Source: Streptomyces sp. NBC_00708
GTDB taxonomy: Bacteria > Actinomycetota > Actinomycetes > Streptomycetales > Streptomycetaceae
DNA length: 64,000 nucleotides
Assembly: GCA_036226585.1 (NCBI GenBank)
Contig: CP108997.1
Location: 7,006,001-7,070,000, forward strand
Direction: 5' to 3'
Of this stretch, positions 1 to 64,000 are shown piece after piece (within the stretch, counting starts at the first letter, position 1; the number at the start of each line of letters is the position of its first letter). Both the position numbers and the translations under genes were made by a program. The notes below the pieces were generated by a model. That model made no database searches. It was given only the letters and a program-made list of their open reading frames with translations, and was not told the DNA's origin.

Positions 1-111
1 ACAATACGCCCACGCCTCGTGCTCGACATCGCGATGGAGCTCACGGCGGCGCGCTTCGACCGGGCGACTCCGGGAGCGCGCCTGTTCAGCCCGCCGCCGC
101 CTCCCGGCTGA
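1..111 (+). CDS. Possible 3' end of an unidentified gene (partial)
   Basis: Frame 1 is open from the first base to a TGA at 109-111. It uses G or C at most third codon positions, as real genes here do, and encodes 36 residues ending in a proline-rich tail (PPPPPG). The 5' part lies outside the window. The tail would overlap the 3' end of the convergent SnoaL-like gene by about 26 bases. The residues are too few to identify a family, and this may be non-coding. Confidence 0.35.
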   Translation, partial: TIRPRLVLDIAMELTAARFDRATPGARLFSPPPPPG

Positions 112-496
112 TCCGCTCGAACCGTGCCCCCATCTCCGCGGCCAGCGCCTGCGCGGCCGACAGGGGGCGGACCATCACCATGAGGTCGTCGATCAGGCCC
201 TCCTCGTTCAGGTGCAGGAAGTCGCAGCCGGTGATCTCCCGGTCGCCGACCTTCGCCGTGAAGACGAGCGCGTGGTCGCGCCCGTCCGGGCTCGCCATCT
301 CCCGTACGTAGCGGAAGTCGCCGAACACCTCGGAGACGGCCCGCAGGATCGCGGCCGTGACCGGCTTCCCCGGATAGGGCTTGAACGCCACCGGACTGGT
401 GAAGACGACGTCGTCGGCCAGCGCCGCCTCGGCCGCCGCCATGTCGTGCGCCTCGACCGCCTTGCGGAAAGCGAGCATCCCGGCCTCCATAGTCAA
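86..496 (-). CDS. SnoaL-like / NTF2-fold protein
   Basis: This 136-residue protein has the size and composition of the SnoaL-like NTF2 superfamily: an N-terminal helix (FRKAVEAHDMAAAEAAL), then alternating strands, with the sequence DFLHLNEEGLI typical of the last third of the barrel. Such proteins are small ligand-binding or cyclase-like folds and the substrate cannot be read here. The open frame starts at TTG 494-496; an ATG two codons later (488-490) is equally possible. Neither has a Shine-Dalgarno sequence, so the message may be leaderless. It is divergent from the PadR regulator 52 bases away, which is its likely controller (inference). Confidence 0.72.
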   Translation of the reverse strand: MTMEAGMLAFRKAVEAHDMAAAEAALADDVVFTSPVAFKPYPGKPVTAAILRAVSEVFGDFRYVREMASPDGRDHALVFTAKVGDREITGCDFLHLNEEGLIDDLMVMVRPLSAAQALAAEMGARFERISREAAAG

Positions 497-536
497 TTTG
501 TTGAATAGGTGCCAACGAGATTAATCACATCGGTGC

Positions 537-548
537 TAGCGTGTCCAG
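537..548 (+). promoter_or_regulatory. Putative -10 of a leaderless promoter for the PadR gene
   Basis: TAGCGT at 537-542 fits the actinobacterial -10 pattern TANNNT. Its last base is 7 nt before the A of the ATG at 549. No Shine-Dalgarno sequence precedes that ATG, so transcription probably starts at the start codon itself. No convincing -35 is visible. Confidence 0.4.
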
Positions 549-1133
549 ATGTCACTCAAGTACGCGGTCCTGGCGGCCCTGCTCGAAGGCGAGGCGTCCG
601 GATACGACCTGGCGAAGGTCTTCGACGTCTCGGTGGCGAACTTCTGGTCCGCCACCCCGCAGCAGCTCTACCGGGAACTGGACCGGCTCGCGGAGGGCGG
701 CCTGATCGAGGCGCGCGTCGTCGAGCAGCTGCGCCGGCCGAACAAGCGGCTCTTCACCCTCACGCCGGAGGGCCGCCGCGCGCTCGGCGCGTTCACCGCC
801 GAGGCGCCCCGGCCCACCGCCATCCGGGACGAACTGCTCGTGATGATCCAGGCCGTGGACATCGGCGATCCGGAAGCGGTACGCGCTTCGGTCGAGGAGC
901 GCATGGAATGGGCGCGCGCCAAGCTCGCCCGTTACGAACGGCTGCGCCTGCGCCTCCTGGGCGGCCGCGACGAGGCGGCCTTCCTCGCGGAGACCGAACG
1001 CGTCGGCCCCTATCTCACCCTGATGCGCGGCCGGTCCTTCGAGGAGGAGAACCTGCGCTGGGGCCTGCGCGTCCTGGAGATCCTGGAACTCCGTGCCACC
1101 GCACGGGCGGTGGGCGGCGGGGACGCGGTCTGA
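549..1133 (+). CDS. PadR-family transcriptional regulator
   Basis: A 194-residue protein opening with SLKYAVLAALLEGEASGYDL, the classic PadR winged-helix start. A wing region with YRELDRLAEGGLI and a C-terminal helical (Vir-like) dimerisation domain follow from about residue 90. PadR proteins are cytoplasmic repressors, often released by phenolic or drug-like ligands, and usually control a divergent or adjacent gene. Here the divergent SnoaL-like gene and the downstream alpha/beta hydrolase (35 bases away, same strand) are the obvious targets; no ligand can be inferred. A -10 lies 7 nt before the ATG, suggesting a leaderless message. Confidence 0.9.
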   Translation: MSLKYAVLAALLEGEASGYDLAKVFDVSVANFWSATPQQLYRELDRLAEGGLIEARVVEQLRRPNKRLFTLTPEGRRALGAFTAEAPRPTAIRDELLVMIQAVDIGDPEAVRASVEERMEWARAKLARYERLRLRLLGGRDEAAFLAETERVGPYLTLMRGRSFEEENLRWGLRVLEILELRATARAVGGGDAV

Positions 1134-1168
1134 CGGCATTGTCAGACCCCTCGGTTAAGGTCCCCGGC

Positions 1169-1867
1169 ATGACTGAATTCGTGTTGGTGGCGGGTGCCTG
1201 GCTGGACGGATCGGTATGGGACGACGTGGCGTCGCGCCTGCGTGCGGCCGGGCACGGCGTCCATCCGGTGACCCTGTCCGGAGTCGGTGAGAAGCGGGAG
1301 CGGCCGGCCGGCCGGCAGACCCACGTGAGCGACATCGTCGAGGAGGTGGACCGCCTCGGCCTGCGCGACATCGTCCTCGTCGGCCACAGCTACTCGGGCA
1401 TCCCTGTGGGCCAGGCCGCCGCGCGTCTGGGCGACCGGCTGTCCCGGGTCGTCTTCGTGGACGCCTGCGTGCCCGCCGACGGCGAGTCGTTCGTCTCGGC
1501 CTGGTGGCAGGGGCCGGACGCCCTCCAGGCACAGCTCGACGGGAACGGCGGCCTCTGGGCCGTACCGGAGGCCGCCGACTTCGAGGGCCAGGACCTGACC
1601 GACGAGCAGATCGCGCGGTTCCGGTCCGGCGCGACGCCGCACCCCGGCGCCGCGCTGGCCGACCCCGCCGTGCTGGACCGCCCCCTGGGCGAGCTGCCGG
1701 CGACGTACATCAAGTGCCTCCTCGACGGCCCCGAACCGGGCGAGGACGTGGCCCGTCTGCTGACGAGCGAGCGATGGGAGCTGATCACGATGGACACCGG
1801 GCACTGGCCGATGATCTCCCGCCCGGACGAACTCGCGGCGATCCTCGACAAGGCGGCCGCCGCCTGA
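1169..1867 (+). CDS. Alpha/beta-fold hydrolase
   Basis: A 232-residue protein of the compact alpha/beta hydrolase type (about 230 residues, no cap-domain expansion). VGHSYSG supplies the nucleophile elbow with Ser74, and the C-terminal DTGHWPM supplies the catalytic His. The open frame extends far upstream of 1169, but the ATG at 1169 gives the family N terminus (TEFVLVAGAWLDG) and is preceded by AAGG at a suitable distance. It follows the PadR gene on the same strand after 35 bases and may be co-transcribed. Esterase or a related C-O/C-N hydrolysis is likely; the substrate is unknown. Confidence 0.85.
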   Translation: MTEFVLVAGAWLDGSVWDDVASRLRAAGHGVHPVTLSGVGEKRERPAGRQTHVSDIVEEVDRLGLRDIVLVGHSYSGIPVGQAAARLGDRLSRVVFVDACVPADGESFVSAWWQGPDALQAQLDGNGGLWAVPEAADFEGQDLTDEQIARFRSGATPHPGAALADPAVLDRPLGELPATYIKCLLDGPEPGEDVARLLTSERWELITMDTGHWPMISRPDELAAILDKAAAA

Positions 1868-1943
1868 CGACCCAGGGGGGCGCGGCGGCCCGATCGGACG
1901 ATCAGGGCGCGCGCCCCCGCGCCGTACGGGCTGCAATGGACGG

Positions 1944-2621
1944 GTGACCGCGCCCCCCGACGACTGCCTCGCGCGCAACGAGTGGGTCTGCGGCGCCTAT
2001 CTGAGCAGCCGCCGGCACATCCTCTGGGACGCGGCCCTGCAACATGTGCAGCTGACCGCGGTCGCCGTGCTCATCGGCCTTGTCCTCGCGCTGCCGCTCG
2101 CCCTCGCCGCCCGCCGCTGGCACTGGGCGGCCGGACCCGTGCTCGGCGTGACGACGATCCTGTACACCATCCCGTCGCTCGCCATGTTCTCGCTGCTGCT
2201 GCCGGTGTACGGGCTCTCCGCCTCGCTCGTCGTCGCCGGACTCGTCCTCTATTCGCTGACCCTGCTCGTACGCAACATCCTCGCCGGGCTGCGCGCCGTG
2301 CCCGAGGAGACCCGGCAGGCCGCCCGGGGCATGGGCTACGGCCCCGTACGGCTGCTCGTCGCCGTGGAGCTCCCGCTCGCCCTGCCCGCCGCCATGGCCG
2401 GGCTGCGCATCGCCACCGTCTCCGCGGTCTCCCTGGTCACCATCGGCGCGATCGTCGGCTACGGCGGACTCGGCAACCTCATCTACGCCGGGATGAACAC
2501 GTACTTCAAGGCCCAGGTGCTCACCGCGTCCGTGCTGTGCGTCGTCATCGCCGTCGCCGCCGACCTGCTCCTCCTGCTGCTGCAACGCCTGCTGACCCCG
2601 TGGACCAGGAGCCGGTCGTGA
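1944..2621 (+). CDS. Glycine betaine/choline-type ABC transporter permease 1
   Basis: A 225-residue inner-membrane protein with about five to six hydrophobic segments, of the OpuCB/OpuCD (ProW-like) type. The EAA-loop region reads RQAARGMGYGPVRLLVAVELPLALP, with the expected EL-PLALP motif that contacts the ATPase. The start is GTG at 1944. Its stop overlaps the next permease start (GTGA at 2618-2621), so the pair is translationally coupled. With the second permease, the lipoprotein at 3298 and the ATPase at 5526-6689 it should form a compatible-solute importer. Confidence 0.9.
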   Translation: MTAPPDDCLARNEWVCGAYLSSRRHILWDAALQHVQLTAVAVLIGLVLALPLALAARRWHWAAGPVLGVTTILYTIPSLAMFSLLLPVYGLSASLVVAGLVLYSLTLLVRNILAGLRAVPEETRQAARGMGYGPVRLLVAVELPLALPAAMAGLRIATVSAVSLVTIGAIVGYGGLGNLIYAGMNTYFKAQVLTASVLCVVIAVAADLLLLLLQRLLTPWTRSRS

Positions 2622-3301
2622 ACACCCTGACGGACGCCTGGTCCTGGCTCACGACCTCCGCGCACTGGCACGGCCAGGACGGCATCTGGACCCGGCTCGG
2701 CCAGCACCTCTACCTCACCGTCGTCTGCCTCCTGATCAGCTGCCTCATCGCGCTGCCCGTCGCCCTGTTCCTCGGCCACATCGGCAGGGGCGGGGCGCTC
2801 GCCGTCAACATCTCCAACGTCGGGCGCGCCGTGCCCACCTTCGCCGTGCTGGTGCTGCTCCTGCTCACCCCGGTCGGCCGCTGGGGCGAGGGGCCGACCA
2901 TCGTGGCGCTCGTCCTGTTCGCCGTGCCCCCGCTGCTCACCAACGCCTACGTCGGCATGCGCGAGGTCGACCAGGACGTCGTCCGGGCCGCCCGGGGCAT
3001 GGGGATGACGGGCCGGCAGCTGCTCCTGCGCGTCGAAGTACCGCTCGCCCTGCCGCTCATCCTCACCGGTGTGCGCATCGCGGCCGTCCAGCTCGTGGCC
3101 ACGGCCACCATCGCGGCCCTCGCGGGCGGCGGGGGCCTCGGCCGCATCATCACCGCCGGGTTCAACCTCGCCTCCACCGCGCAGGTGGTCGCCGGAGCCG
3201 TCCTCGTCGCCGCGTTCGCGCTGATCGTCGAGGGCCTGTTCGAGACGGCACAGCGGCTCGTGCCCAGCCGCCTCGGACTGCGCGCGGGGGACACCGCGTG
3301 A
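2618..3301 (+). CDS. Glycine betaine/choline-type ABC transporter permease 2
   Basis: A 227-residue membrane permease homologous in layout to its neighbour. It is hydrophobic throughout, with an EAA loop AARGMGMTGRQLLLRVEVPLALP and a C-terminal helix ending in a charged tail. The GTG start overlaps the stop of permease 1 by four bases, and its stop overlaps the GTG of the binding lipoprotein by four bases. The three genes are therefore one translation-coupled unit. The role is the second half of the membrane channel of an OpuC-like importer (family knowledge). Confidence 0.9.
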   Translation: MNTLTDAWSWLTTSAHWHGQDGIWTRLGQHLYLTVVCLLISCLIALPVALFLGHIGRGGALAVNISNVGRAVPTFAVLVLLLLTPVGRWGEGPTIVALVLFAVPPLLTNAYVGMREVDQDVVRAARGMGMTGRQLLLRVEVPLALPLILTGVRIAAVQLVATATIAALAGGGGLGRIITAGFNLASTAQVVAGAVLVAAFALIVEGLFETAQRLVPSRLGLRAGDTA

Positions 3302-4269
3302 GGGCGGGACACCGCGTACGGGCCGGCCGCCCGCTCGCCGTAATCCTGCTGCTGGCGGCCACCGCGTGCGGTACTGGGCCCAGCCTGGAGAACCAGGGAG
3401 AGGTCACCGCACCGCCGGGCGACAGCAAGCACCTGACCATCGGCTCGGCGGGCTTCACCGAGAGCGACCTCCTCGCCCAGATGTACGCCCTGCTGCTCGG
3501 CCGCGCCGGATACTCCACGAAGATCATCTCCGTCACCAACCGGGAGATCTACGAACCCGCGCTGGAGAACGGCCAGATCGACGTCGTCCCCGAGTACGCC
3601 GCGACCTTCGCCGACTGGCTCAACGCCAAGGAGCACGGCGCCGACGCCACCCCCGTCGGCTCACCCGACCTCGCCGCCACCATGAAGGCCCTGCGCGCCC
3701 TCGCCGCACCCCGCGGCCTCACCGTCCTCGACCCCGGGAAGGCCGTCGACCAGAACGCGTTCGCCGTCACCGCCGCCTACGCCCGCGAGCACCACCTGAA
3801 GACCCTCAGCGACCTCGGCCGCTCCGGACTGCCCGTACGGCTCGCGGCCGGCGACGAGTGCGTGCAGCGCCCGTACTGCGCACCCGGCCTGAAGAAGACG
3901 TACGGCATCGACATCACCGCGGTCGACCCCAAGGGTGTGGGCACCACCCAGGCCAAGCAGGCCGTGCAGAGCGGCCGGGACCAGATGGTGCTGACCACCA
4001 CCACCGACGCGACCCTGGACGACTTCGGGCTCGTCCTGCTCGCCGACGACAAGCACCTCCAGAACGCCGACTACCTCGTCCCCGTCGTCAACCGCTCCCG
4101 GGCCGGCGGCGAGGGCGTGCGCAAGGCGCTCGGCAAGCTGAACACCGTCCTCACCACCGCGGACCTGGCCCGGCTGAATGAACAGGTCGACAGCTGGCGG
4201 CGCCTCCCCGAGGACGTGGCCCGCGCCTATCTCCGCTCCGAACACCTCATCCCCGAAGCGAAGGGCTGA
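3298..4269 (+). CDS. Glycine betaine/choline-binding lipoprotein (OpuAC/ProX-like)
   Basis: A 323-residue secreted substrate-binding protein. The N terminus has a basic start, a hydrophobic stretch and a lipobox ending ATAC, so Cys near residue 23 should be lipidated. The mature part begins HLTIGSAGFTESDLLAQMY and contains NGQIDVVPEYAAT, both typical of the OpuAC family that binds quaternary ammonium compounds. It is coupled to the upstream permeases by a GTGA overlap. No ATPase follows on this strand: the next gene is a serine hydrolase, and the ATPase is on the opposite strand. Confidence 0.9.
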   Translation: MRAGHRVRAGRPLAVILLLAATACGTGPSLENQGEVTAPPGDSKHLTIGSAGFTESDLLAQMYALLLGRAGYSTKIISVTNREIYEPALENGQIDVVPEYAATFADWLNAKEHGADATPVGSPDLAATMKALRALAAPRGLTVLDPGKAVDQNAFAVTAAYAREHHLKTLSDLGRSGLPVRLAAGDECVQRPYCAPGLKKTYGIDITAVDPKGVGTTQAKQAVQSGRDQMVLTTTTDATLDDFGLVLLADDKHLQNADYLVPVVNRSRAGGEGVRKALGKLNTVLTTADLARLNEQVDSWRRLPEDVARAYLRSEHLIPEAKG

Positions 4270-4355
4270 GACCTTGAAGCCCGCCCCGGCACGGACCGAT
4301 GAGTCCGCGCCGCGGCCCCAGTCAGTATGTCGACACCACCGGAGAAGGCGGAGCG

Positions 4356-5504
4356 ATGAGCACCTTGCGTGAAGTTCTCGAGAAGCAGGTCCGCGACGGA
4401 TCGGTCCCCGGCGCCGTGGGCCTGGTGGCGCGCGGCCGGCACGTGGACGTGGTGGCAGCGGGCAGCGCAGGCACGGACGACGGCACCCCGATGGCCCGCG
4501 ACTCGCTCTTCAGGATCGCCTCGGTCACCAAACCGGTCACGGCCGCCGCGGTCATGATGCTGGTCGAGGACGGGCGGATCGCGCTGGACGACCCGGTCGC
4601 GTCCTGGCTGCCCGAGCTGGCGGCACCCGTCGTCGTGCGCACCCCGGAGAGCCCGGTGGACGACGTGGTCCCGGCGTCCCGCGCCATCACCCTCCTCGAT
4701 CTCATGACGTCGCGCGCCGGGTACGGATTCCCGTCCGACTTCTCGCTGCCCGCCGTCGGCCTCCTGTTCGGTGAGCTGAAACAGGGCTCACCGCTGCAGA
4801 GCGGCGTCCTTCCCCCGGACGCCTGGATGGAGGCGCTCTCGCGCATCCCGCTGCTCTCCCAGCCGGGCCGGGAGTGGCTGTACAACACCTGCTCCGACAT
4901 CCTGGGCGTGCTCATCGCCCGGGTCGCCGGGCAGCCGCTGCCGGAGTTCTTCGCCGAGCGGATCTTCGCCCCGCTCGGCATGAGCGACACCGGCTTCGCG
5001 GTCCCGGCGGAGAAGCTCGGCCGCTTCACCGCGCTGTACAGGCCCACCGCGGACGGCGGGCTGGAGCTGATCGACACCCCGGCCGGGCAGTGGAGCGGCA
5101 TGCCGGACTTCCCGTCCGGAGCCGGCGGCCTGGTCTCCACCGTGGACGACCTGTACGCCTTCGCCCGCATGCTGCTCGACGAGGGCACGGCGGGCGGCAA
5201 GCGCCTCCTGACGTCCGCGTCGGTGCGGCAGATGACGACGGACCACCTGACCCCCGCGCAGCGCGAGGCCAGCGGACTGTTCACCGAGGGACAGGGCTGG
5301 GGCTTCGGAGGCTCGGTGGACATCGACAGGACCGCCCCGTGGAACGTGCCGGGGCGCTACGGCTGGGTCGGCGGCACCGGCACCACAGCGCACATCGTCC
5401 CGGCCACCGGCACGGCCGCGATCATGCTCAGCCAGGTGGAGCTGACCGGCCCCACCCCGCCGCGGCCGATGCGCGACTTCTGGCAGTACGCCGCGGACGC
5501 CTGA
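4356..5504 (+). CDS. Serine hydrolase, beta-lactamase/DD-peptidase (class C-like) family
   Basis: A 382-residue protein of the beta-lactamase-related (PF00144-type) fold. The SxxK motif is S56-V-T-K59. A Tyr motif (LYNTCSD) lies near residue 175, and GGTGTTAH near the C terminus replaces the KTG box. There is no signal peptide, so an intracellular esterase-like role is more likely than resistance to beta-lactams (inference). The ATG at 4356, 6 bases after GGCGGAG, is preferred over an upstream start at 4299. It sits between the permease/lipoprotein unit and the transporter ATPase, and its 3' end lies in a hairpin shared with that ATPase gene. Confidence 0.85.
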   Translation: MSTLREVLEKQVRDGSVPGAVGLVARGRHVDVVAAGSAGTDDGTPMARDSLFRIASVTKPVTAAAVMMLVEDGRIALDDPVASWLPELAAPVVVRTPESPVDDVVPASRAITLLDLMTSRAGYGFPSDFSLPAVGLLFGELKQGSPLQSGVLPPDAWMEALSRIPLLSQPGREWLYNTCSDILGVLIARVAGQPLPEFFAERIFAPLGMSDTGFAVPAEKLGRFTALYRPTADGGLELIDTPAGQWSGMPDFPSGAGGLVSTVDDLYAFARMLLDEGTAGGKRLLTSASVRQMTTDHLTPAQREASGLFTEGQGWGFGGSVDIDRTAPWNVPGRYGWVGGTGTTAHIVPATGTAAIMLSQVELTGPTPPRPMRDFWQYAADA

Positions 5505-5537
5505 CCGGCGGCCGGAGCCGGCCGGTCAGGCGTCCGC
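5493..5537. terminator. Bidirectional terminator built into both 3' coding ends
   Basis: A perfect 17-bp inverted repeat (5493-5509 and 5521-5537) with an 11-base loop. It contains the stop codons of both convergent genes, so the last five or so codons of each gene form the stem; both proteins end in Ala-Asp-Ala. Confidence 0.85.
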
Positions 5538-6689
5538 CACCGAGTCGAACCGCACCTCGTCGCGCCCCACGCCCTGCGCGTCCGCGTCCACCGAACGCCG
5601 CAGCGCCTCATGGAGCTTCGCCGGCGTCAGCACCCCGAGGAAACGCGCCCCGTCCAGCACCGCGATCCACCCCGCGTCGTGCTGGAGCATCTCGCTGAAC
5701 GCCCGCTTCAACGGCGCGCCGACCGGCACCCACGCGTCCATCCGGCGGGCCGGCTCACCCACGGTGCCCTGGTCCCCGGCGATCCGGAGCGCCTCCGCCG
5801 ACACCCAGCCGTGCAGCTCGCCCTCCTCGTTCAGCACAACCGCCCACCGCGCACCGGCCGCGGCCAGCCGCGCCGCCGCCACCCCGGCCGGCTCGTCCAG
5901 CCGTGCCCGCGGCGGCTGCTCCAGATCGTCCGGCTCGATCGCGGTGACCGAGAGCCGCTTGAGCCCCCGGTCGGCGCCGACGAACTGCGCCACATACGGC
6001 GTCGCGGGCGAGCCGAGCACCGCGCCCGGCGTGTCGAACTGCTCGATGCGCCCCTGGCCGTACACCGCGATCCGGTCACCCATCCGCACCGCCTCCTCGA
6101 TGTCATGGGTGACCATCAGAACCGTCTTCCTCACCCTCGACTGGAGCTTCAGGAACTCGTTCTGCAGCCGCTCCCGCACCACCGGGTCCACCGCGCCGAA
6201 CGGCTCGTCCATCAGGAGCACCGGCGGATCGGCCGCCAAGGCCCGCGCCACGCCGACGCGCTGGCGCTGACCGCCGGAGAGCTGCGCGGGGTAGCGGGAG
6301 CCGTACGTCGACGGGTCCAGGCCCACCAGGTCGAGCAGCTCGGCCGCCCGCTCCCGGGCCCTGGACCGCTTCCAGCCGACCAGGGCCGGCACGGTCGCCG
6401 TGTTGTCGAGGACGGTCCGGTGCGGGAAGAGCCCCACCTGCTGGATGACGTAGCCGATGCCGCGCCGAAGCTTCACCGGGTCGGTCCTCATGATGTCCCG
6501 GCCGTCGACCAGGATGCGGCCCGAGGTCGGTTCGATCAGCCGGTTCACCATCATCATCGTGGTGGTCTTGCCGCAGCCCGAAGGGCCCACCAGGGTGACC
6601 AGTTCCCCCTCGCCGACCTCGAAGGACAGCTCGTCGACCGCGGTCGTGCCGTCCGGATAGACCTTGCCGACCTGCTCGAACCGGATCAT
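5526..6689 (-). CDS. Glycine betaine-type ABC transporter ATP-binding protein with CBS domains
   Basis: A 387-residue ATPase of the OpuCA/ProV type. Walker A is GPSGCGKTT (residues 35-43), the signature LSGGQRQRVG and Walker B LLMDEP follow, and the D-loop and H-loop (VTHDIEE) are present. Residues from about 260 onward form a CBS-type regulatory region, ending in VLDGARFLGVLTP. In this family the CBS pair senses ionic strength. It is the expected partner of the permeases and lipoprotein at 1944-4269 but is transcribed toward them from the opposite strand. ATG 6689 is used; a GTG three codons upstream is possible. Confidence 0.92.
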   Translation of the reverse strand: MIRFEQVGKVYPDGTTAVDELSFEVGEGELVTLVGPSGCGKTTTMMMVNRLIEPTSGRILVDGRDIMRTDPVKLRRGIGYVIQQVGLFPHRTVLDNTATVPALVGWKRSRARERAAELLDLVGLDPSTYGSRYPAQLSGGQRQRVGVARALAADPPVLLMDEPFGAVDPVVRERLQNEFLKLQSRVRKTVLMVTHDIEEAVRMGDRIAVYGQGRIEQFDTPGAVLGSPATPYVAQFVGADRGLKRLSVTAIEPDDLEQPPRARLDEPAGVAAARLAAAGARWAVVLNEEGELHGWVSAEALRIAGDQGTVGEPARRMDAWVPVGAPLKRAFSEMLQHDAGWIAVLDGARFLGVLTPAKLHEALRRSVDADAQGVGRDEVRFDSVADA

Positions 6690-6795
6690 GCACTGCACGG
6701 TAGGAGCAGGACGCCCCGGGCGCACACGGGCCGCGACCGTCCGGGGCACACCGGTGTGCTGAACTGTCCGGGAACCGTACGATCCAGGAGCCCCC

Positions 6796-8091
6796 TTGAA
6801 CAGCTACCGGCAGCCCGGCCTCGTCCTGACCGACCACCGCTTCACCGTCCCGCTCGACCACGCCGACCCCGGCGGTGAGCAGATCGAGATCTTCGGCCGG
6901 GAGATCGTCTCCGCCGGCAAGGCCGGCCAGGAGCTGCCCTGGCTGCTCTACCTGGAGGGCGGCCCCGGTTTCGGTGCCCGGCGCTTCACCGGCGCGGAGG
7001 CGTGGCTCGGCCGGGCGGTGCGCGAGTTCCGGGTGCTCCTGCTCGACCAGCGCGGCACCGGCCTGTCCACCCCGGCCAACCGCCAGACCCTGCCGCTGCG
7101 CGGCGGGCCGCGCGAGCAGGCCGACTACCTCGCGCACTTCCGCGCGGACAGCATCGTGCGCGACTGCGAGTTCATCCGCCCCCAGCTGACCGGCGGAGCT
7201 GCCTGGACGGTCCTCGGCCAGTCCTTCGGCGGCTTCTGCGCCGTGCGCTACCTCTCGGCCGCGCCCGAGGGCCTGAGCACCGTTCTGATCACCGGCGGGT
7301 TGCCCTCCCTGGACGCCCACGCGGACGACGTCTACCGGGCCGCGTACCCCAGGATCGAGCGCAAGGTCGCCGCGCACTACGCCCGCTACCCGCAGGACGT
7401 GGAACGCGCCCGGGAGATCACCGCTCACCTCGCGGAGCACCGTCCCGAGAGTGCCGGGCACCGGCTGACACCCGAGAGCTTCCAGTCCCTCGGCATCCTG
7501 CTCGGCGGCGGCAGCGGCAGCCACCAGCTGCACTACCTCCTGGAGAACGCCTTCGTCCGCACCCCGCACGGCACCGAGCTCTCCGACACCTTCCAGGAGG
7601 CCGTGCGCAACGCGACCTCCTTCGCCGGTCACCCCCTGTACGCCCTCCTGCACGAGGCCATCTACGGCCAGGGCGGGCGCGCCACCTCCTGGGCGGCCGA
7701 GCGGGTCCGCGCGGAGTTCCCGCAGTTCGACGCCTCGACGGCGCTCCAAGGCGAAGGACCGGTCCTGTTCACCGGCGAGTCCATCCACCCCTGGCACTTC
7801 GAGGTGGACCCCGCCCTGCGCCCGCTGCGCGAGACCGCCGAACTCCTCGCGTCCCGCACCGACTGGGAGCCGCTGTACGACCCCGAGCGCCTGGCCGCCA
7901 ACGAGGTGCCGGTGGCCGCCGCCGTGTACCACGACGACATGTACGTGGACACCGCCCACGCCCTGCGCACCGCGTCCGCGATCCGTGGCCTGCGCACCTG
8001 GGTGACCGACGAGTTCGAGCACGACGGGCTGCGCGCCGGTGGACCGCGTGTCCTGGACCGGCTGCTCGCGCTGGTCCGCGACGAGGTGTGA
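6796..8091 (+). CDS. Alpha/beta hydrolase, proline iminopeptidase-like (S33)
   Basis: A 431-residue protein with EGGPGFG (residues 54-60) as the oxyanion-hole motif of S33 prolyl aminopeptidases and GQSFGGF as nucleophile elbow (Ser143). The acid and His (FEHDGLRAGG) are near the C terminus. S33 enzymes remove N-terminal proline or hydrolyse related small substrates in the cytoplasm; the long cap region makes the exact substrate uncertain. The TTG start at 6796 is supported by AGGAG five bases upstream and by the family-like N terminus. The gene is monocistronic: a 40-bp palindromic terminator follows directly. Confidence 0.88.
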   Translation: MNSYRQPGLVLTDHRFTVPLDHADPGGEQIEIFGREIVSAGKAGQELPWLLYLEGGPGFGARRFTGAEAWLGRAVREFRVLLLDQRGTGLSTPANRQTLPLRGGPREQADYLAHFRADSIVRDCEFIRPQLTGGAAWTVLGQSFGGFCAVRYLSAAPEGLSTVLITGGLPSLDAHADDVYRAAYPRIERKVAAHYARYPQDVERAREITAHLAEHRPESAGHRLTPESFQSLGILLGGGSGSHQLHYLLENAFVRTPHGTELSDTFQEAVRNATSFAGHPLYALLHEAIYGQGGRATSWAAERVRAEFPQFDASTALQGEGPVLFTGESIHPWHFEVDPALRPLRETAELLASRTDWEPLYDPERLAANEVPVAAAVYHDDMYVDTAHALRTASAIRGLRTWVTDEFEHDGLRAGGPRVLDRLLALVRDEV

Positions 8092-8096
8092 CACAG

Positions 8097-8136
8097 CGCT
8101 CGGGGCCGGCCGCGGATCCGCGGCCGGCCCCGAGCG
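8097..8136. terminator. Perfect 40-bp palindrome, terminator
   Basis: Bases 8097-8116 are the exact reverse complement of 8117-8136, with no spacer. It starts 5 bases after the hydrolase stop and lies 43 bases beyond the stop of the convergent rhodanese gene. A GC-rich stem of this length is typical of Streptomyces bidirectional terminators. Confidence 0.8.
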
Positions 8137-8138
8137 TC

Positions 8139-8185
8139 GTGCCGTCTCAGGCCCGTCGTGCTGTCTCAGGCGTGCTGTCTCAGGC
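8139..8185. repeat. Three copies of a 14-bp repeat at the rhodanese 3' end
   Basis: GTGCYGTCTCAGGC occurs at 8139-8152, 8158-8171 and 8172-8185. The last two copies are identical and directly adjacent. The third copy contains the stop codon of the rhodanese gene, so the repeat looks like a local duplication of the gene end. Confidence 0.8.
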
Positions 8186-8752
8186 CTGGAGCGTTTCCAG
8201 CGTCGCGTCCAGGTCCGCCGCCGAGTGCGGCGCGCGGTTGTGCGGAAGCTTCGACAGGACCGCCGCCATGCCGCAGGTGTTGGTGACGGCGGAGAAGACG
8301 AGACCGGCGCCCACACCGGCCGACAGCCAGCGCGCGGCGGGGAACCTGACGCCCGCGAGCAGCCCGGCCGCGACGAGCGACCCCGCCGCCAGCCGGACCT
8401 GGCGCTCCATGGGCCAGACGGCCCGCGCACCCTCCGGGCGCTCCAGGCTGTGGCCCGCGCTCTCCCAGGCCGAGGTTCCGCCGCCCAGCGTCGCCGCGTC
8501 GATGTCGGCCGCCGAGAGAATGTCGCAGGCGCGCGTCGATCGGACGCCCGAGGCGCAGACCATGAGCAGCGCGCCGCGTGCCGACGCGGACTTCAGGGCG
8601 GGCAGCGCGTCGTCGAGGCGGTCGAGCGGTATGTTCAGCGCCCCCGGCACATGGCCTGCGGCGTACTCACCGGGTCCCCGCACGTCGATCACGGTGAACT
8701 CCGCGAGCCGGGCGGCGGCCTGGGCGGGGGAGAGGATTACGGGGCTGGTCAC
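8180..8752 (-). CDS. Rhodanese-like sulfurtransferase with DUF2892-type membrane tail
   Basis: A 190-residue protein. Residues 1-105 form a rhodanese domain (VIDVRGPGEYAAGHVPGALNIP) with active-site Cys66 in VCASGVRS, the persulfide carrier. Residues from about 120 match the inner-membrane DUF2892 module, with two short hydrophobic helices. This is the YgaP-type architecture: a membrane-tethered sulfurtransferase that transfers sulfane sulfur to thiols or cyanide. A CsoR/CstR-like operator 67 bases upstream (8819-8834) suggests induction by reactive sulfur species (inference). It is convergent with the upstream hydrolase and divergent from the PIG-L gene. Confidence 0.9.
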   Translation of the reverse strand: MTSPVILSPAQAAARLAEFTVIDVRGPGEYAAGHVPGALNIPLDRLDDALPALKSASARGALLMVCASGVRSTRACDILSAADIDAATLGGGTSAWESAGHSLERPEGARAVWPMERQVRLAAGSLVAAGLLAGVRFPAARWLSAGVGAGLVFSAVTNTCGMAAVLSKLPHNRAPHSAADLDATLETLQA

Positions 8753-8815
8753 GAGGTGTGGTCCTTTCGTTCACCGGTACGGGGCGGGTCTCGGCTCTCC
8801 TGCCCCGGACGGCCC

Positions 8816-8834
8816 AGGATACCCCCCTGGGTAT
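8816..8834 (-). promoter_or_regulatory. CsoR/CstR-like operator over the rhodanese -10
   Basis: ATACCCCCCTGGGTAT at 8819-8834 has perfect ATACCC/GGGTAT arms around CCCT. This matches the ATACCC-GGGTAT type of box bound by CsoR-family repressors, whose CstR branch senses persulfides. On the minus strand, TATCCT (8816-8821) fits a -10 and overlaps the box. No CsoR-family gene is present in the window. Confidence 0.6.
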
Positions 8835-8887
8835 GAAGGCCGTCGTGTCCTGGGTCTCCCCACCGCCTTGCCCGTTAGCCTGCGAAC

Positions 8888-9619
8888 ATGACCGAGCAGC
8901 TGAAGCCCATGCCCGAGGACTGGCGGCGCGCGCTCGCCGTGGTCGCCCACCCCGACGATCTGGAGTACGGCTGCGCGGCAGCGGTGGCCGGATGGACCGA
9001 TGGCGGACGCGACGTCACGTATCTGCTCGCCACCCGGGGTGAGGCCGGCATCGACACGCTGGACCCGGAGGCGTGCGGGCCGCTGCGCGAGCGGGAACAG
9101 CGCGCGAGCGCGGAGGCCGTCGGCGTCTCCCGCGTCGAGTTCCTGGACCATCGTGACGGGGTGATCGAGTACGGCATCCCGCTGCGCCGCGACATCGCGG
9201 CGGCCATCCGCCGGCACCGGCCCGAGCTGGTGATCACGCTCAACCACCGGGACACCTGGGGCGGGGTCGCCTGGAACACGCCCGACCATCGCGCGGTCGG
9301 CCGCGCCACCCTCGACGCGGCGGCCGACGCGGGCAACCGCTGGATCTTCCCGGAGCTGAAGGAGCAGGGCCTCGAACCGTGGGACGGGGTGCGCTGGGTG
9401 GCTGTGGCGGGCTCGTCCACGCCCACGCACGCGGTGGACGCGACCGCCGGACTCGAACGGTCCGTGCAGTCCCTCCTGGCCCACCGCACGTACATCGAAG
9501 TCCTCACGGACGAGGACCCCGAGGCGTACTGCCGCTCCTTCCTCACCGGCAACGCCGAGGCGGCCGCGGACCGCTTCGGCGGGCGCCCGGCCGTCCCGTT
9601 CGAACTCTTCGCCCGGTAG
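8888..9619 (+). CDS. PIG-L family deacetylase (LmbE-like)
   Basis: A 243-residue protein with the zinc-site motif AHPDD (residues 20-24) and the second zinc ligand region TPDHRAVGRA. The family includes MshB and mycothiol-conjugate amidase Mca, zinc hydrolases that deacetylate N-acetylglucosaminyl substrates. The short length and the absence of an actinomycete MshB-type C terminus make this a general LmbE-like enzyme rather than a certain mycothiol enzyme. It starts at ATG 8888, divergent from the rhodanese gene. The next gene downstream is a GlcNAc-releasing GH84 enzyme, which is suggestive but not proof of a shared pathway. Confidence 0.88.
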   Translation: MTEQLKPMPEDWRRALAVVAHPDDLEYGCAAAVAGWTDGGRDVTYLLATRGEAGIDTLDPEACGPLREREQRASAEAVGVSRVEFLDHRDGVIEYGIPLRRDIAAAIRRHRPELVITLNHRDTWGGVAWNTPDHRAVGRATLDAAADAGNRWIFPELKEQGLEPWDGVRWVAVAGSSTPTHAVDATAGLERSVQSLLAHRTYIEVLTDEDPEAYCRSFLTGNAEAAADRFGGRPAVPFELFAR

Positions 9620-9697
9620 CCGCGCGGGGGCGGCGCTCGGCTCTGAGCGATGCGGAACTGCGCTTTCTGAAGACAAAACCGCAGGTCCGCGCATTGA

Positions 9698-9740
9698 TGT
9701 TGTCCAGACCATTGACATGCAAGCGCCAGGATGTTGAATT
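9698..9740 (+). promoter_or_regulatory. Promoter of the GH84 gene with DasR-like (dre) site
   Basis: TTGACA at 9712-9717 is a perfect -35; TTGAAT at 9734-9739 (16-bp spacer) is a plausible -10. The sequence TGTTGTCCAGACCATT at 9698-9713 matches 11 of 16 positions of the DasR consensus ACTGGTCTAGACCACT, including the whole AGACCA half, and its end overlaps the -35. DasR is the GlcNAc-responsive repressor of streptomycetes, which fits a GlcNAcase gene. Confidence 0.5.
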
Positions 9741-9793
9741 CAGTCTCGTTGTGTTGCGCGACTCTGGTGACTTGAGTGACCAATGGAGGATCT

Positions 9794-12457
9794 GTGACGC
9801 CTCGCCCGCCCCGCATCACCGCACTCACCGCCGCGGCGACCCTGCTCGCAGGCGGCCTGCTCGCCGCCGGACCGTCCGCCCAGGCGGCAGGTGCCCCGCC
9901 CGCACCTGCCAAGGCCCAGGACACCCCCGCCATCACCCCGACCCCGCAGTCCGTCGAGAACCGCCCGGACCGGGTGACCATCACCCCCACCGTCACCCTC
10001 GTCGCCGGCGAGACCGCCGACGGACCCACGCTCGATGTGGTGGAGACGGCCCTGCGCAAGGCCGGCGCCCGCCACGTCGTCCGCGCGGACCGGCCCGCAC
10101 CCGGCAGACTCACCGTGTACGCCGGTGACAGCGCCGCCCTGGCCGCCCAGAAGCTCGAAGGGCCCGCCGCACTGCCCGCCGAGGGCTACGTCCTCGGGAT
10201 CGGCGCCGGCCGCATCGTCCTCGCCGGCAAGGACACCACCGGCACCTACTACGCGGCCCAGACCCTCCGTCAGGCCCTGCCGCACCGCGGGCAGCCCGGC
10301 GGCAAGGTCGCCGGACTCGCCGTGCGCGACTGGCCCGGCACCGCGCTGCGCGGGGTCATCGAGGGGTTCTACGGCACCCCGTGGTCGCACGAGGCCCGCC
10401 TCGACCAGCTCGACTACTACGGCGAGCACAAGATGAACATCTACGTGTACTCGCCCAAGGACGACGACTACCTCCGCGCCAAGTGGCGCGACCCGTACCC
10501 CGCCGACCGGCTGGCGCAGATCAAGGACCTGACCGACCGGGCGGCACTGCGGCACGTCGAGTTCACGTACGCGCTCTCGCCCGGCCTGTCGGTGTGCTAC
10601 AGCTCCGACGCGGACGTGAAGGCGCTCATCGAGAAGTTCCGGACGATGTGGGACATCGGCGTCCGCACCTTCGCCGTCCCGCTCGACGACATCAGCTACA
10701 CCGACTGGAACTGCGACGCCGACAAGGCGAAGTGGGGGACCGGCGGCGGTGCGGCGGGCGCCGCCCAGGCCCATCTGCTCAACCGGGTCAACCAGGAGTT
10801 CATCGCCACCCACCCCGGCGCCCAGCCGCTCCAGATGGTGCCCACCGAGTACTACAACGTCAGCTCGTCGGCGTACAAGACGGCCCTGTCCGAACAGCTC
10901 GACCCGGATGTGCTCGTCGAGTGGACCGGCGTCGGTGTCGTCGCCCCCACCATGACGGTCGCTCAGGCGGACGCCGCGCGGAAGGTGTTCGGCCACCCGA
11001 TCCTGACCTGGGACAACTACCCGGTCAACGACTACGCCACCAACCGCCTCCTCCTCGGCCCGTTCAACGGCCGCGAGAAGGGCCTCCCGGGCCGCCTCGC
11101 CGGGATCACCGCCAACCCGATGATCCAGTCGTACGCCTCCAAGCTCTCCCTGTACACCGTCGCGGACTACGCCTGGAACGACGCCGCCTACGACCCGCGC
11201 GCCTCCTGGGGCAAGGGCATCGAGGAGTACGCGGGCGGCGACGCCCGGACCGCGAAGGCGCTGCGGGCCTTCGCCGACGTCAACTACAGCTCCGCGCTCA
11301 ACACCGACAAGGCGCCCGAGCTGTCCGCCGCGTTCACCCGGTACTGGCAGTCCGGGGACGCGAGGCGGCTCGACTCCGTCCTGGCCTCGCTGGGCGCGGC
11401 CCCCGCCCGGCTGCGCTCGGAGCTCCCCGACCGGGGCTTCATCGAGGACTCGGGCCCCTGGCTGGACGCCACCGAATCCTGGGCGACCGCCACGCGTACC
11501 GCGCTGCGCATGGTCGAGGCGGCGCGTGCGGGGAAGGGCGCCCAGGCATGGGAGCTCCGGCAGCAGCTGCCCGCGCAGGTCGAGCGCGCCGCCTCGTTCA
11601 CGTACACCGGGCTCGACGGCCGCAAGGTGCCGGTCCTGGTCGGGGACGGGCAGCTGGACGGGTTCGTCGACAGGGCCACCGCCGAGTACGACCGGCTGCT
11701 CGGTGTCAGCGGCAGGCCCACGGCCTCCACGAGCCTGGGCACGTACCAGAGCAACACCGTCGCCCGGGTGCTCGACGGCGACGACTCGACCTACTTCTGG
11801 AGCGACGGCGCGCCCGCAGCCGGGGATCAGCTGACCGTCGACCTCGGCGAGTCCCGGGCCATCGGGGACGTCACCCTCGCCATGGCCAAGCCGGGCAGCA
11901 CCGACGACTACCTCCACGAGGGCGTCCTGGAGTACTCGGCCGACGGCAGCAGCTGGCAGAAGCTCGCGGACCTCTCCGGCAAGCCCGACGTCACGGCGAC
12001 CCCGCCCGCCGGTACGAAGGCCCGCTATGTGCGGGCCCGCGCGACCGCCGGGCAGAACAGCTGGGTCGTCGTCCGTGAGTTCCAGGTCACGACCACGGAC
12101 GGCGCGGTCACCGGGAACCCGCCCGCCGCCACCGGCTCCTCGCTGCGCGCCGCCGCCGACGGCGACCCGGGCACCGTGTACCGGGCAGCGCGTGCGGCCG
12201 GGACCGGCGAGTCGCTGGAGGTGGACCTCATCGCCGAGCGCCCGGTCGGTTCGGTGACCGTACTGCGGCCCGAGGGCTCCGAGGGCACCGCCGACGTCCA
12301 GCTGCGCGCGGCGGACGGGACCTGGCGCACCGTCGGCAGGCTGCGCGGCGCCTACACCGCCATCGACACGGCCGGGCGGACCGCCGACGCGGTGCGCCTC
12401 GCCTGGCGGGCCGGGGAGGCCGCGCCGCAGGTCGCCGAGGTGGTGGTCGGCAGGTAG
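9794..12457 (+). CDS. Secreted beta-N-acetylglucosaminidase (GH84)
   Basis: An 887-residue secreted protein. A signal peptide (to about residue 35, ending QAAG) is followed by a GH20b-like N-terminal domain and a GH84 TIM barrel (about 175-450) opening with GVIEGFYGTPWSHE. The catalytic Asp pair is D298-D299 in the motif LDDISYTDW. C-terminal residues from about 630 include an F5/8 type C (discoidin-like) carbohydrate-binding region. The enzyme removes terminal GlcNAc by substrate-assisted catalysis, probably outside the cell. GTG 9794 is chosen because GGAGGA ends three bases before it; a GTG at 9776 is the alternative. A promoter with a DasR-like site precedes it. Confidence 0.92.
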   Translation: MTPRPPRITALTAAATLLAGGLLAAGPSAQAAGAPPAPAKAQDTPAITPTPQSVENRPDRVTITPTVTLVAGETADGPTLDVVETALRKAGARHVVRADRPAPGRLTVYAGDSAALAAQKLEGPAALPAEGYVLGIGAGRIVLAGKDTTGTYYAAQTLRQALPHRGQPGGKVAGLAVRDWPGTALRGVIEGFYGTPWSHEARLDQLDYYGEHKMNIYVYSPKDDDYLRAKWRDPYPADRLAQIKDLTDRAALRHVEFTYALSPGLSVCYSSDADVKALIEKFRTMWDIGVRTFAVPLDDISYTDWNCDADKAKWGTGGGAAGAAQAHLLNRVNQEFIATHPGAQPLQMVPTEYYNVSSSAYKTALSEQLDPDVLVEWTGVGVVAPTMTVAQADAARKVFGHPILTWDNYPVNDYATNRLLLGPFNGREKGLPGRLAGITANPMIQSYASKLSLYTVADYAWNDAAYDPRASWGKGIEEYAGGDARTAKALRAFADVNYSSALNTDKAPELSAAFTRYWQSGDARRLDSVLASLGAAPARLRSELPDRGFIEDSGPWLDATESWATATRTALRMVEAARAGKGAQAWELRQQLPAQVERAASFTYTGLDGRKVPVLVGDGQLDGFVDRATAEYDRLLGVSGRPTASTSLGTYQSNTVARVLDGDDSTYFWSDGAPAAGDQLTVDLGESRAIGDVTLAMAKPGSTDDYLHEGVLEYSADGSSWQKLADLSGKPDVTATPPAGTKARYVRARATAGQNSWVVVREFQVTTTDGAVTGNPPAATGSSLRAAADGDPGTVYRAARAAGTGESLEVDLIAERPVGSVTVLRPEGSEGTADVQLRAADGTWRTVGRLRGAYTAIDTAGRTADAVRLAWRAGEAAPQVAEVVVGR

Positions 12458-12470
12458 TCCCGCCGTAGAT

Positions 12471-12520
12471 CCGTGCGCCCGGCGCCCCCGCGACCTCCGC
12501 GGGCGGGGCCGGGCGCACGG
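12471..12520 (+). terminator. Terminator after the GH84 gene
   Basis: A 13-bp perfect stem (12471-12483 with 12508-12520) encloses a smaller GC hairpin. It begins 14 bases after the GH84 stop codon. Confidence 0.75.
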
Positions 12521-12572
12521 GCGTCTGCCGGGCCGGCCGAAACCATCGCCCGGGGGTTGTTCCCACAGAGGC

Positions 12573-12589
12573 AAGCGACCGCTTAGTAT
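12573..12589 (+). promoter_or_regulatory. Palindromic operator and -10 of the acyl-CoA dehydrogenase operon
   Basis: AAGCG-AC-CGCTT at 12573-12584 is a perfect palindrome with a 2-bp centre. It abuts TAGTAT (12584-12589), a good -10. This form is typical of TetR-family repressor sites, which commonly control fatty-acid catabolic operons. No TetR gene is in the window. Confidence 0.5.
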
Positions 12590-12633
12590 GCGCCGGAGCA
12601 GTGGTAATGCCGACAGTGTTGTGGAGGCCCCTC

Positions 12634-13602
12634 ATGCAGGCATGGCGAGTGCACCGGAACGGCGAGCCGAGCGAGGTGATGCGGCTGGAGGAGACGGACC
12701 GGCCGGTGCCCGGCGACGGGCAGGTGGTCGTCGAAGTGCTCGCGGCGAACATCAACTTCCCCGACGCGCTGCTCTGCCGAGGCCAGTACCAGGTGCGGCC
12801 CCCGCTGCCGTTCACCCCCGGCGTCGAGGTCTGCGGGCGCACCGAGGACGGGCGCCGGGTGCTCGCGACCCCCGCCCTGCCGCACGGCGGCTTCGCCCAG
12901 TACGTCGTCGCCGACGAGGCGGCCCTGCTGCCGGCCCCGGAAGCCCTCGACGACGCGGAGGCCGCCGCGCTGCACATCGGCTACCAGACCGGCTGGTTCG
13001 GGCTCCACCGCCGCGCGCACCTGAAGGCGGGCGAGACCCTGCTCGTGCACGCCGCCGCCGGCGGGGTCGGCAGCGCCGCCGTCCAGCTCGGCAAGGCCGC
13101 CGGTGCCACCGTCATCGGCGTCGTCGGCGGACCGGAGAAGGCGAAGACCGCCGCCGCGCTCGGCTGCGACCTGGTCATCGACCGGCGCACCGAGGACATC
13201 GTGGCCGCGGTCAAGGAGTTCACCGGGGGCCGCGGTGCCGACGTCGTCTACGACCCGGTCGGCGGCGACGCGTACGCCAAGTCCGTGAAGTGCATCGCCT
13301 TCGAGGGCCGGATCGTGGTCGTCGGCTTCGCCTCGGGCACGATTCCCGCGCCCGCGCTCAACCATGCCCTCGTGAAGAACTACTCCGTCCTCGGACTCCA
13401 CTGGGGCCTGTACAACACCAAGGACCCGCAGGCGGTACGGGACTGCCACCAGGAGCTGACCCGGCTCGCCGCCGAGGGCGTCATCAAGCCGCTCATCAGC
13501 GAGCGGGTCGCGATGGACGGGGCGGCGGCCGCCGTCCAGCGCGTCGCCGACGGCACCAGCACCGGCCGCATCGTCGTCCTCCCGTCAGGAGCCGCCCGAT
13601 GA
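12634..13602 (+). CDS. Zinc-independent quinone oxidoreductase/enoyl reductase (MDR superfamily)
   Basis: A 322-residue medium-chain dehydrogenase/reductase. It has a GroES-like N-terminal half (ANINFPDALLCRGQYQ) and a Rossmann half with the NADPH motif HAAAGGVGSAAVQLGKAAGA. Catalytic-zinc ligands are absent, as in NADPH:quinone oxidoreductases. ATG 12634 is preferred over the upstream GTG 12601 because GTGGAGG precedes it and it starts the family sequence MQAWRVHRNGEPSEV. It overlaps the following acyl-CoA dehydrogenase gene by ATGA, so it probably works in the same acyl-CoA degradation pathway. Confidence 0.9.
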   Translation: MQAWRVHRNGEPSEVMRLEETDRPVPGDGQVVVEVLAANINFPDALLCRGQYQVRPPLPFTPGVEVCGRTEDGRRVLATPALPHGGFAQYVVADEAALLPAPEALDDAEAAALHIGYQTGWFGLHRRAHLKAGETLLVHAAAGGVGSAAVQLGKAAGATVIGVVGGPEKAKTAAALGCDLVIDRRTEDIVAAVKEFTGGRGADVVYDPVGGDAYAKSVKCIAFEGRIVVVGFASGTIPAPALNHALVKNYSVLGLHWGLYNTKDPQAVRDCHQELTRLAAEGVIKPLISERVAMDGAAAAVQRVADGTSTGRIVVLPSGAAR

Positions 13603-14786
13603 CCGCACCCGACGCGGCCGGCCTGCGCCGCCGCACCCGTGAACTGCTCGCCGCCCACCCGCCGGCGAGCACCGGCCGCACCGACTTCCTCAAGGCCCGC
13701 TTCGACGCCGGACTCGCCTGGGTGCACTACCCGGTGGGGCTCGGCGGACTGGACGCCCCGCGCTCCCTCCAGCCTGTCGTCGACGCCGAACTCGCCGCCG
13801 CCGACGCCCCGGACAACGACCCCCGCCGCATCGGCATCGGCCTCGGCATGGCCGCTCCGACCATCCTCGGCTTCGGCACCGACGAGCAGAAGCAGCGGTT
13901 CCTGAGGCCCCTGTGGGTGGGGGAGGAGGTCTGGTGCCAGCTGTTCAGCGAACCCGGCGCCGGCTCCGACCTCGCCGCCCTCGGTACGCGCGCCGTGCGC
14001 GACGGCGAGGACTGGGTGGTCGACGGGCAGAAGGTGTGGACCTCCAGCGCCCATCTCGCGCGCTGGGCGATCCTCATCGCCCGCACCGACCCCGACGTAC
14101 CCAAGCACCGGGGCATCAGCTACTTCATCTGCGACATGACCGACCCCGGCGTCGAGGTCCGGCCGCTGCGCCAGATCACCGGCGAGGCCGAGTTCAACGA
14201 GGTCTTCCTCACCGGCGTGCGCATCCCCGACAGCCGCAGGCTCGGGCCGGTCGGCGAGGGCTGGAAGGTCGCGCAGACCACGCTCATGAACGAACGCGTC
14301 TCCATCGGAGGCTCCCGCATCCCTCGCGAGGGCGGCATGATCGGCCCGGTCGCCCGGACCTGGCGCGAACGCCCCGAACTGCGCACCCACGACCTGCACC
14401 AGCGCCTGCTGAACCTCTGGGTCGAGGCGGAGGTCGCCCGCCTCACCGGGGAGCGGCTGCGCCAGCAGCTCGTCGCCGGACAGCCCGGCCCCGAGGGCTC
14501 CGGCATGAAGCTCGCCTTCGCCCGGCTCAACCAGGAGATCAGCGGCCTCGAAGTCGAACTCCTCGGCGACGAGGGCCTGCTCTACAGCGACTGGACGATG
14601 CGGCGCCCCGAACTCGTCGACTTCACCGGCCGCGACGCCGGCTACCGCTACCTCCGCTCCAAGGGCAACTCCATCGAGGGCGGCACCAGCGAAGTACTGC
14701 TCAACATCGTCGCCGAACGCGTCCTCGGTCTGCCCTCCGAGCCGCGCAACGACAAGGACGTCGCCTGGAAGGACCTCTCCCGATGA
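13599..14786 (+). CDS. Acyl-CoA dehydrogenase, catalytic-Glu-bearing subunit
   Basis: A 395-residue flavoprotein of the acyl-CoA dehydrogenase family. GAGSDLAALGTRAVRDGEDW and the QKVWTSSAH motif form the mid-barrel substrate and FAD region. EGGTSEVLLNIVAERVLG near the C terminus carries the Glu at the position of the usual catalytic base. Its start overlaps the oxidoreductase stop (ATGA at 13599-13602) and its stop overlaps the next ACAD start. Adjacent, unequal ACAD pairs in actinobacteria form alpha2beta2 enzymes acting on bulky acyl-CoAs such as sterol side chains (family knowledge). Its substrate here is unknown. Confidence 0.9.
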   Translation: MTAPDAAGLRRRTRELLAAHPPASTGRTDFLKARFDAGLAWVHYPVGLGGLDAPRSLQPVVDAELAAADAPDNDPRRIGIGLGMAAPTILGFGTDEQKQRFLRPLWVGEEVWCQLFSEPGAGSDLAALGTRAVRDGEDWVVDGQKVWTSSAHLARWAILIARTDPDVPKHRGISYFICDMTDPGVEVRPLRQITGEAEFNEVFLTGVRIPDSRRLGPVGEGWKVAQTTLMNERVSIGGSRIPREGGMIGPVARTWRERPELRTHDLHQRLLNLWVEAEVARLTGERLRQQLVAGQPGPEGSGMKLAFARLNQEISGLEVELLGDEGLLYSDWTMRRPELVDFTGRDAGYRYLRSKGNSIEGGTSEVLLNIVAERVLGLPSEPRNDKDVAWKDLSR

Positions 14787-15889
14787 CCGCACAGACCGAA
14801 CCGGGCCGGGCGCCCGATCTCCTGTACTCCGAGGCCGAGGAGGACCTGCGCGCCGCCGTCCGCTCCCTGCTGGCCGACCGGGCCGACGCGCCGTCGGTGA
14901 TCGCGCGCACCGAGTCCGACACGCCGTACGACCCGCAGCTGTGGAAGGCGCTCGCCACCGGCATCGGCGCCGCCGGGCTCCTGGTGCCCGAGGAACTGGG
15001 CGGCCAGGGCGCCACCCACCGCGAGGCCGCCGTCGTCCTGGAGGAGCTGGGCCGCAGTGTGGCGCCCGCGCCGTACCTGACCAGCTCCGTCGTCGCCACC
15101 GAGACGCTGCTGGCGCTGGGGGCACCGGACGGGCCGGCCGGCGAACTCCTCGCCGGACTCGCCGAGGGGCGCAAGGTCGCTGTCCTGGCCGTGCCGTTCT
15201 CTGCCGCGTCGTCGGTGACCGGCTCGGTGGACGGGGCGCTCGGCCCGGTCGCCGACGCGGCAGCCGCCGACGTCCTCCTGGTGCCTGCCGCCGACGGGCT
15301 CCATGCCGTCGCCACCGACGCGCCCGGGGTCGGCATCGAACCGCTCGTCGCACTCGACCTCACCCGCCCGCTCGCCACCGTCACCCTGGACGGGGTGTCA
15401 GGAACCCGCCTCGCGGACGCCGAGACGTCGAGGCGCGCCGTGGACCGCGGGCTGCTCGCCGGCGCCGGACTGCTCGCGTCCGAACAGCTGGGACTCGCCG
15501 AGTGGTGCCTCACCGAGACGGTGCGACACACCCGCGAGCGCCACCAGTTCAACCGGCCGATCGGCTCCTTCCAGGCACTGAAACACCGCATGGCGCAGCT
15601 CTGGCTGGAGGTCGTCTCGGCCAGGGCCGCCGCGCGAAACGCCGCCGACGCCCTGGCCACCGGCAGCCCCGACACGCCGTTGGCCGTGGCCGTCGCGCAG
15701 GCGTACTGCTCCAAGGTCGCGGTCCACGCCGCCGAGGAGTGCGTGCAGTTGCACGGCGGGATCGGGATGACGTGGGAGCACCCCGCGCACCTCTACCTGA
15801 AGCGGGCCAAGGCCGACGCCACCGCCTACGGCACAGCGGGACGGCACCGCGAAACCGTCGCCGCGCTGATGGAGTTGCCGGCCCCATGA
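14783..15889 (+). CDS. Acyl-CoA dehydrogenase, second subunit lacking the usual catalytic Glu
   Basis: A 368-residue ACAD-family protein. The C-terminal half is typical (RHQFNRPIGSFQALKHRMAQ, then QLHGGIGMTWEHPAHLYLKR). At the position of the YEGTSE-type motif it reads TAYGTAGRHRE, so the catalytic Glu seems absent. This is the pattern of the non-catalytic partner in heteromeric alpha2beta2 ACADs. The ATG overlaps the stop of the catalytic subunit by four bases, which fits 1:1 expression. A GC hairpin 13 bases after the stop ends the three-gene operon. Confidence 0.88.
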   Translation: MTAQTEPGRAPDLLYSEAEEDLRAAVRSLLADRADAPSVIARTESDTPYDPQLWKALATGIGAAGLLVPEELGGQGATHREAAVVLEELGRSVAPAPYLTSSVVATETLLALGAPDGPAGELLAGLAEGRKVAVLAVPFSAASSVTGSVDGALGPVADAAAADVLLVPAADGLHAVATDAPGVGIEPLVALDLTRPLATVTLDGVSGTRLADAETSRRAVDRGLLAGAGLLASEQLGLAEWCLTETVRHTRERHQFNRPIGSFQALKHRMAQLWLEVVSARAAARNAADALATGSPDTPLAVAVAQAYCSKVAVHAAEECVQLHGGIGMTWEHPAHLYLKRAKADATAYGTAGRHRETVAALMELPAP

Positions 15890-15901
15890 GGTTTCGGCGC
15901 A

Positions 15902-15934
15902 GGGGGTGGGGGAACGAACACGCACCCCACCCCC
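15902..15934 (+). terminator. Terminator of the acyl-CoA dehydrogenase operon
   Basis: A perfect 10-bp stem (GGGGGTGGGG at 15902-15911 with CCCCACCCCC at 15925-15934) and a 13-base loop, directly after the last stop codon. Confidence 0.75.
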
Positions 15935-16084
15935 GCCACGTGAGCGCCGCACCCGTTCCCCGCTTCACGGGGTTCGACGCAAGGCCTACCCGTTTGGCGC
16001 ACACGCCGGTGCGCCGGACGGCCGCCGGGCTACGCCACACTGACGCCGAATGCCGCACATCGGGCGCGGCGGAGGAGGGTGGCC

Positions 16085-16279
16085 ATGGCTATTTCGATCT
16101 CAGTGGTGCTGCTTCTGCTGATTCTCGCGGTGATCTTCCTCCGCAACGGAGGACTGAAGATCTCCCACGCGCTGGTGTGCGGACTGCTCGGATTCTTCCT
16201 GGCGGGCACGAGCATGGCCCCCACCATCCAGGACGGCATCATGGCCACCGCCGACGTGGTGAGCAGCATCAGGCCCTGA
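16085..16279 (+). CDS. Small two-helix membrane protein
   Basis: A 64-residue protein with two hydrophobic helices (residues 3-19 and about 30-45) separated by the polar turn RNGGLKISHAL, and the short polar motif TSMAPTIQDGI at the end of helix two. I recognise the layout as recurrent in streptomycetes but know no function. ATG 16085 is chosen over GTG 16079 because the ribosome site GGAGG at 16071 is 9 bases from the ATG. It is a single-gene unit. Confidence 0.7.
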   Translation: MAISISVVLLLLILAVIFLRNGGLKISHALVCGLLGFFLAGTSMAPTIQDGIMATADVVSSIRP

Positions 16280-16302
16280 CCGCCCGCGCGCAGGCCTGTC
16301 CG

Positions 16303-16337
16303 GTGACCGGGCCCGTACGGGAAGGGGCCCGCGTCAC
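16303..16337. terminator. Hairpin between the small membrane protein and the minus-strand ORF
   Basis: GTGAC-c-GGGCCC (16303-16314) pairs with GGGCCC-gc-GTCAC (16325-16337), leaving small bulges. It overlaps the stop codon of the minus-strand gene. Confidence 0.6.
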
Positions 16338-16651
16338 TCGGCGGCGGCTTCGCCCGCGGCGTGTTCGGGGCCGGGCAGCGATTGGGGAACCGTGGCCGCG
16401 GAGCCCTGCCGTACCGCCTCCACGGCGGCCGCGTGCAGCGCGCGGCTCGCCTCCTCCGTAGGACAGGGCACGGGGCTGCCCGCCATGGTGAACCAGTCGG
16501 CCGCGTCGGTGTACTGCACGGTGACCTGTGCCGTGCCCTCGGCCCAAGTGGTGTGGACGGTCAGGTCACCGGACAGCGGCCCGACCTCCTCGGTGAGCAC
16601 GCCACCGTGCCCCGAATACACTCCGCGTGTTGTCCAGGACGCCCAAGTCAT
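16334..16651 (-). CDS. Conserved-looking protein of unknown function (105 aa)
   Basis: A 105-residue soluble protein. The start at ATG 16651 gives TWASWTTRGVYSGHGG; the middle is beta-rich with alternating hydrophobics (DLTVHTTWAEGTAQVTVQY), and the C-terminal third is a helix (SRALHAAAVEAVR) with an acidic tail. No signal peptide or known motif is visible. The open frame continues upstream, but third-position GC bias and sequence quality drop there. It is divergent from the PepSY lipoprotein gene and ends in a hairpin shared with the upstream gene. Confidence 0.6.
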   Translation of the reverse strand: MTWASWTTRGVYSGHGGVLTEEVGPLSGDLTVHTTWAEGTAQVTVQYTDAADWFTMAGSPVPCPTEEASRALHAAAVEAVRQGSAATVPQSLPGPEHAAGEAAAE

Positions 16652-16853
16652 GCTTTCAGGCTCGCACCAAAGCGGCCGGATCGCGAGCCGCGTGAGCAGG
16701 GAATTCGGACTGTCGTCGCATCTTCGCCCGCCGTACACACATTCCCCGGATTCCCCGTCCCGCCGCGCGGGCCGGAGCGGGATCGCGGTCGATCGGGTGA
16801 CACTGCCCGGTCGGTCCACATGCCGGAGCCGCGCGCCGGTTAAGCATGCGGGC

Positions 16854-17663
16854 ATGACACATGATTCCCGCTCCAAGAACACCGGATTCCTCCGTGCCCA
16901 CCGCCTGCGCGCGGCCGGAGTCGCCTGCGTCGCGCTCAGCGCGGCCCTGCTGACCGGCTGCGGCCAGGACAGCGGCAGCACCTCCACGGCCACGAAGACC
17001 TCGGAGGCCGCCCGCGCCGTGCCCGAGGCGACGAAGAGTCCGTCCCCCACCGGGAGCGAGAGCGCCTCGCCCGGCCAGATGACCGAGGACCAGAAGGAAC
17101 GCAAGGAGCTGATCTCCGCCACCAAGGTCACCTACGACAAGGCCATCACCACGGCCGAGGGTGCGGTGAAGAACAGCAAGGTCATCGAGCTCGAACTCAA
17201 GAGCGCCGAGGACGCGGCCGACGACGAGAGCGCGAGCCCCAGCCCCTCGCCGACGGGCAGCCCTTCCCCCACCGGCAGCCCCTCGCCGACCGGCAGCCCC
17301 ACGCCCGGCTCCGCGCCGCAGTGGGTCGCGACCGTCGCCACCAAGACCGGCACGAAGAGCAAGGTGCACATCGACGCCGTCTCCGGCAAGGTCATCAGCT
17401 CCGCCGAGGAGTCCGGACAGGACACCGCCGGCAAGGCCAAGACGGCCAAGCGGCTGACGGATGCCAAGCAGACGCCGCAGCAGGCCGCGAAGGCCGCCCT
17501 GGCGAAGCAGAAGGGCACGGTGACCTCCCTCGACCTGGACGACAACGACAAGGACGTCCTCGTCTGGAAGACCGATGTCGTCACCAAGGACTGGAAGAAG
17601 ACGACCTTCGACATCGACGCGTCCAACGGCTCGGTCACCCATCAGGAGACCGACAGCGACTGA
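16854..17663 (+). CDS. PepSY-domain lipoprotein
   Basis: A 269-residue secreted lipoprotein with lipobox LLTGC near residue 36. A Ser/Thr/Pro-rich linker of 18-bp coding repeats (SPSPTG units at 17241-17294) sits between two PepSY-like modules, one near residues 80-150 (DKAITTAEGAVKNSKVIELEL) and one near 200-269. PepSY domains are inhibitory or chaperone-like modules, often of extracytoplasmic proteases. The acidic and Lys-rich surface suggests an extracellular location. ATG 16854 is the first start giving a proper signal sequence. A strong bidirectional terminator follows. Confidence 0.85.
   Translation: MTHDSRSKNTGFLRAHRLRAAGVACVALSAALLTGCGQDSGSTSTATKTSEAARAVPEATKSPSPTGSESASPGQMTEDQKERKELISATKVTYDKAITTAEGAVKNSKVIELELKSAEDAADDESASPSPSPTGSPSPTGSPSPTGSPTPGSAPQWVATVATKTGTKSKVHIDAVSGKVISSAEESGQDTAGKAKTAKRLTDAKQTPQQAAKAALAKQKGTVTSLDLDDNDKDVLVWKTDVVTKDWKKTTFDIDASNGSVTHQETDSD
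17241..17294 (+). repeat. Three 18-bp coding repeats (SPSPTG linker)
   Basis: Three near-identical 18-bp units at 17241-17258, 17259-17276 and 17277-17294 encode Ser-Pro-(Ser)-Pro-Thr-Gly repeats in the linker of the PepSY lipoprotein. The differences are mostly synonymous. Confidence 0.85.
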
Positions 17664-17677
17664 GCGGCCCCCGCTCA

Positions 17678-17713
17678 GGGCGACCCCCGGTCCGCACGGA
17701 CCGGGGGTCGCCC
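17678..17713. terminator. Bidirectional terminator
   Basis: A perfect 16-bp stem (17678-17693 with 17698-17713) with a GCAC loop lies between the convergent PepSY lipoprotein and ABC exporter genes. Confidence 0.85.
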
Positions 17714-17723
17714 GCGTCAGGCG

Positions 17724-19625
17724 TCAGGCGGACCGCACGGACTCCTGCCGCCCCTCCGGCGCGCCCGGTGCCGCGAACTGCGTCCGGTACAGCTCCTCGT
17801 ACCGCCCGCCCACCGCCAGCAGTTCGGTGTGCGTACCGCGCTCCACCACCCGGCCCTCCTCGACGACCAGGATGAGATCGGCGGCCCGCACCGTCGACAG
17901 CCGGTGCGCGATCACCACGGCGGTGCGCCCCTCCAGCGCCTCGGCCAGGGCCTCCTGCACGACCGCCTCCGAGGTGGAGTCGAGGTGCGCGGTCGCCTCG
18001 TCCAGGATGACCACGCGCTGCCGGGCGAGGAGCAGCCGGGCGATCGTCAGCCGCTGGCGTTCACCGCCGGAGAGCCGGTAGCCGCGCTCGCCCACGACCG
18101 TGTCGAGCCCGTCGGGCAGCGAGGCCACCAGGCCGTCGAGACGGGAGCGCCGCAACGCGTCCCAGATCTCGTCCTCGGATGCGCCCGGCCTGGCCAGCAG
18201 GAGGTTGGCGCGTACCGATTCGTGGAAGAGGTGGCCGTCCTGGGTGACCATGCCGAGCGTGTCACGGATCGACTCGGCGGTCAGATCGCGTACGTCGACG
18301 CCGTTCAGCCGGACCGCGCCCTCGTCGGTGTCGTAGAGCCGGGGCAGCAGTTGGGCGATCGTCGACTTGCCGGCGCCCGACGATCCGACCAGGGCGACCA
18401 TCCGGCCGGGCTCGGCCCGGAAGGAGACGCCGTGCAGCACGCGCGTACCGCCCCGGGAGTCCAGCGTCGCGACCTCCTCCAGCGAGGCCAGGGAGACCTT
18501 GTCGGCGGACGGGTAGCCGAAGGAGACCCCGTCGAACTCCACGGACACCGGCCCCTCCGGCACCGTGCGGGCATCCGGCTTCTCGGAGATCAGCGGCTTC
18601 AGGTCCAGGATCTCGAAGACCCGCTCGAAGCTCACCAGCGCGCTCATCACCTCGACCCGGGCGCCGGCCAGGGCCGTGAGCGGGGCGTAGAGCCGGGTGA
18701 GCAGCAGAGCCAGCGTCACCACCGCGCCCGGCTCCAGGCTGCCGCGCAACGCGTAGAAGCCGCCCAGCCCGTAGACGAGCGCCAGGGCCAGCGCGGAGAC
18801 CAGGGTCAGCGCCGTGATGAACGTGGACTGCGCCATCGCCGTACGGATGCCGATGTCCCGTACCCGTCCGGCCCGCGCCGCGAACTCGGCGGACTCGTCG
18901 GCGGGCCGGCCGAAGAGCTTGACCAGGGTGGCGCCGGGCGCGGAGAACCGCTCCGTCATCTGTGTGCTCATCGCCGCGTTGTGCGCGGCCGCCTCGCGCT
19001 GCATCCGGGCCATGCGCGAGCCCATCCGGCGGGCCGGTACGACGAACACCGGGAGCAGCGCCAGGGCGAGCAGGGTGATCTGCCAGGAGATGGTCAGCAT
19101 CACCGCGAGCGTCAGCACCAGCGTCACCACGTTGGAGACCACCCCGGACAGGGTGTTGCTGAACGCCCGCTGCGCACCGATGACGTCGTTGTTGAGCCGG
19201 CTCACCAGCGCCCCGGTGCGGGTCCGGGTGAAGAAGGCGACCGGCATCCGCTGCACGTGGTCGAACACCGCGGTGCGCAGGTCCAGGATCAGCCCCTCGC
19301 CGAGCGTCGCCGACAGCAGCCGGGTCAGCAGCCCGAGACCGGCCTCCGCCACGGCGATCACCGCGATCAGCAGGGCGAGACGGACGACCGTGCCGCTCTC
19401 CTTCCCCTGCACGATCGCGTCGACCACCCGGCCCGCCAGCATCGGTGTCGCCACGGCCAGCATCGCCGTGACCACGCTGAGGAGCAGGAACCGGTAGAGC
19501 TGCCGACGGCGCGGCCGGGCGAAGGAGGCGATCCGGCGCAGGGTGGCCCGGGAGAACGGTCTGCGGTCCGCCTGTGCGTGGATCGCGCTCTGCAGCGACG
19601 ACCAGGCGGTGACTTCCATGCTCAT
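17724..19625 (-). CDS. ABC exporter half-transporter (membrane-ATPase fusion)
   Basis: A 633-residue type I ABC exporter. Six transmembrane helices span about residues 40-330. The nucleotide-binding domain carries Walker A GSSGAGKST, signature LSGGERQR and Walker B VVILDEAT. Such fused half-transporters dimerise to export lipids, drugs or peptides. The start is ATG 19625 with GGAGG six bases before it. The promoter at 19696-19726 is a textbook SoxR-type element, so redox-active compounds may induce it. A SoxR-controlled ABC exporter is known in S. coelicolor; I cannot verify orthology here. Confidence 0.92.
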   Translation of the reverse strand: MSMEVTAWSSLQSAIHAQADRRPFSRATLRRIASFARPRRRQLYRFLLLSVVTAMLAVATPMLAGRVVDAIVQGKESGTVVRLALLIAVIAVAEAGLGLLTRLLSATLGEGLILDLRTAVFDHVQRMPVAFFTRTRTGALVSRLNNDVIGAQRAFSNTLSGVVSNVVTLVLTLAVMLTISWQITLLALALLPVFVVPARRMGSRMARMQREAAAHNAAMSTQMTERFSAPGATLVKLFGRPADESAEFAARAGRVRDIGIRTAMAQSTFITALTLVSALALALVYGLGGFYALRGSLEPGAVVTLALLLTRLYAPLTALAGARVEVMSALVSFERVFEILDLKPLISEKPDARTVPEGPVSVEFDGVSFGYPSADKVSLASLEEVATLDSRGGTRVLHGVSFRAEPGRMVALVGSSGAGKSTIAQLLPRLYDTDEGAVRLNGVDVRDLTAESIRDTLGMVTQDGHLFHESVRANLLLARPGASEDEIWDALRRSRLDGLVASLPDGLDTVVGERGYRLSGGERQRLTIARLLLARQRVVILDEATAHLDSTSEAVVQEALAEALEGRTAVVIAHRLSTVRAADLILVVEEGRVVERGTHTELLAVGGRYEELYRTQFAAPGAPEGRQESVRSA

Positions 19626-19695
19626 GCGGTGCCTCCCGGGCAGGACGGATCGGTACGGCCCCGACGGCCGGTACGGGATCGGGGCGCGGAACAGA

Positions 19696-19726
19696 ACGCT
19701 AGAAGCTCAAGCGAACTTGAGGTCAA
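19696..19726 (-). promoter_or_regulatory. SoxR-type promoter with 19-bp spacer
   Basis: On the minus strand, TTGACC (-35, 19721-19726) and TAGCGT (-10, 19696-19701) are 19 bp apart, the overlong spacing used by MerR-family activators. The spacer and -35 edge hold CCTCAAGTTCGCTTGAGC, whose arms CTCAAG/CTTGAG are perfect and which closely matches the SoxR box CCTCAAGTTNNCTTGAGG. It drives the ABC exporter gene. Confidence 0.75.
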
Positions 19727-19763
19727 ACTCCGGGCCCCGTGCGGGCCCGGAGTCGGACCTGCG

Positions 19764-19769
19764 TAGAAT
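19764..19769 (+). promoter_or_regulatory. Putative -10 for the 53-residue ORF
   Basis: TAGAAT at 19764-19769 fits the actinobacterial -10 and lies 55 bases before the GTG at 19825. No good -35 is visible. Confidence 0.35.
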
Positions 19770-19824
19770 CGGCCCCTGTTTCCGGCCGGACGACGGCAGA
19801 CACGACCGATTGAGGCAGTTCGAC

Positions 19825-19986
19825 GTGAGTTTCACAGACAGTTCCGAAGCACCGATCTACGCCGGTCTCGTGGAGGAGCACGGCGATGTGATGGCCGAGG
19901 TGCGCCGGGTGGCTGAAGAGACCATGCGCGAGGCCGACCTGGCCGTGGACTTCAGCGATATCCGCAGGTCGGCGGCATACCGGTAA
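19825..19986 (+). CDS. Small protein of unknown function (53 aa)
   Basis: A GTG-initiated 53-residue protein (SFTDSSEAPIYAGLVEEHGD at the N terminus), acidic and helical, ending in Arg-rich DIRRSAAYR. It has no membrane segment or recognised domain. Support comes from a -10 upstream, strong third-position GC bias, and a 7-bp hairpin (19993-20011) seven bases after the stop, so it forms its own unit. The ribosome site is weak. It lies between the SoxR-promoter exporter and a phosphatase gene. Confidence 0.55.
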   Translation: MSFTDSSEAPIYAGLVEEHGDVMAEVRRVAEETMREADLAVDFSDIRRSAAYR

Positions 19987-19992
19987 TCCCCG

Positions 19993-20011
19993 AAGCCCCC
20001 TGCCGGGGCTT
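19993..20011 (+). terminator. Small hairpin terminator
   Basis: AAGCCCC (19993-19999) pairs with GGGGCTT (20005-20011), immediately after the 53-residue ORF. Confidence 0.5.
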
Positions 20012-20191
20012 GCGCCCGACCGCCCGCCGAGCCTCCGGTGACCCCGGACCGGCCCGCGCGGACGGCCCGCCCCCTCCCTCGTCCGGCACACCCGGGCGGC
20101 TGTCCGGTGACCTCTCGCACTGCGGACCCGGCTCTCCCGTCGGAGCATGGAACGAACAGTCGCCGACGACTTCGGGACGAAGGGAAGCCGG

Positions 20192-22033
20192 ATGGGTGGT
20201 GAACGGCATGAGCCACCGACCGACGCGTTCGAGGCCGAGCTGGACCAGATCGAAGCGCTGAACCGGATGCAGGCGCCCGGCCACGACCCCGCGGTGCCCC
20301 CGGGACCGGAGAACGGGACCCGGTCCGGTGGCACGCCGGAAGAGGCCCGGCGCCGGGACTCCCTGCTGCTCTCGGCCGGACACGCGGTGGCCGCCGCCGA
20401 CACCCTCGACGAGGCCCTGCGGCTCGTCGCCGGCCTGTACGCCCCGGACTTCCCGCTGGACGGCCAGTGCGTCTTCGGCGTCGCCGACGGCAACCTCACG
20501 GTGCTCGGCCAGTACGGATTCCGGCCCGGCGGCACGGGCCGCGGATTCAGGATGCCGATGAACACCGGCTACCCGGCCGCGGAGGTGGCCCGCACCGGGC
20601 GCGCCGTCTACCTCGGCTCCACGGACGAGTACCGGCGCCGCTTCCCTGCCACCTGGCACATGTCCGCCCGCAAGGGACGCGAGTCATGGGCCTTCCTGCC
20701 GTTGGTGACCGCCGGCCGGGTCGTCGGGGTCTGGCTGGCCGCCTTCCGCACGGAGATGGACTTCACGGCCAGCGAGCGCGCCCTGCTCACCGTGACCGGA
20801 CGCATGATCGTCCAGGTGCTCGAACGGGCCCGCGCCAGTCGCGCCGAACTGGAACTGTCCCGGGGCCTGCGCCGCAGCATGCACACCGCGGGCGCCGCCC
20901 CGACCGGCCTGACCGTCGCCACCCGCTACGTGCCCACCGGCGGCGGCCTCATGGTCGGCGGGGACTGGTACGACAGCATCGACCTCCCGAACGGGCGGAT
21001 GGCCGTCGTCATCGGCGACGTCCAGGGGCACGACGTGCACGCCGCGGGGCTGATGGCCCAGCTGCGCACCGCCGTGCACGCGTACGCCGCTGAGGGGCAC
21101 GGCCCGGACGCCGTGCTGGCGCGGGCCTCCCGCTTCCTGACCACCCTCGACGAGGACCGCTTCGCGACCTGCCTCTACATCGAGGCCGATCCGTCCACCG
21201 GCGACCTGCACATCGCGCGCGCGGGACACCCGCACCCCGTCCTGCGGATGCCGGACGGGACCTGCATGCTCAAACACGTCAGCGGCGGGCTGCCGCTCGG
21301 ACTGATGCCCGGCGAGGAGGACTATCCCGTCGACACCGTGCGCCTGCACGAGGGCGAGATCCTCATGCTCTGCACCGACGGGTTCATCGAGAACGGCGGC
21401 CACGACATGTACACCGGCTGGGTGCGGGTGCGCGACGCGTTCTCGCCCGGCCCCACCGACGACCTGGAGGGCATCGCCGACCGGCTCATGGCGGCCGTCC
21501 TCAGCCCCGGACCCGACGCCCGCGAGGACGCCGTAGCACGCGACGGCGACGACATCGCCCTGCTGCTCCTGCGCCGCGACGCCATTCACGCCCGCGCCGA
21601 GGTCAGCCAGCGCCGGCTGATGCTGACCGTGGGCCAGGACCAGGGCGAGGGCCTGGCCGAGGCCCGCGCCGAACTGAAGGCGCTGCTGCACGACTGGGCG
21701 CGCCCGGACCAGGTCGACACGGCGGTGCTGCTGGCCACCGAACTCCTCGGCAACGTCCTCGTGCACACCGACCAGGACGGCGCCCTGAACGCCACGGTCT
21801 CCGGTGAGACCGGCACCCGCCGGCTGCTCGTCGAGGTCATGGACCGGGGCGACGAACTGCCCCATCAGCGGACCCCGGGCGAACTCGCCTCATCGGGCCG
21901 CGGCCTGCTCCTGCTGGACATCCTCGCCCACCAGTGGGGCGTACGGCCCGAGCCCGAGGGGAAGACCGCCTGGTTCGCGCTGAACGAGGCCGCCCCGGCC
22001 GACGGCGGCGACATCACCATTCCCGGCATCTGA
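20192..22033 (+). CDS. GAF-SpoIIE (PP2C) phosphatase with C-terminal anti-sigma-like ATPase domain
   Basis: A 613-residue multidomain regulator. A GAF-like sensor covers about residues 50-210 and a SpoIIE PP2C-type phosphatase about 225-440 (GGDWYDSIDLPNGRMAVVIGD and the FATCLYIE core). An RsbW-like HATPase_c domain lies at about 470-605 (ELLGNVLVHT, then SSGRGLLLLDILA). Such proteins dephosphorylate anti-anti-sigma factors, and the ATPase domain may act as kinase or anti-sigma. ATG 20192 follows AGGGAAG at four bases; an in-frame ATG at 20147 is the alternative. The stimulus and partner are not in the window. Confidence 0.92.
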   Translation: MGGERHEPPTDAFEAELDQIEALNRMQAPGHDPAVPPGPENGTRSGGTPEEARRRDSLLLSAGHAVAAADTLDEALRLVAGLYAPDFPLDGQCVFGVADGNLTVLGQYGFRPGGTGRGFRMPMNTGYPAAEVARTGRAVYLGSTDEYRRRFPATWHMSARKGRESWAFLPLVTAGRVVGVWLAAFRTEMDFTASERALLTVTGRMIVQVLERARASRAELELSRGLRRSMHTAGAAPTGLTVATRYVPTGGGLMVGGDWYDSIDLPNGRMAVVIGDVQGHDVHAAGLMAQLRTAVHAYAAEGHGPDAVLARASRFLTTLDEDRFATCLYIEADPSTGDLHIARAGHPHPVLRMPDGTCMLKHVSGGLPLGLMPGEEDYPVDTVRLHEGEILMLCTDGFIENGGHDMYTGWVRVRDAFSPGPTDDLEGIADRLMAAVLSPGPDAREDAVARDGDDIALLLLRRDAIHARAEVSQRRLMLTVGQDQGEGLAEARAELKALLHDWARPDQVDTAVLLATELLGNVLVHTDQDGALNATVSGETGTRRLLVEVMDRGDELPHQRTPGELASSGRGLLLLDILAHQWGVRPEPEGKTAWFALNEAAPADGGDITIPGI

Positions 22034-22072
22034 GAACCGAGACCCCGTACGCCCCAGGGAGAGCGCGGCCGC

Positions 22073-22477
22073 TCAGCGGTGGCAGCTCCAGTGCCCCTTC
22101 ACCCAGTGGGTGTCCCAGTGGCCGGGCACGTAGACCTTGGTCCAGTGGCCCTTGACCCACTGGGGGTGGTGGGTCCAGTGGCCGGGCTGCCAGTGGCCGT
22201 GCCGGTCGTAATGTCCGGGGTGCCACACCTTCTGGTCGGCGTAATGGCCCTTGACCCAGTGCTTCGCCCAGTGGCCCTTGACCCACTGCTTCTGCCAGTG
22301 GCCCGGCTGCCAGGTGCAGTGGTCGTGGTGGTGGGTGGTCACCGCGGACGCGGCGGCGGGAGCCGGAGCCGGGGCGGCCTCGGCCGTCCCGGCGGTGCCC
22401 AGGGCGGCCCCGCCGGCGAGCAGACCGGTCGCGGCGGCGCCGGCCAGCAGGCGGCGGACTCGGATGGAAGCGGTCAT
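22073..22477 (-). CDS. Secreted His/Trp-rich WxxGHW-repeat protein
   Basis: A 134-residue protein. A signal peptide ends near AEAAPA (about residue 36), followed by an Ala/Pro spacer and HHHDH. Eight consecutive copies of [W/Y]xxGH[W/Y] follow at about 9-11 residue spacing: WQPGHW, WVKGHW, WVKGHY, WHPGHY, WQPGHW, WVKGHW, YVPGHW, WVKGHW. One Cys precedes and one Cys follows the array. This resembles the WXXGXW (PF12779-type) repeat, whose function is unknown. The exposed aromatic and histidine periodicity suggests metal, glycan or wall binding (inference). ATG 22477 follows GAGGAAGG; an in-frame ATG at 22495 is less likely. Confidence 0.8.
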   Translation of the reverse strand: MTASIRVRRLLAGAAATGLLAGGAALGTAGTAEAAPAPAPAAASAVTTHHHDHCTWQPGHWQKQWVKGHWAKHWVKGHYADQKVWHPGHYDRHGHWQPGHWTHHPQWVKGHWTKVYVPGHWDTHWVKGHWSCHR

Positions 22478-22550
22478 CGGACACACCTTCCTCATGTCGG
22501 AGCGGACCCCCGAGCCCTGCGAAGAGAAAAGTCGCGAAGACATAAATATA

Positions 22551-22588
22551 GCCCGAATGGGGGAATATGGCCCTTACGCCCGAATGGG
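22551..22588. repeat. 11-bp direct repeat upstream of the WxxGHW gene
   Basis: GCCCGAATGGG occurs at 22551-22561 and again at 22578-22588. On the minus strand the first copy abuts TATATT (22545-22550), an unusually A/T-rich -10 for this genome. The pair may bind an activator of the repeat-protein gene. Confidence 0.5.
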
Positions 22589-22602
22589 TCACGCTCCAAC
22601 GG

Positions 22603-23805
22603 TCACGAACGGGTCGGTGTCCTGAGCGCCGCGTACGTTCCCGAGACCGCCGCCAGCAGGATCACGCACCCGGTGAAGAGGAGCCCGGCATCGCGCAGTC
22701 CCACCGCCGTGGCCAGCGCGCCCACGCCCACCACGGGCACGGAGATCCCCGTGTACGCGACGACGAAGAACGCCGAGATGGTGCCGCCCCGGTGCTCGGC
22801 GGGAGCGGCCTCGCCGACCAGGGTGAGGGCGGCCCGGAACGCGAGCCCCTGCCCGATGCCTCCGCACACCGCGCCGAGCACGAGCAGCGGCAGCGACTTC
22901 GCGAGCAACGACGACGCCACCAGCACAAGCCCCACGATCAGCACGGCGCACCCGATGGGCAGCGCGCGACGCGCCCCGATACGCGGAGCCAGCGACTGCC
23001 CGATCGTCGAGGCGCAGAACACCGAGAACACCACCGCGCCCGTGACCGCCAGGTTGTGCACGCCCAGCGTCGTGGCCGCGAAGCTCGGCGCGACCGCGGT
23101 GAACAGGCCGAGCAGCGCGAACCCCGCGAAGGCGGCCAGCCCGGCCGGTACGAACACGCCCTTCACCTCCGCGGGCACCCTGACACCCTGCGGTTCGAGG
23201 CGGGGCCACCGGCGCGGCTCGGCCACCGTCTCCGCCAGCCGCCAGGTGATGAGGCACGCCACGGCGACCAGACCCAGGTGGACCCAGAACGGCAGGGACA
23301 GCGGCCAGGGCGTGTACTCGGCCAGCACACCCGAGAGCAGCGGGCCGCAGCCCAGGCCGCCCATGTTCGCGGCCGTGGCGGCGAATCCGGCACGCGCCCG
23401 CTGCCCGGGGCCCGCCAGTTCGATGACCGCCGCCGTCGCCGCGCCGCTCAGCAGCCCGGCCGCGCCGCCGGACAGCACGCGGCCGGCGAAGAGCAGGGGC
23501 AGCCCGCTCTCCAGCAGGAAGCAGCCCGCACTCGCGGCGGACAGCGCCATGGCGGCCAGCAGGACGGGTCTGCGGCCCACCTTGTCCGAGTAGTTGCCCG
23601 CCACCAGGAGCACGGAGATGACCGCGACCGCGTACACGGCGAAGACCACGGTCACCATCAGCTCGGAGAAGCCGATCTCCTTCTGGTAGAGCCCGTACAA
23701 CGGGGTCGGCAGTGTGGTGCCGGCCATGCCGATGGCGAACACGACGGCCGCCGCCGCATACCCCGCCCGGTGTCCGTTCGCCTGTCCCGTATCCTCACGC
23801 ACCAT
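22603..23805 (-). CDS. MFS transporter (12 TM)
   Basis: A 400-residue major facilitator protein with twelve hydrophobic segments. The motif-A loop reads [17 protein letters not shown] after helix 2, and [17 protein letters not shown] follows in helix 4. It looks like a sugar or drug efflux member. ATG 23805 gives a short hydrophilic N terminus before helix 1; the larger open frame upstream is an antisense shadow of the ManD gene. It is divergent from that sugar-acid dehydratase gene across 81 bases, so control by a common regulator is possible. Confidence 0.88.
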
Positions 23806-23886
23806 CACGCACGCCACTCTATGCAGCGGGCGGCCCCCGGTCGGAGCGACGGGCTGCCGCGCGCCGCAGCCCGAAAGAGAGCCACC

Positions 23887-25101
23887 ATGAGGATCGTCGA
23901 CGCGAAGGTCGTCGTCACCAGCCCCGGCCGCAATTTCGTGACGCTGAAACTGACGACGGACGAAGGCATCACCGGCCTCGGCGACGCCACGCTCAACGGC
24001 CGGGAGCTCGCCGTCGTCAGCTACCTCACCGATCATGTGGCGCCCCTGCTCACCGGCTTGGACCCGCACCGGATCGAGGACACCTGGCAGTACCTCTACC
24101 GGGGCGCGTACTGGCGGCGCGGCCCGGTCACGATGGCGGCCATCGCCGCCGTGGACGTCGCGCTGTGGGACATCAAGGCGAAGGCGGCGGGGCTGCCGCT
24201 CTACCAGCTGCTCGGCGGCGCTTCCCGCGACCGCGTCGCCACCTACGGCCACGCCAACGGGCGGGACATCCCCGAACTCCTCGACTCCGTACGGGCGCGG
24301 CTGGCCGAGGGCTACCCCGCCGTCCGCATCCAGACGGGCATCCCGGGCCTCAAGGCCGTCTACGGGGTGCACACCACCGACGAGCAGGGGGCGCGCGTCC
24401 TCCACCAGCAGAACCGGCCCCTCGTCGAGGACTGGGACACGGACGCCTACCTGCGGCACACCCCCGCCGTGTTCGAGGCGGTACGCGCGGAGTTCGGCGC
24501 GGAGATACCGCTGCTCCACGACGCGCACCACCGGCTCACGCCCATTCAGGCGGCCCGCCTCGGCAAGGACCTGGAGCCCTACCGCCCCTTCTGGCTGGAG
24601 GACTGCACACCCGCCGAGAACCAGGAGGCCCTGCGGCTGATCCGCCGGCACACCACGACGCCGCTCGCGACCGGCGAGGTCTTCAACACGGTGTACGACT
24701 ACCAGACGCTGATCACCGAGCAGCTGATCGACTACGTGCGCTCCGCGGTCACCCACTTCGGCGGGGTCACCCCGCTGCGCAAGCTCTTCGACTTCGCCGC
24801 GCAGTACCAGATCAAGAGCGCGATCCACGGTCCCGAGGACATCTCGCCGGTGGGGATGGCCGCGGCCGTGCACCTCGATCTCGCCGTCCACAACCTCGGC
24901 ATCCAGGAGTACTCGGGCCACAACGCCCTCACCCAGGAAGTGTTCCGGCACGCGTACACCTTCACCGACGGGCACCTGCACCCCGGTGACGCGCCCGGTA
25001 TCGGTGTCGAGTTCGACGAGGAACTCGCCGCGGCGCACCCGTACGAGCAGACCTATCTGCCCGTCAACCGGCTCCGGGACGGCACCGTGCACGACTGGTG
25101 A
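23887..25101 (+). CDS. manD: Mannonate dehydratase-type enolase superfamily protein (ManD/RspA)
   Basis: A 404-residue enolase-superfamily enzyme of the ManD/RspA group. [19 protein letters not shown] carries the first metal ligand, [11 protein letters not shown] the second and [12 protein letters not shown] the third. [15 protein letters not shown] has the His of the ManD active site. Length and motifs match ManD over the full protein. Members dehydrate D-mannonate to 2-keto-3-deoxygluconate, but many have low activity and other roles, so the substrate is provisional. The start ATG 23887 gives [20 protein letters not shown]. The divergent MFS gene is its nearest possible partner. Confidence 0.9.
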
Positions 25102-25107
25102 CCGGGG

Positions 25108-25137
25108 GGCGGGGCCCCGGGCGTCCGGGGCCCCGCC
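25108..25137. terminator. Bidirectional terminator
   Basis: A perfect 13-bp stem (25108-25120 with 25125-25137) and a GCGT loop lie between the convergent ManD and ABC exporter genes. Confidence 0.85.
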
Positions 25138-25144
25138 GCCCTTC

Positions 25145-26941
25145 TTACGGGAAGGCGGGCTGGAGGTCCGCGTACACCCCGTGGCGGCTCAGCAGCTCCT
25201 CGTGCGTGCCGGCCTCCGCGATCCGGCCGCCCTCCATCACCACGATGCGGTCGGCGCCCTGGATGGTGGAGAGGCGGTGGGCGACCACGAAGACCGTCCG
25301 GCCGTGCACCAGCCGGGACAGCGCCTCCTGCACCAGCGCCTCGGATCGGTTGTCCAGCGCCGAGGTCGCCTCGTCGAGCACCAGGACCCTCGGATCGCGG
25401 ATCAGCGCCCTGGCGATGGCGAGCCGCTGTTTCTGGCCGCCGGAGAGCCGGGCGCCGCGCTCACCGACCACCGTGTCCAGGCCCTGGGGCAGGCGGCGCA
25501 CGAACTCCATGGCGTTGGCGTCCTCCAGCGCGCTCAGCAGGGTCGCGTCGTCGGTGTGCCCCAGCCCGTAGGTGACGTTGTCGCGGATGCTGCCCTCGAA
25601 GAGGATCGACTCCTGAGGCACCACCGAGAGGAACCGGCGGTAGCTGCGCAGGTCGAGCCCGGCCATGTCGGTGCCGTCGAGCAGGATGCGGCCGGAGGTC
25701 GGCCGGATGAACCCGATCAGGAGGTTGAGGACGGTCGACTTGCCCGCCCCCGAGGCGCCGACCAGGGCGATCGTCTCGCCCGGCCGCGCGGACAGCGTGA
25801 ACCCGTCGACGGCGGGCCGGGCGTCGTCGTACGCGAAGGCCACGTCCTCGAAGTCGATGCGGCCGGTGACCCGCTCCACCTGCGCCTTGCCCGCGTTGTG
25901 CTCCAGGTCGGGCGCCTGGAGGACCTCGCCCGCCGAACGCACCGACTCCAGCCCCTTGGTGAGGATGGGGGCGAGCCCGAAAAGGGTGGTCACCGAGCCG
26001 GTCAGCACGGTGAAGAAGGCGCTCAGCATGACGACGTCACCGGCGGTGACCGGCATCCAGCCGTGGTACGCCACCAGCGCGGACCCGGTCAGGCAGAGCA
26101 CGCCGAGGGTGTTGAGGAGCACCCAGGCCAGCGAACCGAAGCGGCCGTTGAGCATGTCCAGGCGCAGCCCGGCGGCGAACACCTGACGCAGCGAGCCGTC
26201 CACGCGCCCCAGCGCGGTCCGCTCCAGGCCGTGGGCGCGGGTGATGGGGATGAGGGTGGTCATCTCGCCGACGCGGGAGGACAGCTGCTCGACCTCGCGG
26301 CGGAAGGACTCGTTGTGGCTGCGGAGCCGGCCGCGCAGCCTCATCACGAGGAACCCGGCGGCGGGGACGACGACCAGGAAGACGGGCAGGAACGACGGCA
26401 CGCGCAGGCCGATGACCACGAGCCCGCCGACCAGGGTCACGACGGCGCCGAGTCCCATGTCGGCGCTCTGCTGCACCATCTGCTCCACGGCTTCGACGTC
26501 GCGGACCACCTTGGCCTGCAGCACGCTGGAGCTGACCCGGGCGTGGTAGCCGACGGACAGTTGCTGCATCCGGCGGCACAGGGCCGAGCGCAGGGTGATG
26601 CCCATGCGGCGGATGCTGCCGCCGAGGCACCGCACGTACCACTGATGCAGGGGGTAGTTGAGGACGAGGATGAACAGGAGGAGCCCGGTCGCCTTCCAGA
26701 GTTCGGACTCCGGGCCGTGCTGGACCACCACGTCCAGCACGGTCGCGGTGATCAGCGGCAGCAGCCATATGGGGCTGTGCTTCACGGTGAAGAGGACGAC
26801 GGCGAGGGCCAGCCGGCCGCGGTCCGGGCGGAGGAGGAGGGCGAGCGTGCGGACCGGGTGTTCGCCGCGGTAGCGGTGGTCCAGGTGGTCGAAGGGGGGC
26901 GCCAGGGATTCGGCTGAGGGTGGGGATACCGCTTTCTGCAT
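25145..26941 (-). CDS. ABC exporter half-transporter 2
   Basis: A 598-residue fused ABC exporter. Six transmembrane segments (about residues 35-320) precede a nucleotide-binding domain with Walker A GASGAGKST, signature LSGGQKQRLA and Walker B VLVLDEATSALD. It belongs to the same broad family as the exporter at 17724 but is clearly a different paralogue. ATG 26941 gives MQKAVSPPSAESLAPP, a short cytoplasmic lead before helix 1; more upstream codons are open but atypical. It follows benE on the same strand after 83 bases, so it could be co-transcribed. Substrate unknown. Confidence 0.9.
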   Translation of the reverse strand: MQKAVSPPSAESLAPPFDHLDHRYRGEHPVRTLALLLRPDRGRLALAVVLFTVKHSPIWLLPLITATVLDVVVQHGPESELWKATGLLLFILVLNYPLHQWYVRCLGGSIRRMGITLRSALCRRMQQLSVGYHARVSSSVLQAKVVRDVEAVEQMVQQSADMGLGAVVTLVGGLVVIGLRVPSFLPVFLVVVPAAGFLVMRLRGRLRSHNESFRREVEQLSSRVGEMTTLIPITRAHGLERTALGRVDGSLRQVFAAGLRLDMLNGRFGSLAWVLLNTLGVLCLTGSALVAYHGWMPVTAGDVVMLSAFFTVLTGSVTTLFGLAPILTKGLESVRSAGEVLQAPDLEHNAGKAQVERVTGRIDFEDVAFAYDDARPAVDGFTLSARPGETIALVGASGAGKSTVLNLLIGFIRPTSGRILLDGTDMAGLDLRSYRRFLSVVPQESILFEGSIRDNVTYGLGHTDDATLLSALEDANAMEFVRRLPQGLDTVVGERGARLSGGQKQRLAIARALIRDPRVLVLDEATSALDNRSEALVQEALSRLVHGRTVFVVAHRLSTIQGADRIVVMEGGRIAEAGTHEELLSRHGVYADLQPAFP

Positions 26942-27024
26942 GGAACCATCCCACCGCGCGACCGATGCCCGGGGCAACCGTGTTCCACGGACAGGACACG
27001 GGACGCGTGGCGGAGCGGAAACGG

Positions 27025-28254
27025 TCAGCGGACAGGGAGTTCGCGGGGCTGTTCCTCCGGCGCCGGGGCGGTGCGGCCGGGGCGTCCCGCGGAGGCGATC
27101 GCGCTGGTGACGAGGCCGGCCAGCAGGCCCCAGAACGCCGAGCCGATCCCCAGCAGCGTCACACCCGAGGCGGTGGCGAGGAAGGTGACCACGGCCGCCT
27201 CGCGCGACTCCTTCTCCGCGAGCGCCGAGGCCAGCGAGGACTCGATCGTCGCGAGGAGCCCGATCCCCGCGATCGCCAGGACGAGTTCGTGCGGCATCGC
27301 CGTGAGGAGTGAGGCGACGGTCGCCCCGAGCAGCCCCACGCAGAGATAGAAGAACCCGGCCCACATCGCTGCCAGATAGCGCTTGTCCCGGTCGGGGTGC
27401 GCCTCGTCACCCGTGCAGATCGCGGCCGTGATGGCGGCGAGGTTGATCCCGAACGCGCCGAAGGGCGCCAGCAGCGCGTTGGCCGCTCCGGTCCAGGTCA
27501 TCAGCGGCGACACCGGCACGTCGTATCCGGACCCGCGCAGCACGGCGACACCGGGCAGGTTCTGCGAGGCCATGGTGACGACGAACAGCGGCGCGCCGAC
27601 GCTGACGAGCACCTTCCAGTCGAACTCGGGCGCCGTGAAGACCGGGGTGGCCAGGGAGAGCTGGACCCGGTCCGGCTGCCAGCCACCGGTGAACAGCGTG
27701 GCCACCACCCCGACGGCGAGGGCCAGCAGCACCGCGTAACGCGGCAGCAGACGACGGCCCAGCAGATAGACGACGAACATCGGAAAGGCCACCGCGAAGC
27801 TGTCGTGCATGGTGCTGAACAGGCCCATGCCGAACCGCAGCAGCACTCCGGCGAGCAGAGCGGCGGCCAGCGGCACGGGGATGCGGCTCATGACCCGGGC
27901 GAACCACCCCGTGACACCGCTCACCAGGATCAGCACCGCCGAGAAGATGAACGCACCGACGGCCTGCGGCATGGACACCCCGGCCAGACCCGTCGTCAGA
28001 AGGGCCGCGCCCGGTGTCGACCACGCCGTCACCACCGGCGCCCGGTACCGCAGCGACAGACCGGCGCAGGTGCAGGCCAGGCCGATGCCGAGCGCGAGCA
28101 TCCAGGAGGAGATCTCCCGCGCGTCGGCCCCCGCGGCCTTCGCGGCGGTGAACACCAGCGCCGCCGAACTCGTGACCCCGACCATGACGGCGATCAGCCC
28201 GGCGGCCACGGCGGAGGGAGGCGCGGCCGAACGTATACGGGTCAACGCGGGCAT
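27025..28254 (-). CDS. benE: Benzoate/H+ symporter family transporter (BenE)
   Basis: A 409-residue membrane protein with about twelve hydrophobic segments. The N terminus GLIAVMVGVTSSAALVFTAA and the motif VVTAWSTPGAALL are characteristic of BenE, a proton-coupled benzoate uptake carrier. No benzoate-degrading genes are nearby, so another aromatic or small acid may be its cargo. It is divergent from an XRE-cupin regulator across 117 bases that contain three palindromic elements. One (28263-28276) sits only 9 bases upstream of the ATG, in the ribosome-binding region. Confidence 0.88.
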   Translation of the reverse strand: MPALTRIRSAAPPSAVAAGLIAVMVGVTSSAALVFTAAKAAGADAREISSWMLALGIGLACTCAGLSLRYRAPVVTAWSTPGAALLTTGLAGVSMPQAVGAFIFSAVLILVSGVTGWFARVMSRIPVPLAAALLAGVLLRFGMGLFSTMHDSFAVAFPMFVVYLLGRRLLPRYAVLLALAVGVVATLFTGGWQPDRVQLSLATPVFTAPEFDWKVLVSVGAPLFVVTMASQNLPGVAVLRGSGYDVPVSPLMTWTGAANALLAPFGAFGINLAAITAAICTGDEAHPDRDKRYLAAMWAGFFYLCVGLLGATVASLLTAMPHELVLAIAGIGLLATIESSLASALAEKESREAAVVTFLATASGVTLLGIGSAFWGLLAGLVTSAIASAGRPGRTAPAPEEQPRELPVR

Positions 28255-28262
28255 GAGTGAGC

Positions 28263-28317
28263 CACTTCCGGAAGTGCGGTGCGGTGTTCCATATACGGAA
28301 CGTTCTGTTTGTGGAAC
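28263..28317. promoter_or_regulatory. Operator array between benE and the XRE-cupin regulator
   Basis: There are three elements: the perfect 14-bp palindrome CACTTCCGGAAGTG (28263-28276), then two abutting 16-bp sites GTTCCATATACGGAAC (28286-28301) and GTTCTGTTTGTGGAAC (28302-28317). Each of the latter has GTTC/GAAC arms. The spacing of 16 bp places the pair about 1.5 helical turns apart. They are likely binding sites for the adjacent XRE protein. Confidence 0.65.
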
Positions 28318-28371
28318 ACTAGAGATACGGGCCGGTGCCCGTCAACCACGAAAGCGAGCGGGCGGGCGGCG

Positions 28372-28929
28372 ATGGGGCTGAACGAAGACGTCGGGCGCAG
28401 GCTGCGGGCGCTGCGGAACGGCATGGACGTGTCGCTGTCGGAGCTGGCCAGGCGCTCCGGAGTCGGCAAGGGCACGCTCTCCGAGCTGGAGGGCGGCCGG
28501 CGCAACCCCACACTGGAGACCCTGTACGCCCTCACCACCGCCCTCGGCCGCCCCCTCAGCGCCGTACTGAGCGACCCGCTGCCCGGCGGTGCCGCCGTCG
28601 AGAACCGGCCGGGCGTCTCGGGCAGCGCCGTCACGGCGGTCCTGCTGGAGCGGTACGAGGACGGGGAGGCGGTCACCGACGTGTTCCGGGTGACCATTCG
28701 CGCCGGCGCGGTCCAGGAGTCGGAGGCCCATGTGCCGGGCACGACCGAGAGCCTGATGGTGCTGGCGGGCACCGCCGTCGTCGGGCTGCCCGGCGGCCTC
28801 GGCACGGTCGGCCCCGGGGACTCGACGCGGTGGGAAGCCGACGCACCCCATGTCTACAGTGCGCCGGACGGTGACGTACAGGGCATCCTCTTCGTGCGCA
28901 GCCCGGTCGCGGGGGAGGGGCGGAAGTGA
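28372..28929 (+). CDS. XRE-family regulator with cupin domain
   Basis: A 185-residue regulator. An N-terminal helix-turn-helix of the Cro/C1 type (about residues 8-62: VGRRLRALRNGMDVSLSELA) is followed by ten residues, then a C-terminal cupin barrel (about 95-180). Such XRE-cupin proteins sense small molecules, often amino acids or amines, and regulate an adjacent transporter. Here the divergent benE is the obvious target. ATG 28372 is chosen since upstream codons from 28279 would cross the operator array. Repression through the paired GTTC-GAAC sites is inferred. Confidence 0.92.
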   Translation: MGLNEDVGRRLRALRNGMDVSLSELARRSGVGKGTLSELEGGRRNPTLETLYALTTALGRPLSAVLSDPLPGGAAVENRPGVSGSAVTAVLLERYEDGEAVTDVFRVTIRAGAVQESEAHVPGTTESLMVLAGTAVVGLPGGLGTVGPGDSTRWEADAPHVYSAPDGDVQGILFVRSPVAGEGRK

Positions 28930-28956
28930 CCACCACCGCCCCCGCCGGAGCGCCGC

Positions 28957-29541
28957 TCAGCCGAGCAGATTGACCAGGCGGATGTAGCGGACCCAGTCCC
29001 AGTTCGGACCGGGGTCGGTGTGGTCGGTGCCCGGGACCTCGACGTGCCCGAGAATGTGGGCACGATCCTTGGGAATCTTGTACCGGTTGCAGATGTTGGC
29101 CGTCAGCAGTGCCGACTGCTCGTACATGGCGTTGGTGAAGTACGAGGGCTGGTCCACCCACCCCTCGTGCTCGATACCGATGCTGCGGGTGTTGTAGTCC
29201 CAGTTCCCCGCGTGCCAGGCGACGTCCTTCTCCCGTACGCACTGGTCGATGTACCCGTCGCCCGAGCGCACCACGTAGTGCGCGGAGACCTGCTTCGCCG
29301 GGTTCTGGAAGATCGACACCGTCTCGGAGAACGTCTCCTGGGTGACATGGATGATGACGAACTGGACCGGGTACGCCGAAGGCCGGGAGGACGTCGTGTA
29401 GTTGGACGTCGAAGCGGGAACCCAGTGCGCCGCCGGGTAGTCCGTCGCGGCCGTCGTCGCGGCGGTGGCCCGGACGGGGGCGGGGAGCAGTGCTCCGGCC
29501 GCGGCGACCACGGCGCCCTGGAGGATTCGTCTGCGTTCCAT
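28957..29541 (-). CDS. Tat-exported N-acetylmuramoyl-L-alanine amidase (amidase_2)
   Basis: A 194-residue secreted amidase. The N terminus MERRRILQGAVVAAAGALL is a twin-arginine signal. The zinc-binding fold of the T7-lysozyme/PGRP type is visible: VIIHVTQ (first His), GIEHEG in the middle, and a C-terminal TDHTDPGPNWDW (His and Asp-Pro-Gly-Pro). The enzyme cleaves the amide between muramic acid and L-Ala in peptidoglycan. ATG 29541 begins the Tat signal exactly; earlier in-frame starts lack it. The gene is monocistronic. The roughly 30 bases between its stop and the XRE stop hold no strong hairpin. Confidence 0.92.
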   Translation of the reverse strand: MERRRILQGAVVAAAGALLPAPVRATAATTAATDYPAAHWVPASTSNYTTSSRPSAYPVQFVIIHVTQETFSETVSIFQNPAKQVSAHYVVRSGDGYIDQCVREKDVAWHAGNWDYNTRSIGIEHEGWVDQPSYFTNAMYEQSALLTANICNRYKIPKDRAHILGHVEVPGTDHTDPGPNWDWVRYIRLVNLLG

Positions 29542-29769
29542 GCGTACTCCTGTGGGGGGTGGGGCGGGCAGGGGGATACGGATGGTGCGGTGCCGCGTAC
29601 GGCCGCCGGGCGGCCCGTCCGGTGGCCGGAACGCGCTGTCCGAAGTGCGGCCGAGTCCTGTGCGGGCCCACCGTACGGGCGGCCCGCATGTCACGGAAGA
29701 CGGCAGGATACCCAAATCCTGTTCATGGAAAGGGATGTGACGGGGTGTCGGAGCACCGTCATCCCGCCG

Positions 29770-31107
29770 TCAGACGCCTTCCGCCTCCGCCCACGCGCCC
29801 GCCGGGTCGTCGTCCGCCGGACCCGCCGGGAACCACTGACCGCCCTCCCTCCGGTACGGGTACCAGCGCCCGTCCGGCCCGTACCGCAGCTGGAGGCCGC
29901 CGTCCGCGGAGGTCCAGCGGTTGCGCTCGGCCCGCAGCCGGGGCGCCTCGTCCTCCTCCCACGCCTCGGCCAGCCGCGTCCTGGCCCGCGCCAGCGCCTC
30001 GCCCTCCAGGGGGCGGTCCTCGTCGAGCACGGACAGCGCGGTCGCGCCGCCGTACCGCCAGGCCGCGACGGCGGCGGGGAGCCCGGCGCGCGCACGCCCG
30101 GAGCCGGCCGCCAGCCGGTTCACGATCCACGGTTCGGGACGGGCGTCGGCGGCGAGCCGGACCGCGTCCTGGCGCACGGTCAGCCCCCCGGCCACCGGCC
30201 GCTGTCCGTGGCCCGGTGCCAGCGCCTCGGCCAGCATCCGGTGGGCGCGGGCCGCCGCGTCCCTCGCCAGCATCTCCAGCGCGGTCGGGTCCACGCCCGA
30301 CTCGGGCTCGGTCTCCGTGTCGAGCGAAGGGGCCGCGCCCGGTGCCCCGGGAAGCTCCGGAGGCGCGGGCAGCGCGGGCAGGATGCCGCCCGTGGCGTAC
30401 GCCTGCGCCGCCGGTACGCCGGTCGCCTCCGGGACCACCGCCCGCTCATCGGCACCGTCCGCGTCGTCCCGCTCCCCGGCCGGTGCCGCGAACCGCTCCT
30501 GCAGTTCGTCCAGCAGCCTCCGCTCACCGCGCCCCCGCATCAGCAGCAGCACGAACGGGTCCTGGTCGAGCAGGCGTGCGACCTGGTAGCACAGGGCGGC
30601 GGTGTGCGGGCAGTGGTCCCATGCCTCGCACGTGCACTCCGGTTCGAGATCGCCGATGCCCGGGAGCAGATCCATCCCGGCCGCCGCGGCGTCCTCGACC
30701 AGATGCGGTGGCATCTCGCGGTCGAGCAGCGCCGCGATGTGCCCCGCCCGCTCGGCCGCCATGCCCAGGAAGCGGTCCCACTCCGGCCCGTCCAGCTCCT
30801 GGAGCAGCACATCGCTGCGGTACGTACTCCCGTCCCGGCCGCTCACCACCGCCGTGATCCGGCCGGGCCGCACCGAAACGGCGCCGACGCGGCCCTCGCG
30901 GGCGAGCCTGCGCCCCTCCTTCAGCTGCTGGAGGTCCAGAGCGGTGTCCTCCAGCGCCTTCAGCCACGCCCTGCCCCACCACGAAGTGGCGAAACCACGG
31001 CCCGGCGCCGGGGGAAGGGCGGCAAAGGTCCGCTCCTGCGCGGATGCCGCGTTCTCCCGCTCCTCGCCGCCGTCGCCGAAATCGTCGGCCTCGTATCCGT
31101 CCCTCAT
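29770..31107 (-). CDS. SWIM zinc-finger protein
   Basis: A 445-residue protein with a SWIM finger at residues 158-168 (CTCEAWDHCPH: Cys158, Cys160, Cys166, His168). The N-terminal part has SWWGRAWLKALE, and a long acidic/Ala-rich C-terminal region ends with a WYPYRREGGQWFP-type aromatic patch. SWIM proteins bind DNA or protein partners. The ATG overlaps the stop of the upstream SNF2 helicase gene by four bases, so the two are translationally coupled. The pair recurs in actinobacteria and probably forms one DNA-remodelling complex. Confidence 0.9.
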   Translation of the reverse strand: MRDGYEADDFGDGGEERENAASAQERTFAALPPAPGRGFATSWWGRAWLKALEDTALDLQQLKEGRRLAREGRVGAVSVRPGRITAVVSGRDGSTYRSDVLLQELDGPEWDRFLGMAAERAGHIAALLDREMPPHLVEDAAAAGMDLLPGIGDLEPECTCEAWDHCPHTAALCYQVARLLDQDPFVLLLMRGRGERRLLDELQERFAAPAGERDDADGADERAVVPEATGVPAAQAYATGGILPALPAPPELPGAPGAAPSLDTETEPESGVDPTALEMLARDAAARAHRMLAEALAPGHGQRPVAGGLTVRQDAVRLAADARPEPWIVNRLAAGSGRARAGLPAAVAAWRYGGATALSVLDEDRPLEGEALARARTRLAEAWEEDEAPRLRAERNRWTSADGGLQLRYGPDGRWYPYRREGGQWFPAGPADDDPAGAWAEAEGV

Positions 31108-33989
31108 CGCGTCCCCCCTCGAAGCTCCACCAGATCGGCCAGTTCCGCGTCGCTCAGCTCGGTCAGCGCGCTCTCGCCGGACCCCAGCACGGCGTCCGCC
31201 AGCCCTTGCTTGCGCGCGAGCATGTCCGCGATCCGGTCCTCGATCGTCCCCTCGGCGATCAGCCGGTGGACCTGCACCGGCTGCGTCTGCCCGATCCGGT
31301 ACGCGCGGTCGGTGGCCTGCGCCTCGACCGCCGGGTTCCACCAGCGGTCGAAGTGCACCACATGGCCCGCCCGGGTCAGGTTCAGCCCCGTGCCCGCGGC
31401 CTTCAGCGACAGCAGGAACACGGGCGCCTCACCCGCCTGGAACCGGTTCACCATCGCCTCCCGCGCGGCGACCGGTGTGCCGCCGTGCAGGAACTGCGTC
31501 CCGATGCCGCGCACCGCCAGATGCCTCTCCAGCAGCCGGGCCATCGCGACGTACTGCGTGAACACCAGGACCCCGGCGCCTTCGGCCACCATGGTGTCGA
31601 GCAGTTCGTCGAGCAGTTCCAGCTTCCCGGAACGGCCTGTGATGCGCGGCTGCTCCTCCTTGAGGTACTGCGCGGGGTGGTTGCAGATCTGCTTGAGCGA
31701 GGTCAGCAGCTTCACCACGAGGCCGCGCCTGGCCATGCCGTCGGACTCCGCGATCGCCGCCAGCGTCTCCCGCACCACCGCCTCGTACAGCCCCGCCTGC
31801 TCCGGCGTCAGCGACACCGCCCGGTCCGTCTCCGTCTTCGGCGGCAGCTCCGGGGCGATGCCGGGGTCGGACTTGCGCCGGCGCAGCAGGAACGGACGCA
31901 CCAGCGCGCCGAGCCGTTCGGCCGCCGCCGGGTCGCCGCCCTCCACCGCACGCGCGTACCGGGTGCGGAACGTGCCGAGCCGCCCCAGCAGTCCGGGCGT
32001 GGTCCAGTCGAGGATCGCCCACAGCTCGGACAGGTTGTTCTCGACCGGGGTGCCGGTCAGGGCCACCCGCGCCCCGGCGCCGATGGTGCGCAGCGCGCGG
32101 GCCGTCGCCGAGTACGGGTTCTTCACGTGCTGTGCCTCGTCCGCGACGACCATGCCCCAGCGCGCCGCGGCGAGCCTCGGCGCGTCCAGCCGCATCGTGC
32201 CGTACGTGGTGAGGACGAAGCCGTTCTCCGCGAGGTCCTCCAGGCTGCGGGACGCGCCGTGGAAGCGGCGTACCGGGGTGCCGGGGGCGAACTTCTCGAT
32301 CTCGCGCTGCCAGTTGCCCATCAACGAGGTCGGGCAGACCACGAGGGTGGGCCCGGCGCCGCCTTCGAGGGTCTGGCGGTGCAGGTGCAGGGCGATCAGG
32401 GTGATCGTCTTGCCGAGCCCCATGTCGTCGGCGAGGCAGCCGCCCAGTCCGAGCGAGGTCATGGTGTGCAGCCAGTCCAGACCGCGGAGCTGATAGTCCC
32501 GCAGGGTCGCCGTCAGCGCGGCCGGCTGACCGACCGCCGGCTCGTCGTCGCGCCGGGCGGCGGGGTCGGCGACCCGCGCGCGCAGCTGTTCCAGCCAGCC
32601 GGTCGCCCGGACCTCGACCCGTCGGCCGTCGACCTCGGCGGATCCCGTCAGGGCCGCGCCCAGCGCGTCGATCGGGGCGACCTTGCGGTCCTGGGTCTCC
32701 CGGGCGCGCCGCGCCTCGTCGGGATCGATGAGCACCCACTGGTCGCGCAGTCGTACGAGCGGCCTGCCCGCCTCGGCCAGCCGGTCCAGCTCCTCACGGC
32801 TGAGCTGCTGGTCCCCGAGCGCGAACCACCAGTTGAAGGTCAGCAGGGCGTCGGACGAGAGCAGCGGCGCGGTGTCCGACGCGGTCCGCGCAAGGCTCCG
32901 GGGCGCACCGCCGTCCTCCTCCTTGCCGTCCGGTCCGATCACCGCGCGCGCCGTGAGCTTGCGGGCGGTCAGCTCCCTGGGCCAGTGGACCTGGACGCCC
33001 GTCGCGGAGAGTGCCCGCGCGGCGCCGCCCAGCAGTTCGGTGATCTCCTCGTCGGCCGGCTCCACCGCGTCGGGCACGGCCGCCGACAGCAGCGGGGTCA
33101 GCGGCGGCCAGGCGCGGGCCGCCCGGCGCAGCATCAGCAGGGCGTCCATCCGGGCACGCGGGCCGAAGGCCGCCGCTGCCGGACCGCCGCCCGCCCAGAT
33201 CTCGGCGGCGTCGGCGACCACGGCTGGATCGCTGACGCTGTGGATCTGCGGAACCACACGGAACGACGGCCGGGCCTCCGCTTCGTCGTCCCGGTCGAGT
33301 CCCCGCACCTCGACGCGCAGCGACAGGCGTACGCCCGCGTCATGGCCGGCCGCGACATCGGCGGCCCAGGCACGGTGGCCGGGCAGCCGCTGCGGCTCGG
33401 GTGCGGTGAACGCGTCGGAGCCCGCGGCGAGCGGCGCGGCGGGGCTCCGGGGCAGGCAGTCGGCGACCGCGTCGAGGAACGCCCGTACCAGCCGCTCGGG
33501 TTCGGGCAGGAGCAGGGGGCGGGCCGCCGCGTCCAGGGGCACGGCGTGGGCCGTGGGCGGCATGGAGGCGGCCAGGTCGCGGATGCGCGCGCGGTCGTCC
33601 GCGGTCAGTGGCCCGGCCCGCCAGGTGTCGTGGTCCGTCGCGCTCAGACCCGGCAGGAGCAGACCCCGGGCGGCGAACTGCAGGGCCAGCAACCCTGCCG
33701 CGCCCCAGAACGCGACGGCTTCGGAGGCGTGGGCCGATGCCCGCGCACGCGTCAGCACGGGCAGCGCCTCACCCACCGGCAGCAGCCGCGCCGGAACTTC
33801 GTACGGCAGGGCATCGGCACCGGCCACCGTCAGTCCGGCCGTTTCGCCGGGACCGTCGGGCGGGCTGCTGCCATCGGGGTGCCAGAAGGCGAGGCGGCCG
33901 GTGCGGGAGGGGTCCGAGGGCAGGAAGACCGCGGAACAGCCGGCGAGTGCGGAGATCTCGGAGAGCGAAGCGGGGGAGAGACTGTGCAC
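31104..33989 (-). CDS. SNF2-family DEAD/DEAH-like helicase/translocase
   Basis: A protein of about 961 residues. The N-terminal 450 residues are an SNF2-associated region, followed by SNF2_N with motif I DDMGLGKTIT, motif II DEAQHVKN and motif III LTGTPVENNLSELW. Helicase_C ends with VVHFDRWWNPAVEAQATDRA. This is a bacterial Swi2/Snf2 ATPase that translocates on double-stranded DNA. It is coupled to the SWIM gene by a 4-base overlap. The GTG 33989 start (VHSLSPASLSE) is my choice; an ATG near 34073 is possible and ribosome sites are weak for both. Confidence 0.88.
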   Translation of the reverse strand: MHSLSPASLSEISALAGCSAVFLPSDPSRTGRLAFWHPDGSSPPDGPGETAGLTVAGADALPYEVPARLLPVGEALPVLTRARASAHASEAVAFWGAAGLLALQFAARGLLLPGLSATDHDTWRAGPLTADDRARIRDLAASMPPTAHAVPLDAAARPLLLPEPERLVRAFLDAVADCLPRSPAAPLAAGSDAFTAPEPQRLPGHRAWAADVAAGHDAGVRLSLRVEVRGLDRDDEAEARPSFRVVPQIHSVSDPAVVADAAEIWAGGGPAAAAFGPRARMDALLMLRRAARAWPPLTPLLSAAVPDAVEPADEEITELLGGAARALSATGVQVHWPRELTARKLTARAVIGPDGKEEDGGAPRSLARTASDTAPLLSSDALLTFNWWFALGDQQLSREELDRLAEAGRPLVRLRDQWVLIDPDEARRARETQDRKVAPIDALGAALTGSAEVDGRRVEVRATGWLEQLRARVADPAARRDDEPAVGQPAALTATLRDYQLRGLDWLHTMTSLGLGGCLADDMGLGKTITLIALHLHRQTLEGGAGPTLVVCPTSLMGNWQREIEKFAPGTPVRRFHGASRSLEDLAENGFVLTTYGTMRLDAPRLAAARWGMVVADEAQHVKNPYSATARALRTIGAGARVALTGTPVENNLSELWAILDWTTPGLLGRLGTFRTRYARAVEGGDPAAAERLGALVRPFLLRRRKSDPGIAPELPPKTETDRAVSLTPEQAGLYEAVVRETLAAIAESDGMARRGLVVKLLTSLKQICNHPAQYLKEEQPRITGRSGKLELLDELLDTMVAEGAGVLVFTQYVAMARLLERHLAVRGIGTQFLHGGTPVAAREAMVNRFQAGEAPVFLLSLKAAGTGLNLTRAGHVVHFDRWWNPAVEAQATDRAYRIGQTQPVQVHRLIAEGTIEDRIADMLARKQGLADAVLGSGESALTELSDAELADLVELRGGTR

Positions 33990-34233
33990 AGCGATGTCAG
34001 AGTCCTCAAATTTGACTAGTCGGCCGAGGTCGCCGAGGGTACCCCAACTCGCACAGCGAAGGGCCTCCCTCATCTGTGACCTGCGCCACTCGGCAAGCCG
34101 TGGTGGTACGGGTGGACCCCCGGGCCGGCAGGGGGCTGGCACCACCCCACCCCGGGTGGTGGCGCCATGGTTCCCCAGCCCCTTCCCCCCGTACGTTTCC
34201 TGAGGTCGGAGCGGATTCGAGACCGGAGACACC

Positions 34234-35277
34234 ATGCCCCAGGCCACCCTTGCCGTCGCGGAACGAACGCGCGACGGAGCCGGAAAACCAGGAAGCGACT
34301 TCACGCCCCTGCTGCGCGCGGTCAAGGCGCGAGGACTCCTCGAACGGCGCACCGGCTGGTACGCCGCGGGCATCACCGTCAACCTGCTCGCCCTGGCGGC
34401 CGTGGTCACCGGCATCGTCCTCCTGGGCAACACCTGGTGGGTCCTGGCGCTCGCCCTGCCCCTGGCCCTCGTCTGGGCCCGCACCGCGTTCGTCGGCCAC
34501 GACGCCGGGCACGCCCAGATATCCGGCAACCGCCGGGCGAGCCGCGCCATCGGCCTGGTCCACGCCAACCTGCTGCTCGGCATGAACGAGGCCTGGTGGA
34601 ACGACAAGCACGTACGCCACCACGCCAACCCGAACCATGTCGACAAGGACCCCGACGTCGGCGTGGGCGCCCTCGTCTGGACCCAGAAGCAGGCCGCGCA
34701 GCGCGAGGGCTTCGCACGCTGGCTCACCCGCAACCAGGCCCGGCTGTTCTTCCCGATGCTGCTCCTCGAAGGCATCGCCCTCAAGATCTCCGGATTCCAG
34801 TACCTCAAGCAGCAGCCCGCACGTGAGCGCGCCCTCTCCGCCTTCCTGCTCACCGCTCACCTCGGCCTCTACGCCGCCCTGCTGTTCACCGTCATGTCCC
34901 CGGGCAAGGCGGTCGTCTTCGCCCTGGTGCACCACGCCCTCTTCGGCCTCCACCTCGGCATGGCCTTCGCACCGAACCACAAGGGCATGGAGATGCCCGA
35001 CCCCGACGGGGACCGCTGGGACCACCTGCGGCGCCAGGTCCTCACCTCGCGCAACGTACGAGGTGCGGCCCTCACCGACTGGTTCCTCGGCGGCCTCAAC
35101 TACCAGATCGAACACCACCTCTTCCCGAGCATGCCCCGCCCGCATCTGCGCCTGGCCCAGCCTCTGGTCAGGGCCCACTGCGAAGCGCTGGGCATGCCGT
35201 ACGCGGAGACCGGACTCGTCGAGTCCTACCGACAGGCGCTCGCCCATATGCACGAGGTCGGTGCGCCGCTGCGGTGA
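34234..35277 (+). CDS. Membrane fatty-acid desaturase
   Basis: A 347-residue membrane desaturase with the three histidine boxes of the acyl-CoA/lipid family: HDAGH (residues 89-93), HVRHHANPNH (126-135) and QIEHHLFPSMPR near residue 290. Hydrophobic helices pair around residues 45-85 and 200-235. The C-terminal Q-x-x-HH box is typical of front-end or delta-6-like linoleoyl-CoA desaturases, which introduce double bonds using a di-iron centre. It is a single-gene unit with a 244-base leader and probably adjusts membrane fluidity. The electron donor is not encoded nearby. Confidence 0.93.
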   Translation: MPQATLAVAERTRDGAGKPGSDFTPLLRAVKARGLLERRTGWYAAGITVNLLALAAVVTGIVLLGNTWWVLALALPLALVWARTAFVGHDAGHAQISGNRRASRAIGLVHANLLLGMNEAWWNDKHVRHHANPNHVDKDPDVGVGALVWTQKQAAQREGFARWLTRNQARLFFPMLLLEGIALKISGFQYLKQQPARERALSAFLLTAHLGLYAALLFTVMSPGKAVVFALVHHALFGLHLGMAFAPNHKGMEMPDPDGDRWDHLRRQVLTSRNVRGAALTDWFLGGLNYQIEHHLFPSMPRPHLRLAQPLVRAHCEALGMPYAETGLVESYRQALAHMHEVGAPLR

Positions 35278-35379
35278 CCGGCCGCGCCGCACACGAGGAA
35301 GCGGGAACCAGGAACCGATGAGGACGCGCAGACGTTCTCTCCATCAGAGGCGGCCACGGGCCGCGAAGGAGGCATGGCG

Positions 35380-35562
35380 ATGTCGAACAGCGCGAAGGTA
35401 GCCATCGGGGGAGTCGTCGTCGCAGTCGTCCTGATGCCGTTCATCGGGTTCTGGCTGTCCCTGCTGGTGCTCGTCGGAGTACCCACGCTCGCGTATCTCG
35501 CCCTGGACCCGGCCCAGCGCCGGCGGCTCCGTAGGATCACGCGCAAGGAGATCGGCCGCTGA
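35380..35562 (+). CDS. Small membrane protein (60 aa)
   Basis: A 60-residue protein with one long or two short hydrophobic helices (about residues 7-43) and a strongly basic tail (RRRLRRITRKEIGR) predicted cytoplasmic. No family recognised. AAGGAGG at 35366-35372 sits 7 bases before ATG 35380, better than the 1-base distance to the in-frame ATG at 35374. It is 29 bases upstream of the MOSC gene on the same strand and probably co-transcribed with it. Confidence 0.65.
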   Translation: MSNSAKVAIGGVVVAVVLMPFIGFWLSLLVLVGVPTLAYLALDPAQRRRLRRITRKEIGR

Positions 35563-35591
35563 GGGCCGGCCGCTGAGAGGGGAGTCCCGCC

Positions 35592-36134
35592 GTGGGTGGC
35601 ACCGTGTCCGCCGTCAGCAGGAACGAGACCTACACCTTCACCAAGCCGAACCGGGACAGCGTGACGCTGCTGGCCGGCCTCGGCGTGGAGGGCGACGTGC
35701 ACGCCGGTGTGACGGTCAAGCACCGCTCCAGGGTGGCCCAGGACCCCACGCAGCCGAATCTGCGCCAGGTCCACCTGATCCACGAGGAGCTGTTCGACGA
35801 GGTCCGCGCGGCGGGCTTCGAGGTGGCGCCCGGCGAGCTCGGGGAGAACATCACGACGCGTGGCATCGATCTGCCCGCCCTGCCCGTCGGCACCCGGCTG
35901 CATCTCGGTGCCGAGGCGGTCGTCGAGGTCACCGGGCTGCGCAACCCGTGCCTGCAGATCGACACCTTCCAGGGCGGTCTTCTCAAGCAGGTCGTCGGCC
36001 GGGACGAGGCGGGCAACATCGTGCGCAAGGCCGGAATCATGAGTGTCGTCGTCGTGGGCGGCACGGTGGGCCCCGGCGACCCGGTCAGGGCCGAACTCCC
36101 CGCCGGACCCCACCGTCCGCTCGAACGCGTCTGA
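35592..36134 (+). CDS. MOSC-domain protein
   Basis: A 180-residue single-domain MOSC protein (molybdenum cofactor sulfurase C-terminal type). LAGLGVEGDVHAG is near the N terminus, GELGENITTRGID in the middle, and TGLRNPCLQID carries Cys120, the likely sulfur carrier. Stand-alone MOSC proteins such as YiiM bind molybdenum cofactor and act in reduction of N-hydroxylated compounds or sulfur transfer. The start is GTG 35592. It follows the small membrane protein after 29 bases and is convergent with the next gene, with only 12 bases between. Confidence 0.9.
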   Translation: MGGTVSAVSRNETYTFTKPNRDSVTLLAGLGVEGDVHAGVTVKHRSRVAQDPTQPNLRQVHLIHEELFDEVRAAGFEVAPGELGENITTRGIDLPALPVGTRLHLGAEAVVEVTGLRNPCLQIDTFQGGLLKQVVGRDEAGNIVRKAGIMSVVVVGGTVGPGDPVRAELPAGPHRPLERV

Positions 36135-36146
36135 AGCCGCCGGCGG

Positions 36147-37190
36147 TCAGGACGGCCGTACGGCCATCGCCTCCAGCGACATGAGGAGCCCCGGCAGTTT
36201 CGGTCCGCGCCCGACCGGCAGGATCTCGCCCGGAGCCTCGTCCAGGAGCAGGAAGGCGATGTCGTCGGTCCTGGCCACCAGCGACCAGCCGGGCCCGTCG
36301 GCCCGGATCATCCGGGCGTCCCCGGGCGCGAAGGAGGACCGGACACGGCCGGGCGGCGGCGGATCGTCCAGGTAGCCGCGGGCTTCGGCCAGAGCCCGCC
36401 GGATGCCGGGGTGCCCACCGGAAGATCCGTCGGCTGCCGGTTCCCGCGGAGCGCCGTCGGGGGTGCGATCGGCGTCGGCCGCGTCGGTGGCGGCTGAGTC
36501 GGAGCCCTCGCCGTCGTCATCGTTCACGGCGGCCGGCGCGCTCTCGTCGCCGGCTTCCGCGCCCGCGGCGCCGGATGCCCCGTTGCCGTCGCCCTCCGCG
36601 TCGCCCCCGGTCTCCGTCGCCGCGGCCGTCCCGGCCGGCCCGCTCGCCGGTGCGGAATCCTGCTCGTCGTCCATCTGGCCGCGCCAGTCGGCCCACTGCG
36701 AGGCGATGGCGTCCGCTCCCAGACGGCGCTGGGCCGGCCCCCACGCCTCGGTGTCCGGCGGCGACAGCGGAACCACCGCCTCCGCGCCGTCCGTCTCCGG
36801 ATCGTGCACGGGGTCGTGCGGCGCGGGCACCCCCGGAGCGGCGACGGCGACGGCGAGGGGCCAGCCGGGCAGCGCGCAGACCACCGAGCGGTCGTCCGGC
36901 GACAGGTCGTACTCCATGCCGCAGTCCCAGGACGCGATGGCCACCGCGACCAGGGACACGTCATCGACGACGACGGTCCAGCGGGAGCCGTCGCCGTCCT
37001 GGCCCAGGACCAGCCCGTACCCCTCCGCGTACGGCTCCAGCCGCAGTGCCGCGCACGCCGCCGGATAGTCGTCACCGAGCACGCTGGGGAACTGCGCGGG
37101 GGTCAGCAGGACCGCGGTCAGCACATACAGTGCGTCGTCGTCGGCGACTGTGTCGTCCGTCCCGGCCACTGCACCCTCCTCGTCCGTCAT
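36147..37190 (-). CDS. Protein of unknown function with acidic low-complexity middle
   Basis: A 347-residue cytoplasmic protein in three parts. The N-terminal globular domain (about 1-130, ALYVLTAVLLTPAQFPSVLG) has Trp/Cys features. A long acidic, Gly/Ala/Ser-rich disordered segment (about 150-265) is followed by a C-terminal domain (about 265-347) beginning HPGIRRALAEARGYLDDPP. No motif of known function is visible. The start is ATG 37190. It is convergent with the MOSC gene, and the short gap contains no strong terminator. Confidence 0.7.
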   Translation of the reverse strand: MTDEEGAVAGTDDTVADDDALYVLTAVLLTPAQFPSVLGDDYPAACAALRLEPYAEGYGLVLGQDGDGSRWTVVVDDVSLVAVAIASWDCGMEYDLSPDDRSVVCALPGWPLAVAVAAPGVPAPHDPVHDPETDGAEAVVPLSPPDTEAWGPAQRRLGADAIASQWADWRGQMDDEQDSAPASGPAGTAAATETGGDAEGDGNGASGAAGAEAGDESAPAAVNDDDGEGSDSAATDAADADRTPDGAPREPAADGSSGGHPGIRRALAEARGYLDDPPPPGRVRSSFAPGDARMIRADGPGWSLVARTDDIAFLLLDEAPGEILPVGRGPKLPGLLMSLEAMAVRPS

Positions 37191-37286
37191 GGATTCCGTC
37201 GGCGCACCCTAACCAGTGGGTAACCCCGTCGTCGAGGCCCTGACAAGGCAGGACTGCCCGCCCGGGACGGTTCCCGCGCGCGTCCC

Positions 37287-37592
37287 TCAGCCGTCGGACA
37301 GCCCGAGCAGCTCCCGCGCCACCGTCTGCGGGGACTCTCCCCGCTCCCTGGCCAGTGCGATCACCGCCCGGCAGGCCAGCTCACCGACACCGAAGGACAG
37401 CTGCTCGGGCGACACCCACCCGCTCGCCTCGTCCATCCGTTCCTCGTCGTCCTCGGCCGACGCCGCGACGAAGACGGCAGCCGCTTCGAAGAGGTTGTGC
37501 TGCCGGCGCACGGCGACCGGTGGCACCTCCGTACGACCGTTCCTACGGCCCGGGGCCACGGCTCTGCGCAGGGCGCCGAATATCTCGGTCAT
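37287..37592 (-). CDS. Protein of unknown function (101 aa)
   Basis: A 101-residue acidic protein. The N terminus (TEIFGALRRAVAPGRRNGR) is basic; the rest is helical (NLFEAAAVFVAASAEDDEE, then ELACRAVIALARERGE) and ends LLGLSDG. No domain is recognised. ATG 37592 is preceded by a GAAGG-type ribosome site, and the upstream in-frame ATG at 37688 gives a poor N terminus. It is divergent from the MpaB-family gene 109 bases away. Confidence 0.65.
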   Translation of the reverse strand: MTEIFGALRRAVAPGRRNGRTEVPPVAVRRQHNLFEAAAVFVAASAEDDEERMDEASGWVSPEQLSFGVGELACRAVIALARERGESPQTVARELLGLSDG

Positions 37593-37701
37593 GGGGGAAC
37601 CGCCTTCCGTCAACACGTCGACGCGCGTGCGTCGCGTGTACTCACCGTCCTGCCCCCGGACGTACGCTGGGACACTCGACCTGGACAAGGGAGACAGTGC
37701 G

Positions 37702-38604
37702 GTGAAGCGATACGACCGGCTGAAGGAGATCCAACGCCTCGATCCGGAGCGGGACTTCCTGGAAATCTACCGGATCACCGTGACGTACGAGTTCCCGTGG
37801 GACATCACCCGCGCCCTCGAACTCGCCCTGTACCGCACCTATGCCGTACCGAGCATCGGCAGACTGCTTGCCGAGACAGCCGAGCTGACGGACCGTTCGC
37901 AGAAGCGGTACGACGACACCGCGCTGCTCCTGGACACCGTCGTCGAGCACGGCTTCGACAGCGATCCGGGGCGCACGGCCCTGCGCCGGATCAACCGGAT
38001 GCACGCCGCCTACGACATCAGCAACGACGACATGCGCTACGTCCTGTGCACCTTCGTCGTCACCCCGAAGCGGTGGCTCGACGCCTACGGCTGGCGACGG
38101 CTCTGCGACCACGAACTGCGGGCGTTCGCCGCGTACTACAGGACGCTCGGCGCGCGCATGGGCATCAAGGACCTGCCGCAGACGTACGAGGACTTCGAGC
38201 GCACCCTCGACACCTACGAGGACACGCACTTCGGCTGGGACGCGGGCGCGCGTGCGGTCTCGGACGCCACGCTGGAACTGATGGCCTCCTGGTACCCCCG
38301 GGCCCTCGCACCGCTCGTGCGCGGCGCGAGCCTCTCACTCCTGGACGACTCGCTGCTGCGCGCCTTCCGTTACGAGCGCCCGGCGCCGGTGGCCCGGAAC
38401 ATCACCCGGGGCGCGCTGCGGCTGCGCGCCCGCGCCGTACGCCTCCTGCCGCCGCGCACCACGCCGCACTACGCACGGCAGAACCCGGAGATCAAGGGGT
38501 ACCCGGGCGGCTACGAGGTGGCCGCGCTCGGCACGTACCCCACCCCCGGCGTCCGAGGCTGCCCGGTCCGCGATCTCGCCGGCTCGGAGACCCCGGCGGA
38601 GTGA
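37702..38604 (+). CDS. Oxygenase MpaB-family (DUF2236) protein
   Basis: A 300-residue protein with the DUF2236/MpaB pattern: an Arg-rich N terminus (KRYDRLKEIQRLDPERDFLE), the conserved RINRMHAAYDISNDDMRYVLCTF region with His, and YGWRRLCDHE. A C-terminal hydrophobic or basic segment follows. MpaB and latex-clearing-protein relatives are heme-containing oxygenases, though many members are uncharacterised. GTG 37702 is eight bases after GGGAG; longer in-frame starts lie upstream of the promoter region. A strong hairpin terminates it before the convergent MarR gene. Confidence 0.82.
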   Translation: MKRYDRLKEIQRLDPERDFLEIYRITVTYEFPWDITRALELALYRTYAVPSIGRLLAETAELTDRSQKRYDDTALLLDTVVEHGFDSDPGRTALRRINRMHAAYDISNDDMRYVLCTFVVTPKRWLDAYGWRRLCDHELRAFAAYYRTLGARMGIKDLPQTYEDFERTLDTYEDTHFGWDAGARAVSDATLELMASWYPRALAPLVRGASLSLLDDSLLRAFRYERPAPVARNITRGALRLRARAVRLLPPRTTPHYARQNPEIKGYPGGYEVAALGTYPTPGVRGCPVRDLAGSETPAE

Positions 38605-38610
38605 GCGGTA

Positions 38611-38651
38611 GCCGCGCGGAGCCCCGCGCTACGGCCGGGGCTCCGCGCGGC
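38611..38651. terminator. Bidirectional terminator overlapping the MarR 3' end
   Basis: A perfect 15-bp stem (38611-38625 with 38637-38651); the 11-base loop holds the stop codon of the MarR gene. Confidence 0.85.
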
Positions 38652-39138
38652 GCAGCTGCCCCAGCTCCTCGTTCATCGCCCGCAGGAACCGGATCACGAC
38701 GAGGAGTTCGTCCTCGTCGAACTGCCGGCGTGCCGCCTCCGTGCCCGCCGCCAGCGGCTTGAAGAAGTCCCGCGCCACGTGTTTCGCCGCCGCCGCGTAG
38801 TGAAGATGCACCACCCGCCGGTCGCCCCCGTCCCGCACCCGGCGGATGTGCCCCGCGCGTTCCAGCCGGTCCAGACACGCGGTCACCGCCCCCGAGGTGA
38901 GATCCAGCTGCTCGCGCAGCCGCCCCGGCGTCATGGCGCGCCCCTCCCCGCTCCGGTCCGCGTCGAGGATGGCGACGAGGGCCTGCACATCCGTCGGATG
39001 CAGCCCCTGGCTCTGTGCGAACTCGTGCGTGATGCGGTTGAACTCGCTGTTCATACGGCGCAGCAGCACGGCGAACGACTGGAGGCCCGTGGGCCCGCCG
39101 TCCGTGCCTCTGTCCGGGCCTTCGTCTGCGGTGCGCAT
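38629..39138 (-). CDS. MarR-family regulator
   Basis: A 169-residue MarR winged-helix protein. The recognition region reads MTPGRLREQLDLTSGAVTACLDRLERAGHIRR, followed by the wing DGGDRRVVHLHY, and the C-terminal helices carry the dimer interface. ATG 39138 is preferred to the upstream start at 39165, which would lie inside the operator. It is divergent from an MMPL exporter, and the perfect 7-bp-arm palindrome at 39156-39170 lies between them. It most likely represses both genes until a toxic ligand binds. Confidence 0.92.
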   Translation of the reverse strand: MRTADEGPDRGTDGGPTGLQSFAVLLRRMNSEFNRITHEFAQSQGLHPTDVQALVAILDADRSGEGRAMTPGRLREQLDLTSGAVTACLDRLERAGHIRRVRDGGDRRVVHLHYAAAAKHVARDFFKPLAAGTEAARRQFDEDELLVVIRFLRAMNEELGQLRRAEPRP

Positions 39139-39155
39139 GCCCCTACAGTAATATC

Positions 39156-39170
39156 TCTCAATCATTGAGA
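39156..39170. promoter_or_regulatory. MarR-type operator
   Basis: TCTCAAT-C-ATTGAGA, a 15-bp palindrome with perfect 7-bp arms, lies in the 91-base region between the divergent MarR and MMPL genes and over the probable promoters of both. MarR dimers bind sites of exactly this size. Confidence 0.7.
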
Positions 39171-39229
39171 TAATGAATGACCGAGAGAATTCGGGCCATG
39201 TGTGTCATGTGTCGACCCCTGAGGAAGCA

Positions 39230-41341
39230 ATGAAGCCCCCACCGAGGCACCGCGTCGTCCGATGGCTGGTGCCTGTAGCGCTCCTGGTCGTCTGGCTCGG
39301 TATCGGAGGGGCCCTCGGTCCCTTCGCCGGGAAGCTCGGCGAGGTGGCGACCAACGACCGGGCGGCATTCCTGCCGCGCAGCGCCGAGTCGACCCGGGTC
39401 GCGGACGAACAGAAGGCCTTCCAGCGGTCCGGGACCGTGCCGGCGATCGTCGTATGGACGGGCGGCACGGACGGGCTCCCGGGTGATGCCCGGACGTCGG
39501 CGACCAAGGCACTCGCCTCCCTGTCCGGAAAGCCCGGCGTGGTCGGCACGCCCACGCCCGCGCTGCCGTCCGAGGACGGCGAGGCCCTGTCGGGCGTCGT
39601 GCAGCTGCGCTCCGACCTGGGCGACGCACTGCCGGACACGCTCGACCGGGTGCGTGACGCGGCCCGGTCGGTGACGGGCACGACCGCCGAGATCGCCGGA
39701 CCCGCCGCCACCCAGGCCGACCTCAAGGACGCGTTCGCCGGAATCGACGGGCTCCTGCTGGGGGTGGCGCTGGCCGCCGTGCTCGTGATCCTGCTGCTGG
39801 TCTACCGCAGTGTGCTGCTCCCCTTCCTGATCATCATCAGCGCCGTCTTCGCGCTCGCCCTCGCCTGTGCGATCGTCTACGTCCTCGCGGACCACGACGT
39901 CGTCCTCGTGGACGGCCAGGTCCAGGGCATCCTGTCGATCCTGGTGATCGGGGCAGCCACCGACTACGCGCTCCTGCTCACCGCGCGTTTCCGGGAGGAG
40001 CTGGCAGGGCACGGCGACCGGACGACCGCCGCTCTCGCCGCGCTCCGCCGCTCCTTCGGCGCGATCGCCGCGAGCGCCGCCACGGTGGCCCTCGGGCTGC
40101 TCGCACTGCTGCTCAGCGACTTGACGAACAACCGCGCCCTGGGACCGGTCGGTGCCATCGGCATCGTCTGCGCGGTGCTGAGCACGATGACGTTCCTGCC
40201 CGCCGTGCTGGTGCTCTGCGGCCGCGCCGCGTACTGGCCGGCCACGCCGCGCCCCGTCGACGAGGCGACCGGCGGGCACGGTATCTGGCGCCGGATCGCC
40301 GCGCGCGTCGACGGGTCCCCGCGCAAGGTGTGGATGTCCTGCACGGTGGTCCTGGTGGCCTGCGCCGCGTTCGCGCCCACCCTGAAGTCGCAGGGCGTCC
40401 CGCTGGACGAGATCTTCGTGAACGACGCCCCGTCCGTCTCCGCGCAGGCCACGCTCGGCAAGCACTTCCCGGGCGGCTCGGGCAACCCGGCCGTCGTCGT
40501 CGCCTCGGCCGGCCGGGCCGACGAGGTGACCGCCGCCGCCGAGGCGACCCCCGGTGTGGCGTCGGCCGCGCCCGTCACGGCGTCCGGCCGGCCCGGCGGG
40601 GGGAAGCCGCTCGTCGTGGACGGCCGGGTGCGCGTCGACGTCACCCTGAAGGACGCGGCGGACAGCGACGCGGCCACCGAGACCGTCAAGCGCCTGCGTA
40701 CCGCGGTCCACGCCGTGCCCGGCGCGGACGCACTCGTCGGCGGCTACACGGCGCAGCAGTACGACACCCAGCGCACCGCCGAGCGCGACCGGTCGATCAT
40801 CGTCCCGGTGGTGCTCGTCATCATCCTGCTGATCCTCATGGGCCTGCTGAGGTCCGTCCTGGTGCCGGTGCTGCTGGTGGCCACCGTCGGCCTCAACTTC
40901 CTCGCGACCCTCGGGGTCTCGGAGCTGGTCTTCGAGCACGCCTTCGGTTTCAGCGGCACGGATGCCTCGGTGCCCCTGTACGGATTCGTCTTCCTGGTGG
41001 CCCTGGGCGTCGACTACAACATCTTCCTGATGTCGCGGGTCCGCGAGGAGGCACTGGAACACGGGGCGCGCCAGGGCATGCTGAGGGGCCTGGTCAGCAC
41101 CGGCGGGGTCATCACATCGGCGGGCGTGGTGCTGGCCGCCACCTTTGCCGCGCTGATCGTCATTCCGCTCGCGTTCCTCGCGCAGATCGCGTTCATCGTG
41201 GCCTTCGGCGTCCTGCTGGACACGCTGGTGGTGCGGTCGCTGCTGGCCCCGGCGCTGGTCGTGGACATCGGGCCCAGGGCCTGGTGGCCGAGCGCCATCA
41301 GCCGCACCTCACGGGAAACGGAGCCGTCGGCCTCCGCCTGA
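39230..41341 (+). CDS. MMPL-family (RND-type) exporter
   Basis: A 703-residue membrane protein with the MMPL layout: one N-terminal helix, a large extracytoplasmic loop, six helices (about 185-350), a second loop, and six more helices. The hallmark GAATDYALLLTARFREEL after helix 4 and LGVDYNIFLMSRVREEA at the matching second-half site carry the proton-relay Asp/Tyr pairs. MMPL proteins export lipids or drugs by proton antiport. ATG 39230 is preceded by GAGGAAG; the ATG at 39173 is only 3 bases past the operator. The divergent MarR protein probably controls it. Confidence 0.92.
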   Translation: MKPPPRHRVVRWLVPVALLVVWLGIGGALGPFAGKLGEVATNDRAAFLPRSAESTRVADEQKAFQRSGTVPAIVVWTGGTDGLPGDARTSATKALASLSGKPGVVGTPTPALPSEDGEALSGVVQLRSDLGDALPDTLDRVRDAARSVTGTTAEIAGPAATQADLKDAFAGIDGLLLGVALAAVLVILLLVYRSVLLPFLIIISAVFALALACAIVYVLADHDVVLVDGQVQGILSILVIGAATDYALLLTARFREELAGHGDRTTAALAALRRSFGAIAASAATVALGLLALLLSDLTNNRALGPVGAIGIVCAVLSTMTFLPAVLVLCGRAAYWPATPRPVDEATGGHGIWRRIAARVDGSPRKVWMSCTVVLVACAAFAPTLKSQGVPLDEIFVNDAPSVSAQATLGKHFPGGSGNPAVVVASAGRADEVTAAAEATPGVASAAPVTASGRPGGGKPLVVDGRVRVDVTLKDAADSDAATETVKRLRTAVHAVPGADALVGGYTAQQYDTQRTAERDRSIIVPVVLVIILLILMGLLRSVLVPVLLVATVGLNFLATLGVSELVFEHAFGFSGTDASVPLYGFVFLVALGVDYNIFLMSRVREEALEHGARQGMLRGLVSTGGVITSAGVVLAATFAALIVIPLAFLAQIAFIVAFGVLLDTLVVRSLLAPALVVDIGPRAWWPSAISRTSRETEPSASA

Positions 41342-41359
41342 CGGCCGTGGAAACGGAGT

Positions 41360-41392
41360 CGGCCCGGCCACCGCGGAGACGGGGCCGGGCCG
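41360..41392. terminator. Bidirectional terminator
   Basis: A 10-bp stem (41360-41369 with 41383-41392) lies between the convergent MMPL and TerD genes. Confidence 0.75.
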
Positions 41393-41399
41393 GTCGTTC

Positions 41400-41975
41400 T
41401 CAGACGTTGACGCCGTAGTCCTTCGCGATACCCGCCAGGCCGGAGGCGTACCCCTGGCCGACCGCGCGGAACTTCCACTCGCCACCGTGCCGGTACAGCT
41501 CTCCGAACACCATCGCGGTCTCCGTCGACGCGTCCTCGCTGAGATCGTACCGGGCGAGCTCCACACCGTTGGCCTGGTTCACGACACGGATGAACGCGTT
41601 GCGCACCTGGCCGAAACTCTGCCCCCGGCTCTGCGCGTCATGGATGGAGACCGGGAAGACTATCTTCGCGACCTCGACGGGGACCGCCGACAGATTCACA
41701 TTGATGGACTCGTCGTCGCCCTCGCCCTCACCCGTCAGGTTGTCCCCGGTGTGCTGGACGGAGCCGTCCGGGCTGTTGAGGTTGTTGTAGAAGACGAAAT
41801 GCAGATCGGAGACGACCTTGCCGTGCTCCCCGCACAGCAGCGCACTGGCGTCGAGGTCGTGGTCGGCACCCGTCGTCGTCCGCACGTCCCAGCCCAGGCC
41901 GACCGTCACCGCGGTCAGGCCGGGCGCCTCCTTCGACAAGGAGACGTTGCCGCCCTTGGCCAGGGTCACACCCAT
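41400..41975 (-). CDS. TerD-family calcium-binding stress protein
   Basis: A 191-residue TerD-fold protein. [19 protein letters not shown] opens it, GLGWDV and the DLDASALL motif follow, and [17 protein letters not shown] plus the acidic GEGEGDDE loop bind Ca2+. Streptomyces has many TerD paralogues linked to calcium, stress and differentiation; tellurite resistance is only the historical name. GGAGGAAG precedes ATG 41975 at six bases, and the longer frame upstream is non-coding. It stands alone, divergent from the LCP gene across 374 bases. Confidence 0.92.
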
Positions 41976-42349
41976 GAACTTCCTCCAATGATCCAGTGGT
42001 TCACCGACCGGTGCTCGCGCGTTCCCGGCGGGCGATGGTCCGGCCGTCGCCCGGAACGAACGGCGGCTGTGCCTCACTCTTCCGGAATCGCGAGGATTTG
42101 CCCAGGGCGTGAGCGGTCTCCGGCCGGATTGCCCGGCCAACACTCGGGGAAGACACCCGTCCTTCGTCCTGAGCCGGTCTCTTCCGGTCAATGTTTCCCG
42201 TGGTCCTGTGGGGACAGGGGATCGGATCGACGATGGTGAAGTGCGGTGGCGCAGCGAACCACCGCACGTCACGACCAGAGAACCGCACGACCGTTCGGGG
42301 GCGGCCGGGAGGCCGCGCCCGCACGGCAGCCGTACGAACGGGGTGGCCC
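41976..42349. other. 374-base intergenic region between TerD and LCP genes
   Basis: No plausible gene is present on either strand: open frames here lack codon bias and ribosome sites. It holds the TerD ribosome site (GGAGGAAG, minus strand) and a perfect 9-bp inverted repeat GTGCGGTGG/CCACCGCAC (42241-42249 and 42259-42267). That repeat is 83 bases before the LCP start and may be part of its leader. Promoters for both genes must lie here, but I cannot place them. Confidence 0.5.
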
Positions 42350-43819
42350 ATGGCACGCAGGAACAGAGGGACAGGGACGGGTGGGAGGGGAAGCCGCCTG
42401 CGGCGGACGGCGGTGTCCGCACTGTCCTTCCTCGTCCTGCTGGTCGCCGGGGTCGGCTGGGGCTACCTGAAACTGACCGGCAGCATTGACACGTTCAGCT
42501 CCGACGGCGTCTCCGGTGACCGGCCGCCGGGCTCGTCCGGCGGGCAGAACGTCCTCGTCATCGGCTCGGACACGCGCTCGGGGAACAACAAGGGGCTCGG
42601 TGGCGGAACGGGGGCGGTCGGCCGCTCGGACACCGTGCTGCTTCTTCACGTCTACGCCGACCGTAAACACGCCGTCGCCGTTTCGGTGCCCCGGGACGCG
42701 ATGGTCGACATCCCCGCCTGCCGGAAGCCCGACGGCAGTTGGACCGCACCACGGCACCACAGCCAGTTCAACGGGGCGTTCTCGGTGGGGGAGACGACCG
42801 AGGGCAACCCGGCCTGTACCCAGAACACCGTCGAGCATCTGACCGGGCTGCGCGTCGACCACACGGTCGTCATCGACTTCGCCGGCTTCTCCGCCCTGAC
42901 CTCGGCCGTCGGCGGAGTCCCGGTCTGTGTCCCGCAGGACGTGTACCAGCGCGATCTGAACCCGAAGCGCACGACCCGGGGCTCCCTCGTCCTCGCCAAG
43001 GGCCCGCACAACGTCTCGGGACAACGCGCGCTCGACTACGTACGGCTGCGCCACGGCATCGGCGACGGCTCCGACATGGGGCGGATCAAGAGGCAGCAGG
43101 CCTTCGTCGCCGCCCTGGTGAAGAAGATCAAGTCCCGCGGCATGAACCCCACCACCCTGCTGCCGCTGGCCAATGCCGCGACCGACGCGATGACGGTGGA
43201 CCCGGGACTCGGATCGGCCGACAAGCTGCTCTCCTTCGGGCTGTCGATGAAGAACATCGATCTGCACAACACCAAGTTCGTGACCGTCCCCTGGCGCTAC
43301 GAGGGCGAACGCGTCGCCGTCGTGGAACCCGACGCCGACGCGCTGTGGGCGGCACTGAAGGCCGACCGGCCCCTCGACGCCGAGGCGAAGGACGCTGGGG
43401 CACCCAAGGCTTCCAAGTCCCCCGTCTCGGGTACGGGCATCGAGGTCGCCGTCTACAACGGCACCACCGTGACCGGACTCGCGGCCAGGGCCGCCGAGCT
43501 CCTGCGCGCACACGACTTCACCGTCACCGGCACGGCCACCGCGCAGGACCAGAGCCGCTCCGGAACGGTCGTCGCGTACGGCCCTGGCCTGCGTGAGGAG
43601 GCCCGTACGACCGCGGAGCTCTTCCCGGGCGCACGCATCACCGAGTCCACCGGCGCGGGAACGGGAATCCAGGTCACCGTCGGTCAGGACTACGCCGACG
43701 AGCCGTCGGCCGCACCGGACACCGCCTCCGCCACACCGGCGGCAGGTGTACCGGCCGGCATCGCCGAAGGAGCCCGCTCGGCCGACGACGACCCCTGCGA
43801 GAACCTCTCCTACGGCTGA
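42350..43819 (+). CDS. LytR-CpsA-Psr (LCP) family protein with LytR_C domain
   Basis: A 489-residue membrane-anchored enzyme. A short basic cytoplasmic tail and one transmembrane helix (about residues 25-45) precede the LCP catalytic domain (about 75-320: [20 protein letters not shown], and [19 protein letters not shown] with conserved Arg residues). A C-terminal LytR_C domain (about 365-460) begins [18 protein letters not shown] enzymes attach teichoic acid-like or arabinogalactan-like polymers from undecaprenyl carriers to peptidoglycan. ATG 42350 (MARRNRG) is chosen; the open frame extends upstream without support. Confidence 0.93.
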
Positions 43820-43860
43820 GCACCGGCGACCGCTCCCCGGCCGCTGGGGGAGAGGGGTGC
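43820..43860 (+). terminator. Weak two-part hairpin after the LCP gene
   Basis: Outer GCACC/GGTGC (43820-43824 with 43856-43860) and inner CTCCCC/GGGGAG (43833-43838 with 43847-43852) arms start directly after the stop region. Confidence 0.4.
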
Positions 43861-43936
43861 TTGCCCGTACGTGACCCGTGCGCAAGGCTTGCACACGAGT
43901 GAGGAACGGGGAACGCGTGAACGGGGAGGAAACAGA

Positions 43937-44350
43937 ATGGCGCTGGACAGGGGACTCGACTGGCTCCTTGACGATCTCACCAGCCGGGTGGAGCACATAC
44001 GGCACGCCCTGGTGCTGTCGAACGACGGCCTGGTGACCGGCGCGAGCGCCGGGCTGGCCCGTGAGGACGCCGAACACCTGGCGGCCGTCTCGTCGGGGCT
44101 GCACAGCCTGGCCCGCGGGTCGGGCCGGCACTTCCGTGCCGGAAAGGCGCGGCAGACCATGGTGGAGTTCGACGAGGCACTGCTCTTCGTGACGGCGGCG
44201 GGGGAGGGCAGCTGCCTGTGCGTGCTGAGTGAGGCGGAGTCGGACGTCGGCCAGGTGGCGTACGAGATGACGCTTCTGGTCAACCGGGTGGGACAGCATC
44301 TCGGTGTGGATTCGCGGCAGGACGGGAGCGGGGGAGTCAACCGGCTCTGA
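43937..44350 (+). CDS. Roadblock/LC7-domain protein
   Basis: A 137-residue single-domain protein. The DLTSRVEHIRHALVLSNDGL opening and the SALFVTAAGEGSC-like strand match the roadblock/LC7 fold found in MglB-like regulators and Streptomyces conservon B proteins. Such proteins bind and regulate small GTPases of the conservon CvnD type or signalling kinases. No cvnA, cvnC or cvnD partners lie beside it, so it is an orphan. ATG 43937 follows GGAGGA at six bases. Confidence 0.85.
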   Translation: MALDRGLDWLLDDLTSRVEHIRHALVLSNDGLVTGASAGLAREDAEHLAAVSSGLHSLARGSGRHFRAGKARQTMVEFDEALLFVTAAGEGSCLCVLSEAESDVGQVAYEMTLLVNRVGQHLGVDSRQDGSGGVNRL

Positions 44351-44368
44351 CCAGACCGGGAGCGACCG

Positions 44369-44410
44369 CCGCCGCCGGGCCCGTGGAGTTATCCACAGGC
44401 CCGGCGGCGG
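44369..44410 (+). terminator. Strong hairpin with a DnaA-box-like loop
   Basis: A 13-bp GC stem, one C-A mismatch and a further 5 bp (44369-44387 with 44392-44410) close a GTTA loop. It lies 19 bases after the roadblock stop, so it is probably its terminator. TTATCCACA (44389-44397) in the loop side matches the DnaA box consensus. Confidence 0.65.
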
Positions 44411-44441
44411 TTGACTTTCCCCCACTACTCTGATCACAGAG
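44411..44441 (+). promoter_or_regulatory. Possible promoter/operator of the gene at 44472
   Basis: TTGACT (44411-44416) is a good -35 directly behind the hairpin. CTCTG-ATCA-CAGAG (44428-44441) is a palindrome where the -10 should lie. No clear -10 hexamer is visible. Confidence 0.35.
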
Positions 44442-44471
44442 AGTATTCGCACTTCGTGGGGGAGTTACGAC

Positions 44472-45608
44472 ATGGCGACGATGAAAGTACCTGCAGGAAC
44501 GGCATTTGGGGTCGAATCGCGCGCGGAAGAGGTGACCGGGTCCGCCACTGTGCGTGACGATGTCGCGCCCGCCGTCGCCCCGAGCCGCGCCGCGACGGAA
44601 CTCGGGCTCAAGCGGAGGGAGTTCGATCTGGCGGTGCACCTGGGGGCGGTCAGGGTGCGGAGCGGACCGGACGGGCGGCCCAGGGTCCACCGGGAGGAGA
44701 TGGACCGCCTGCGGGCCCGGGACGGCTTCCCCGACGAGCTCCGCGCACTGGTGCGAACGGTGGGGACGGCCGAAGGTGCCCGGCTGCTGGGGATCAGCCC
44801 GGTCCGTTTCACCCGGCTGGCGCGTGCCGGATGCCTGACACCGGTTGCCTTCTACCTGAACCGCTACCGGGCGGTGGTGTGGGTCTACCTGGCGCGGGAG
44901 GTCGAGGCGCTGGCGGTCCGGTCGCCGGAGCTGCTGGTGGGCAACAGCCCGCCCTGGATGCGCGACCGGCTGGAGAGCGGGGGCGACTGGCGGCCGCGCA
45001 ACTGGCGCTCGCGCCGCATCGAACGCCTGCTGGCGCTCACCGAGGACCCCTGGCTGCGTGTGGCGGTCGTGGCGCAGAGCCTGGACCCGGTCCAGTTGGC
45101 CGAGGTGGTGGACGACCCCTACGAACGGGCCCACTTCGCCAGGGTCGGGCGGGAGGCCGAGTCCGGCCGGAGGGGATCGGTCGCCGGGCGCGAGGCGATG
45201 GCCCGGCTGATGCACGCCGACGAGCCGGACGAGATCCTCTGGCGCCGGATCAGCCTGATCGCGGAGCTGGACGCCGCCCGCGAGCTCCGCCCGGCACCAC
45301 GACCGGGCGAGACGCGGTGGCCTGAGCCGGTGGGCGCACCTGCCGTGCCGGCTGCCTCGGCACGGCTCTCCGGGCCCCCGGGAGCCCAGCCGCCGTCCGG
45401 GCCCGGAAAGACCTCCCCGGCCGAGGAGTCCCAAAGTCCCGTCGCGCCACCCGCGCCCGCCCACCGCACCTCTCCCGGGGCCTCGGCGGGCCTGCTGGCC
45501 CGGCTTCGGCTGGGTGCGGCCAGGGGGCTGGGGCTGCGCCGTCCACGGCACCGCGCGGCGGTCCGCAGGACGCGACCGCGGCGGGGCGGCCCGGATAAAG
45601 GTTGGTGA
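44472..45608 (+). CDS. Streptomyces-type conserved protein with two HTH-like segments (DUF6397-like)
   Basis: A 378-residue soluble protein. Two successive helix-turn-helix-like segments are visible: residues about 38-75 (RAATELGLKRREFDLAVHLG, then an excisionase-like RVHREEMDRL) and about 95-150 (GTAEGARLLGISPVRFTRLA). A helical mid domain follows (WRPRNWRSRRIERLLALTED), then a Pro/Ala-rich basic tail. It resembles the streptomycete DUF6397 proteins as I remember them; function unknown, DNA binding is inferred. ATG 44472 follows GGGGGAG. Confidence 0.68.
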   Translation: MATMKVPAGTAFGVESRAEEVTGSATVRDDVAPAVAPSRAATELGLKRREFDLAVHLGAVRVRSGPDGRPRVHREEMDRLRARDGFPDELRALVRTVGTAEGARLLGISPVRFTRLARAGCLTPVAFYLNRYRAVVWVYLAREVEALAVRSPELLVGNSPPWMRDRLESGGDWRPRNWRSRRIERLLALTEDPWLRVAVVAQSLDPVQLAEVVDDPYERAHFARVGREAESGRRGSVAGREAMARLMHADEPDEILWRRISLIAELDAARELRPAPRPGETRWPEPVGAPAVPAASARLSGPPGAQPPSGPGKTSPAEESQSPVAPPAPAHRTSPGASAGLLARLRLGAARGLGLRRPRHRAAVRRTRPRRGGPDKGW

Positions 45609-45638
45609 TCCACGGGCCGGCCAGGCATTCTGTGCGCC

Positions 45639-46127
45639 ATGTTGATCAGGGAAGCCACCCCCGAGGACTGGCCCGCCATCTGGCCGTTCTTCCACGAAAT
45701 CGTCGCCGCCGGCGAGACCTTCACCTACCCCCTCGACCTCCAGGAGGACGACGCGGCCGACTGGTGGCTCCTGAAGCCGCCGAACCGGACCGTGGTCGCG
45801 GTCGCCGACGACGGGACCGTCCTCGGCACGGCGAAGATGAACAAGAACCACATGGGCAACGGATCCCACATCGCCAGCGCCAGCTACATGGTCGACCCCC
45901 AGCACTCCGGGCAGGGCGTCGGACGGGCCCTGTGCGAGTACACCATCGACTGGGCGCGCACGGCCGGGTACCGGGCCATGCAGTTCAACGCGGTGGTGGA
46001 GAGCAACATCGCGGCGGTCAAGCTGTACCGCTCGCTCGGCTTCGAGATCCTGGGCACCCTGCCCGAGGGCTTCAACCACCCGGTCAAGGGCTTCGTGGGC
46101 ATCCACGTCATGCATCGCCGCCTCTGA
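45639..46127 (+). CDS. GNAT-family N-acetyltransferase
   Basis: A 162-residue acetyltransferase with the GNAT fold: an N-terminal LIREATPEDWPAIWPFFHEI, a beta-4 strand SYMVDP, and the acetyl-CoA pyrophosphate loop HSGQGVGRALCEY. Then NAVVESNIAAVKLYRSLGF gives the C-terminal motif B. Small-molecule acetylation is expected but the substrate is unknown. The start is ATG 45639. It follows the DUF6397-like gene by 30 bases and is ended by a 10-bp stem hairpin (46130-46175). Confidence 0.9.
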   Translation: MLIREATPEDWPAIWPFFHEIVAAGETFTYPLDLQEDDAADWWLLKPPNRTVVAVADDGTVLGTAKMNKNHMGNGSHIASASYMVDPQHSGQGVGRALCEYTIDWARTAGYRAMQFNAVVESNIAAVKLYRSLGFEILGTLPEGFNHPVKGFVGIHVMHRRL

Positions 46128-46129
46128 CG

Positions 46130-46175
46130 GCGCGGGGCGCTCACTTCGCGCCACCGTCCGGCGGCCGCCCCGCGC
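46130..46175 (+). terminator. Terminator after the GNAT gene
   Basis: GCGCGGGGCG (46130-46139) pairs perfectly with CGCCCCGCGC (46166-46175) across a 26-base loop, starting 3 bases after the stop codon. Confidence 0.6.
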
Positions 46176-46327
46176 AGCCCGATGTCCGGCATGCCCCAAG
46201 CAGCGATGATGTGGGGGTTGTTGTGACACAGAATCGGTTGTGGGGTGGGTGCACACATCGGGGATGCGGGCAGTACTGTGCGCTGCACCGCCCATTCGGG
46301 CGCGAAACATCTGCGGAGGAAAAATCC

Positions 46328-46960
46328 ATGACCATACCCAGGAGATCGTGGCGCGCTGCGGGAACTCTCGCCGCTGCCGCGGTGGTCGGCCTGTCCGGCG
46401 CGGTCCTCACCGCCGGTCCGGCCGCAGCTCACACCCCCACCTGGGACGTGACCTGTGACGAAGTGAGCCTGCACCTCACCCAGTACAACGCCGGTGTCAC
46501 CAACGAGGTGACCGTCACCGTCGACGGCAAGGACCTGCTGCCGACGGAGACGTTCGGCAAGGAGTTCGACAAGACGATCGCGCTGCCGGAGCACGACCAG
46601 CCCCTCACGGTGCGCCTGGTCGTCAAGGCCGGTGACGGCGAGCGCTACTCGAAGGACGACACCAAGCAGGCGCTGGTCTGCGACAAGACCACGCCGCCGG
46701 CGACGCCCACGCCGACTCCGACCGAGACGAAGCCGTCCGAGACGCCGACCACCGCGTCTCCCAGCCCGTCCGACACGCCGAGCGAGTCCGCTTCGCCGTC
46801 TGCGCCCGCCGCAGCCACGCCGAGCCCCAGCTCGCCGGATCTGGCCGAGACCGGTTCCTCGTCCGCCACGCCGATCATCGGTGGCGCGGCCGTTGCCGTC
46901 CTGCTGGCCGGTGGCGGCATCATGTGGTCGGTGCGCAAGCGCCGTACCGCGCAGCACTGA
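46328..46960 (+). CDS. Sortase-anchored surface protein (LAETG)
   Basis: A 210-residue secreted protein. The signal peptide ends near AAAHTP (residue about 35), a small domain with two Cys (residues 43 and 118) follows, then a Thr/Pro/Ser-rich stalk (about 120-170), LAETG at 172-176, a hydrophobic helix and a basic tail VRKRRTAQH. LAxTG is the motif of class E sortases, the main housekeeping type of Streptomyces, so the protein should be linked to peptidoglycan. ATG 46328 follows GGAGGA. No sortase gene is in the window. Confidence 0.9.
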   Translation: MTIPRRSWRAAGTLAAAAVVGLSGAVLTAGPAAAHTPTWDVTCDEVSLHLTQYNAGVTNEVTVTVDGKDLLPTETFGKEFDKTIALPEHDQPLTVRLVVKAGDGERYSKDDTKQALVCDKTTPPATPTPTPTETKPSETPTTASPSPSDTPSESASPSAPAAATPSPSSPDLAETGSSSATPIIGGAAVAVLLAGGGIMWSVRKRRTAQH

Positions 46961-46972
46961 CGTAGTTCCGTC

Positions 46973-47048
46973 CCCCGGGCGCGCACCGCGCCCGGGGAAG
47001 CGGGGCGGAGGGGCGCACCATCACGCACGGCGTGGTGGTGCGCCCCTC
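46973..47048. terminator. Tandem bidirectional terminators
   Basis: The first hairpin is CCCCGGGCGCG/CGCGCCCGGGG (46973-46997, CAC loop). The second is a perfect 13-bp stem, 47008-47020 with 47036-47048, overlapping the stop of the phosphatase gene. They separate convergent genes. Confidence 0.85.
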
Positions 47049-49230
47049 ACTGTTGTGCGTCCCCGCTTCGCGGAGCGCTGTCGGGGGCGGCCCCGGACCG
47101 CTGCTCGGTGCGCCGGTGCGCGGGGGGCGTGGTGGGCGGAGTCGCCGGTCCGATCTCGCACCAGACGGCCTTGCCCTCTCCCCGGGGCTCGATGCCCCAC
47201 CGCGTGGCGACGGCGTCCAGCAGCAGCAGCCCCCGGCCCGAGGTCGCGGTCTCGCCCGGTGACCGGCGTCGGGGCCAGGCGCTGGAGCGGTCCTGCACGG
47301 ACAGCCGCACCCGGCGCACCGGTTCCGGCAGCACCTCCAGGGTGAGCACGGCGCCGCCCTCCGTGTGGAGCAGCACGTTCACCAGCAGCTCTCCGGTCAC
47401 CAGCTCGGCGTCGTCGGCGAGTTCGGCCATGTCCCAGTCGGTCAGGGCCTGGCGCACGATGGTCCGTGCCTCGGACAGCCCTTCCGGGTCCGCCTGATGG
47501 ATGTACTGGTGCAGCCGCGGCGCCCGGGGCGAACCCGGATCCGGGCTGCGGCGCAGCACCAGCAGCGCGACGTCGTCCCCGGAGCCCCAGCGCTCCCACA
47601 GCCGGTCGGACAGATGGTCGGCCAGTGCCTCGGCGCCCGCCGGTCCCGCGCTGACCTCGGTGATGAGGGTGCGCACCCCCGCGTCGATGTCGGCGCCCGG
47701 CTCCTCCACCAGACCATCGGTGTACAGGACCAGCGTCTCGCCCGGAACCAGGTCGAGCCGGGTCTCCGGATACTCCTCGTCACCGAAGTCGGTGGAGATG
47801 CCCAGGGGCATGCCGCCACGCACCCGTGGGCTGCCGACCCTGCCGTCCATGTGCCGGATCAGTGGCCCGAAATGGCCGGCCCGTACGACCCGCACGGTCC
47901 CGGTTGCCAGGTCGACCTGGGCGTAGGTGCAGGTGGCGAACCGGTCCGTGTCGAGTTCGGTCAGGAACCGGGAGGCACGGGCCAGTACCGTCGAGGGCGG
48001 ATGGCCCTCGGAGGCGTAGGCGCGCAGCGCGATCCGGAGCTGTCCCATGATCGCCGCCGCGTGCGTGTCGTGGCCCTGGACGTCGCCCACCATGATCCCG
48101 ACGCGGTCGTTCGGCAGGGCGATCACGTCGTACCAGTCACCGCCGACCTGGCGCCCGCTCCACGCCGCGTGGTAGCGGACGGCGATCTCGCCCCCCTCGA
48201 TGTCGAGGATGCGGCGCGGCAGCATCGCGGACTGGAGCCCGGTGGCGAACTCGCGCTCCTCGTCGAACAGCTTCGCCCGCTGCAGGGACTGGGCGACGAT
48301 TGCGGCGAGCCCCAGGCAGAGAATGCGCTCGTCGGGGGTGAAAGCGGTGCGCTCGCGATAGAAGAGGGCCAGCCCGCCGAGCGACCGCGCCTGCGCCACC
48401 AGCGGCAGATAGGCCGCCGCCCGGAATTCCATGCGTCCGACATACGGCTCCAGCGCCGGGTAGCGTCGGGTCAGCGCCGCCAGGGAGCTCACGAACCGCG
48501 GCCGCCCGCTCAGCACGGTGTCGGCCAGCGGCAGCTTCGGGTCGAGGCGGCCCGACCCCAGCTCGTCGATGACCTCCAGGGACTCGCCGCTCACCGCGAT
48601 GACGTTCAGCGCCGCGTTGTCCAGCAGCCCGAGCGCCAGCCCGTCCGCACCCAGCCGGGCCAGTCCGCCGGGCCCCGTCAGGACGGCGGTCACGTCGTCC
48701 ACCGTGACCGCCCGCGACAGGGCGCTCGTTGTTCGTTCAACGATGTCGGTCTGTCGCTGGCGGCGCTTTTCCAGTTCCAGCACGAAGGCCGAATGGGTGA
48801 CCTCGGCCGTCGCGTCCCGCACCAGACCGATCACCCGGCGCGCCCTGCCGTCCTCGCTGCGCAGGATGCGCCCCTGGATGTGCGTCCACTGGTCCCGGCC
48901 GTCGGCCAGAGGAATCCGGAAGTGGACGCTGTACGAGCTGTCCCCGCTCCGGAACGCTTCGTCCGTCGCCACGTTCAGGCGGGCTCGCTCCTCGGGATCG
49001 AGAAGCTCCGCCAGCGAATCCGGACGTGCGTCGAAGGAGGCCGGGTCCAGGCCGAAGACCAGCAGGCCCGCCTCGTCGATGTCCAGCGTCCGGGCATCGA
49101 GGTCCCACTCGAAACTGCCGGTCCGGTTCAGGGCAAGCCGCTCCGCCGTACCGGTCTCGCCGACGGGCGTCGGGCCACCCGGCCGGCCGGGCGGCCCGGG
49201 AACGACCGGCGGCCGGTTCTGATCGGTCAT
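47047..49230 (-). CDS. PAS-GAF-SpoIIE (PP2C) phosphatase with ATPase domain
   Basis: A 727-residue regulator. A PAS domain spans about residues 25-140 (GSFEWDLDARTLDIDEAGLL), a GAF domain about 165-320, and a SpoIIE PP2C phosphatase about 350-570 (GGDWYDVIALPNDRVGIMVGD). An RsbW-like HATPase_c domain covers about 595-715 (GELLVNVLLHT and SGRGLLLLDAVATRWG). It shares its C-terminal architecture with the protein at 20192 but adds PAS. It likely controls an anti-sigma pathway. ATG 49230 (TDQNRPPVV) begins the recognisable protein. Convergent with the LAETG gene. Confidence 0.93.
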   Translation of the reverse strand: MTDQNRPPVVPGPPGRPGGPTPVGETGTAERLALNRTGSFEWDLDARTLDIDEAGLLVFGLDPASFDARPDSLAELLDPEERARLNVATDEAFRSGDSSYSVHFRIPLADGRDQWTHIQGRILRSEDGRARRVIGLVRDATAEVTHSAFVLELEKRRQRQTDIVERTTSALSRAVTVDDVTAVLTGPGGLARLGADGLALGLLDNAALNVIAVSGESLEVIDELGSGRLDPKLPLADTVLSGRPRFVSSLAALTRRYPALEPYVGRMEFRAAAYLPLVAQARSLGGLALFYRERTAFTPDERILCLGLAAIVAQSLQRAKLFDEEREFATGLQSAMLPRRILDIEGGEIAVRYHAAWSGRQVGGDWYDVIALPNDRVGIMVGDVQGHDTHAAAIMGQLRIALRAYASEGHPPSTVLARASRFLTELDTDRFATCTYAQVDLATGTVRVVRAGHFGPLIRHMDGRVGSPRVRGGMPLGISTDFGDEEYPETRLDLVPGETLVLYTDGLVEEPGADIDAGVRTLITEVSAGPAGAEALADHLSDRLWERWGSGDDVALLVLRRSPDPGSPRAPRLHQYIHQADPEGLSEARTIVRQALTDWDMAELADDAELVTGELLVNVLLHTEGGAVLTLEVLPEPVRRVRLSVQDRSSAWPRRRSPGETATSGRGLLLLDAVATRWGIEPRGEGKAVWCEIGPATPPTTPPAHRRTEQRSGAAPDSAPRSGDAQQ

Positions 49231-49439
49231 TCCAGCTCCGAGGATCGTCCGGCGGGTCCGCCGTACGGCGTGCCTCAATTGTCCGGCCCGTCCGGCACGC
49301 CTGCCACAGCGGAGACCTGCCCCGGACCGCGCGCACCCACCCCCTCGGCCCGCTCCCGGGGACGCCGCGCACAATGGCAGCGGAAGATCGTCCCCCGACC
49401 GGCGGACGGTACGGCACCAGGGCTGACCGGAGCGCGCGC

Positions 49440-50510
49440 ATGAACCACGAGGACCCCGTCCTGACGCACACCGAGGGACGCGTCCGCCACCTCACGCTCA
49501 ACCGGCCCCGCGCCCTGAACGCGCTGAACCACGCCATGGTGCGGCTCATGGCCGACGCGCTCGACGCGGCCGAGCACGACGACGCGGTCGTCGCCGTGCT
49601 GCTCACCGGCGCGGGGGAGCGCGGCCTGTGCGCGGGCGGCGACATCCGCGCCGTGCGCGACGACGCCCTGGCCGGCGGCAGCGCCTCACTCGACTTCTGG
49701 CGGGACGAGTACCACCTCAACGCACGGATCGCCCGCTTCCCCAAGCCGTACGTCGCGCTGATGGACGGCATCGTCATGGGCGGCGGCGTCGGCGTCTCCG
49801 CCCACGGCTCCCTCCGCGTCGTCACCGAGCGCTCCCGCGTCGCCATGCCGGAGACCGGGATCGGATTCGTCCCCGACGTCGGCGGAACGCATCTGCTGGG
49901 GAATGCGCCCGGTGAACTCGGCACGCACCTGGCCCTCACCGGAGAGTCGGTCGGCGCGGCCGACGCACTGCTCTGCGGACTCGCCGACCACTTCGTGCCC
50001 GCCGACGGCCTCGCCGCGCTGGTCACCGAGCTGGCCGGCTGCACGACCCCCGAAGCCGTCACAGCGGCGGTCGAGCGGCACGCCCGACCCGCTCCCGCCG
50101 CCCCGCTCGCCACCCACCGCGGCTGGACCGACTCCTGCTACACGGCCGACACGGTCGAGGAGATCGTCGACCGCCTCGACGGGCATGGAGACCCCGCCGC
50201 CAAGCAGGCCGCGGCGACCATCCTCGCCAAGGCACCCACCTCGCTCAAGGTGACCCTCGAATCCGTGCGCCGGGCGCGCCGTCTCGGCGGCCTCGAAGCC
50301 GTCCTCGACCAGGAGTACCGCGTCTCGACCGCAGCCTTCGCCGGGCCCGACCTGGTGGAAGGTGTGCGGGCCCAGATCGTGGACAAGGACCGCTCCCCCC
50401 GCTGGCAGCCTGCGGAGCTCTCCCAGGTCACCGACGAGGATGTGGTCAGGCACTTCACGCCCCTGGGCGACCGCGAACTCGGCCTCGCACCGCTCCCGGA
50501 GGCCGGCTGA
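49440..50510 (+). CDS. 3-hydroxyisobutyryl-CoA hydrolase / enoyl-CoA hydratase family
   Basis: A 356-residue crotonase-fold enzyme. CAGGDIRAV and KPYVALMDGIVMGGGVGVSA form the oxyanion holes, and the MPETGIGFVPDVGGTH motif is characteristic of 3-hydroxyisobutyryl-CoA hydrolases rather than simple hydratases. The enzyme releases 3-hydroxyisobutyrate in valine catabolism. The C-terminal extension (about 250-356) also fits that group. ATG 49440 starts a clean family N terminus (NHEDPVLTHTEGRVRHLTLN). It stands alone and ends in a hairpin. Confidence 0.9.
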   Translation: MNHEDPVLTHTEGRVRHLTLNRPRALNALNHAMVRLMADALDAAEHDDAVVAVLLTGAGERGLCAGGDIRAVRDDALAGGSASLDFWRDEYHLNARIARFPKPYVALMDGIVMGGGVGVSAHGSLRVVTERSRVAMPETGIGFVPDVGGTHLLGNAPGELGTHLALTGESVGAADALLCGLADHFVPADGLAALVTELAGCTTPEAVTAAVERHARPAPAAPLATHRGWTDSCYTADTVEEIVDRLDGHGDPAAKQAAATILAKAPTSLKVTLESVRRARRLGGLEAVLDQEYRVSTAAFAGPDLVEGVRAQIVDKDRSPRWQPAELSQVTDEDVVRHFTPLGDRELGLAPLPEAG

Positions 50511-50512
50511 GG

Positions 50513-50538
50513 CCCGGACGGCCGCCGGGCCGTCCGGG
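50513..50538. terminator. Terminator
   Basis: CCCGGACGGCC (50513-50523) pairs with GGCCGTCCGGG (50528-50538); loop GCCG. It lies between convergent genes. Confidence 0.8.
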
Positions 50539-50556
50539 GCCGCTGCCGCGACCGCC

Positions 50557-50784
50557 TCAGTGGCCGCTGCTCGTCAGACTCGGCCGGAGCGAGCCGACCA
50601 GCTCGAAGAGCCGCGTCTCGTTGCCCGAGAGCCCCGCGCGCCGCAGCGCGCCGTCGGCCTCCTCCATGGGCGAGGCGAGCAACGGCAGATACAGCGGGGC
50701 CTCGTCCGGGTCGGAGAGGGCCGCCCGGGTGGCCTCCAGTAAACGGACATACGCCTGCGCCGCGGCTAGTTCGTCCTTGCGCAT
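50557..50784 (-). CDS. Small helical protein of unknown function (75 aa)
   Basis: A 75-residue acidic, mostly helical protein beginning RKDELAAAQAYVRLLEATRA. No membrane segment or known motif. ATG 50784 is preceded by GGAG at eight bases. The following terminator and third-position GC bias support a real gene. Its upstream neighbour on the same strand, the 162-residue protein, begins its own unit 89 bases away. Confidence 0.6.
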   Translation of the reverse strand: MRKDELAAAQAYVRLLEATRAALSDPDEAPLYLPLLASPMEEADGALRRAGLSGNETRLFELVGSLRPSLTSSGH

Positions 50785-50873
50785 CTCAGCATCTCCAGGT
50801 CAGAGGATTGCGGACCCACCAGCATCCCTCATGGGTCTGACAGTGGCCGCCGGCGACGAGCGCGGCACGGCAT

Positions 50874-51362
50874 CTATCGGCCGTCCGGCCGACGCCCGCC
50901 CGCAGGTGGCTCGACCTCAAGAAACCGGCGACCGCGCGGTCCCCGGTACAGCAGCGCGCTCCAGCCCAACTCCCGCAGGGCCGCCGCGCACCGGGCCAGT
51001 TCGCTCTCCTCCTCGTACGCCGCCCCGCTGCCGGACGGCCCCAGCCACTCCACCCGAACCGTGCCCGGAGAGGACCCGGCCGCCACCCGGTACCCCTTCT
51101 CCGTCCGGTCCCCTGACGGACCGACGGCCGAGGCGGGCAGCCCGGCGGCCTCCAGCGCCAGCGCCACGGCCCGTACCGGACGGTGCAGTTCCCAGGGCGC
51201 GGGCACGGACTCCGGGGCGGCCCCGCCATTCGTCAGGCGCCGGATCTGCAGCAGCCCGGCGAACGCCGACCGGACCGAAGCGGCGCGCCCCCGCACCTGC
51301 CCGGGGTCCGACGGCCCGTCCCCGGTGGCCGGTTCGAACCCGCGTTCCTCCTCGCCGCCCAT
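50874..51362 (-). CDS. Protein of unknown function (162 aa)
   Basis: A 162-residue protein. The N-terminal 40 residues are acidic and probably disordered (GGEEERGFEPATGDGPSDP); the remainder is a small mixed domain with LQIRRLTNGGAAPESVPAPW, a valine/arginine strand segment (PGTVRVEWLG), and the helix SELARCAAALRELGWSALL. No family recognised. ATG 51362 has GGAGGGG six bases upstream, favouring it over longer GTG options. It is divergent from the pentapeptide-repeat gene. Confidence 0.65.
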   Translation of the reverse strand: MGGEEERGFEPATGDGPSDPGQVRGRAASVRSAFAGLLQIRRLTNGGAAPESVPAPWELHRPVRAVALALEAAGLPASAVGPSGDRTEKGYRVAAGSSPGTVRVEWLGPSGSGAAYEEESELARCAAALRELGWSALLYRGPRGRRFLEVEPPAGGRRPDGR

Positions 51363-51498
51363 CCGCAGCCCCTCCGTCACATCGCCGTACCGCACTGCTG
51401 CCAGTGTGCGCCGCCCCACCGACAACGGGAGCCGCGCACCGAGCCGGTAGGCTCCGGTTCTGCTCACGAACACCGCGCTCCCGGAGGATCCCCGCACC

Positions 51499-52371
51499 GT
51501 GCCCGACAACGACCGCCCGCACGGAAACGACCGGGCGCACGGCACCACCGTCCGGGACGGAGACGGCCGGGCCGCCCTGCGCGCCGACTGCGGCAACTGC
51601 TTCGCCCTGTGCTGCGTCGCGCTGACGCTGACACGCTCCGCGGACTTCGCCGTCAACAAGGCGGCCGGCACGCCCTGCCGGAACCTCCGGGACGACTTCC
51701 GTTGCGGCATCCACGCCCGGCTGCGCACCGAGGGCTTCCCCGGCTGCACCGTCTACGACTGCTTCGGGGCCGGCCAGAAGGTATCGGTGGAGATCTACGG
51801 CCGCCGCGACTGGCGCGGTGCCCCGGAGACCGCGCAGGAGATGTTCCAGGTCTTCCCGGTCGTCCGGCAGCTCCACGAACTGCTCTGGTACCTCACGGAG
51901 GCGGCTGCTCTGCCCCCGGCCCGCCCTCTGAGCGGCGAGATACGGAAGACCCTCGACGCGACCGAGGCCCTGACGCGCCTCGACGCCTCCGCCCTGTCCG
52001 AACTGGACGTGGCGGCACACCGGGGCGGGGTCGCCGTGCTGCTGGGACGCGTGAGCGAACTCGTACGCGCCACGGCCCCCGGCCGCAAGAAGCGCAACCA
52101 CCGAGGCGGCGACCTCATCGGTGCCCGCCTCAAGGGCGCCGATCTGCGGGGCGCCGATCTGCGCGGCGCCTACCTCATCGCGGCGGACCTCAGCGGCGCC
52201 GACCTGCGCCTGGCCGACCTCATCGGCGCCGACTTCCGGGACGCGGACCTGTCGGGCGCCGACCTGACCGGGGCGCTGTTCCTGACGCAGGCCCAGGTGA
52301 ACGCCGCCAGGGGGAGCGGTGCCACCCGGCTCCCGGCGTCGCTCGGCCGCCCCGCCCACTGGGCGGACTGA
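51499..52371 (+). CDS. Cysteine-cluster (YkgJ-like) plus pentapeptide-repeat fusion
   Basis: A 290-residue protein. The N-terminal half has CGNCFALCC followed by PCRNL, FRCGIH and GCTVYDCFGAGQ, a spacing like the CxxCxxCC (PF03692-type) metal-chelating domain. A helical linker (about 115-200) precedes eight or more pentapeptide repeats of A(D)L type (GADLRGADLRGAYLIAADL), which fold as a right-handed quadrilateral beta-helix. GTG 51499 is the start. Pentapeptide proteins can mimic DNA or form scaffolds; the function of the fusion is unknown. Convergent with the SRPBCC gene (4-base gap). Confidence 0.82.
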   Translation: MPDNDRPHGNDRAHGTTVRDGDGRAALRADCGNCFALCCVALTLTRSADFAVNKAAGTPCRNLRDDFRCGIHARLRTEGFPGCTVYDCFGAGQKVSVEIYGRRDWRGAPETAQEMFQVFPVVRQLHELLWYLTEAAALPPARPLSGEIRKTLDATEALTRLDASALSELDVAAHRGGVAVLLGRVSELVRATAPGRKKRNHRGGDLIGARLKGADLRGADLRGAYLIAADLSGADLRLADLIGADFRDADLSGADLTGALFLTQAQVNAARGSGATRLPASLGRPAHWAD

Positions 52372-52375
52372 TCCG

Positions 52376-52891
52376 TCAGCTGCCCGGCGTCTCCAGCGCG
52401 GCCTTGAGGCGTTCGAGCGTGGTGCGGATGTTGCGACGCTGGAACACGGCGAAGGTGTGGCCCCGGGTGGCCAGCCGGTCGAAGGCATTCGCCACGACGT
52501 CCGGCCAGGCACGGCGGTCGTCGGTCCAGGTCTCGGTGACCCGGGTGCCGCCCTCCACCGCCTCGAAGCGGTACTCCCACGTGGCGATCGGCCCGCGCAG
52601 CAACGGCCGCCGCGCACCGATCGCGTGGACCCGGAACGCGAAGCGCCGCCCCGGATCGGCAGCCGTCACCGTGCACCGCGTCGTCCAGCTCACCGGCCCG
52701 CGCTTGTTGCGGCCGTCGAAGACCATGCCCACGTACGCCTCCCGGCGCTCCCCCCGCACCCGCGCGCCCAGGTTCTCCGGGCTCCAGCGGCCCATCGCCG
52801 TCGGGTCGCTCAACCGTTCGTACACCTGGGACGGATCGGCGGACACGACGATGCTGTCCGACACGGACATGGTGCGGGCGGTGCGGGGCAT
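52376..52891 (-). CDS. SRPBCC-family (START-like) protein
   Basis: A 171-residue protein of the SRPBCC ligand-binding fold. An N-terminal VVSADPSQVYERLSDPTAMGRWSP is followed by the hydrophobic strand pattern, ATWEYRFEAVEGGTRVTETW, and the final long helix TRGHTFAVFQRRNIRTTLERL. Members bind hydrophobic ligands or act as aromatase/cyclase-like proteins. ATG 52891 is used; a second Met seven codons in is possible. It is convergent with the pentapeptide-repeat gene and divergent from the radical SAM gene. Confidence 0.86.
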   Translation of the reverse strand: MPRTARTMSVSDSIVVSADPSQVYERLSDPTAMGRWSPENLGARVRGERREAYVGMVFDGRNKRGPVSWTTRCTVTAADPGRRFAFRVHAIGARRPLLRGPIATWEYRFEAVEGGTRVTETWTDDRRAWPDVVANAFDRLATRGHTFAVFQRRNIRTTLERLKAALETPGS

Positions 52892-52967
52892 GGGGCACTT
52901 CCGTTCCTCGGCCAGCTGTTGTCACCGCTGGGCGCCGGGCCGGCCGTACGGCCGACGGGCTCCCGCA

Positions 52968-52997
52968 CCGACACCTTACTGACCGGTCACATAGGAT
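52968..52997 (+). promoter_or_regulatory. Promoter/operator of the radical SAM gene
   Basis: TAGGAT (52992-52997) is a good -10; CCGACA (52968-52973) is a fair -35 with an 18-bp spacer. The perfect 10-bp palindrome TGACCGGTCA (52980-52989) lies inside the spacer, a usual place for a TetR-type repressor. Confidence 0.45.
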
Positions 52998-53111
52998 CCG
53001 GAACCGGGGAGTGACACATCCGGCAGCCGGGACGAGAACGCCCCGCGGCCGTGGTTCGTTGCACAGACGTCGCATCCGGAACACGCCGACGACCGACCGA
53101 GGAGCCCGCAC

Positions 53112-54479
53112 ATGCCCAGCCGTACCGACCCCAGCCGCACCGAGCCCGGCACCGCAGACCGCACCCGGCTCATCGAACGGCTGATGGAGCAGTTCCCGCA
53201 CGTGCCGCGGGAGGCCGTCATCAAGGAGGACCTGCTGCGCGGCGGCCTGGCCTTCGACGAGTCGGCGCTCAGCGACAACGAGGACGGCGACGTCAAGCCG
53301 AAGTCGTACTTCATCTTCTCGTTCGACCACGGCACCCTGCCCGAGCTGGGAGCGGCCGCGCTGCGCCGCCCGCCGGAGGAGATCGTGCTCACCGGCGGTC
53401 CGTACGAGCTGCGCCGCACCGTCGTCTCGGTCCGCGTCAACCCCGCGTCCCCGTACCGGGTCGCGGCGGACGCGGACGGGATGCTCGGGCTCTACCTCGA
53501 CGGCCGGCGGATCTCCGACGTGGGCCTGCCGCCCATGCCGGACTACTACCGGCACACCCTGGCCAACGGGAAGTCCGTGATGGAGGTCGCCCCGACCATC
53601 CAGTGGGGCTACCTCGTCTACCTCACCGTCTTCCGCGTCTGCCAGTACTTCGGCGCGAAGGAGGAGTGCCAGTACTGCGACATCAACCACAACTGGCGCC
53701 AGCACAAGGCGGCGGGCCGCCCGTACACCGGGGTCAAGCCCGTCGAGGAGGTGCTGGAGGCGCTGGAGATCATCGACCGGTACGACACGGCGAAGACCTC
53801 CACCGCGTACACGCTGACCGGCGGCGCCATCACCTCGCACATCGGCGGCCGGGACGAAGCGGACTTCTACGGCCAGTACGCCAAGGCCATCGAGGACCGT
53901 TTCCCGGGCCGCTGGATCGGCAAGGTCGTCGCCCAGGCCCTGCCCAAGGACGACGTCCAGCGCTTCCACGACTACGGGGTGCAGATCTACCACCCCAACT
54001 ACGAGGTGTGGGACCGGCGTCTGTTCGAGCTGTACTGCCCCGGCAAGGAGCGTTACGTCGGCCGGGACGAGTGGCACCGCCGCATCCTGGACTCCGCCGA
54101 CGTCTTCGGCGCCCGCAACGTGATCCCCAACTTCGTGGCCGGCGTGGAGATGGCCGAGCCGTTCGGCTTCACCACGGTCAAGGAGGCCATCGACTCGACC
54201 ACCGAGGGGCTGCGCTTCTTCATGTCGCACGGCATCACCCCGCGCTTCACCACCTGGTGCCCGGAGCCGACGACCCCGCTCGGAAAGACCAACCCGGACG
54301 GGGCGCCGCTGGAGTACCACATCCGGCTGCTGGAGTCCTACCGGGCGACGATGGAGGAGTTCGGGCTCAGCTCGCCTCCCGGCTACGGTCCGCCCGGCGC
54401 CGGCAACGCCGTGTTCTCCGTGAGTTCCTTCATGGACAGCCTGCCGGCCGCCCCGGAGATCGCTCCCGAAGCGGGGTGA
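53112..54479 (+). CDS. Radical SAM protein with unusual CX8CX2C cluster
   Basis: A 455-residue protein. Residues 1-160 are an N-terminal domain of unknown fold; residues about 165-400 carry a TIM-barrel-like radical SAM core with Cys177, Cys186 and Cys189 (FRVCQYF, then ECQYCDI). The last Cys is preceded by an aromatic residue as usual, but spacing is CX8CX2C rather than CX3CX2C. TLTGGAITSHIGG is a GGE-like SAM-binding strand. Two further single Cys (YCPGKE and TTWCPEP) are too dispersed for a second cluster by sequence alone. The reaction is unknown. ATG 53112; SRPBCC and LysR neighbours are not clear partners. Confidence 0.85.
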   Translation: MPSRTDPSRTEPGTADRTRLIERLMEQFPHVPREAVIKEDLLRGGLAFDESALSDNEDGDVKPKSYFIFSFDHGTLPELGAAALRRPPEEIVLTGGPYELRRTVVSVRVNPASPYRVAADADGMLGLYLDGRRISDVGLPPMPDYYRHTLANGKSVMEVAPTIQWGYLVYLTVFRVCQYFGAKEECQYCDINHNWRQHKAAGRPYTGVKPVEEVLEALEIIDRYDTAKTSTAYTLTGGAITSHIGGRDEADFYGQYAKAIEDRFPGRWIGKVVAQALPKDDVQRFHDYGVQIYHPNYEVWDRRLFELYCPGKERYVGRDEWHRRILDSADVFGARNVIPNFVAGVEMAEPFGFTTVKEAIDSTTEGLRFFMSHGITPRFTTWCPEPTTPLGKTNPDGAPLEYHIRLLESYRATMEEFGLSSPPGYGPPGAGNAVFSVSSFMDSLPAAPEIAPEAG

Positions 54480-54482
54480 GTG

Positions 54483-55367
54483 CTACGCCTCCGAGGCGAG
54501 TTCGCGCACCACGCGGGCGAAGCCCCGTACCAGTGCGGTGTCGGCGCCGTCGGCCCAGGCCAGGACCACGCGCAGGGGTTCGACGTCGGTGAGCGGCACC
54601 CAGGACAGGTCGGGGCGCGCGTAGTAGCGGGCCATGCTCTCGGGTGCGAAGCAGATGGCGGACCCCTGCGCCACCTGCTCCAGCATCTCCTCGACGTTGT
54701 CGTTGGTCGGCCCCCAGACCGGGGCCGACCCGTCGGGGCGCGGGTTGACGGCCCACCAGTCCACCCACTCGCGGGGCGCCCGCCGCGTCCACAGCAGGGG
54801 TTCGTCCCTGACCTCCAGCACGGAGACGCCGGAGCGGGAGGCCAGGGGGTGCCCGGTGGGCAGTCCGACGACGCGGGACTCGGTGTGCACCGGTTCGTAT
54901 GTCAGCCCCGTCAGGTCGTTGGGCAGCCAGACGAACGCCACATCGGCCAGGCCGTCGCGCAGGGCGCCGGCCTCCTGGCCCCAGTCGTAGCGCTTGGGAG
55001 CCACCCGTACAGCCGGATGACGGCGGGCGAACTCCGCACGCGCCCGGGTGGTCAGTTCGCCCGCCCCGCTCGCTTCGAACCCCACCCGCAGCACCCCGGT
55101 CTCGCCCCGTGTGTGCCGCTCGGCCGCCGCGGTGACCCGCTCGGCCTGGCGCACGGTGAGCAGCGCCTCGGCGATCACATCGCGCCCCGCCGGGGTGGCC
55201 GAGACCCCGCCCGCGTGGCGGTCGAAGAGCTTCACCCCGAGTTCGGACTCCAGACTCTTGAGGGCGTACGAGAGAGCGGGCTGGCTGACGAACAGCCTGC
55301 GGGCGGCCCGGCCCAGGTTCTCCTCCTCCGCTATCACCGTGAGGTAGTGCAGCTGGCGCAGTTCCAT
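54483..55367 (-). CDS. LysR-family transcriptional regulator
   Basis: A 294-residue LysR protein: winged HTH at residues 1-65 (MELRQLHYLTVIAEEENLGR, recognition helix VSQPALSYALKSLE) and a periplasmic-binding-like effector domain (about 90-290). ATG 55367 is the canonical start. It is divergent from an SDR oxidoreductase gene. The 115-base gap contains ATAA-N7-TTAT (55377-55391), a T-N11-A LysR box, so it probably activates the SDR gene in response to a small ligand. Confidence 0.92.
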   Translation of the reverse strand: MELRQLHYLTVIAEEENLGRAARRLFVSQPALSYALKSLESELGVKLFDRHAGGVSATPAGRDVIAEALLTVRQAERVTAAAERHTRGETGVLRVGFEASGAGELTTRARAEFARRHPAVRVAPKRYDWGQEAGALRDGLADVAFVWLPNDLTGLTYEPVHTESRVVGLPTGHPLASRSGVSVLEVRDEPLLWTRRAPREWVDWWAVNPRPDGSAPVWGPTNDNVEEMLEQVAQGSAICFAPESMARYYARPDLSWVPLTDVEPLRVVLAWADGADTALVRGFARVVRELASEA

Positions 55368-55376
55368 GGCGCGATC

Positions 55377-55391
55377 ATAAGCCGTCTTTAT
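55377..55391. promoter_or_regulatory. LysR-type box (T-N11-A)
   Basis: ATAA-GCCGTCT-TTAT (55377-55391) has perfect 4-bp arms and the T-N11-A spacing of LysR sites. It lies 10 bases upstream of the LysR ATG, between divergent genes. Confidence 0.6.
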
Positions 55392-55482
55392 CGCTCTGAA
55401 GAATCCATGTCTTGGACCGTTCATGCGCGCGGATGACATAAATGGATCACCGCAACGCGCCGATGAAAAAACGGAGTTGGAC

Positions 55483-56355
55483 ATGAACACCGCACCCACC
55501 GCCCCCGCCCGTGACAACGCCCAGGGCCGCGTCTGGCTGATCACCGGAGCCTCCTCCGGCTTCGGCCGCTCCATCGCCGCGGCCGCCCTCGCCGCCGGGG
55601 ACACCGTGGTCGCCACGGCCCGCCGGCCCGAGGCGCTCGACGACCTTGTCGCCGCCCACCCCGACCGCGCCGTCGCCGTCCAGCTCGACGTCACCGACAC
55701 CGCCCGCATCGCGGACGTCGTGGCGGACACCGTGCTCTGGTACGGACGGATCGACGTGGTCGTGAACAACGCCGGCATGGGGCTCGTCGGCGCGGTCGAG
55801 GAGACCAGTGACCGCGAGCTGCGTGACCTGATGGACCTGCACTTCTTCGGCCCGGCGGCGCTCGTGCGGGCCGTGCTGCCGCACATGCGCCGCAACGGCT
55901 CGGGCGCCGTGGTCCAGATGAGCAGCATGGGCGGCCGGTTCACCTTCCCCGGCGTCGGGGGCTACTCGGCGACGAAGTTCGCCCTGGAGGGCCTGTCCGA
56001 GGCGCTGGCCGCCGAGGTGGCCCCGCACGGCATCAAGGTCCTCATCGTCGAACCCGGCTCCTTCCGCACCGGCTTCGCGGGCGGCGGCGCCCTGCGGCAG
56101 TCCACGCCGCTGGACGCCTACGCGGACAGCGTCGGCCCGGTCCGCAGCGGCCTGCCCGACTCGGACGGCAAGCAGGAGGGCGACCCGGACAAGGCCGCGG
56201 CGGCCATCCTCACCGCGCTGGCCGCCGAGGACACCCCGCTGCGGCTGCCGCTCGGCAACGACGCGACGGACGCCGTGCTGGGCGCGCTCGACGCCTCGCG
56301 CGCCGAAGTGCTGGCCTGGGAGAAGGTCAGCCGCTCCACCGGATTCGACGACTGA
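55483..56355 (+). CDS. SDR-family oxidoreductase
   Basis: A 290-residue classical short-chain dehydrogenase. The NAD(P)-binding TGASSGFGRSIA motif starts at about residue 19, NNAGMG follows in the middle, and the catalytic Ser is in MSSMGG. YSATK supplies Tyr and Lys. The size and GASSGFG motif fit the oxidoreductase group acting on alcohols or ketones. ATG 55483 follows GGAG; a longer in-frame start at 55423 lies within the promoter region. The divergent LysR gene is the probable regulator, and a hairpin terminates it. Confidence 0.92.
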   Translation: MNTAPTAPARDNAQGRVWLITGASSGFGRSIAAAALAAGDTVVATARRPEALDDLVAAHPDRAVAVQLDVTDTARIADVVADTVLWYGRIDVVVNNAGMGLVGAVEETSDRELRDLMDLHFFGPAALVRAVLPHMRRNGSGAVVQMSSMGGRFTFPGVGGYSATKFALEGLSEALAAEVAPHGIKVLIVEPGSFRTGFAGGGALRQSTPLDAYADSVGPVRSGLPDSDGKQEGDPDKAAAAILTALAAEDTPLRLPLGNDATDAVLGALDASRAEVLAWEKVSRSTGFDD

Positions 56356-56383
56356 CCCGCCGCGGGCGCATACGGACCTGCGT

Positions 56384-56415
56384 GTGTGTGCCGGAGCGTG
56401 CGCCCCGGCACACAC
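56384..56415 (+). terminator. Terminator of the SDR gene
   Basis: GTGTGTGCCGG (56384-56394) pairs with CCGGCACACAC (56405-56415) across a 10-base loop. Confidence 0.7.
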
Positions 56416-56502
56416 GCGCATTCGTGCTTCCGATGAGGGTGGAACGCATGCGGGAGGGGAAGGTAAGCGGAACAGAGCCAGCCATTTGTAAAGGCGGTGC
56501 CC

Positions 56503-57054
56503 ATGCTGCACGGTGTCGATGTCAGCGCCCATCAGTCCTCGTTCGACGCGGACGGACTCGACTTCGTCTTCATCAAGGCGACCGAGGGCCGGTCGTACGT
56601 CAACCCACGCCTGACCGACCAGACCAAACGGGCCCGCGACGCGGACTGCGTCGTCGGCTTCTACCACTTCCTGTGGCCGGGCAACATCGCGGCGCAGGCC
56701 GAGTACTTCCTGAGCAAGGCCCCCGAGAAGGCCGGTGACCTGCTCGCCGTGGACTGGGAACAGAACGGTGAGGGCACCCGGCCGAGCAACGCGGAGAAGG
56801 ACCGTTTCATCCGCGAGGTCAAACGGCTGCGGCCGCACCATCGCGTCCTGCTCTACTGCAACCGCTACTTCTGGCTGAACCACGACACCACGTCGTACGC
56901 CGGGGACGGCCTCTGGATCGCCGACTACGTGAAGGCGGGCAAGCCGCGCATCAAGGCGGCCTGGCGCATCCACCAGTACACCGACCAGCCGCTCGACAAG
57001 GACGTCGCCGACTTCTCCTCGCGCTCCGCCATGCGCGCCTGGGCACGGAAGTGA
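56503..57054 (+). CDS. GH25-family muramidase-like protein without signal peptide
   Basis: A 183-residue GH25 domain protein. HGVDVSAHQ opens the barrel with Asp6, and VDWEQ supplies Asp84 and Glu86, the probable catalytic pair. The length is nearly that of the bare domain (about 190). There is no signal peptide and no cell-wall-binding domain, unlike secreted Streptomyces muramidases, so its location is puzzling. ATG 56503 follows AAAGG at eight bases; GTG 56497 is the alternative. The enzyme class cleaves N-acetylmuramic bonds. Convergent with a VOC gene. Confidence 0.85.
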   Translation: MLHGVDVSAHQSSFDADGLDFVFIKATEGRSYVNPRLTDQTKRARDADCVVGFYHFLWPGNIAAQAEYFLSKAPEKAGDLLAVDWEQNGEGTRPSNAEKDRFIREVKRLRPHHRVLLYCNRYFWLNHDTTSYAGDGLWIADYVKAGKPRIKAAWRIHQYTDQPLDKDVADFSSRSAMRAWARK

Positions 57055-57070
57055 CCGCTCCGCGCACCGG

Positions 57071-57478
57071 TCAGTACGACTGCAACTCCACGAGATTGCC
57101 CTCCGGGTCACGTACATGGGCGGTGCGCAGTCCGGGCCCCCACTCCGGCCGGTCGCAGGCGGCTGCGGCCAACTCGGCTCCCTGCGTGAGGCAGAGCGCC
57201 AGCCCCGCGTCGACGTCGTCCACGCGGCACACGAACATCGAGCGGTCCTGGACCGGCGGCGTCCGAGCGGGCAGATGGTCCGTCCCGGCGACCGCCGCCA
57301 TGGCGCGCCGGTCGAACAGCACCAGCACGCCCTGGCCTTCGACGTCCCAGTGGGCGTACGGGCCCGACGCCCCGCCACTGGCGCGTACGGCTCCGATCAG
57401 CGGCGGCAGCACGGCGTCGTAGAAGCGGAAGCAGTCGGCGAACCGGTCGACCAGCAGGCGGGGATGCAGGGCGTCCAC
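57071..57478 (-). CDS. VOC-family (glyoxalase fold) protein
   Basis: A 135-residue vicinal-oxygen-chelate protein with two beta-alpha-beta-beta-beta repeats. It opens with PRLLVDRFADCFRFYDAVLP and ends with AHVRDPEGNLVELQSY, the usual final strand with a Glu metal ligand. Members bind drugs or carry out isomerase, dioxygenase or thiol transfer chemistry. It starts at GTG 57478, divergent from the MarR gene 56 bases away, and probably belongs to a MarR-controlled resistance pair. Confidence 0.86.
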   Translation of the reverse strand: MDALHPRLLVDRFADCFRFYDAVLPPLIGAVRASGGASGPYAHWDVEGQGVLVLFDRRAMAAVAGTDHLPARTPPVQDRSMFVCRVDDVDAGLALCLTQGAELAAAACDRPEWGPGLRTAHVRDPEGNLVELQSY

Positions 57479-57501
57479 AACGACTCCTTCAGTAGGTGTG
57501 C

Positions 57502-57534
57502 ACCCATCATTGGGTTGGCCCTACGATATACGCG
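57502..57534 (+). promoter_or_regulatory. Operator and leaderless promoter for the MarR gene
   Basis: ACCCA-TCAT-TGGGT (57502-57515) is a palindrome with 5-bp arms upstream of TACGAT (57522-57527), a good -10 whose end is 8 nt before the A of ATG 57535. This suggests a leaderless, autoregulated message. Confidence 0.45.
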
Positions 57535-57996
57535 ATGAACGAGACTCCGCCCAGCCTCCTGGGAATGACGACCTACCTCATGTCCAAGACCGGCAAGGCG
57601 GCGCGCGGCCGGCTCGCGGACCGGCTGGCCGAACGAGGGCTGCGGCTCTGGCACATGGCGGTCCTCGCCGCCCTGGCCGACTTCGGCCCGCATGTGCAGC
57701 GGGAGATCGCCGCGCGGCTCTCGATCGACCGCAGCGACGTCGTGAAGATCGTGGACGGGCTCGGTGCGGCCGGCCTGGTGGAGCGCGCCCGTGACACCGC
57801 CGACCGGCGCCGTGTCACGGTCACGGTCACCCCGGCGGGCCGTGCGCTGCTGGAAGACCTCGAATCCGAGGCGGTGGCTGTGCAGGAGGAGGTCCTGACG
57901 CCGCTGAACGCCCGCGAACGCGCCCAGTTGACGGCCCTGTTGCTCCGCGTGCACGAAGGGCTGCGGGAGACCGGCCAGGTGCGGCCAGGTCGCTGA
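57535..57996 (+). CDS. MarR-family regulator 2
   Basis: A 153-residue MarR protein. The winged helix reads HVQREIAARLSIDRSDVVKI, followed by ERARDTADRRRVTVTVTPAGR in the wing, and C-terminal helices form the dimer. The VOC gene is divergent, sharing a 56-base region with one palindrome, so this protein probably represses both. ATG 57535 is 8 nt after a -10 and may be leaderless. A longer in-frame start at 57496 would lie inside the promoter. Confidence 0.9.
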   Translation: MNETPPSLLGMTTYLMSKTGKAARGRLADRLAERGLRLWHMAVLAALADFGPHVQREIAARLSIDRSDVVKIVDGLGAAGLVERARDTADRRRVTVTVTPAGRALLEDLESEAVAVQEEVLTPLNARERAQLTALLLRVHEGLRETGQVRPGR

Positions 57997-58031
57997 CCGA
58001 TTCGGCGCACCGGGTGCGGCAGACTTCTCCG

Positions 58032-58301
58032 GTGACCACAGCCGCGGCCCAGCCGCCTCGTGACCGTGCGCTCGGGCGCGGCATCTCCACCCTCATTCCG
58101 CAGGCCGCGCCCGCCACGCCCGCCGAACAGGCGGCCGCCGTACTGACGGCCATGCAGTCCGTTCCGGTGCGCGTCGGCGTACTCCAGGCGGCGGTCGTGC
58201 TGCTGGAGGAGCGGGTGCGCGTCACCGACGACGAAGCGGAACGGGCGGCGGCGGCGACCACCGTGGCCATGCTCCGCGGCGCCATCGGCCAGGCCGGCTG
58301 A
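58032..58301 (+). CDS. Small protein with ParB-like N-terminal motif (89 aa)
   Basis: An 89-residue protein. Residues 12-25 (RALGRGISTLIPQ) closely resemble the LGRGLxALIP motif at the extreme N terminus of chromosomal ParB, which contacts ParA. The rest is a single Ala-rich helical region (AVLTAMQSVPVRVGVLQAAV onward), with no ParB DNA-binding domain. Start choice is uncertain between GTG 58032 and GTG 58014. It follows the MarR gene by 35 bases and may be co-transcribed. Function unknown; the motif may be coincidence. Confidence 0.55.
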   Translation: MTTAAAQPPRDRALGRGISTLIPQAAPATPAEQAAAVLTAMQSVPVRVGVLQAAVVLLEERVRVTDDEAERAAAATTVAMLRGAIGQAG

Positions 58302-58329
58302 CCGCCTCCGTGATCACTCCCGGCGAATT

Positions 58330-58398
58330 CCCTTCGCGCAAACATCCGGAGTGAGCCATCCTGATCACCGCTCCCGCCCGGGAGCGGTGAGCGAAGGG
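58330..58398 (+). promoter_or_regulatory. Structured leader upstream of the carboxylesterase gene
   Basis: The inner hairpin is an 11-bp perfect stem (58365-58375 with 58380-58390, loop GCCC). The outer stem is CCCTTCGC/GCGAAGGG (58330-58337 with 58391-58398). It ends 13 bases before the TTG at 58412. It may be the terminator of the preceding gene or a leader structure. Confidence 0.45.
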
Positions 58399-58411
58399 CA
58401 GCGGGAACGCG

Positions 58412-59920
58412 TTGAAGAACAGCGGTGTGTACGAGACGGCGAGCGGGCAGGTACGCGGACGTGCCCCGGCCCGGGATGTCGTCGCCGTCCTCGGAATCCC
58501 CTACGCCGAGCCGCCGTTCGGAGCCGGCCGTTTCCGGGGCCCCCGCCCGCGCACCCCGTGGTCCGGGGTCCGGGAGTGCGCGGAGTTCGGCCCGGTCCCG
58601 CCGCAGTCGGCGGAACTCCCGGGCGCCCCCTCCTGGTCGCCCGGCGACGAGGACGTCCTGAGTCTCAACGTCTGGACCCCCGCCGGTGCGACCGGCCCCC
58701 TGCCGGTGCTGGTCTGGATCCACGGCGGTGCCTATACCTTCGGATCGAGCGCCCAGCCGGACTTCGACGGGACGGCGCTCGCCCGCGCCGGCCTCGTCGT
58801 GGTCACCCTGAACTACCGTGTCGGCTTCGAGGGCTTCGGCCACGTCCCGGCCGGGGGTCCGGACGACGCCTGCCCGCCCAACCGCGGCCTCCTCGACCAG
58901 ATCGCCGCCCTGGAATGGGTCCGCGACAACATCGCTGCGTTCGGGGGAGCGCCGGACAACGTGACCGTCGCCGGACAGTCGGCCGGAGCCACCTCCGCGG
59001 TCTGCCTGATGGTGATGGAGGGCGCCCGTGGCCTGTTCCGGCGGGTGATCGCACACAGCGCGGTCGGTCCCGTCTTCGCCCGGGAGCTCGCCGAGCGGGT
59101 CACGGAGCGGGTGGCCGCCGCCGCGGGAACGCCCGCGACCCGCGCCGCCCTGGCCGGGGCGTCCCCGCAGACACTGCTCAGGGCCTCCGACGCGGTCGTG
59201 GCGGAGTACCGCGAGGACCCCGATTCCGGCCAGTTGCACTGGGACCCGGTCATCTACGGGCCGGTCGCCGACGGGCACGTCCTGCGCGACGACCCGCTGC
59301 GTCTGATCGCCGCGGGAGCGGCCCGGGACGTCGACCTCCTCGTCTGTCACACGACCGAGGAGTACTGGCTGATGGACGCCGTCGGCAGCAGTACGGACAT
59401 CTCCACAGACGGGCGGCTGCACCGCTTCGCGGCCGACTTCGGCCTGCCGGCCGGGCTCATCGAGGGGTACCGCGCGCTCATGCCCGGCGCCGGGGCGTAC
59501 GACATCCATCTCGCCGTGTACGGGGACCTGATGTTCGGCGAGTACAGCAACCGCCTCGCCGAGGCCCATACGGCGGCGGGCGGCCGCTCCTTCCTGTCCC
59601 GGTTCGACCGCAGGGGCGGGGGAGCGCGCCCCTGGCACTGCGCCGACGTGCCGTTCGCCTTCGGCAACGTGGACGACGAGAGCATCCGGTTCCTCATCGG
59701 CGGTGTGGCCCCGACCGCCGGTGACCGGGCTCTCGCGGACCGGATGACCGCGGCCTGGGCCGGGTTCGCGGCCACCGGCCACCCGGGCTGGGAGCCGGAC
59801 GGCGGCGAGATCAGGGTGTGGGGGACGCCGGACGGCGCGGTCGCGTCCGGGCCCTGGCGGGACAGCGACGCGGTGCGCGCGCTCTGGGGCGCGTACTCCT
59901 ACCGTCCCGCCCGCTCCTGA
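58412..59920 (+). CDS. Type-B carboxylesterase
   Basis: A 502-residue carboxylesterase/lipase of the type-B (cholinesterase-like) family. The N terminus GIPYAEPPFGAGRFRGPRP is typical, WIHGGAYTFGS forms the oxyanion hole, and GQSAGA (nucleophile Ser, about residue 190) and the later acid and His complete the triad. There is no signal peptide, so it acts in the cytoplasm. TTG 58412 is used, with GCAGCGGGA upstream. It hydrolyses unknown esters. Convergent with the lipoprotein gene after 9 bases. Confidence 0.9.
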   Translation: MKNSGVYETASGQVRGRAPARDVVAVLGIPYAEPPFGAGRFRGPRPRTPWSGVRECAEFGPVPPQSAELPGAPSWSPGDEDVLSLNVWTPAGATGPLPVLVWIHGGAYTFGSSAQPDFDGTALARAGLVVVTLNYRVGFEGFGHVPAGGPDDACPPNRGLLDQIAALEWVRDNIAAFGGAPDNVTVAGQSAGATSAVCLMVMEGARGLFRRVIAHSAVGPVFARELAERVTERVAAAAGTPATRAALAGASPQTLLRASDAVVAEYREDPDSGQLHWDPVIYGPVADGHVLRDDPLRLIAAGAARDVDLLVCHTTEEYWLMDAVGSSTDISTDGRLHRFAADFGLPAGLIEGYRALMPGAGAYDIHLAVYGDLMFGEYSNRLAEAHTAAGGRSFLSRFDRRGGGARPWHCADVPFAFGNVDDESIRFLIGGVAPTAGDRALADRMTAAWAGFAATGHPGWEPDGGEIRVWGTPDGAVASGPWRDSDAVRALWGAYSYRPARS

Positions 59921-59929
59921 CGCGCCGGT

Positions 59930-60943
59930 TCACATCGGGGGCAGTTGAAGCGGCCCGCGGCCCTCGCGGACCTTGCCGACCTCACGCAGTGCGCCCCGCG
60001 GCCTGCCGTCCAGGTCGGTGGTCACCAGCACGGCCCGGTCGCCCAGGCACGTCTTGTCCCCGTCGGGCTCCTCGCAGTACAGGACGTACCCGGTGACCCG
60101 GTCGACGGTCCCGGGCTCCAGGCGCCACACCCACTCGTAGTCGCTCACCTGGACGCGGGGGTGGGCCGCCCGCAGCCGTTCCCCGACCGCGCTGTGGACG
60201 GCCGCGGCGAATTTCTGCCGCTCGTCGAACGGGCGGACGATGCGGGCGCTGCCCGAGGACGGGTCCACGAGCCCGTCCTTCGCCGCGTAGCCGGCGGAGT
60301 AGTAGGCGTGCCCGCTGAGGGCCGCGAGGAGCGGGGTCGCGCTCAGGCGCATGGCCGTCGGCCGGGACTTCTTTCCCGCCGGCCGTTTCTCGGCGACGGA
60401 CGGGGACACCAGGTTGACCGATGCTCCCTTGACGTCGGTCCCCTCCTTCCACTGCCGCGCGCACGCTCCGATCTCCTGGAGCAGGGCGGACACCGTGGCA
60501 TTGGTGGGGGAGGCGGCGATCCAGGGCGCCCCGGTCTGCGGATCGACGGCGAGCACCTCGTGGCCGCAGCGCCGGAACGTGTCGACGAGGACCCGCAGCG
60601 CCGCCGCCTCCCGCCGTCCGCGCCGCACCGCCTCGTCCATCACCCCCCGGCAGTCATGGGTGTTGCAGGTGCCCGCGTCGGCGTCCACCCGCATCCGGAC
60701 CACGGCGTCGGGGTCGTCGGTCATCGCGAAGGTGATCTCCGAACCGCTCGCGTGCGGGACCAGGGTGTGGGCCTCGATCACACGGAGAACGCCCGGGTAG
60801 TATCTGTCGGCCAGCTTCTCGGCGTACCGGCGGTCCTCCTTCGTGGTGACCACGCCGCACCCCGTCAGCGCCAGCGCGAGTACGCATGCCAGCGCACCGG
60901 CCGCCCCGACTCCGGTTCCGCGCCGTCTCGGCGATCCGTCCAT
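59930..60943 (-). CDS. Lipoprotein of unknown function
   Basis: A 337-residue secreted lipoprotein with lipobox LTGC (residue about 28). The mature protein has many dispersed Cys (CNTHDC and YCEEPDGDKTC) that could form disulfides, and no enzymatic motif. ATG 60943 (MDGSPRRRGTG) is preceded by GGGGCGGA and gives a proper signal; upstream in-frame starts do not. It is convergent with the esterase gene and divergent from the protease gene, with 271 bases between. Confidence 0.75.
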   Translation of the reverse strand: MDGSPRRRGTGVGAAGALACVLALALTGCGVVTTKEDRRYAEKLADRYYPGVLRVIEAHTLVPHASGSEITFAMTDDPDAVVRMRVDADAGTCNTHDCRGVMDEAVRRGRREAAALRVLVDTFRRCGHEVLAVDPQTGAPWIAASPTNATVSALLQEIGACARQWKEGTDVKGASVNLVSPSVAEKRPAGKKSRPTAMRLSATPLLAALSGHAYYSAGYAAKDGLVDPSSGSARIVRPFDERQKFAAAVHSAVGERLRAAHPRVQVSDYEWVWRLEPGTVDRVTGYVLYCEEPDGDKTCLGDRAVLVTTDLDGRPRGALREVGKVREGRGPLQLPPM

Positions 60944-61134
60944 TCCGCCCCGCCCCCTGCTCCATGCCCCGGCCCGCCCCATGCCCGGACCTGCCTGTTC
61001 ATCTGATGCGACGGTAGGACGGGCTCGCGCGCGGGGGATGAGTACGCCTACTCAGCGGGGGGCCCGTACGGCCACCCATGTCATTGGCATGGACCTGCTA
61101 ATCGATTCTCCGCTACAGTCCGGAGCGGCACACT

Positions 61135-61150
61135 CTGAGAGCGCTCTCAG
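61135..61150. promoter_or_regulatory. CebR-like (LacI-family) palindrome upstream of the protease gene
   Basis: CTGAGAGCGCTCTCAG (61135-61150) is a perfect 16-bp palindrome. Its core TGAGAGCGCTCTCA matches 12 of 14 bases of the LacI-family CebR box TGGGAGCGCTCCCA, with one symmetric change per half. It is 64 bases before the TTG of the protease gene. No LacI-family gene is in the window. Confidence 0.6.
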
Positions 61151-61214
61151 CGAGACGCCTCGGACGCCTGCTGTTCCTCCCCCACCCAGCCGGAACAACA
61201 GAAGGGCCAAGACC

Positions 61215-62357
61215 TTGAGACGCACCACAGCCCTGAGAACCGCACTGTCCGCCGTACTCCTCCTCGGAGCCTGGGCGGGCGCGGGCTTCCCCTCGGCCGC
61301 CGCCGCGGACACCCCCGCCACCGCACCCGCCTCCAGCGGCCTGCTCGCCGCCATGCAGAAGGACCTCGGCCTGACGGAAAGTCAGGCCAGGGCGCGGCTC
61401 TCGGCCGAGAAGACCGCCACCGCGCTGCAGCCGAAGGCGCGCCACGCCGCCGGGGCGGCCTACGGTGGCTCCTGGTTCGACCCGGCGACCGGCGGCCTCA
61501 CCGTCGCCGTCACCGACACCGGGCAGGCGGCAGCGGTACGGGCCACCGGCGCCGCCGTGAGGATGGTGACCCACACCGAGAAGAGCCTCGACGCGGTCAA
61601 GGCGAAGCTCGACAAGCTCGACGCTCCGTCAGGTGTCAGCAGCTGGCACGTCGACCCGCGTGCCAACAAGGTCGTCATCGACGTCGTCGCCTCCCGGCAG
61701 TCTGACAACGATGTCCAGGCGTTCGTGCGGAAGGCCCGTGAGACCGGGCCCGTCAGCATCGAGAAGACCACGGAAGCGCCGAAGACCTTCTCGGCCGGGA
61801 CCGTGGGCGGCGACCCGTACTACACGGGCAACGTACGGTGCTCCATCGGCTTCTCCGTCTACGGCGGCTTCGTCACCGCGGGGCACTGCGGCCAGGCCGG
61901 CGCCGGAGTCAGTGGCTGGGACGGCTCCTACATAGGCAACTTCCAGGGCTCGTCCTTCCCCGGCGACGACTACGCGTGGGTCAACGTCGGCAGCGGCTGG
62001 TGGACGGTTCCCGTCGTCCTCGGCTGGGGCACCGTCTCCGACCAGCTCGTCCGCGGCTCCAACGTGGCGCCCATCGGCGCCTCGATCTGCCGCTCCGGCT
62101 CCACCTCGCACTGGCACTGCGGCAACGTGCTCGCCACCAACGAGACGGTCAACTACAGCCAGGGCGCGGTCTACCAGATGACGAAGACCAGCGTCTGCGC
62201 CGAACCGGGCGACTCCGGCGGCTCCTTCATCAGCGGCGACCAGGCCCAGGGCGTCACCTCCGGCGGCTGGGGCAACTGCAGCTCCGGCGGTGAGACCTGG
62301 CACCAGCCGATCAACGAGATCCTGAACCGGTACGGGCTGACGCTCCACACCGCCTGA
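61215..62357 (+). CDS. Secreted S1-family serine protease (alpha-lytic/streptogrisin type)
   Basis: A 380-residue pre-pro-protease. A signal peptide (to about residue 35) is followed by a Pro_Al_protease prodomain (about 45-190) with KSLDAVKAKLDKLDAPSGV. The mature chymotrypsin-like domain has the triad His224 (TAGHC), Asp252 (DDYAW) and Ser334 (GDSGGS). The pro region acts as a folding chaperone and is cleaved off. TTG 61215 has AAGGG at eight bases. A CebR-like palindrome lies upstream. It secretes extracellular proteolytic activity; a bidirectional terminator follows. Confidence 0.93.
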   Translation: MRRTTALRTALSAVLLLGAWAGAGFPSAAAADTPATAPASSGLLAAMQKDLGLTESQARARLSAEKTATALQPKARHAAGAAYGGSWFDPATGGLTVAVTDTGQAAAVRATGAAVRMVTHTEKSLDAVKAKLDKLDAPSGVSSWHVDPRANKVVIDVVASRQSDNDVQAFVRKARETGPVSIEKTTEAPKTFSAGTVGGDPYYTGNVRCSIGFSVYGGFVTAGHCGQAGAGVSGWDGSYIGNFQGSSFPGDDYAWVNVGSGWWTVPVVLGWGTVSDQLVRGSNVAPIGASICRSGSTSHWHCGNVLATNETVNYSQGAVYQMTKTSVCAEPGDSGGSFISGDQAQGVTSGGWGNCSSGGETWHQPINEILNRYGLTLHTA

Positions 62358-62366
62358 CCGCGTCCA

Positions 62367-62415
62367 GCGGACACCGGGGCCTGCCGAGCGGGACGGCTGG
62401 CCCCGGTGCACGTCC
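62367..62415. terminator. Bidirectional terminator
   Basis: CACCGGGGCC (62372-62381) pairs with GGCCCCGGTG (62399-62408), extended outward by GCGGA/TCCGC with bulges. It lies between convergent genes. Confidence 0.75.
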
Positions 62416-62425
62416 GCGCCGGGGC

Positions 62426-62866
62426 TCAGACGAGCCGGAGGTCGATGAACGGCACGGTGTCACCCGGCAGGACGTACCGCTCGGTCTCGACGAACCCCTG
62501 CCGCAACGCGAACCGCAGCCCCTCGGGGTTCGACTCCAGGACGCAGGTCTCGATCACCTCGGCACCGAGGCCCCGGGCGAGCTCCAGACCGTGTGTGTAC
62601 AGCTGCCCGCCCAGCCCCTGGTTGCGGTGCGCGGGCAGGACGCGGGCGATGACGGTCGCCACCGGGGCGTCCGCGCCGGGCGGGCGCACGGTGGAGCAAC
62701 CCACCAGGGCCTCGCCCAGATATGCGACGGACAACTGGTTGCGGCCCGCACGCTCCGCCACTTCCGTGAATGACAGAGCGGCCGTGGGGATGATGGCGTT
62801 GTGGACGAACTGCCAGTCCAGGAGCGAGGCCTCGCCGGCCGCCCGCTCGATACGAAGATCGGTCAT
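62426..62866 (-). CDS. GNAT-family N-acetyltransferase 2
   Basis: A 146-residue GNAT protein. VIARVLPAHRNQGLGGQLYT provides the acetyl-CoA loop (HRNQGLGGQL) and EVIETCVLESNPEGLRFALR the motif-B region, but the C-terminal part is short (FVETERYVLPG). The substrate is unknown. ATG 62866 (TDLRIERAAGEASLL) is a clean start. It is convergent with the protease gene. The degenerate tRNA-like locus lies 90 bases upstream on the same strand. Confidence 0.86.
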   Translation of the reverse strand: MTDLRIERAAGEASLLDWQFVHNAIIPTAALSFTEVAERAGRNQLSVAYLGEALVGCSTVRPPGADAPVATVIARVLPAHRNQGLGGQLYTHGLELARGLGAEVIETCVLESNPEGLRFALRQGFVETERYVLPGDTVPFIDLRLV

Positions 62867-62956
62867 CGCGTCAGGAAACCGGTCCGGCGGTCACTCGTCA
62901 ACCGGCCCGCGACGTCGCTCCCGAGGGCATGTGCGCCGGTCGGGTGCGAGGGAGAG

Positions 62957-63028
62957 CGGGCCGACCGGATTCGAACCGGCGTGCTCCTACATGCCGTGAA
63001 GGCGCGACGACCACTGCGCTACGGCCCG
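62957..63028 (-). tRNA. Degenerate tRNA-Ala(GGC)-like gene or pseudogene
   Basis: Read on the minus strand: a perfect 7-bp acceptor stem (CGGGCCG with CGGCCCG), U8, a D arm with the GG of the D loop, the invariant T loop TTCGAAT on a 5-bp stem, and a 5-base variable loop. The anticodon arm CCTTC-ACGGCAT-GTAGG has anticodon GGC but a U-U mismatch at 30-40 and C at position 33 where U is nearly universal. The D stem has one C-U mismatch. No CCA is encoded. It is either a functional oddity or a decaying Ala tRNA. Confidence 0.5.
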
Positions 63029-63061
63029 CTCCGCCGGAAAGCGTACCGGCAGTCGTGGACG

Positions 63062-63099
63062 GCCGGTCCAGGGGCAGCGGGCCGGTCCAGCGGCAGCGG
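63062..63099. repeat. 19-bp tandem repeat
   Basis: Two adjacent 19-bp units starting GCCGGTCCAG (63062-63080 and 63081-63099) differ at one base. Confidence 0.75.
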
Positions 63100-63207
63100 C
63101 TCGCAGGCGCTCCGGCGTGCCTCGTGCGGAATCCGACTCTCCGGAGCTGTCACACACCGGCCGCCCGGCACACCTTCATGGGCCGGGAGATGCCCGAGGA
63201 GGCCATA

Positions 63208-63807
63208 GTGACCACAGTGACCGGACCCACATCCGCGCAGCCCGTCGCCGCAGCACCGGCGCCCATCCGACGCGTCCGCGAAGTGCCCGTCTTCCGCAAC
63301 CGCTTCGGCACGTTGTACAACGACGACGTCGTCGCACCGTCCGGGGCCGCCGGACAGTACCTGCGATGGCAGTGGCACAAGGAAGGTGCCGTCGTCATAC
63401 CGGTCGGCCCGGCCGGATACGCCTTCGTGACGTCCTACCGCTACCCGATCCAGGCCGCGTCCCTGGAGTTCCCCCGGGGCGCCGGAGAGGACAAGGAGAG
63501 CCTCGCGGCGGCTGCCGCCCGTGAACTGCGCGAGGAGACGGGGCTCGTCTGCGAGTCCCTGGAATCCCTCGGCGTCATCCACGCCGACACCGGCATCCTC
63601 GCCGCTCCGGTCCACGTGTACGTCGCGGAGGTGGACGTGGCGGCTGCGGAGGAGGCGCGGCCGGAAGCGATGGAATCCCTCACCGAACCGGTGTGGGTGA
63701 CCCCCGAGGAACTGCCGCAGTGGCTGGCCCAGGGGCGGATCACCTGCGGGATCACCCTCGCCGCACTCGCCCTCCTCCAGGCCCGCCGCCCCTACACGGT
63801 CGCTTAA
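63208..63807 (+). CDS. NUDIX hydrolase
   Basis: A 199-residue NUDIX-fold hydrolase. The Nudix box is complete: Gly91, Glu97, then RELREETGL (residues 105-113). It has the N-terminal strand region of ADP-ribose pyrophosphatase-type members (SYRYPIQAASLEFPRG at 76-91, an ADPRase-like EFPRG motif). It probably hydrolyses ADP-ribose or a related nucleoside diphosphate derivative using Mg2+. GTG 63208 is preferred because GAGGAGG precedes it at five bases; ATG 63190 is possible. The stop TAA overlaps that of the convergent gene by two bases. Confidence 0.92.
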   Translation: MTTVTGPTSAQPVAAAPAPIRRVREVPVFRNRFGTLYNDDVVAPSGAAGQYLRWQWHKEGAVVIPVGPAGYAFVTSYRYPIQAASLEFPRGAGEDKESLAAAAARELREETGLVCESLESLGVIHADTGILAAPVHVYVAEVDVAAAEEARPEAMESLTEPVWVTPEELPQWLAQGRITCGITLAALALLQARRPYTVA

Positions 63808-64000
63808 GGAGCGCGCAGCACCGGCGCGAGCCCCTGGGCATGCCGCTCGCCGGGACGGAAGAGGAGGACGATCAGGCGCGCACCCGGCGCGGCCATGGGC
63901 TGCGCCGCGCACATCGTGACCCACCCCGGACCGTCGACGGCATGCCGAAGGGGCCGTGCGTCGCCGTCGGGGTGGATGCGCCCGCTGCCCGACTCCCAGA
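63804..64000 (-). CDS. 3' part of an unidentified gene (partial)
   Basis: An open minus-strand frame ends at TAA (63804-63806) and runs off the window end. The visible 64 residues include GRIHPDGDARPLRHAVDGPG and a hydrophobic LIVLLFRPGE stretch, ending LAPVLRAP. Third positions are strongly G/C. No family recognised; the fragment looks like the C-terminal end of a sensory or regulatory domain. Confidence 0.5.
   Translation of the reverse strand, partial: WESGSGRIHPDGDARPLRHAVDGPGWVTMCAAQPMAAPGARLIVLLFRPGERHAQGLAPVLRAP

Follow-up and report, generated by a model that had tools for sequence, protein, structure and literature searches.

What switches on the ABC exporter encoded on the minus strand at 17724..19625 of this window (the whole stretch of 64,000 nucleotides analysed here), and what does the cell respond to when it does so? 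The gene (ATG at 19625-19623) specifies a protein of 633 aa in which a membrane domain is fused to an ATPase (Pfam ABC_membrane and ABC_tran, both above cut-off). The family does not tell the substrate, because all of the 25 listed matches, among 188 NCBIfam families matched, lie below cut-off. Upstream of the gene, on the same strand, lies an element at 19696..19726 that we regard, on the strength of its sequence and with high confidence, as a SoxR-controlled promoter of an ecaA-type exporter. Judged by gene class and box, the exporter would be the ortholog of Streptomyces coelicolor SCO7008 (ecaA); no record of that name occurs among the 120 proteins listed or at the best 80 of 579 loci. SoxR control of ecaA has been published, and what we describe is therefore a known system in another strain.

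The putative promoter consists of a -35 hexamer TTGACC (19726-19721), a 19-bp spacer and a -10 hexamer TAGCGT (19701-19696). Across the spacer lies the SoxR box CCTCAAGTTCGCTTGAGC (19705..19722, minus strand), which differs from the soxS-type box CCTCAAGTTNNCTTGAGG at one of 16 specified bases, the final G being replaced by C so that the outermost G of the right half-site is lost. Both the spacing of the hexamers and the palindrome between them had been claimed by the sequence-only reading, and sequence and coordinates bear this out. A CCTCAAG-type palindrome that spans the 19 bp separating -35 from -10 is what a SoxR-controlled promoter should display. The E. coli soxS promoter presumably holds its -35, an 18-bp palindrome and its -10 in the same register, also with a 19-bp spacer, but there a second regulator is driven, whereas the window promoter would act on the exporter directly. 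A sigma-70 promoter scan, which admits spacers of 16-18 bp only, found none. Directly adjoining the -35 is a perfect inverted repeat with GC-rich arms of 11 bases (19727-19753); it is similar but imperfect in the near relative L028 and absent in L029, and is therefore poorly conserved.

Could such an arrangement be fortuitous? When up to three mismatches were allowed, the box pattern matched the window twice, both times at this one palindrome read on either strand, compared with a mean of 0.18 matches in shuffled windows, 5 of 100 of which contained at least two. In the genome of 7,654,464 bases (7.65 Mb), the same threshold gave 10 matches read forward and 5 in reverse, where a reversed control pattern had 2 and 5, respectively; given these close counts, box matches with three mismatches are mostly noise. 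At one mismatch or fewer, the window site is the sole soxS-type box of the genome. We consider conservation among relatives, for which we took the best 80 of 579 confirmed loci (the window not among them), to be the strongest argument that the element did not arise by chance. A box with at most 4 mismatches in 16 lies within 300 bases upstream of the exporter at 79 of these 80 loci, and at those 79 the -35, box and -10 keep the same register. The 31-bp consensus TTGACCTCAAN6TTGAGGTNNTANNNT, read from the same 80 loci after their inspection, is matched in its 20 specified bases without mismatch at 40 loci, with one at 34 and with two at 5. The only miss, with 10 mismatches, is L053 of Streptacidiphilus jeojiense; control patterns gave 5-11 mismatches (reversed) and 7-11 (complemented) in the same upstream stretches. 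The window element carries one mismatch. The -35, the outer half-sites, and the TA and last T of the -10 hardly vary; the palindrome centre does.

A box in front of an ecaA-type ABC transporter is thus conserved across species, as it should be in a regulon of the S. coelicolor type. A published survey, in the part of the paper available to us, records soxR and ecaA in all 55 Streptomyces species covered and notes that ecaA commonly has a soxbox (PMC4146615). Conservation over more genomes than these 55 argues that SoxR control of the exporter is widespread in Streptomyces, and the element also occurs at four Streptosporangium and Sphaerisporangium loci (L070, L076, L098 and L111), to which such control would extend.

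Is the cognate regulator present? The sequence-only reading had staked its case on a SoxR gene in the genome, and there is exactly one protein above the NCBIfam cut-off for SoxR (C1:1309215-1309634, minus strand), which scores 234 bits (cut-off 116.9) and contains the cluster motif C-x2-C-x-C-x5-C; by family score and four-cysteine motif it qualifies as a true SoxR. The next-best MerR protein reaches 64 bits. From these sequence features, the regulator is very probably SoxR. Across 199 genomes of the genus, SoxR scored above cut-off in 194, and a close exporter match (E below 1e-270, counted by eye) was found in 169. Taking a best E weaker than 1e-200 as absence of a close ecaA match, again by eye, we counted 30 of 199 genomes and 29 of the 194 that are near-complete (at least 90% complete, at most 5% contaminated). 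Six of the 30 are intermediates that may represent diverged or broken copies (G001, G014, G017, G028, G085 and G098); five of them are near-complete, and setting these five aside leaves 24 of 194 without a close match. The four near-complete genomes without SoxR (G008, G106, G112 and G148) all lack the close exporter match as well, a joint absence with a hypergeometric probability of 4.2e-4, or 1.9e-4 without the five intermediates, in both cases ignoring kinship. G079, a genome that is 78% complete, has exporter and box with no SoxR found, and counts against joint loss. The 55-species survey, as far as seen, reports both genes throughout, whereas our draw of 199 genomes, with a stricter cut for ecaA, holds exceptions to both.

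Where else in the genome does the element occur? The 31-bp pattern, at up to three mismatches, has eight matches compared with none for its reversal. The best of them, without mismatch, lies at C1:183394-183424 (L123 1501-1531), directly after another MerR gene and before an HTH_67-like gene (below cut-off) on the same strand. One mismatch is found in the sites before a SnoaL-like gene (C1:2497802-2497832; L124 1501-1531), whose ATG follows 6 nt after the -10, before a zinc-type dehydrogenase (best NCBIfam match the PIG3 quinone oxidoreductase, below cut-off), before the 633-aa exporter of the window and before an NmrA/epimerase-like gene. A DUF4440/SnoaL-like gene follows a site with two mismatches (C2:87520-87550; L128 1501-1531) and an NADPH-dependent FMN reductase gene one with three; the eighth match is the SnoaL-like site on the opposite strand. 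Under a sequence model built from 32 of the 79 relatives' elements, none of them from this genome, the window site ranks second in its own genome (25.0 bits, E 1.5e-4).

How does this set compare with known regulons? According to the part of the study available to us, SCO7008 is the ABC transporter of a six-gene S. coelicolor SoxR regulon whose other members are an epimerase/dehydratase, a flavoprotein reductase, an oxidoreductase, a quinone oxidoreductase and a monooxygenase (PMC4146615). The present strain resembles S. coelicolor in having a SoxR-boxed ABC transporter with SoxR encoded elsewhere in the genome, and in having further putative boxes before genes of oxidoreductase, epimerase/dehydratase and flavoprotein-reductase type; the quinone-oxidoreductase-like, NmrA/epimerase-like and FMN reductase genes agree with the published list by class alone. 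It differs in that none of the eight matches precedes a monooxygenase (the ecaB class) and in that no actinorhodin-type cluster is evident in the genome searches. The SnoaL-like (two sites) and HTH-like (one site) classes are absent from the published list, and both SnoaL-like genes are, by virtue of the element before them, candidate regulon members outside it. In Pseudomonas aeruginosa, the same source states in the part seen, SoxR drives transporters and a monooxygenase while redox-active metabolites are produced (PMC4146615); that regulon (PA4205-PA4208, PA3718 and PA2274) contains transporters other than the one in the window, which are likened to it by description.

Alternatively, a different activator of the MerR family with the same half-site specificity might drive the exporter, given that members of the family share the arrangement of a palindrome within a 19-bp spacer and that the genome has 27 MerR_1 matches. 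The position of the genome's best match directly after a different MerR gene implies that the half-site motif is not SoxR's alone; that site is perhaps the target of the adjoining regulator. The remaining sites, however, fit a SoxR regulon by gene class, none of the ten window ORFs searched has a MerR-family Pfam match, and SoxR and a close ecaA match are lost together in all four near-complete genomes mentioned above, with kinship ignored. Moreover, genetics in S. coelicolor, as given in the part of the report seen, link SoxR itself to the ABC transporter that bears the box (PMC4146615). We therefore think it improbable that another MerR protein takes SoxR's place at this promoter. Even less probable, to the point of being scarcely credible, is that the promoter serves plus-strand genes instead of or besides the exporter. 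The palindrome can be read both ways and the next genes on the plus strand run divergently, but the best 31-bp match on the plus strand at this site has 6 mismatches in 20, so that the -35 and -10 fit the minus strand only, and 15-16 nt separate the box from the exporter ATG at 63 of the 79 loci that carry it among the best 80 of 579.

How might SoxR control the exporter? We envision a scenario whereby SoxR, a dimeric protein of the MerR family that carries a [2Fe-2S] cluster, would sit on the palindrome inside the over-long 19-bp spacer. A redox-active compound would oxidise the cluster, the DNA would be distorted in consequence, and RNA polymerase could then use the -35 and -10, so that the exporter is produced and expels the inducing compound or a derivative of it. 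Binding by SoxR, its activation on oxidation and induction of the exporter are all expected here by analogy with the S. coelicolor papers and from general knowledge of SoxR, and we can only infer the identity of the exported compound.

Which compound might act as inducer? The sequence-only reading proposed redox-active metabolites such as benzochromanequinones, a notion borrowed from S. coelicolor, where actinorhodin plays this part. The available part of one study reports that the S. coelicolor protein, with SCO2478 as readout, is activated by actinorhodin, plumbagin, phenazine methosulfate and p-benzoquinone and that paraquat does not activate it (PMC5288332). In the present genome, one TcmI-type cyclase scores above cut-off and one just below, and the only evident aromatic type II polyketide cluster (C1:318000-337999; L142) looks like one for spore pigment. 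Besides the cyclase above cut-off, it contains a ketosynthase and an FAD hydroxylase, both with family matches below most cut-offs, together with ACP, aromatase and cupin genes assigned by eye, in an order that we take to be that of the whiE spore pigment. Aromatic ketosynthases generally resemble each other more closely than 44% identity, and the next ketosynthase matches in the genome have at most 44% identity to that of the cluster. We accordingly see no support for a quinone inducer made by the strain, the cyclase cluster being whiE-like and no second ketosynthase exceeding 44% identity. A search for phenazine families returned 0 matches and is uninformative, since its controls likewise returned 0. 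With a spore-pigment-like cluster as the sole evident aromatic type II polyketide synthase, the natural inducer may be foreign, and we consider foreign redox compounds as likely as a strain-made quinone. Thus, the proposal of a SoxR promoter before an ABC exporter holds up through its box, spacer, SoxR gene, 79 of 80 loci and regulon-type sites, and induction by a benzochromanequinone of the strain's own does not.

The exporter is probably transcribed alone, since a convergent plus-strand gene (16392-17663) and a strong hairpin follow it. The hairpin (17678..17713, arms of 16 bp) lies between the two convergent gene ends and is likely a terminator without a T-run: none of 200 shuffles was as stable (z -3.61), and a scan for consensus terminators, which requires a T-run, found none.

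How is the transcript translated? We compared 87 loci, namely the 79 named ones, the window and L028-L034, which are the seven best exporter matches from other genomes in a protein search of the genus. At 63 of the 87, the -10 ends 6-7 nt before the ATG, so that transcription should start at or beside the start codon; the position of the -10 thus implies an essentially leaderless mRNA. At the other 24 (16 named loci, the window and L028-L034), the distance is 31-215 nt. Assuming a start about 7 nt after the -10, the window transcript would have a 5' leader of about 64 nt (19626..19689, minus strand) with a Shine-Dalgarno-like GGGAGG (19632..19637) before the ATG, in which respect it differs from the S. 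coelicolor gene. Such a motif was present at 22 of the 24 leader-type loci, the exceptions being L076 and L098, and at 0 of the 63 leaderless-type loci in the stretch tested. In a quickly made tree of 88 exporters, without bootstrap, the leader-type label requires 4 changes compared with about 21 in shuffles, and the starred branches force 2. The window's clade of seven rows (SH-aLRT 97) is leader-type throughout. In the right half-site, the outer G has given way to another base at 8 of the 24 leader-type loci (that clade plus L036) and at 0 of the 63 leaderless ones. We also considered the leader as a folded switch and rejected it: 188 of 200 shuffles match it in folding (z +1.46), and the leaders compared differ between lineages.

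Whether the unit of SoxR and exporter comes in two translation forms, distributed along the gene tree, is, in our judgement, evenly balanced. If it does, then the same stress pump would be made with or without Shine-Dalgarno-guided initiation according to species, which could matter where the inducing antibiotic also disturbs ribosomes, and the two types would form a natural pair of one stress-induced gene with which to ask what leaderless mRNAs do. Judging by titles and the beginnings of abstracts, none of the papers found that combine leaderless, SoxR and Streptomyces deals with the exporter gene. That the window's lineage has a leader carrying a ribosome site, where most relatives examined lack one, would be a small new twist; the two leader forms and the joint absence with SoxR are two modest additions to the known system.

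Several neighbours of the exporter may be recorded here. A small divergent gene encoding 53 aa from a GTG start may lie at 19825-19986 on the plus strand; L028 and L030 also have its start region ahead of the exporter. It is followed on the same strand by a gene for a SpoIIE-type phosphatase with GAF domains (20147-22033). Another ABC exporter (739 aa) is encoded near the first, on the minus strand (25145-27364).
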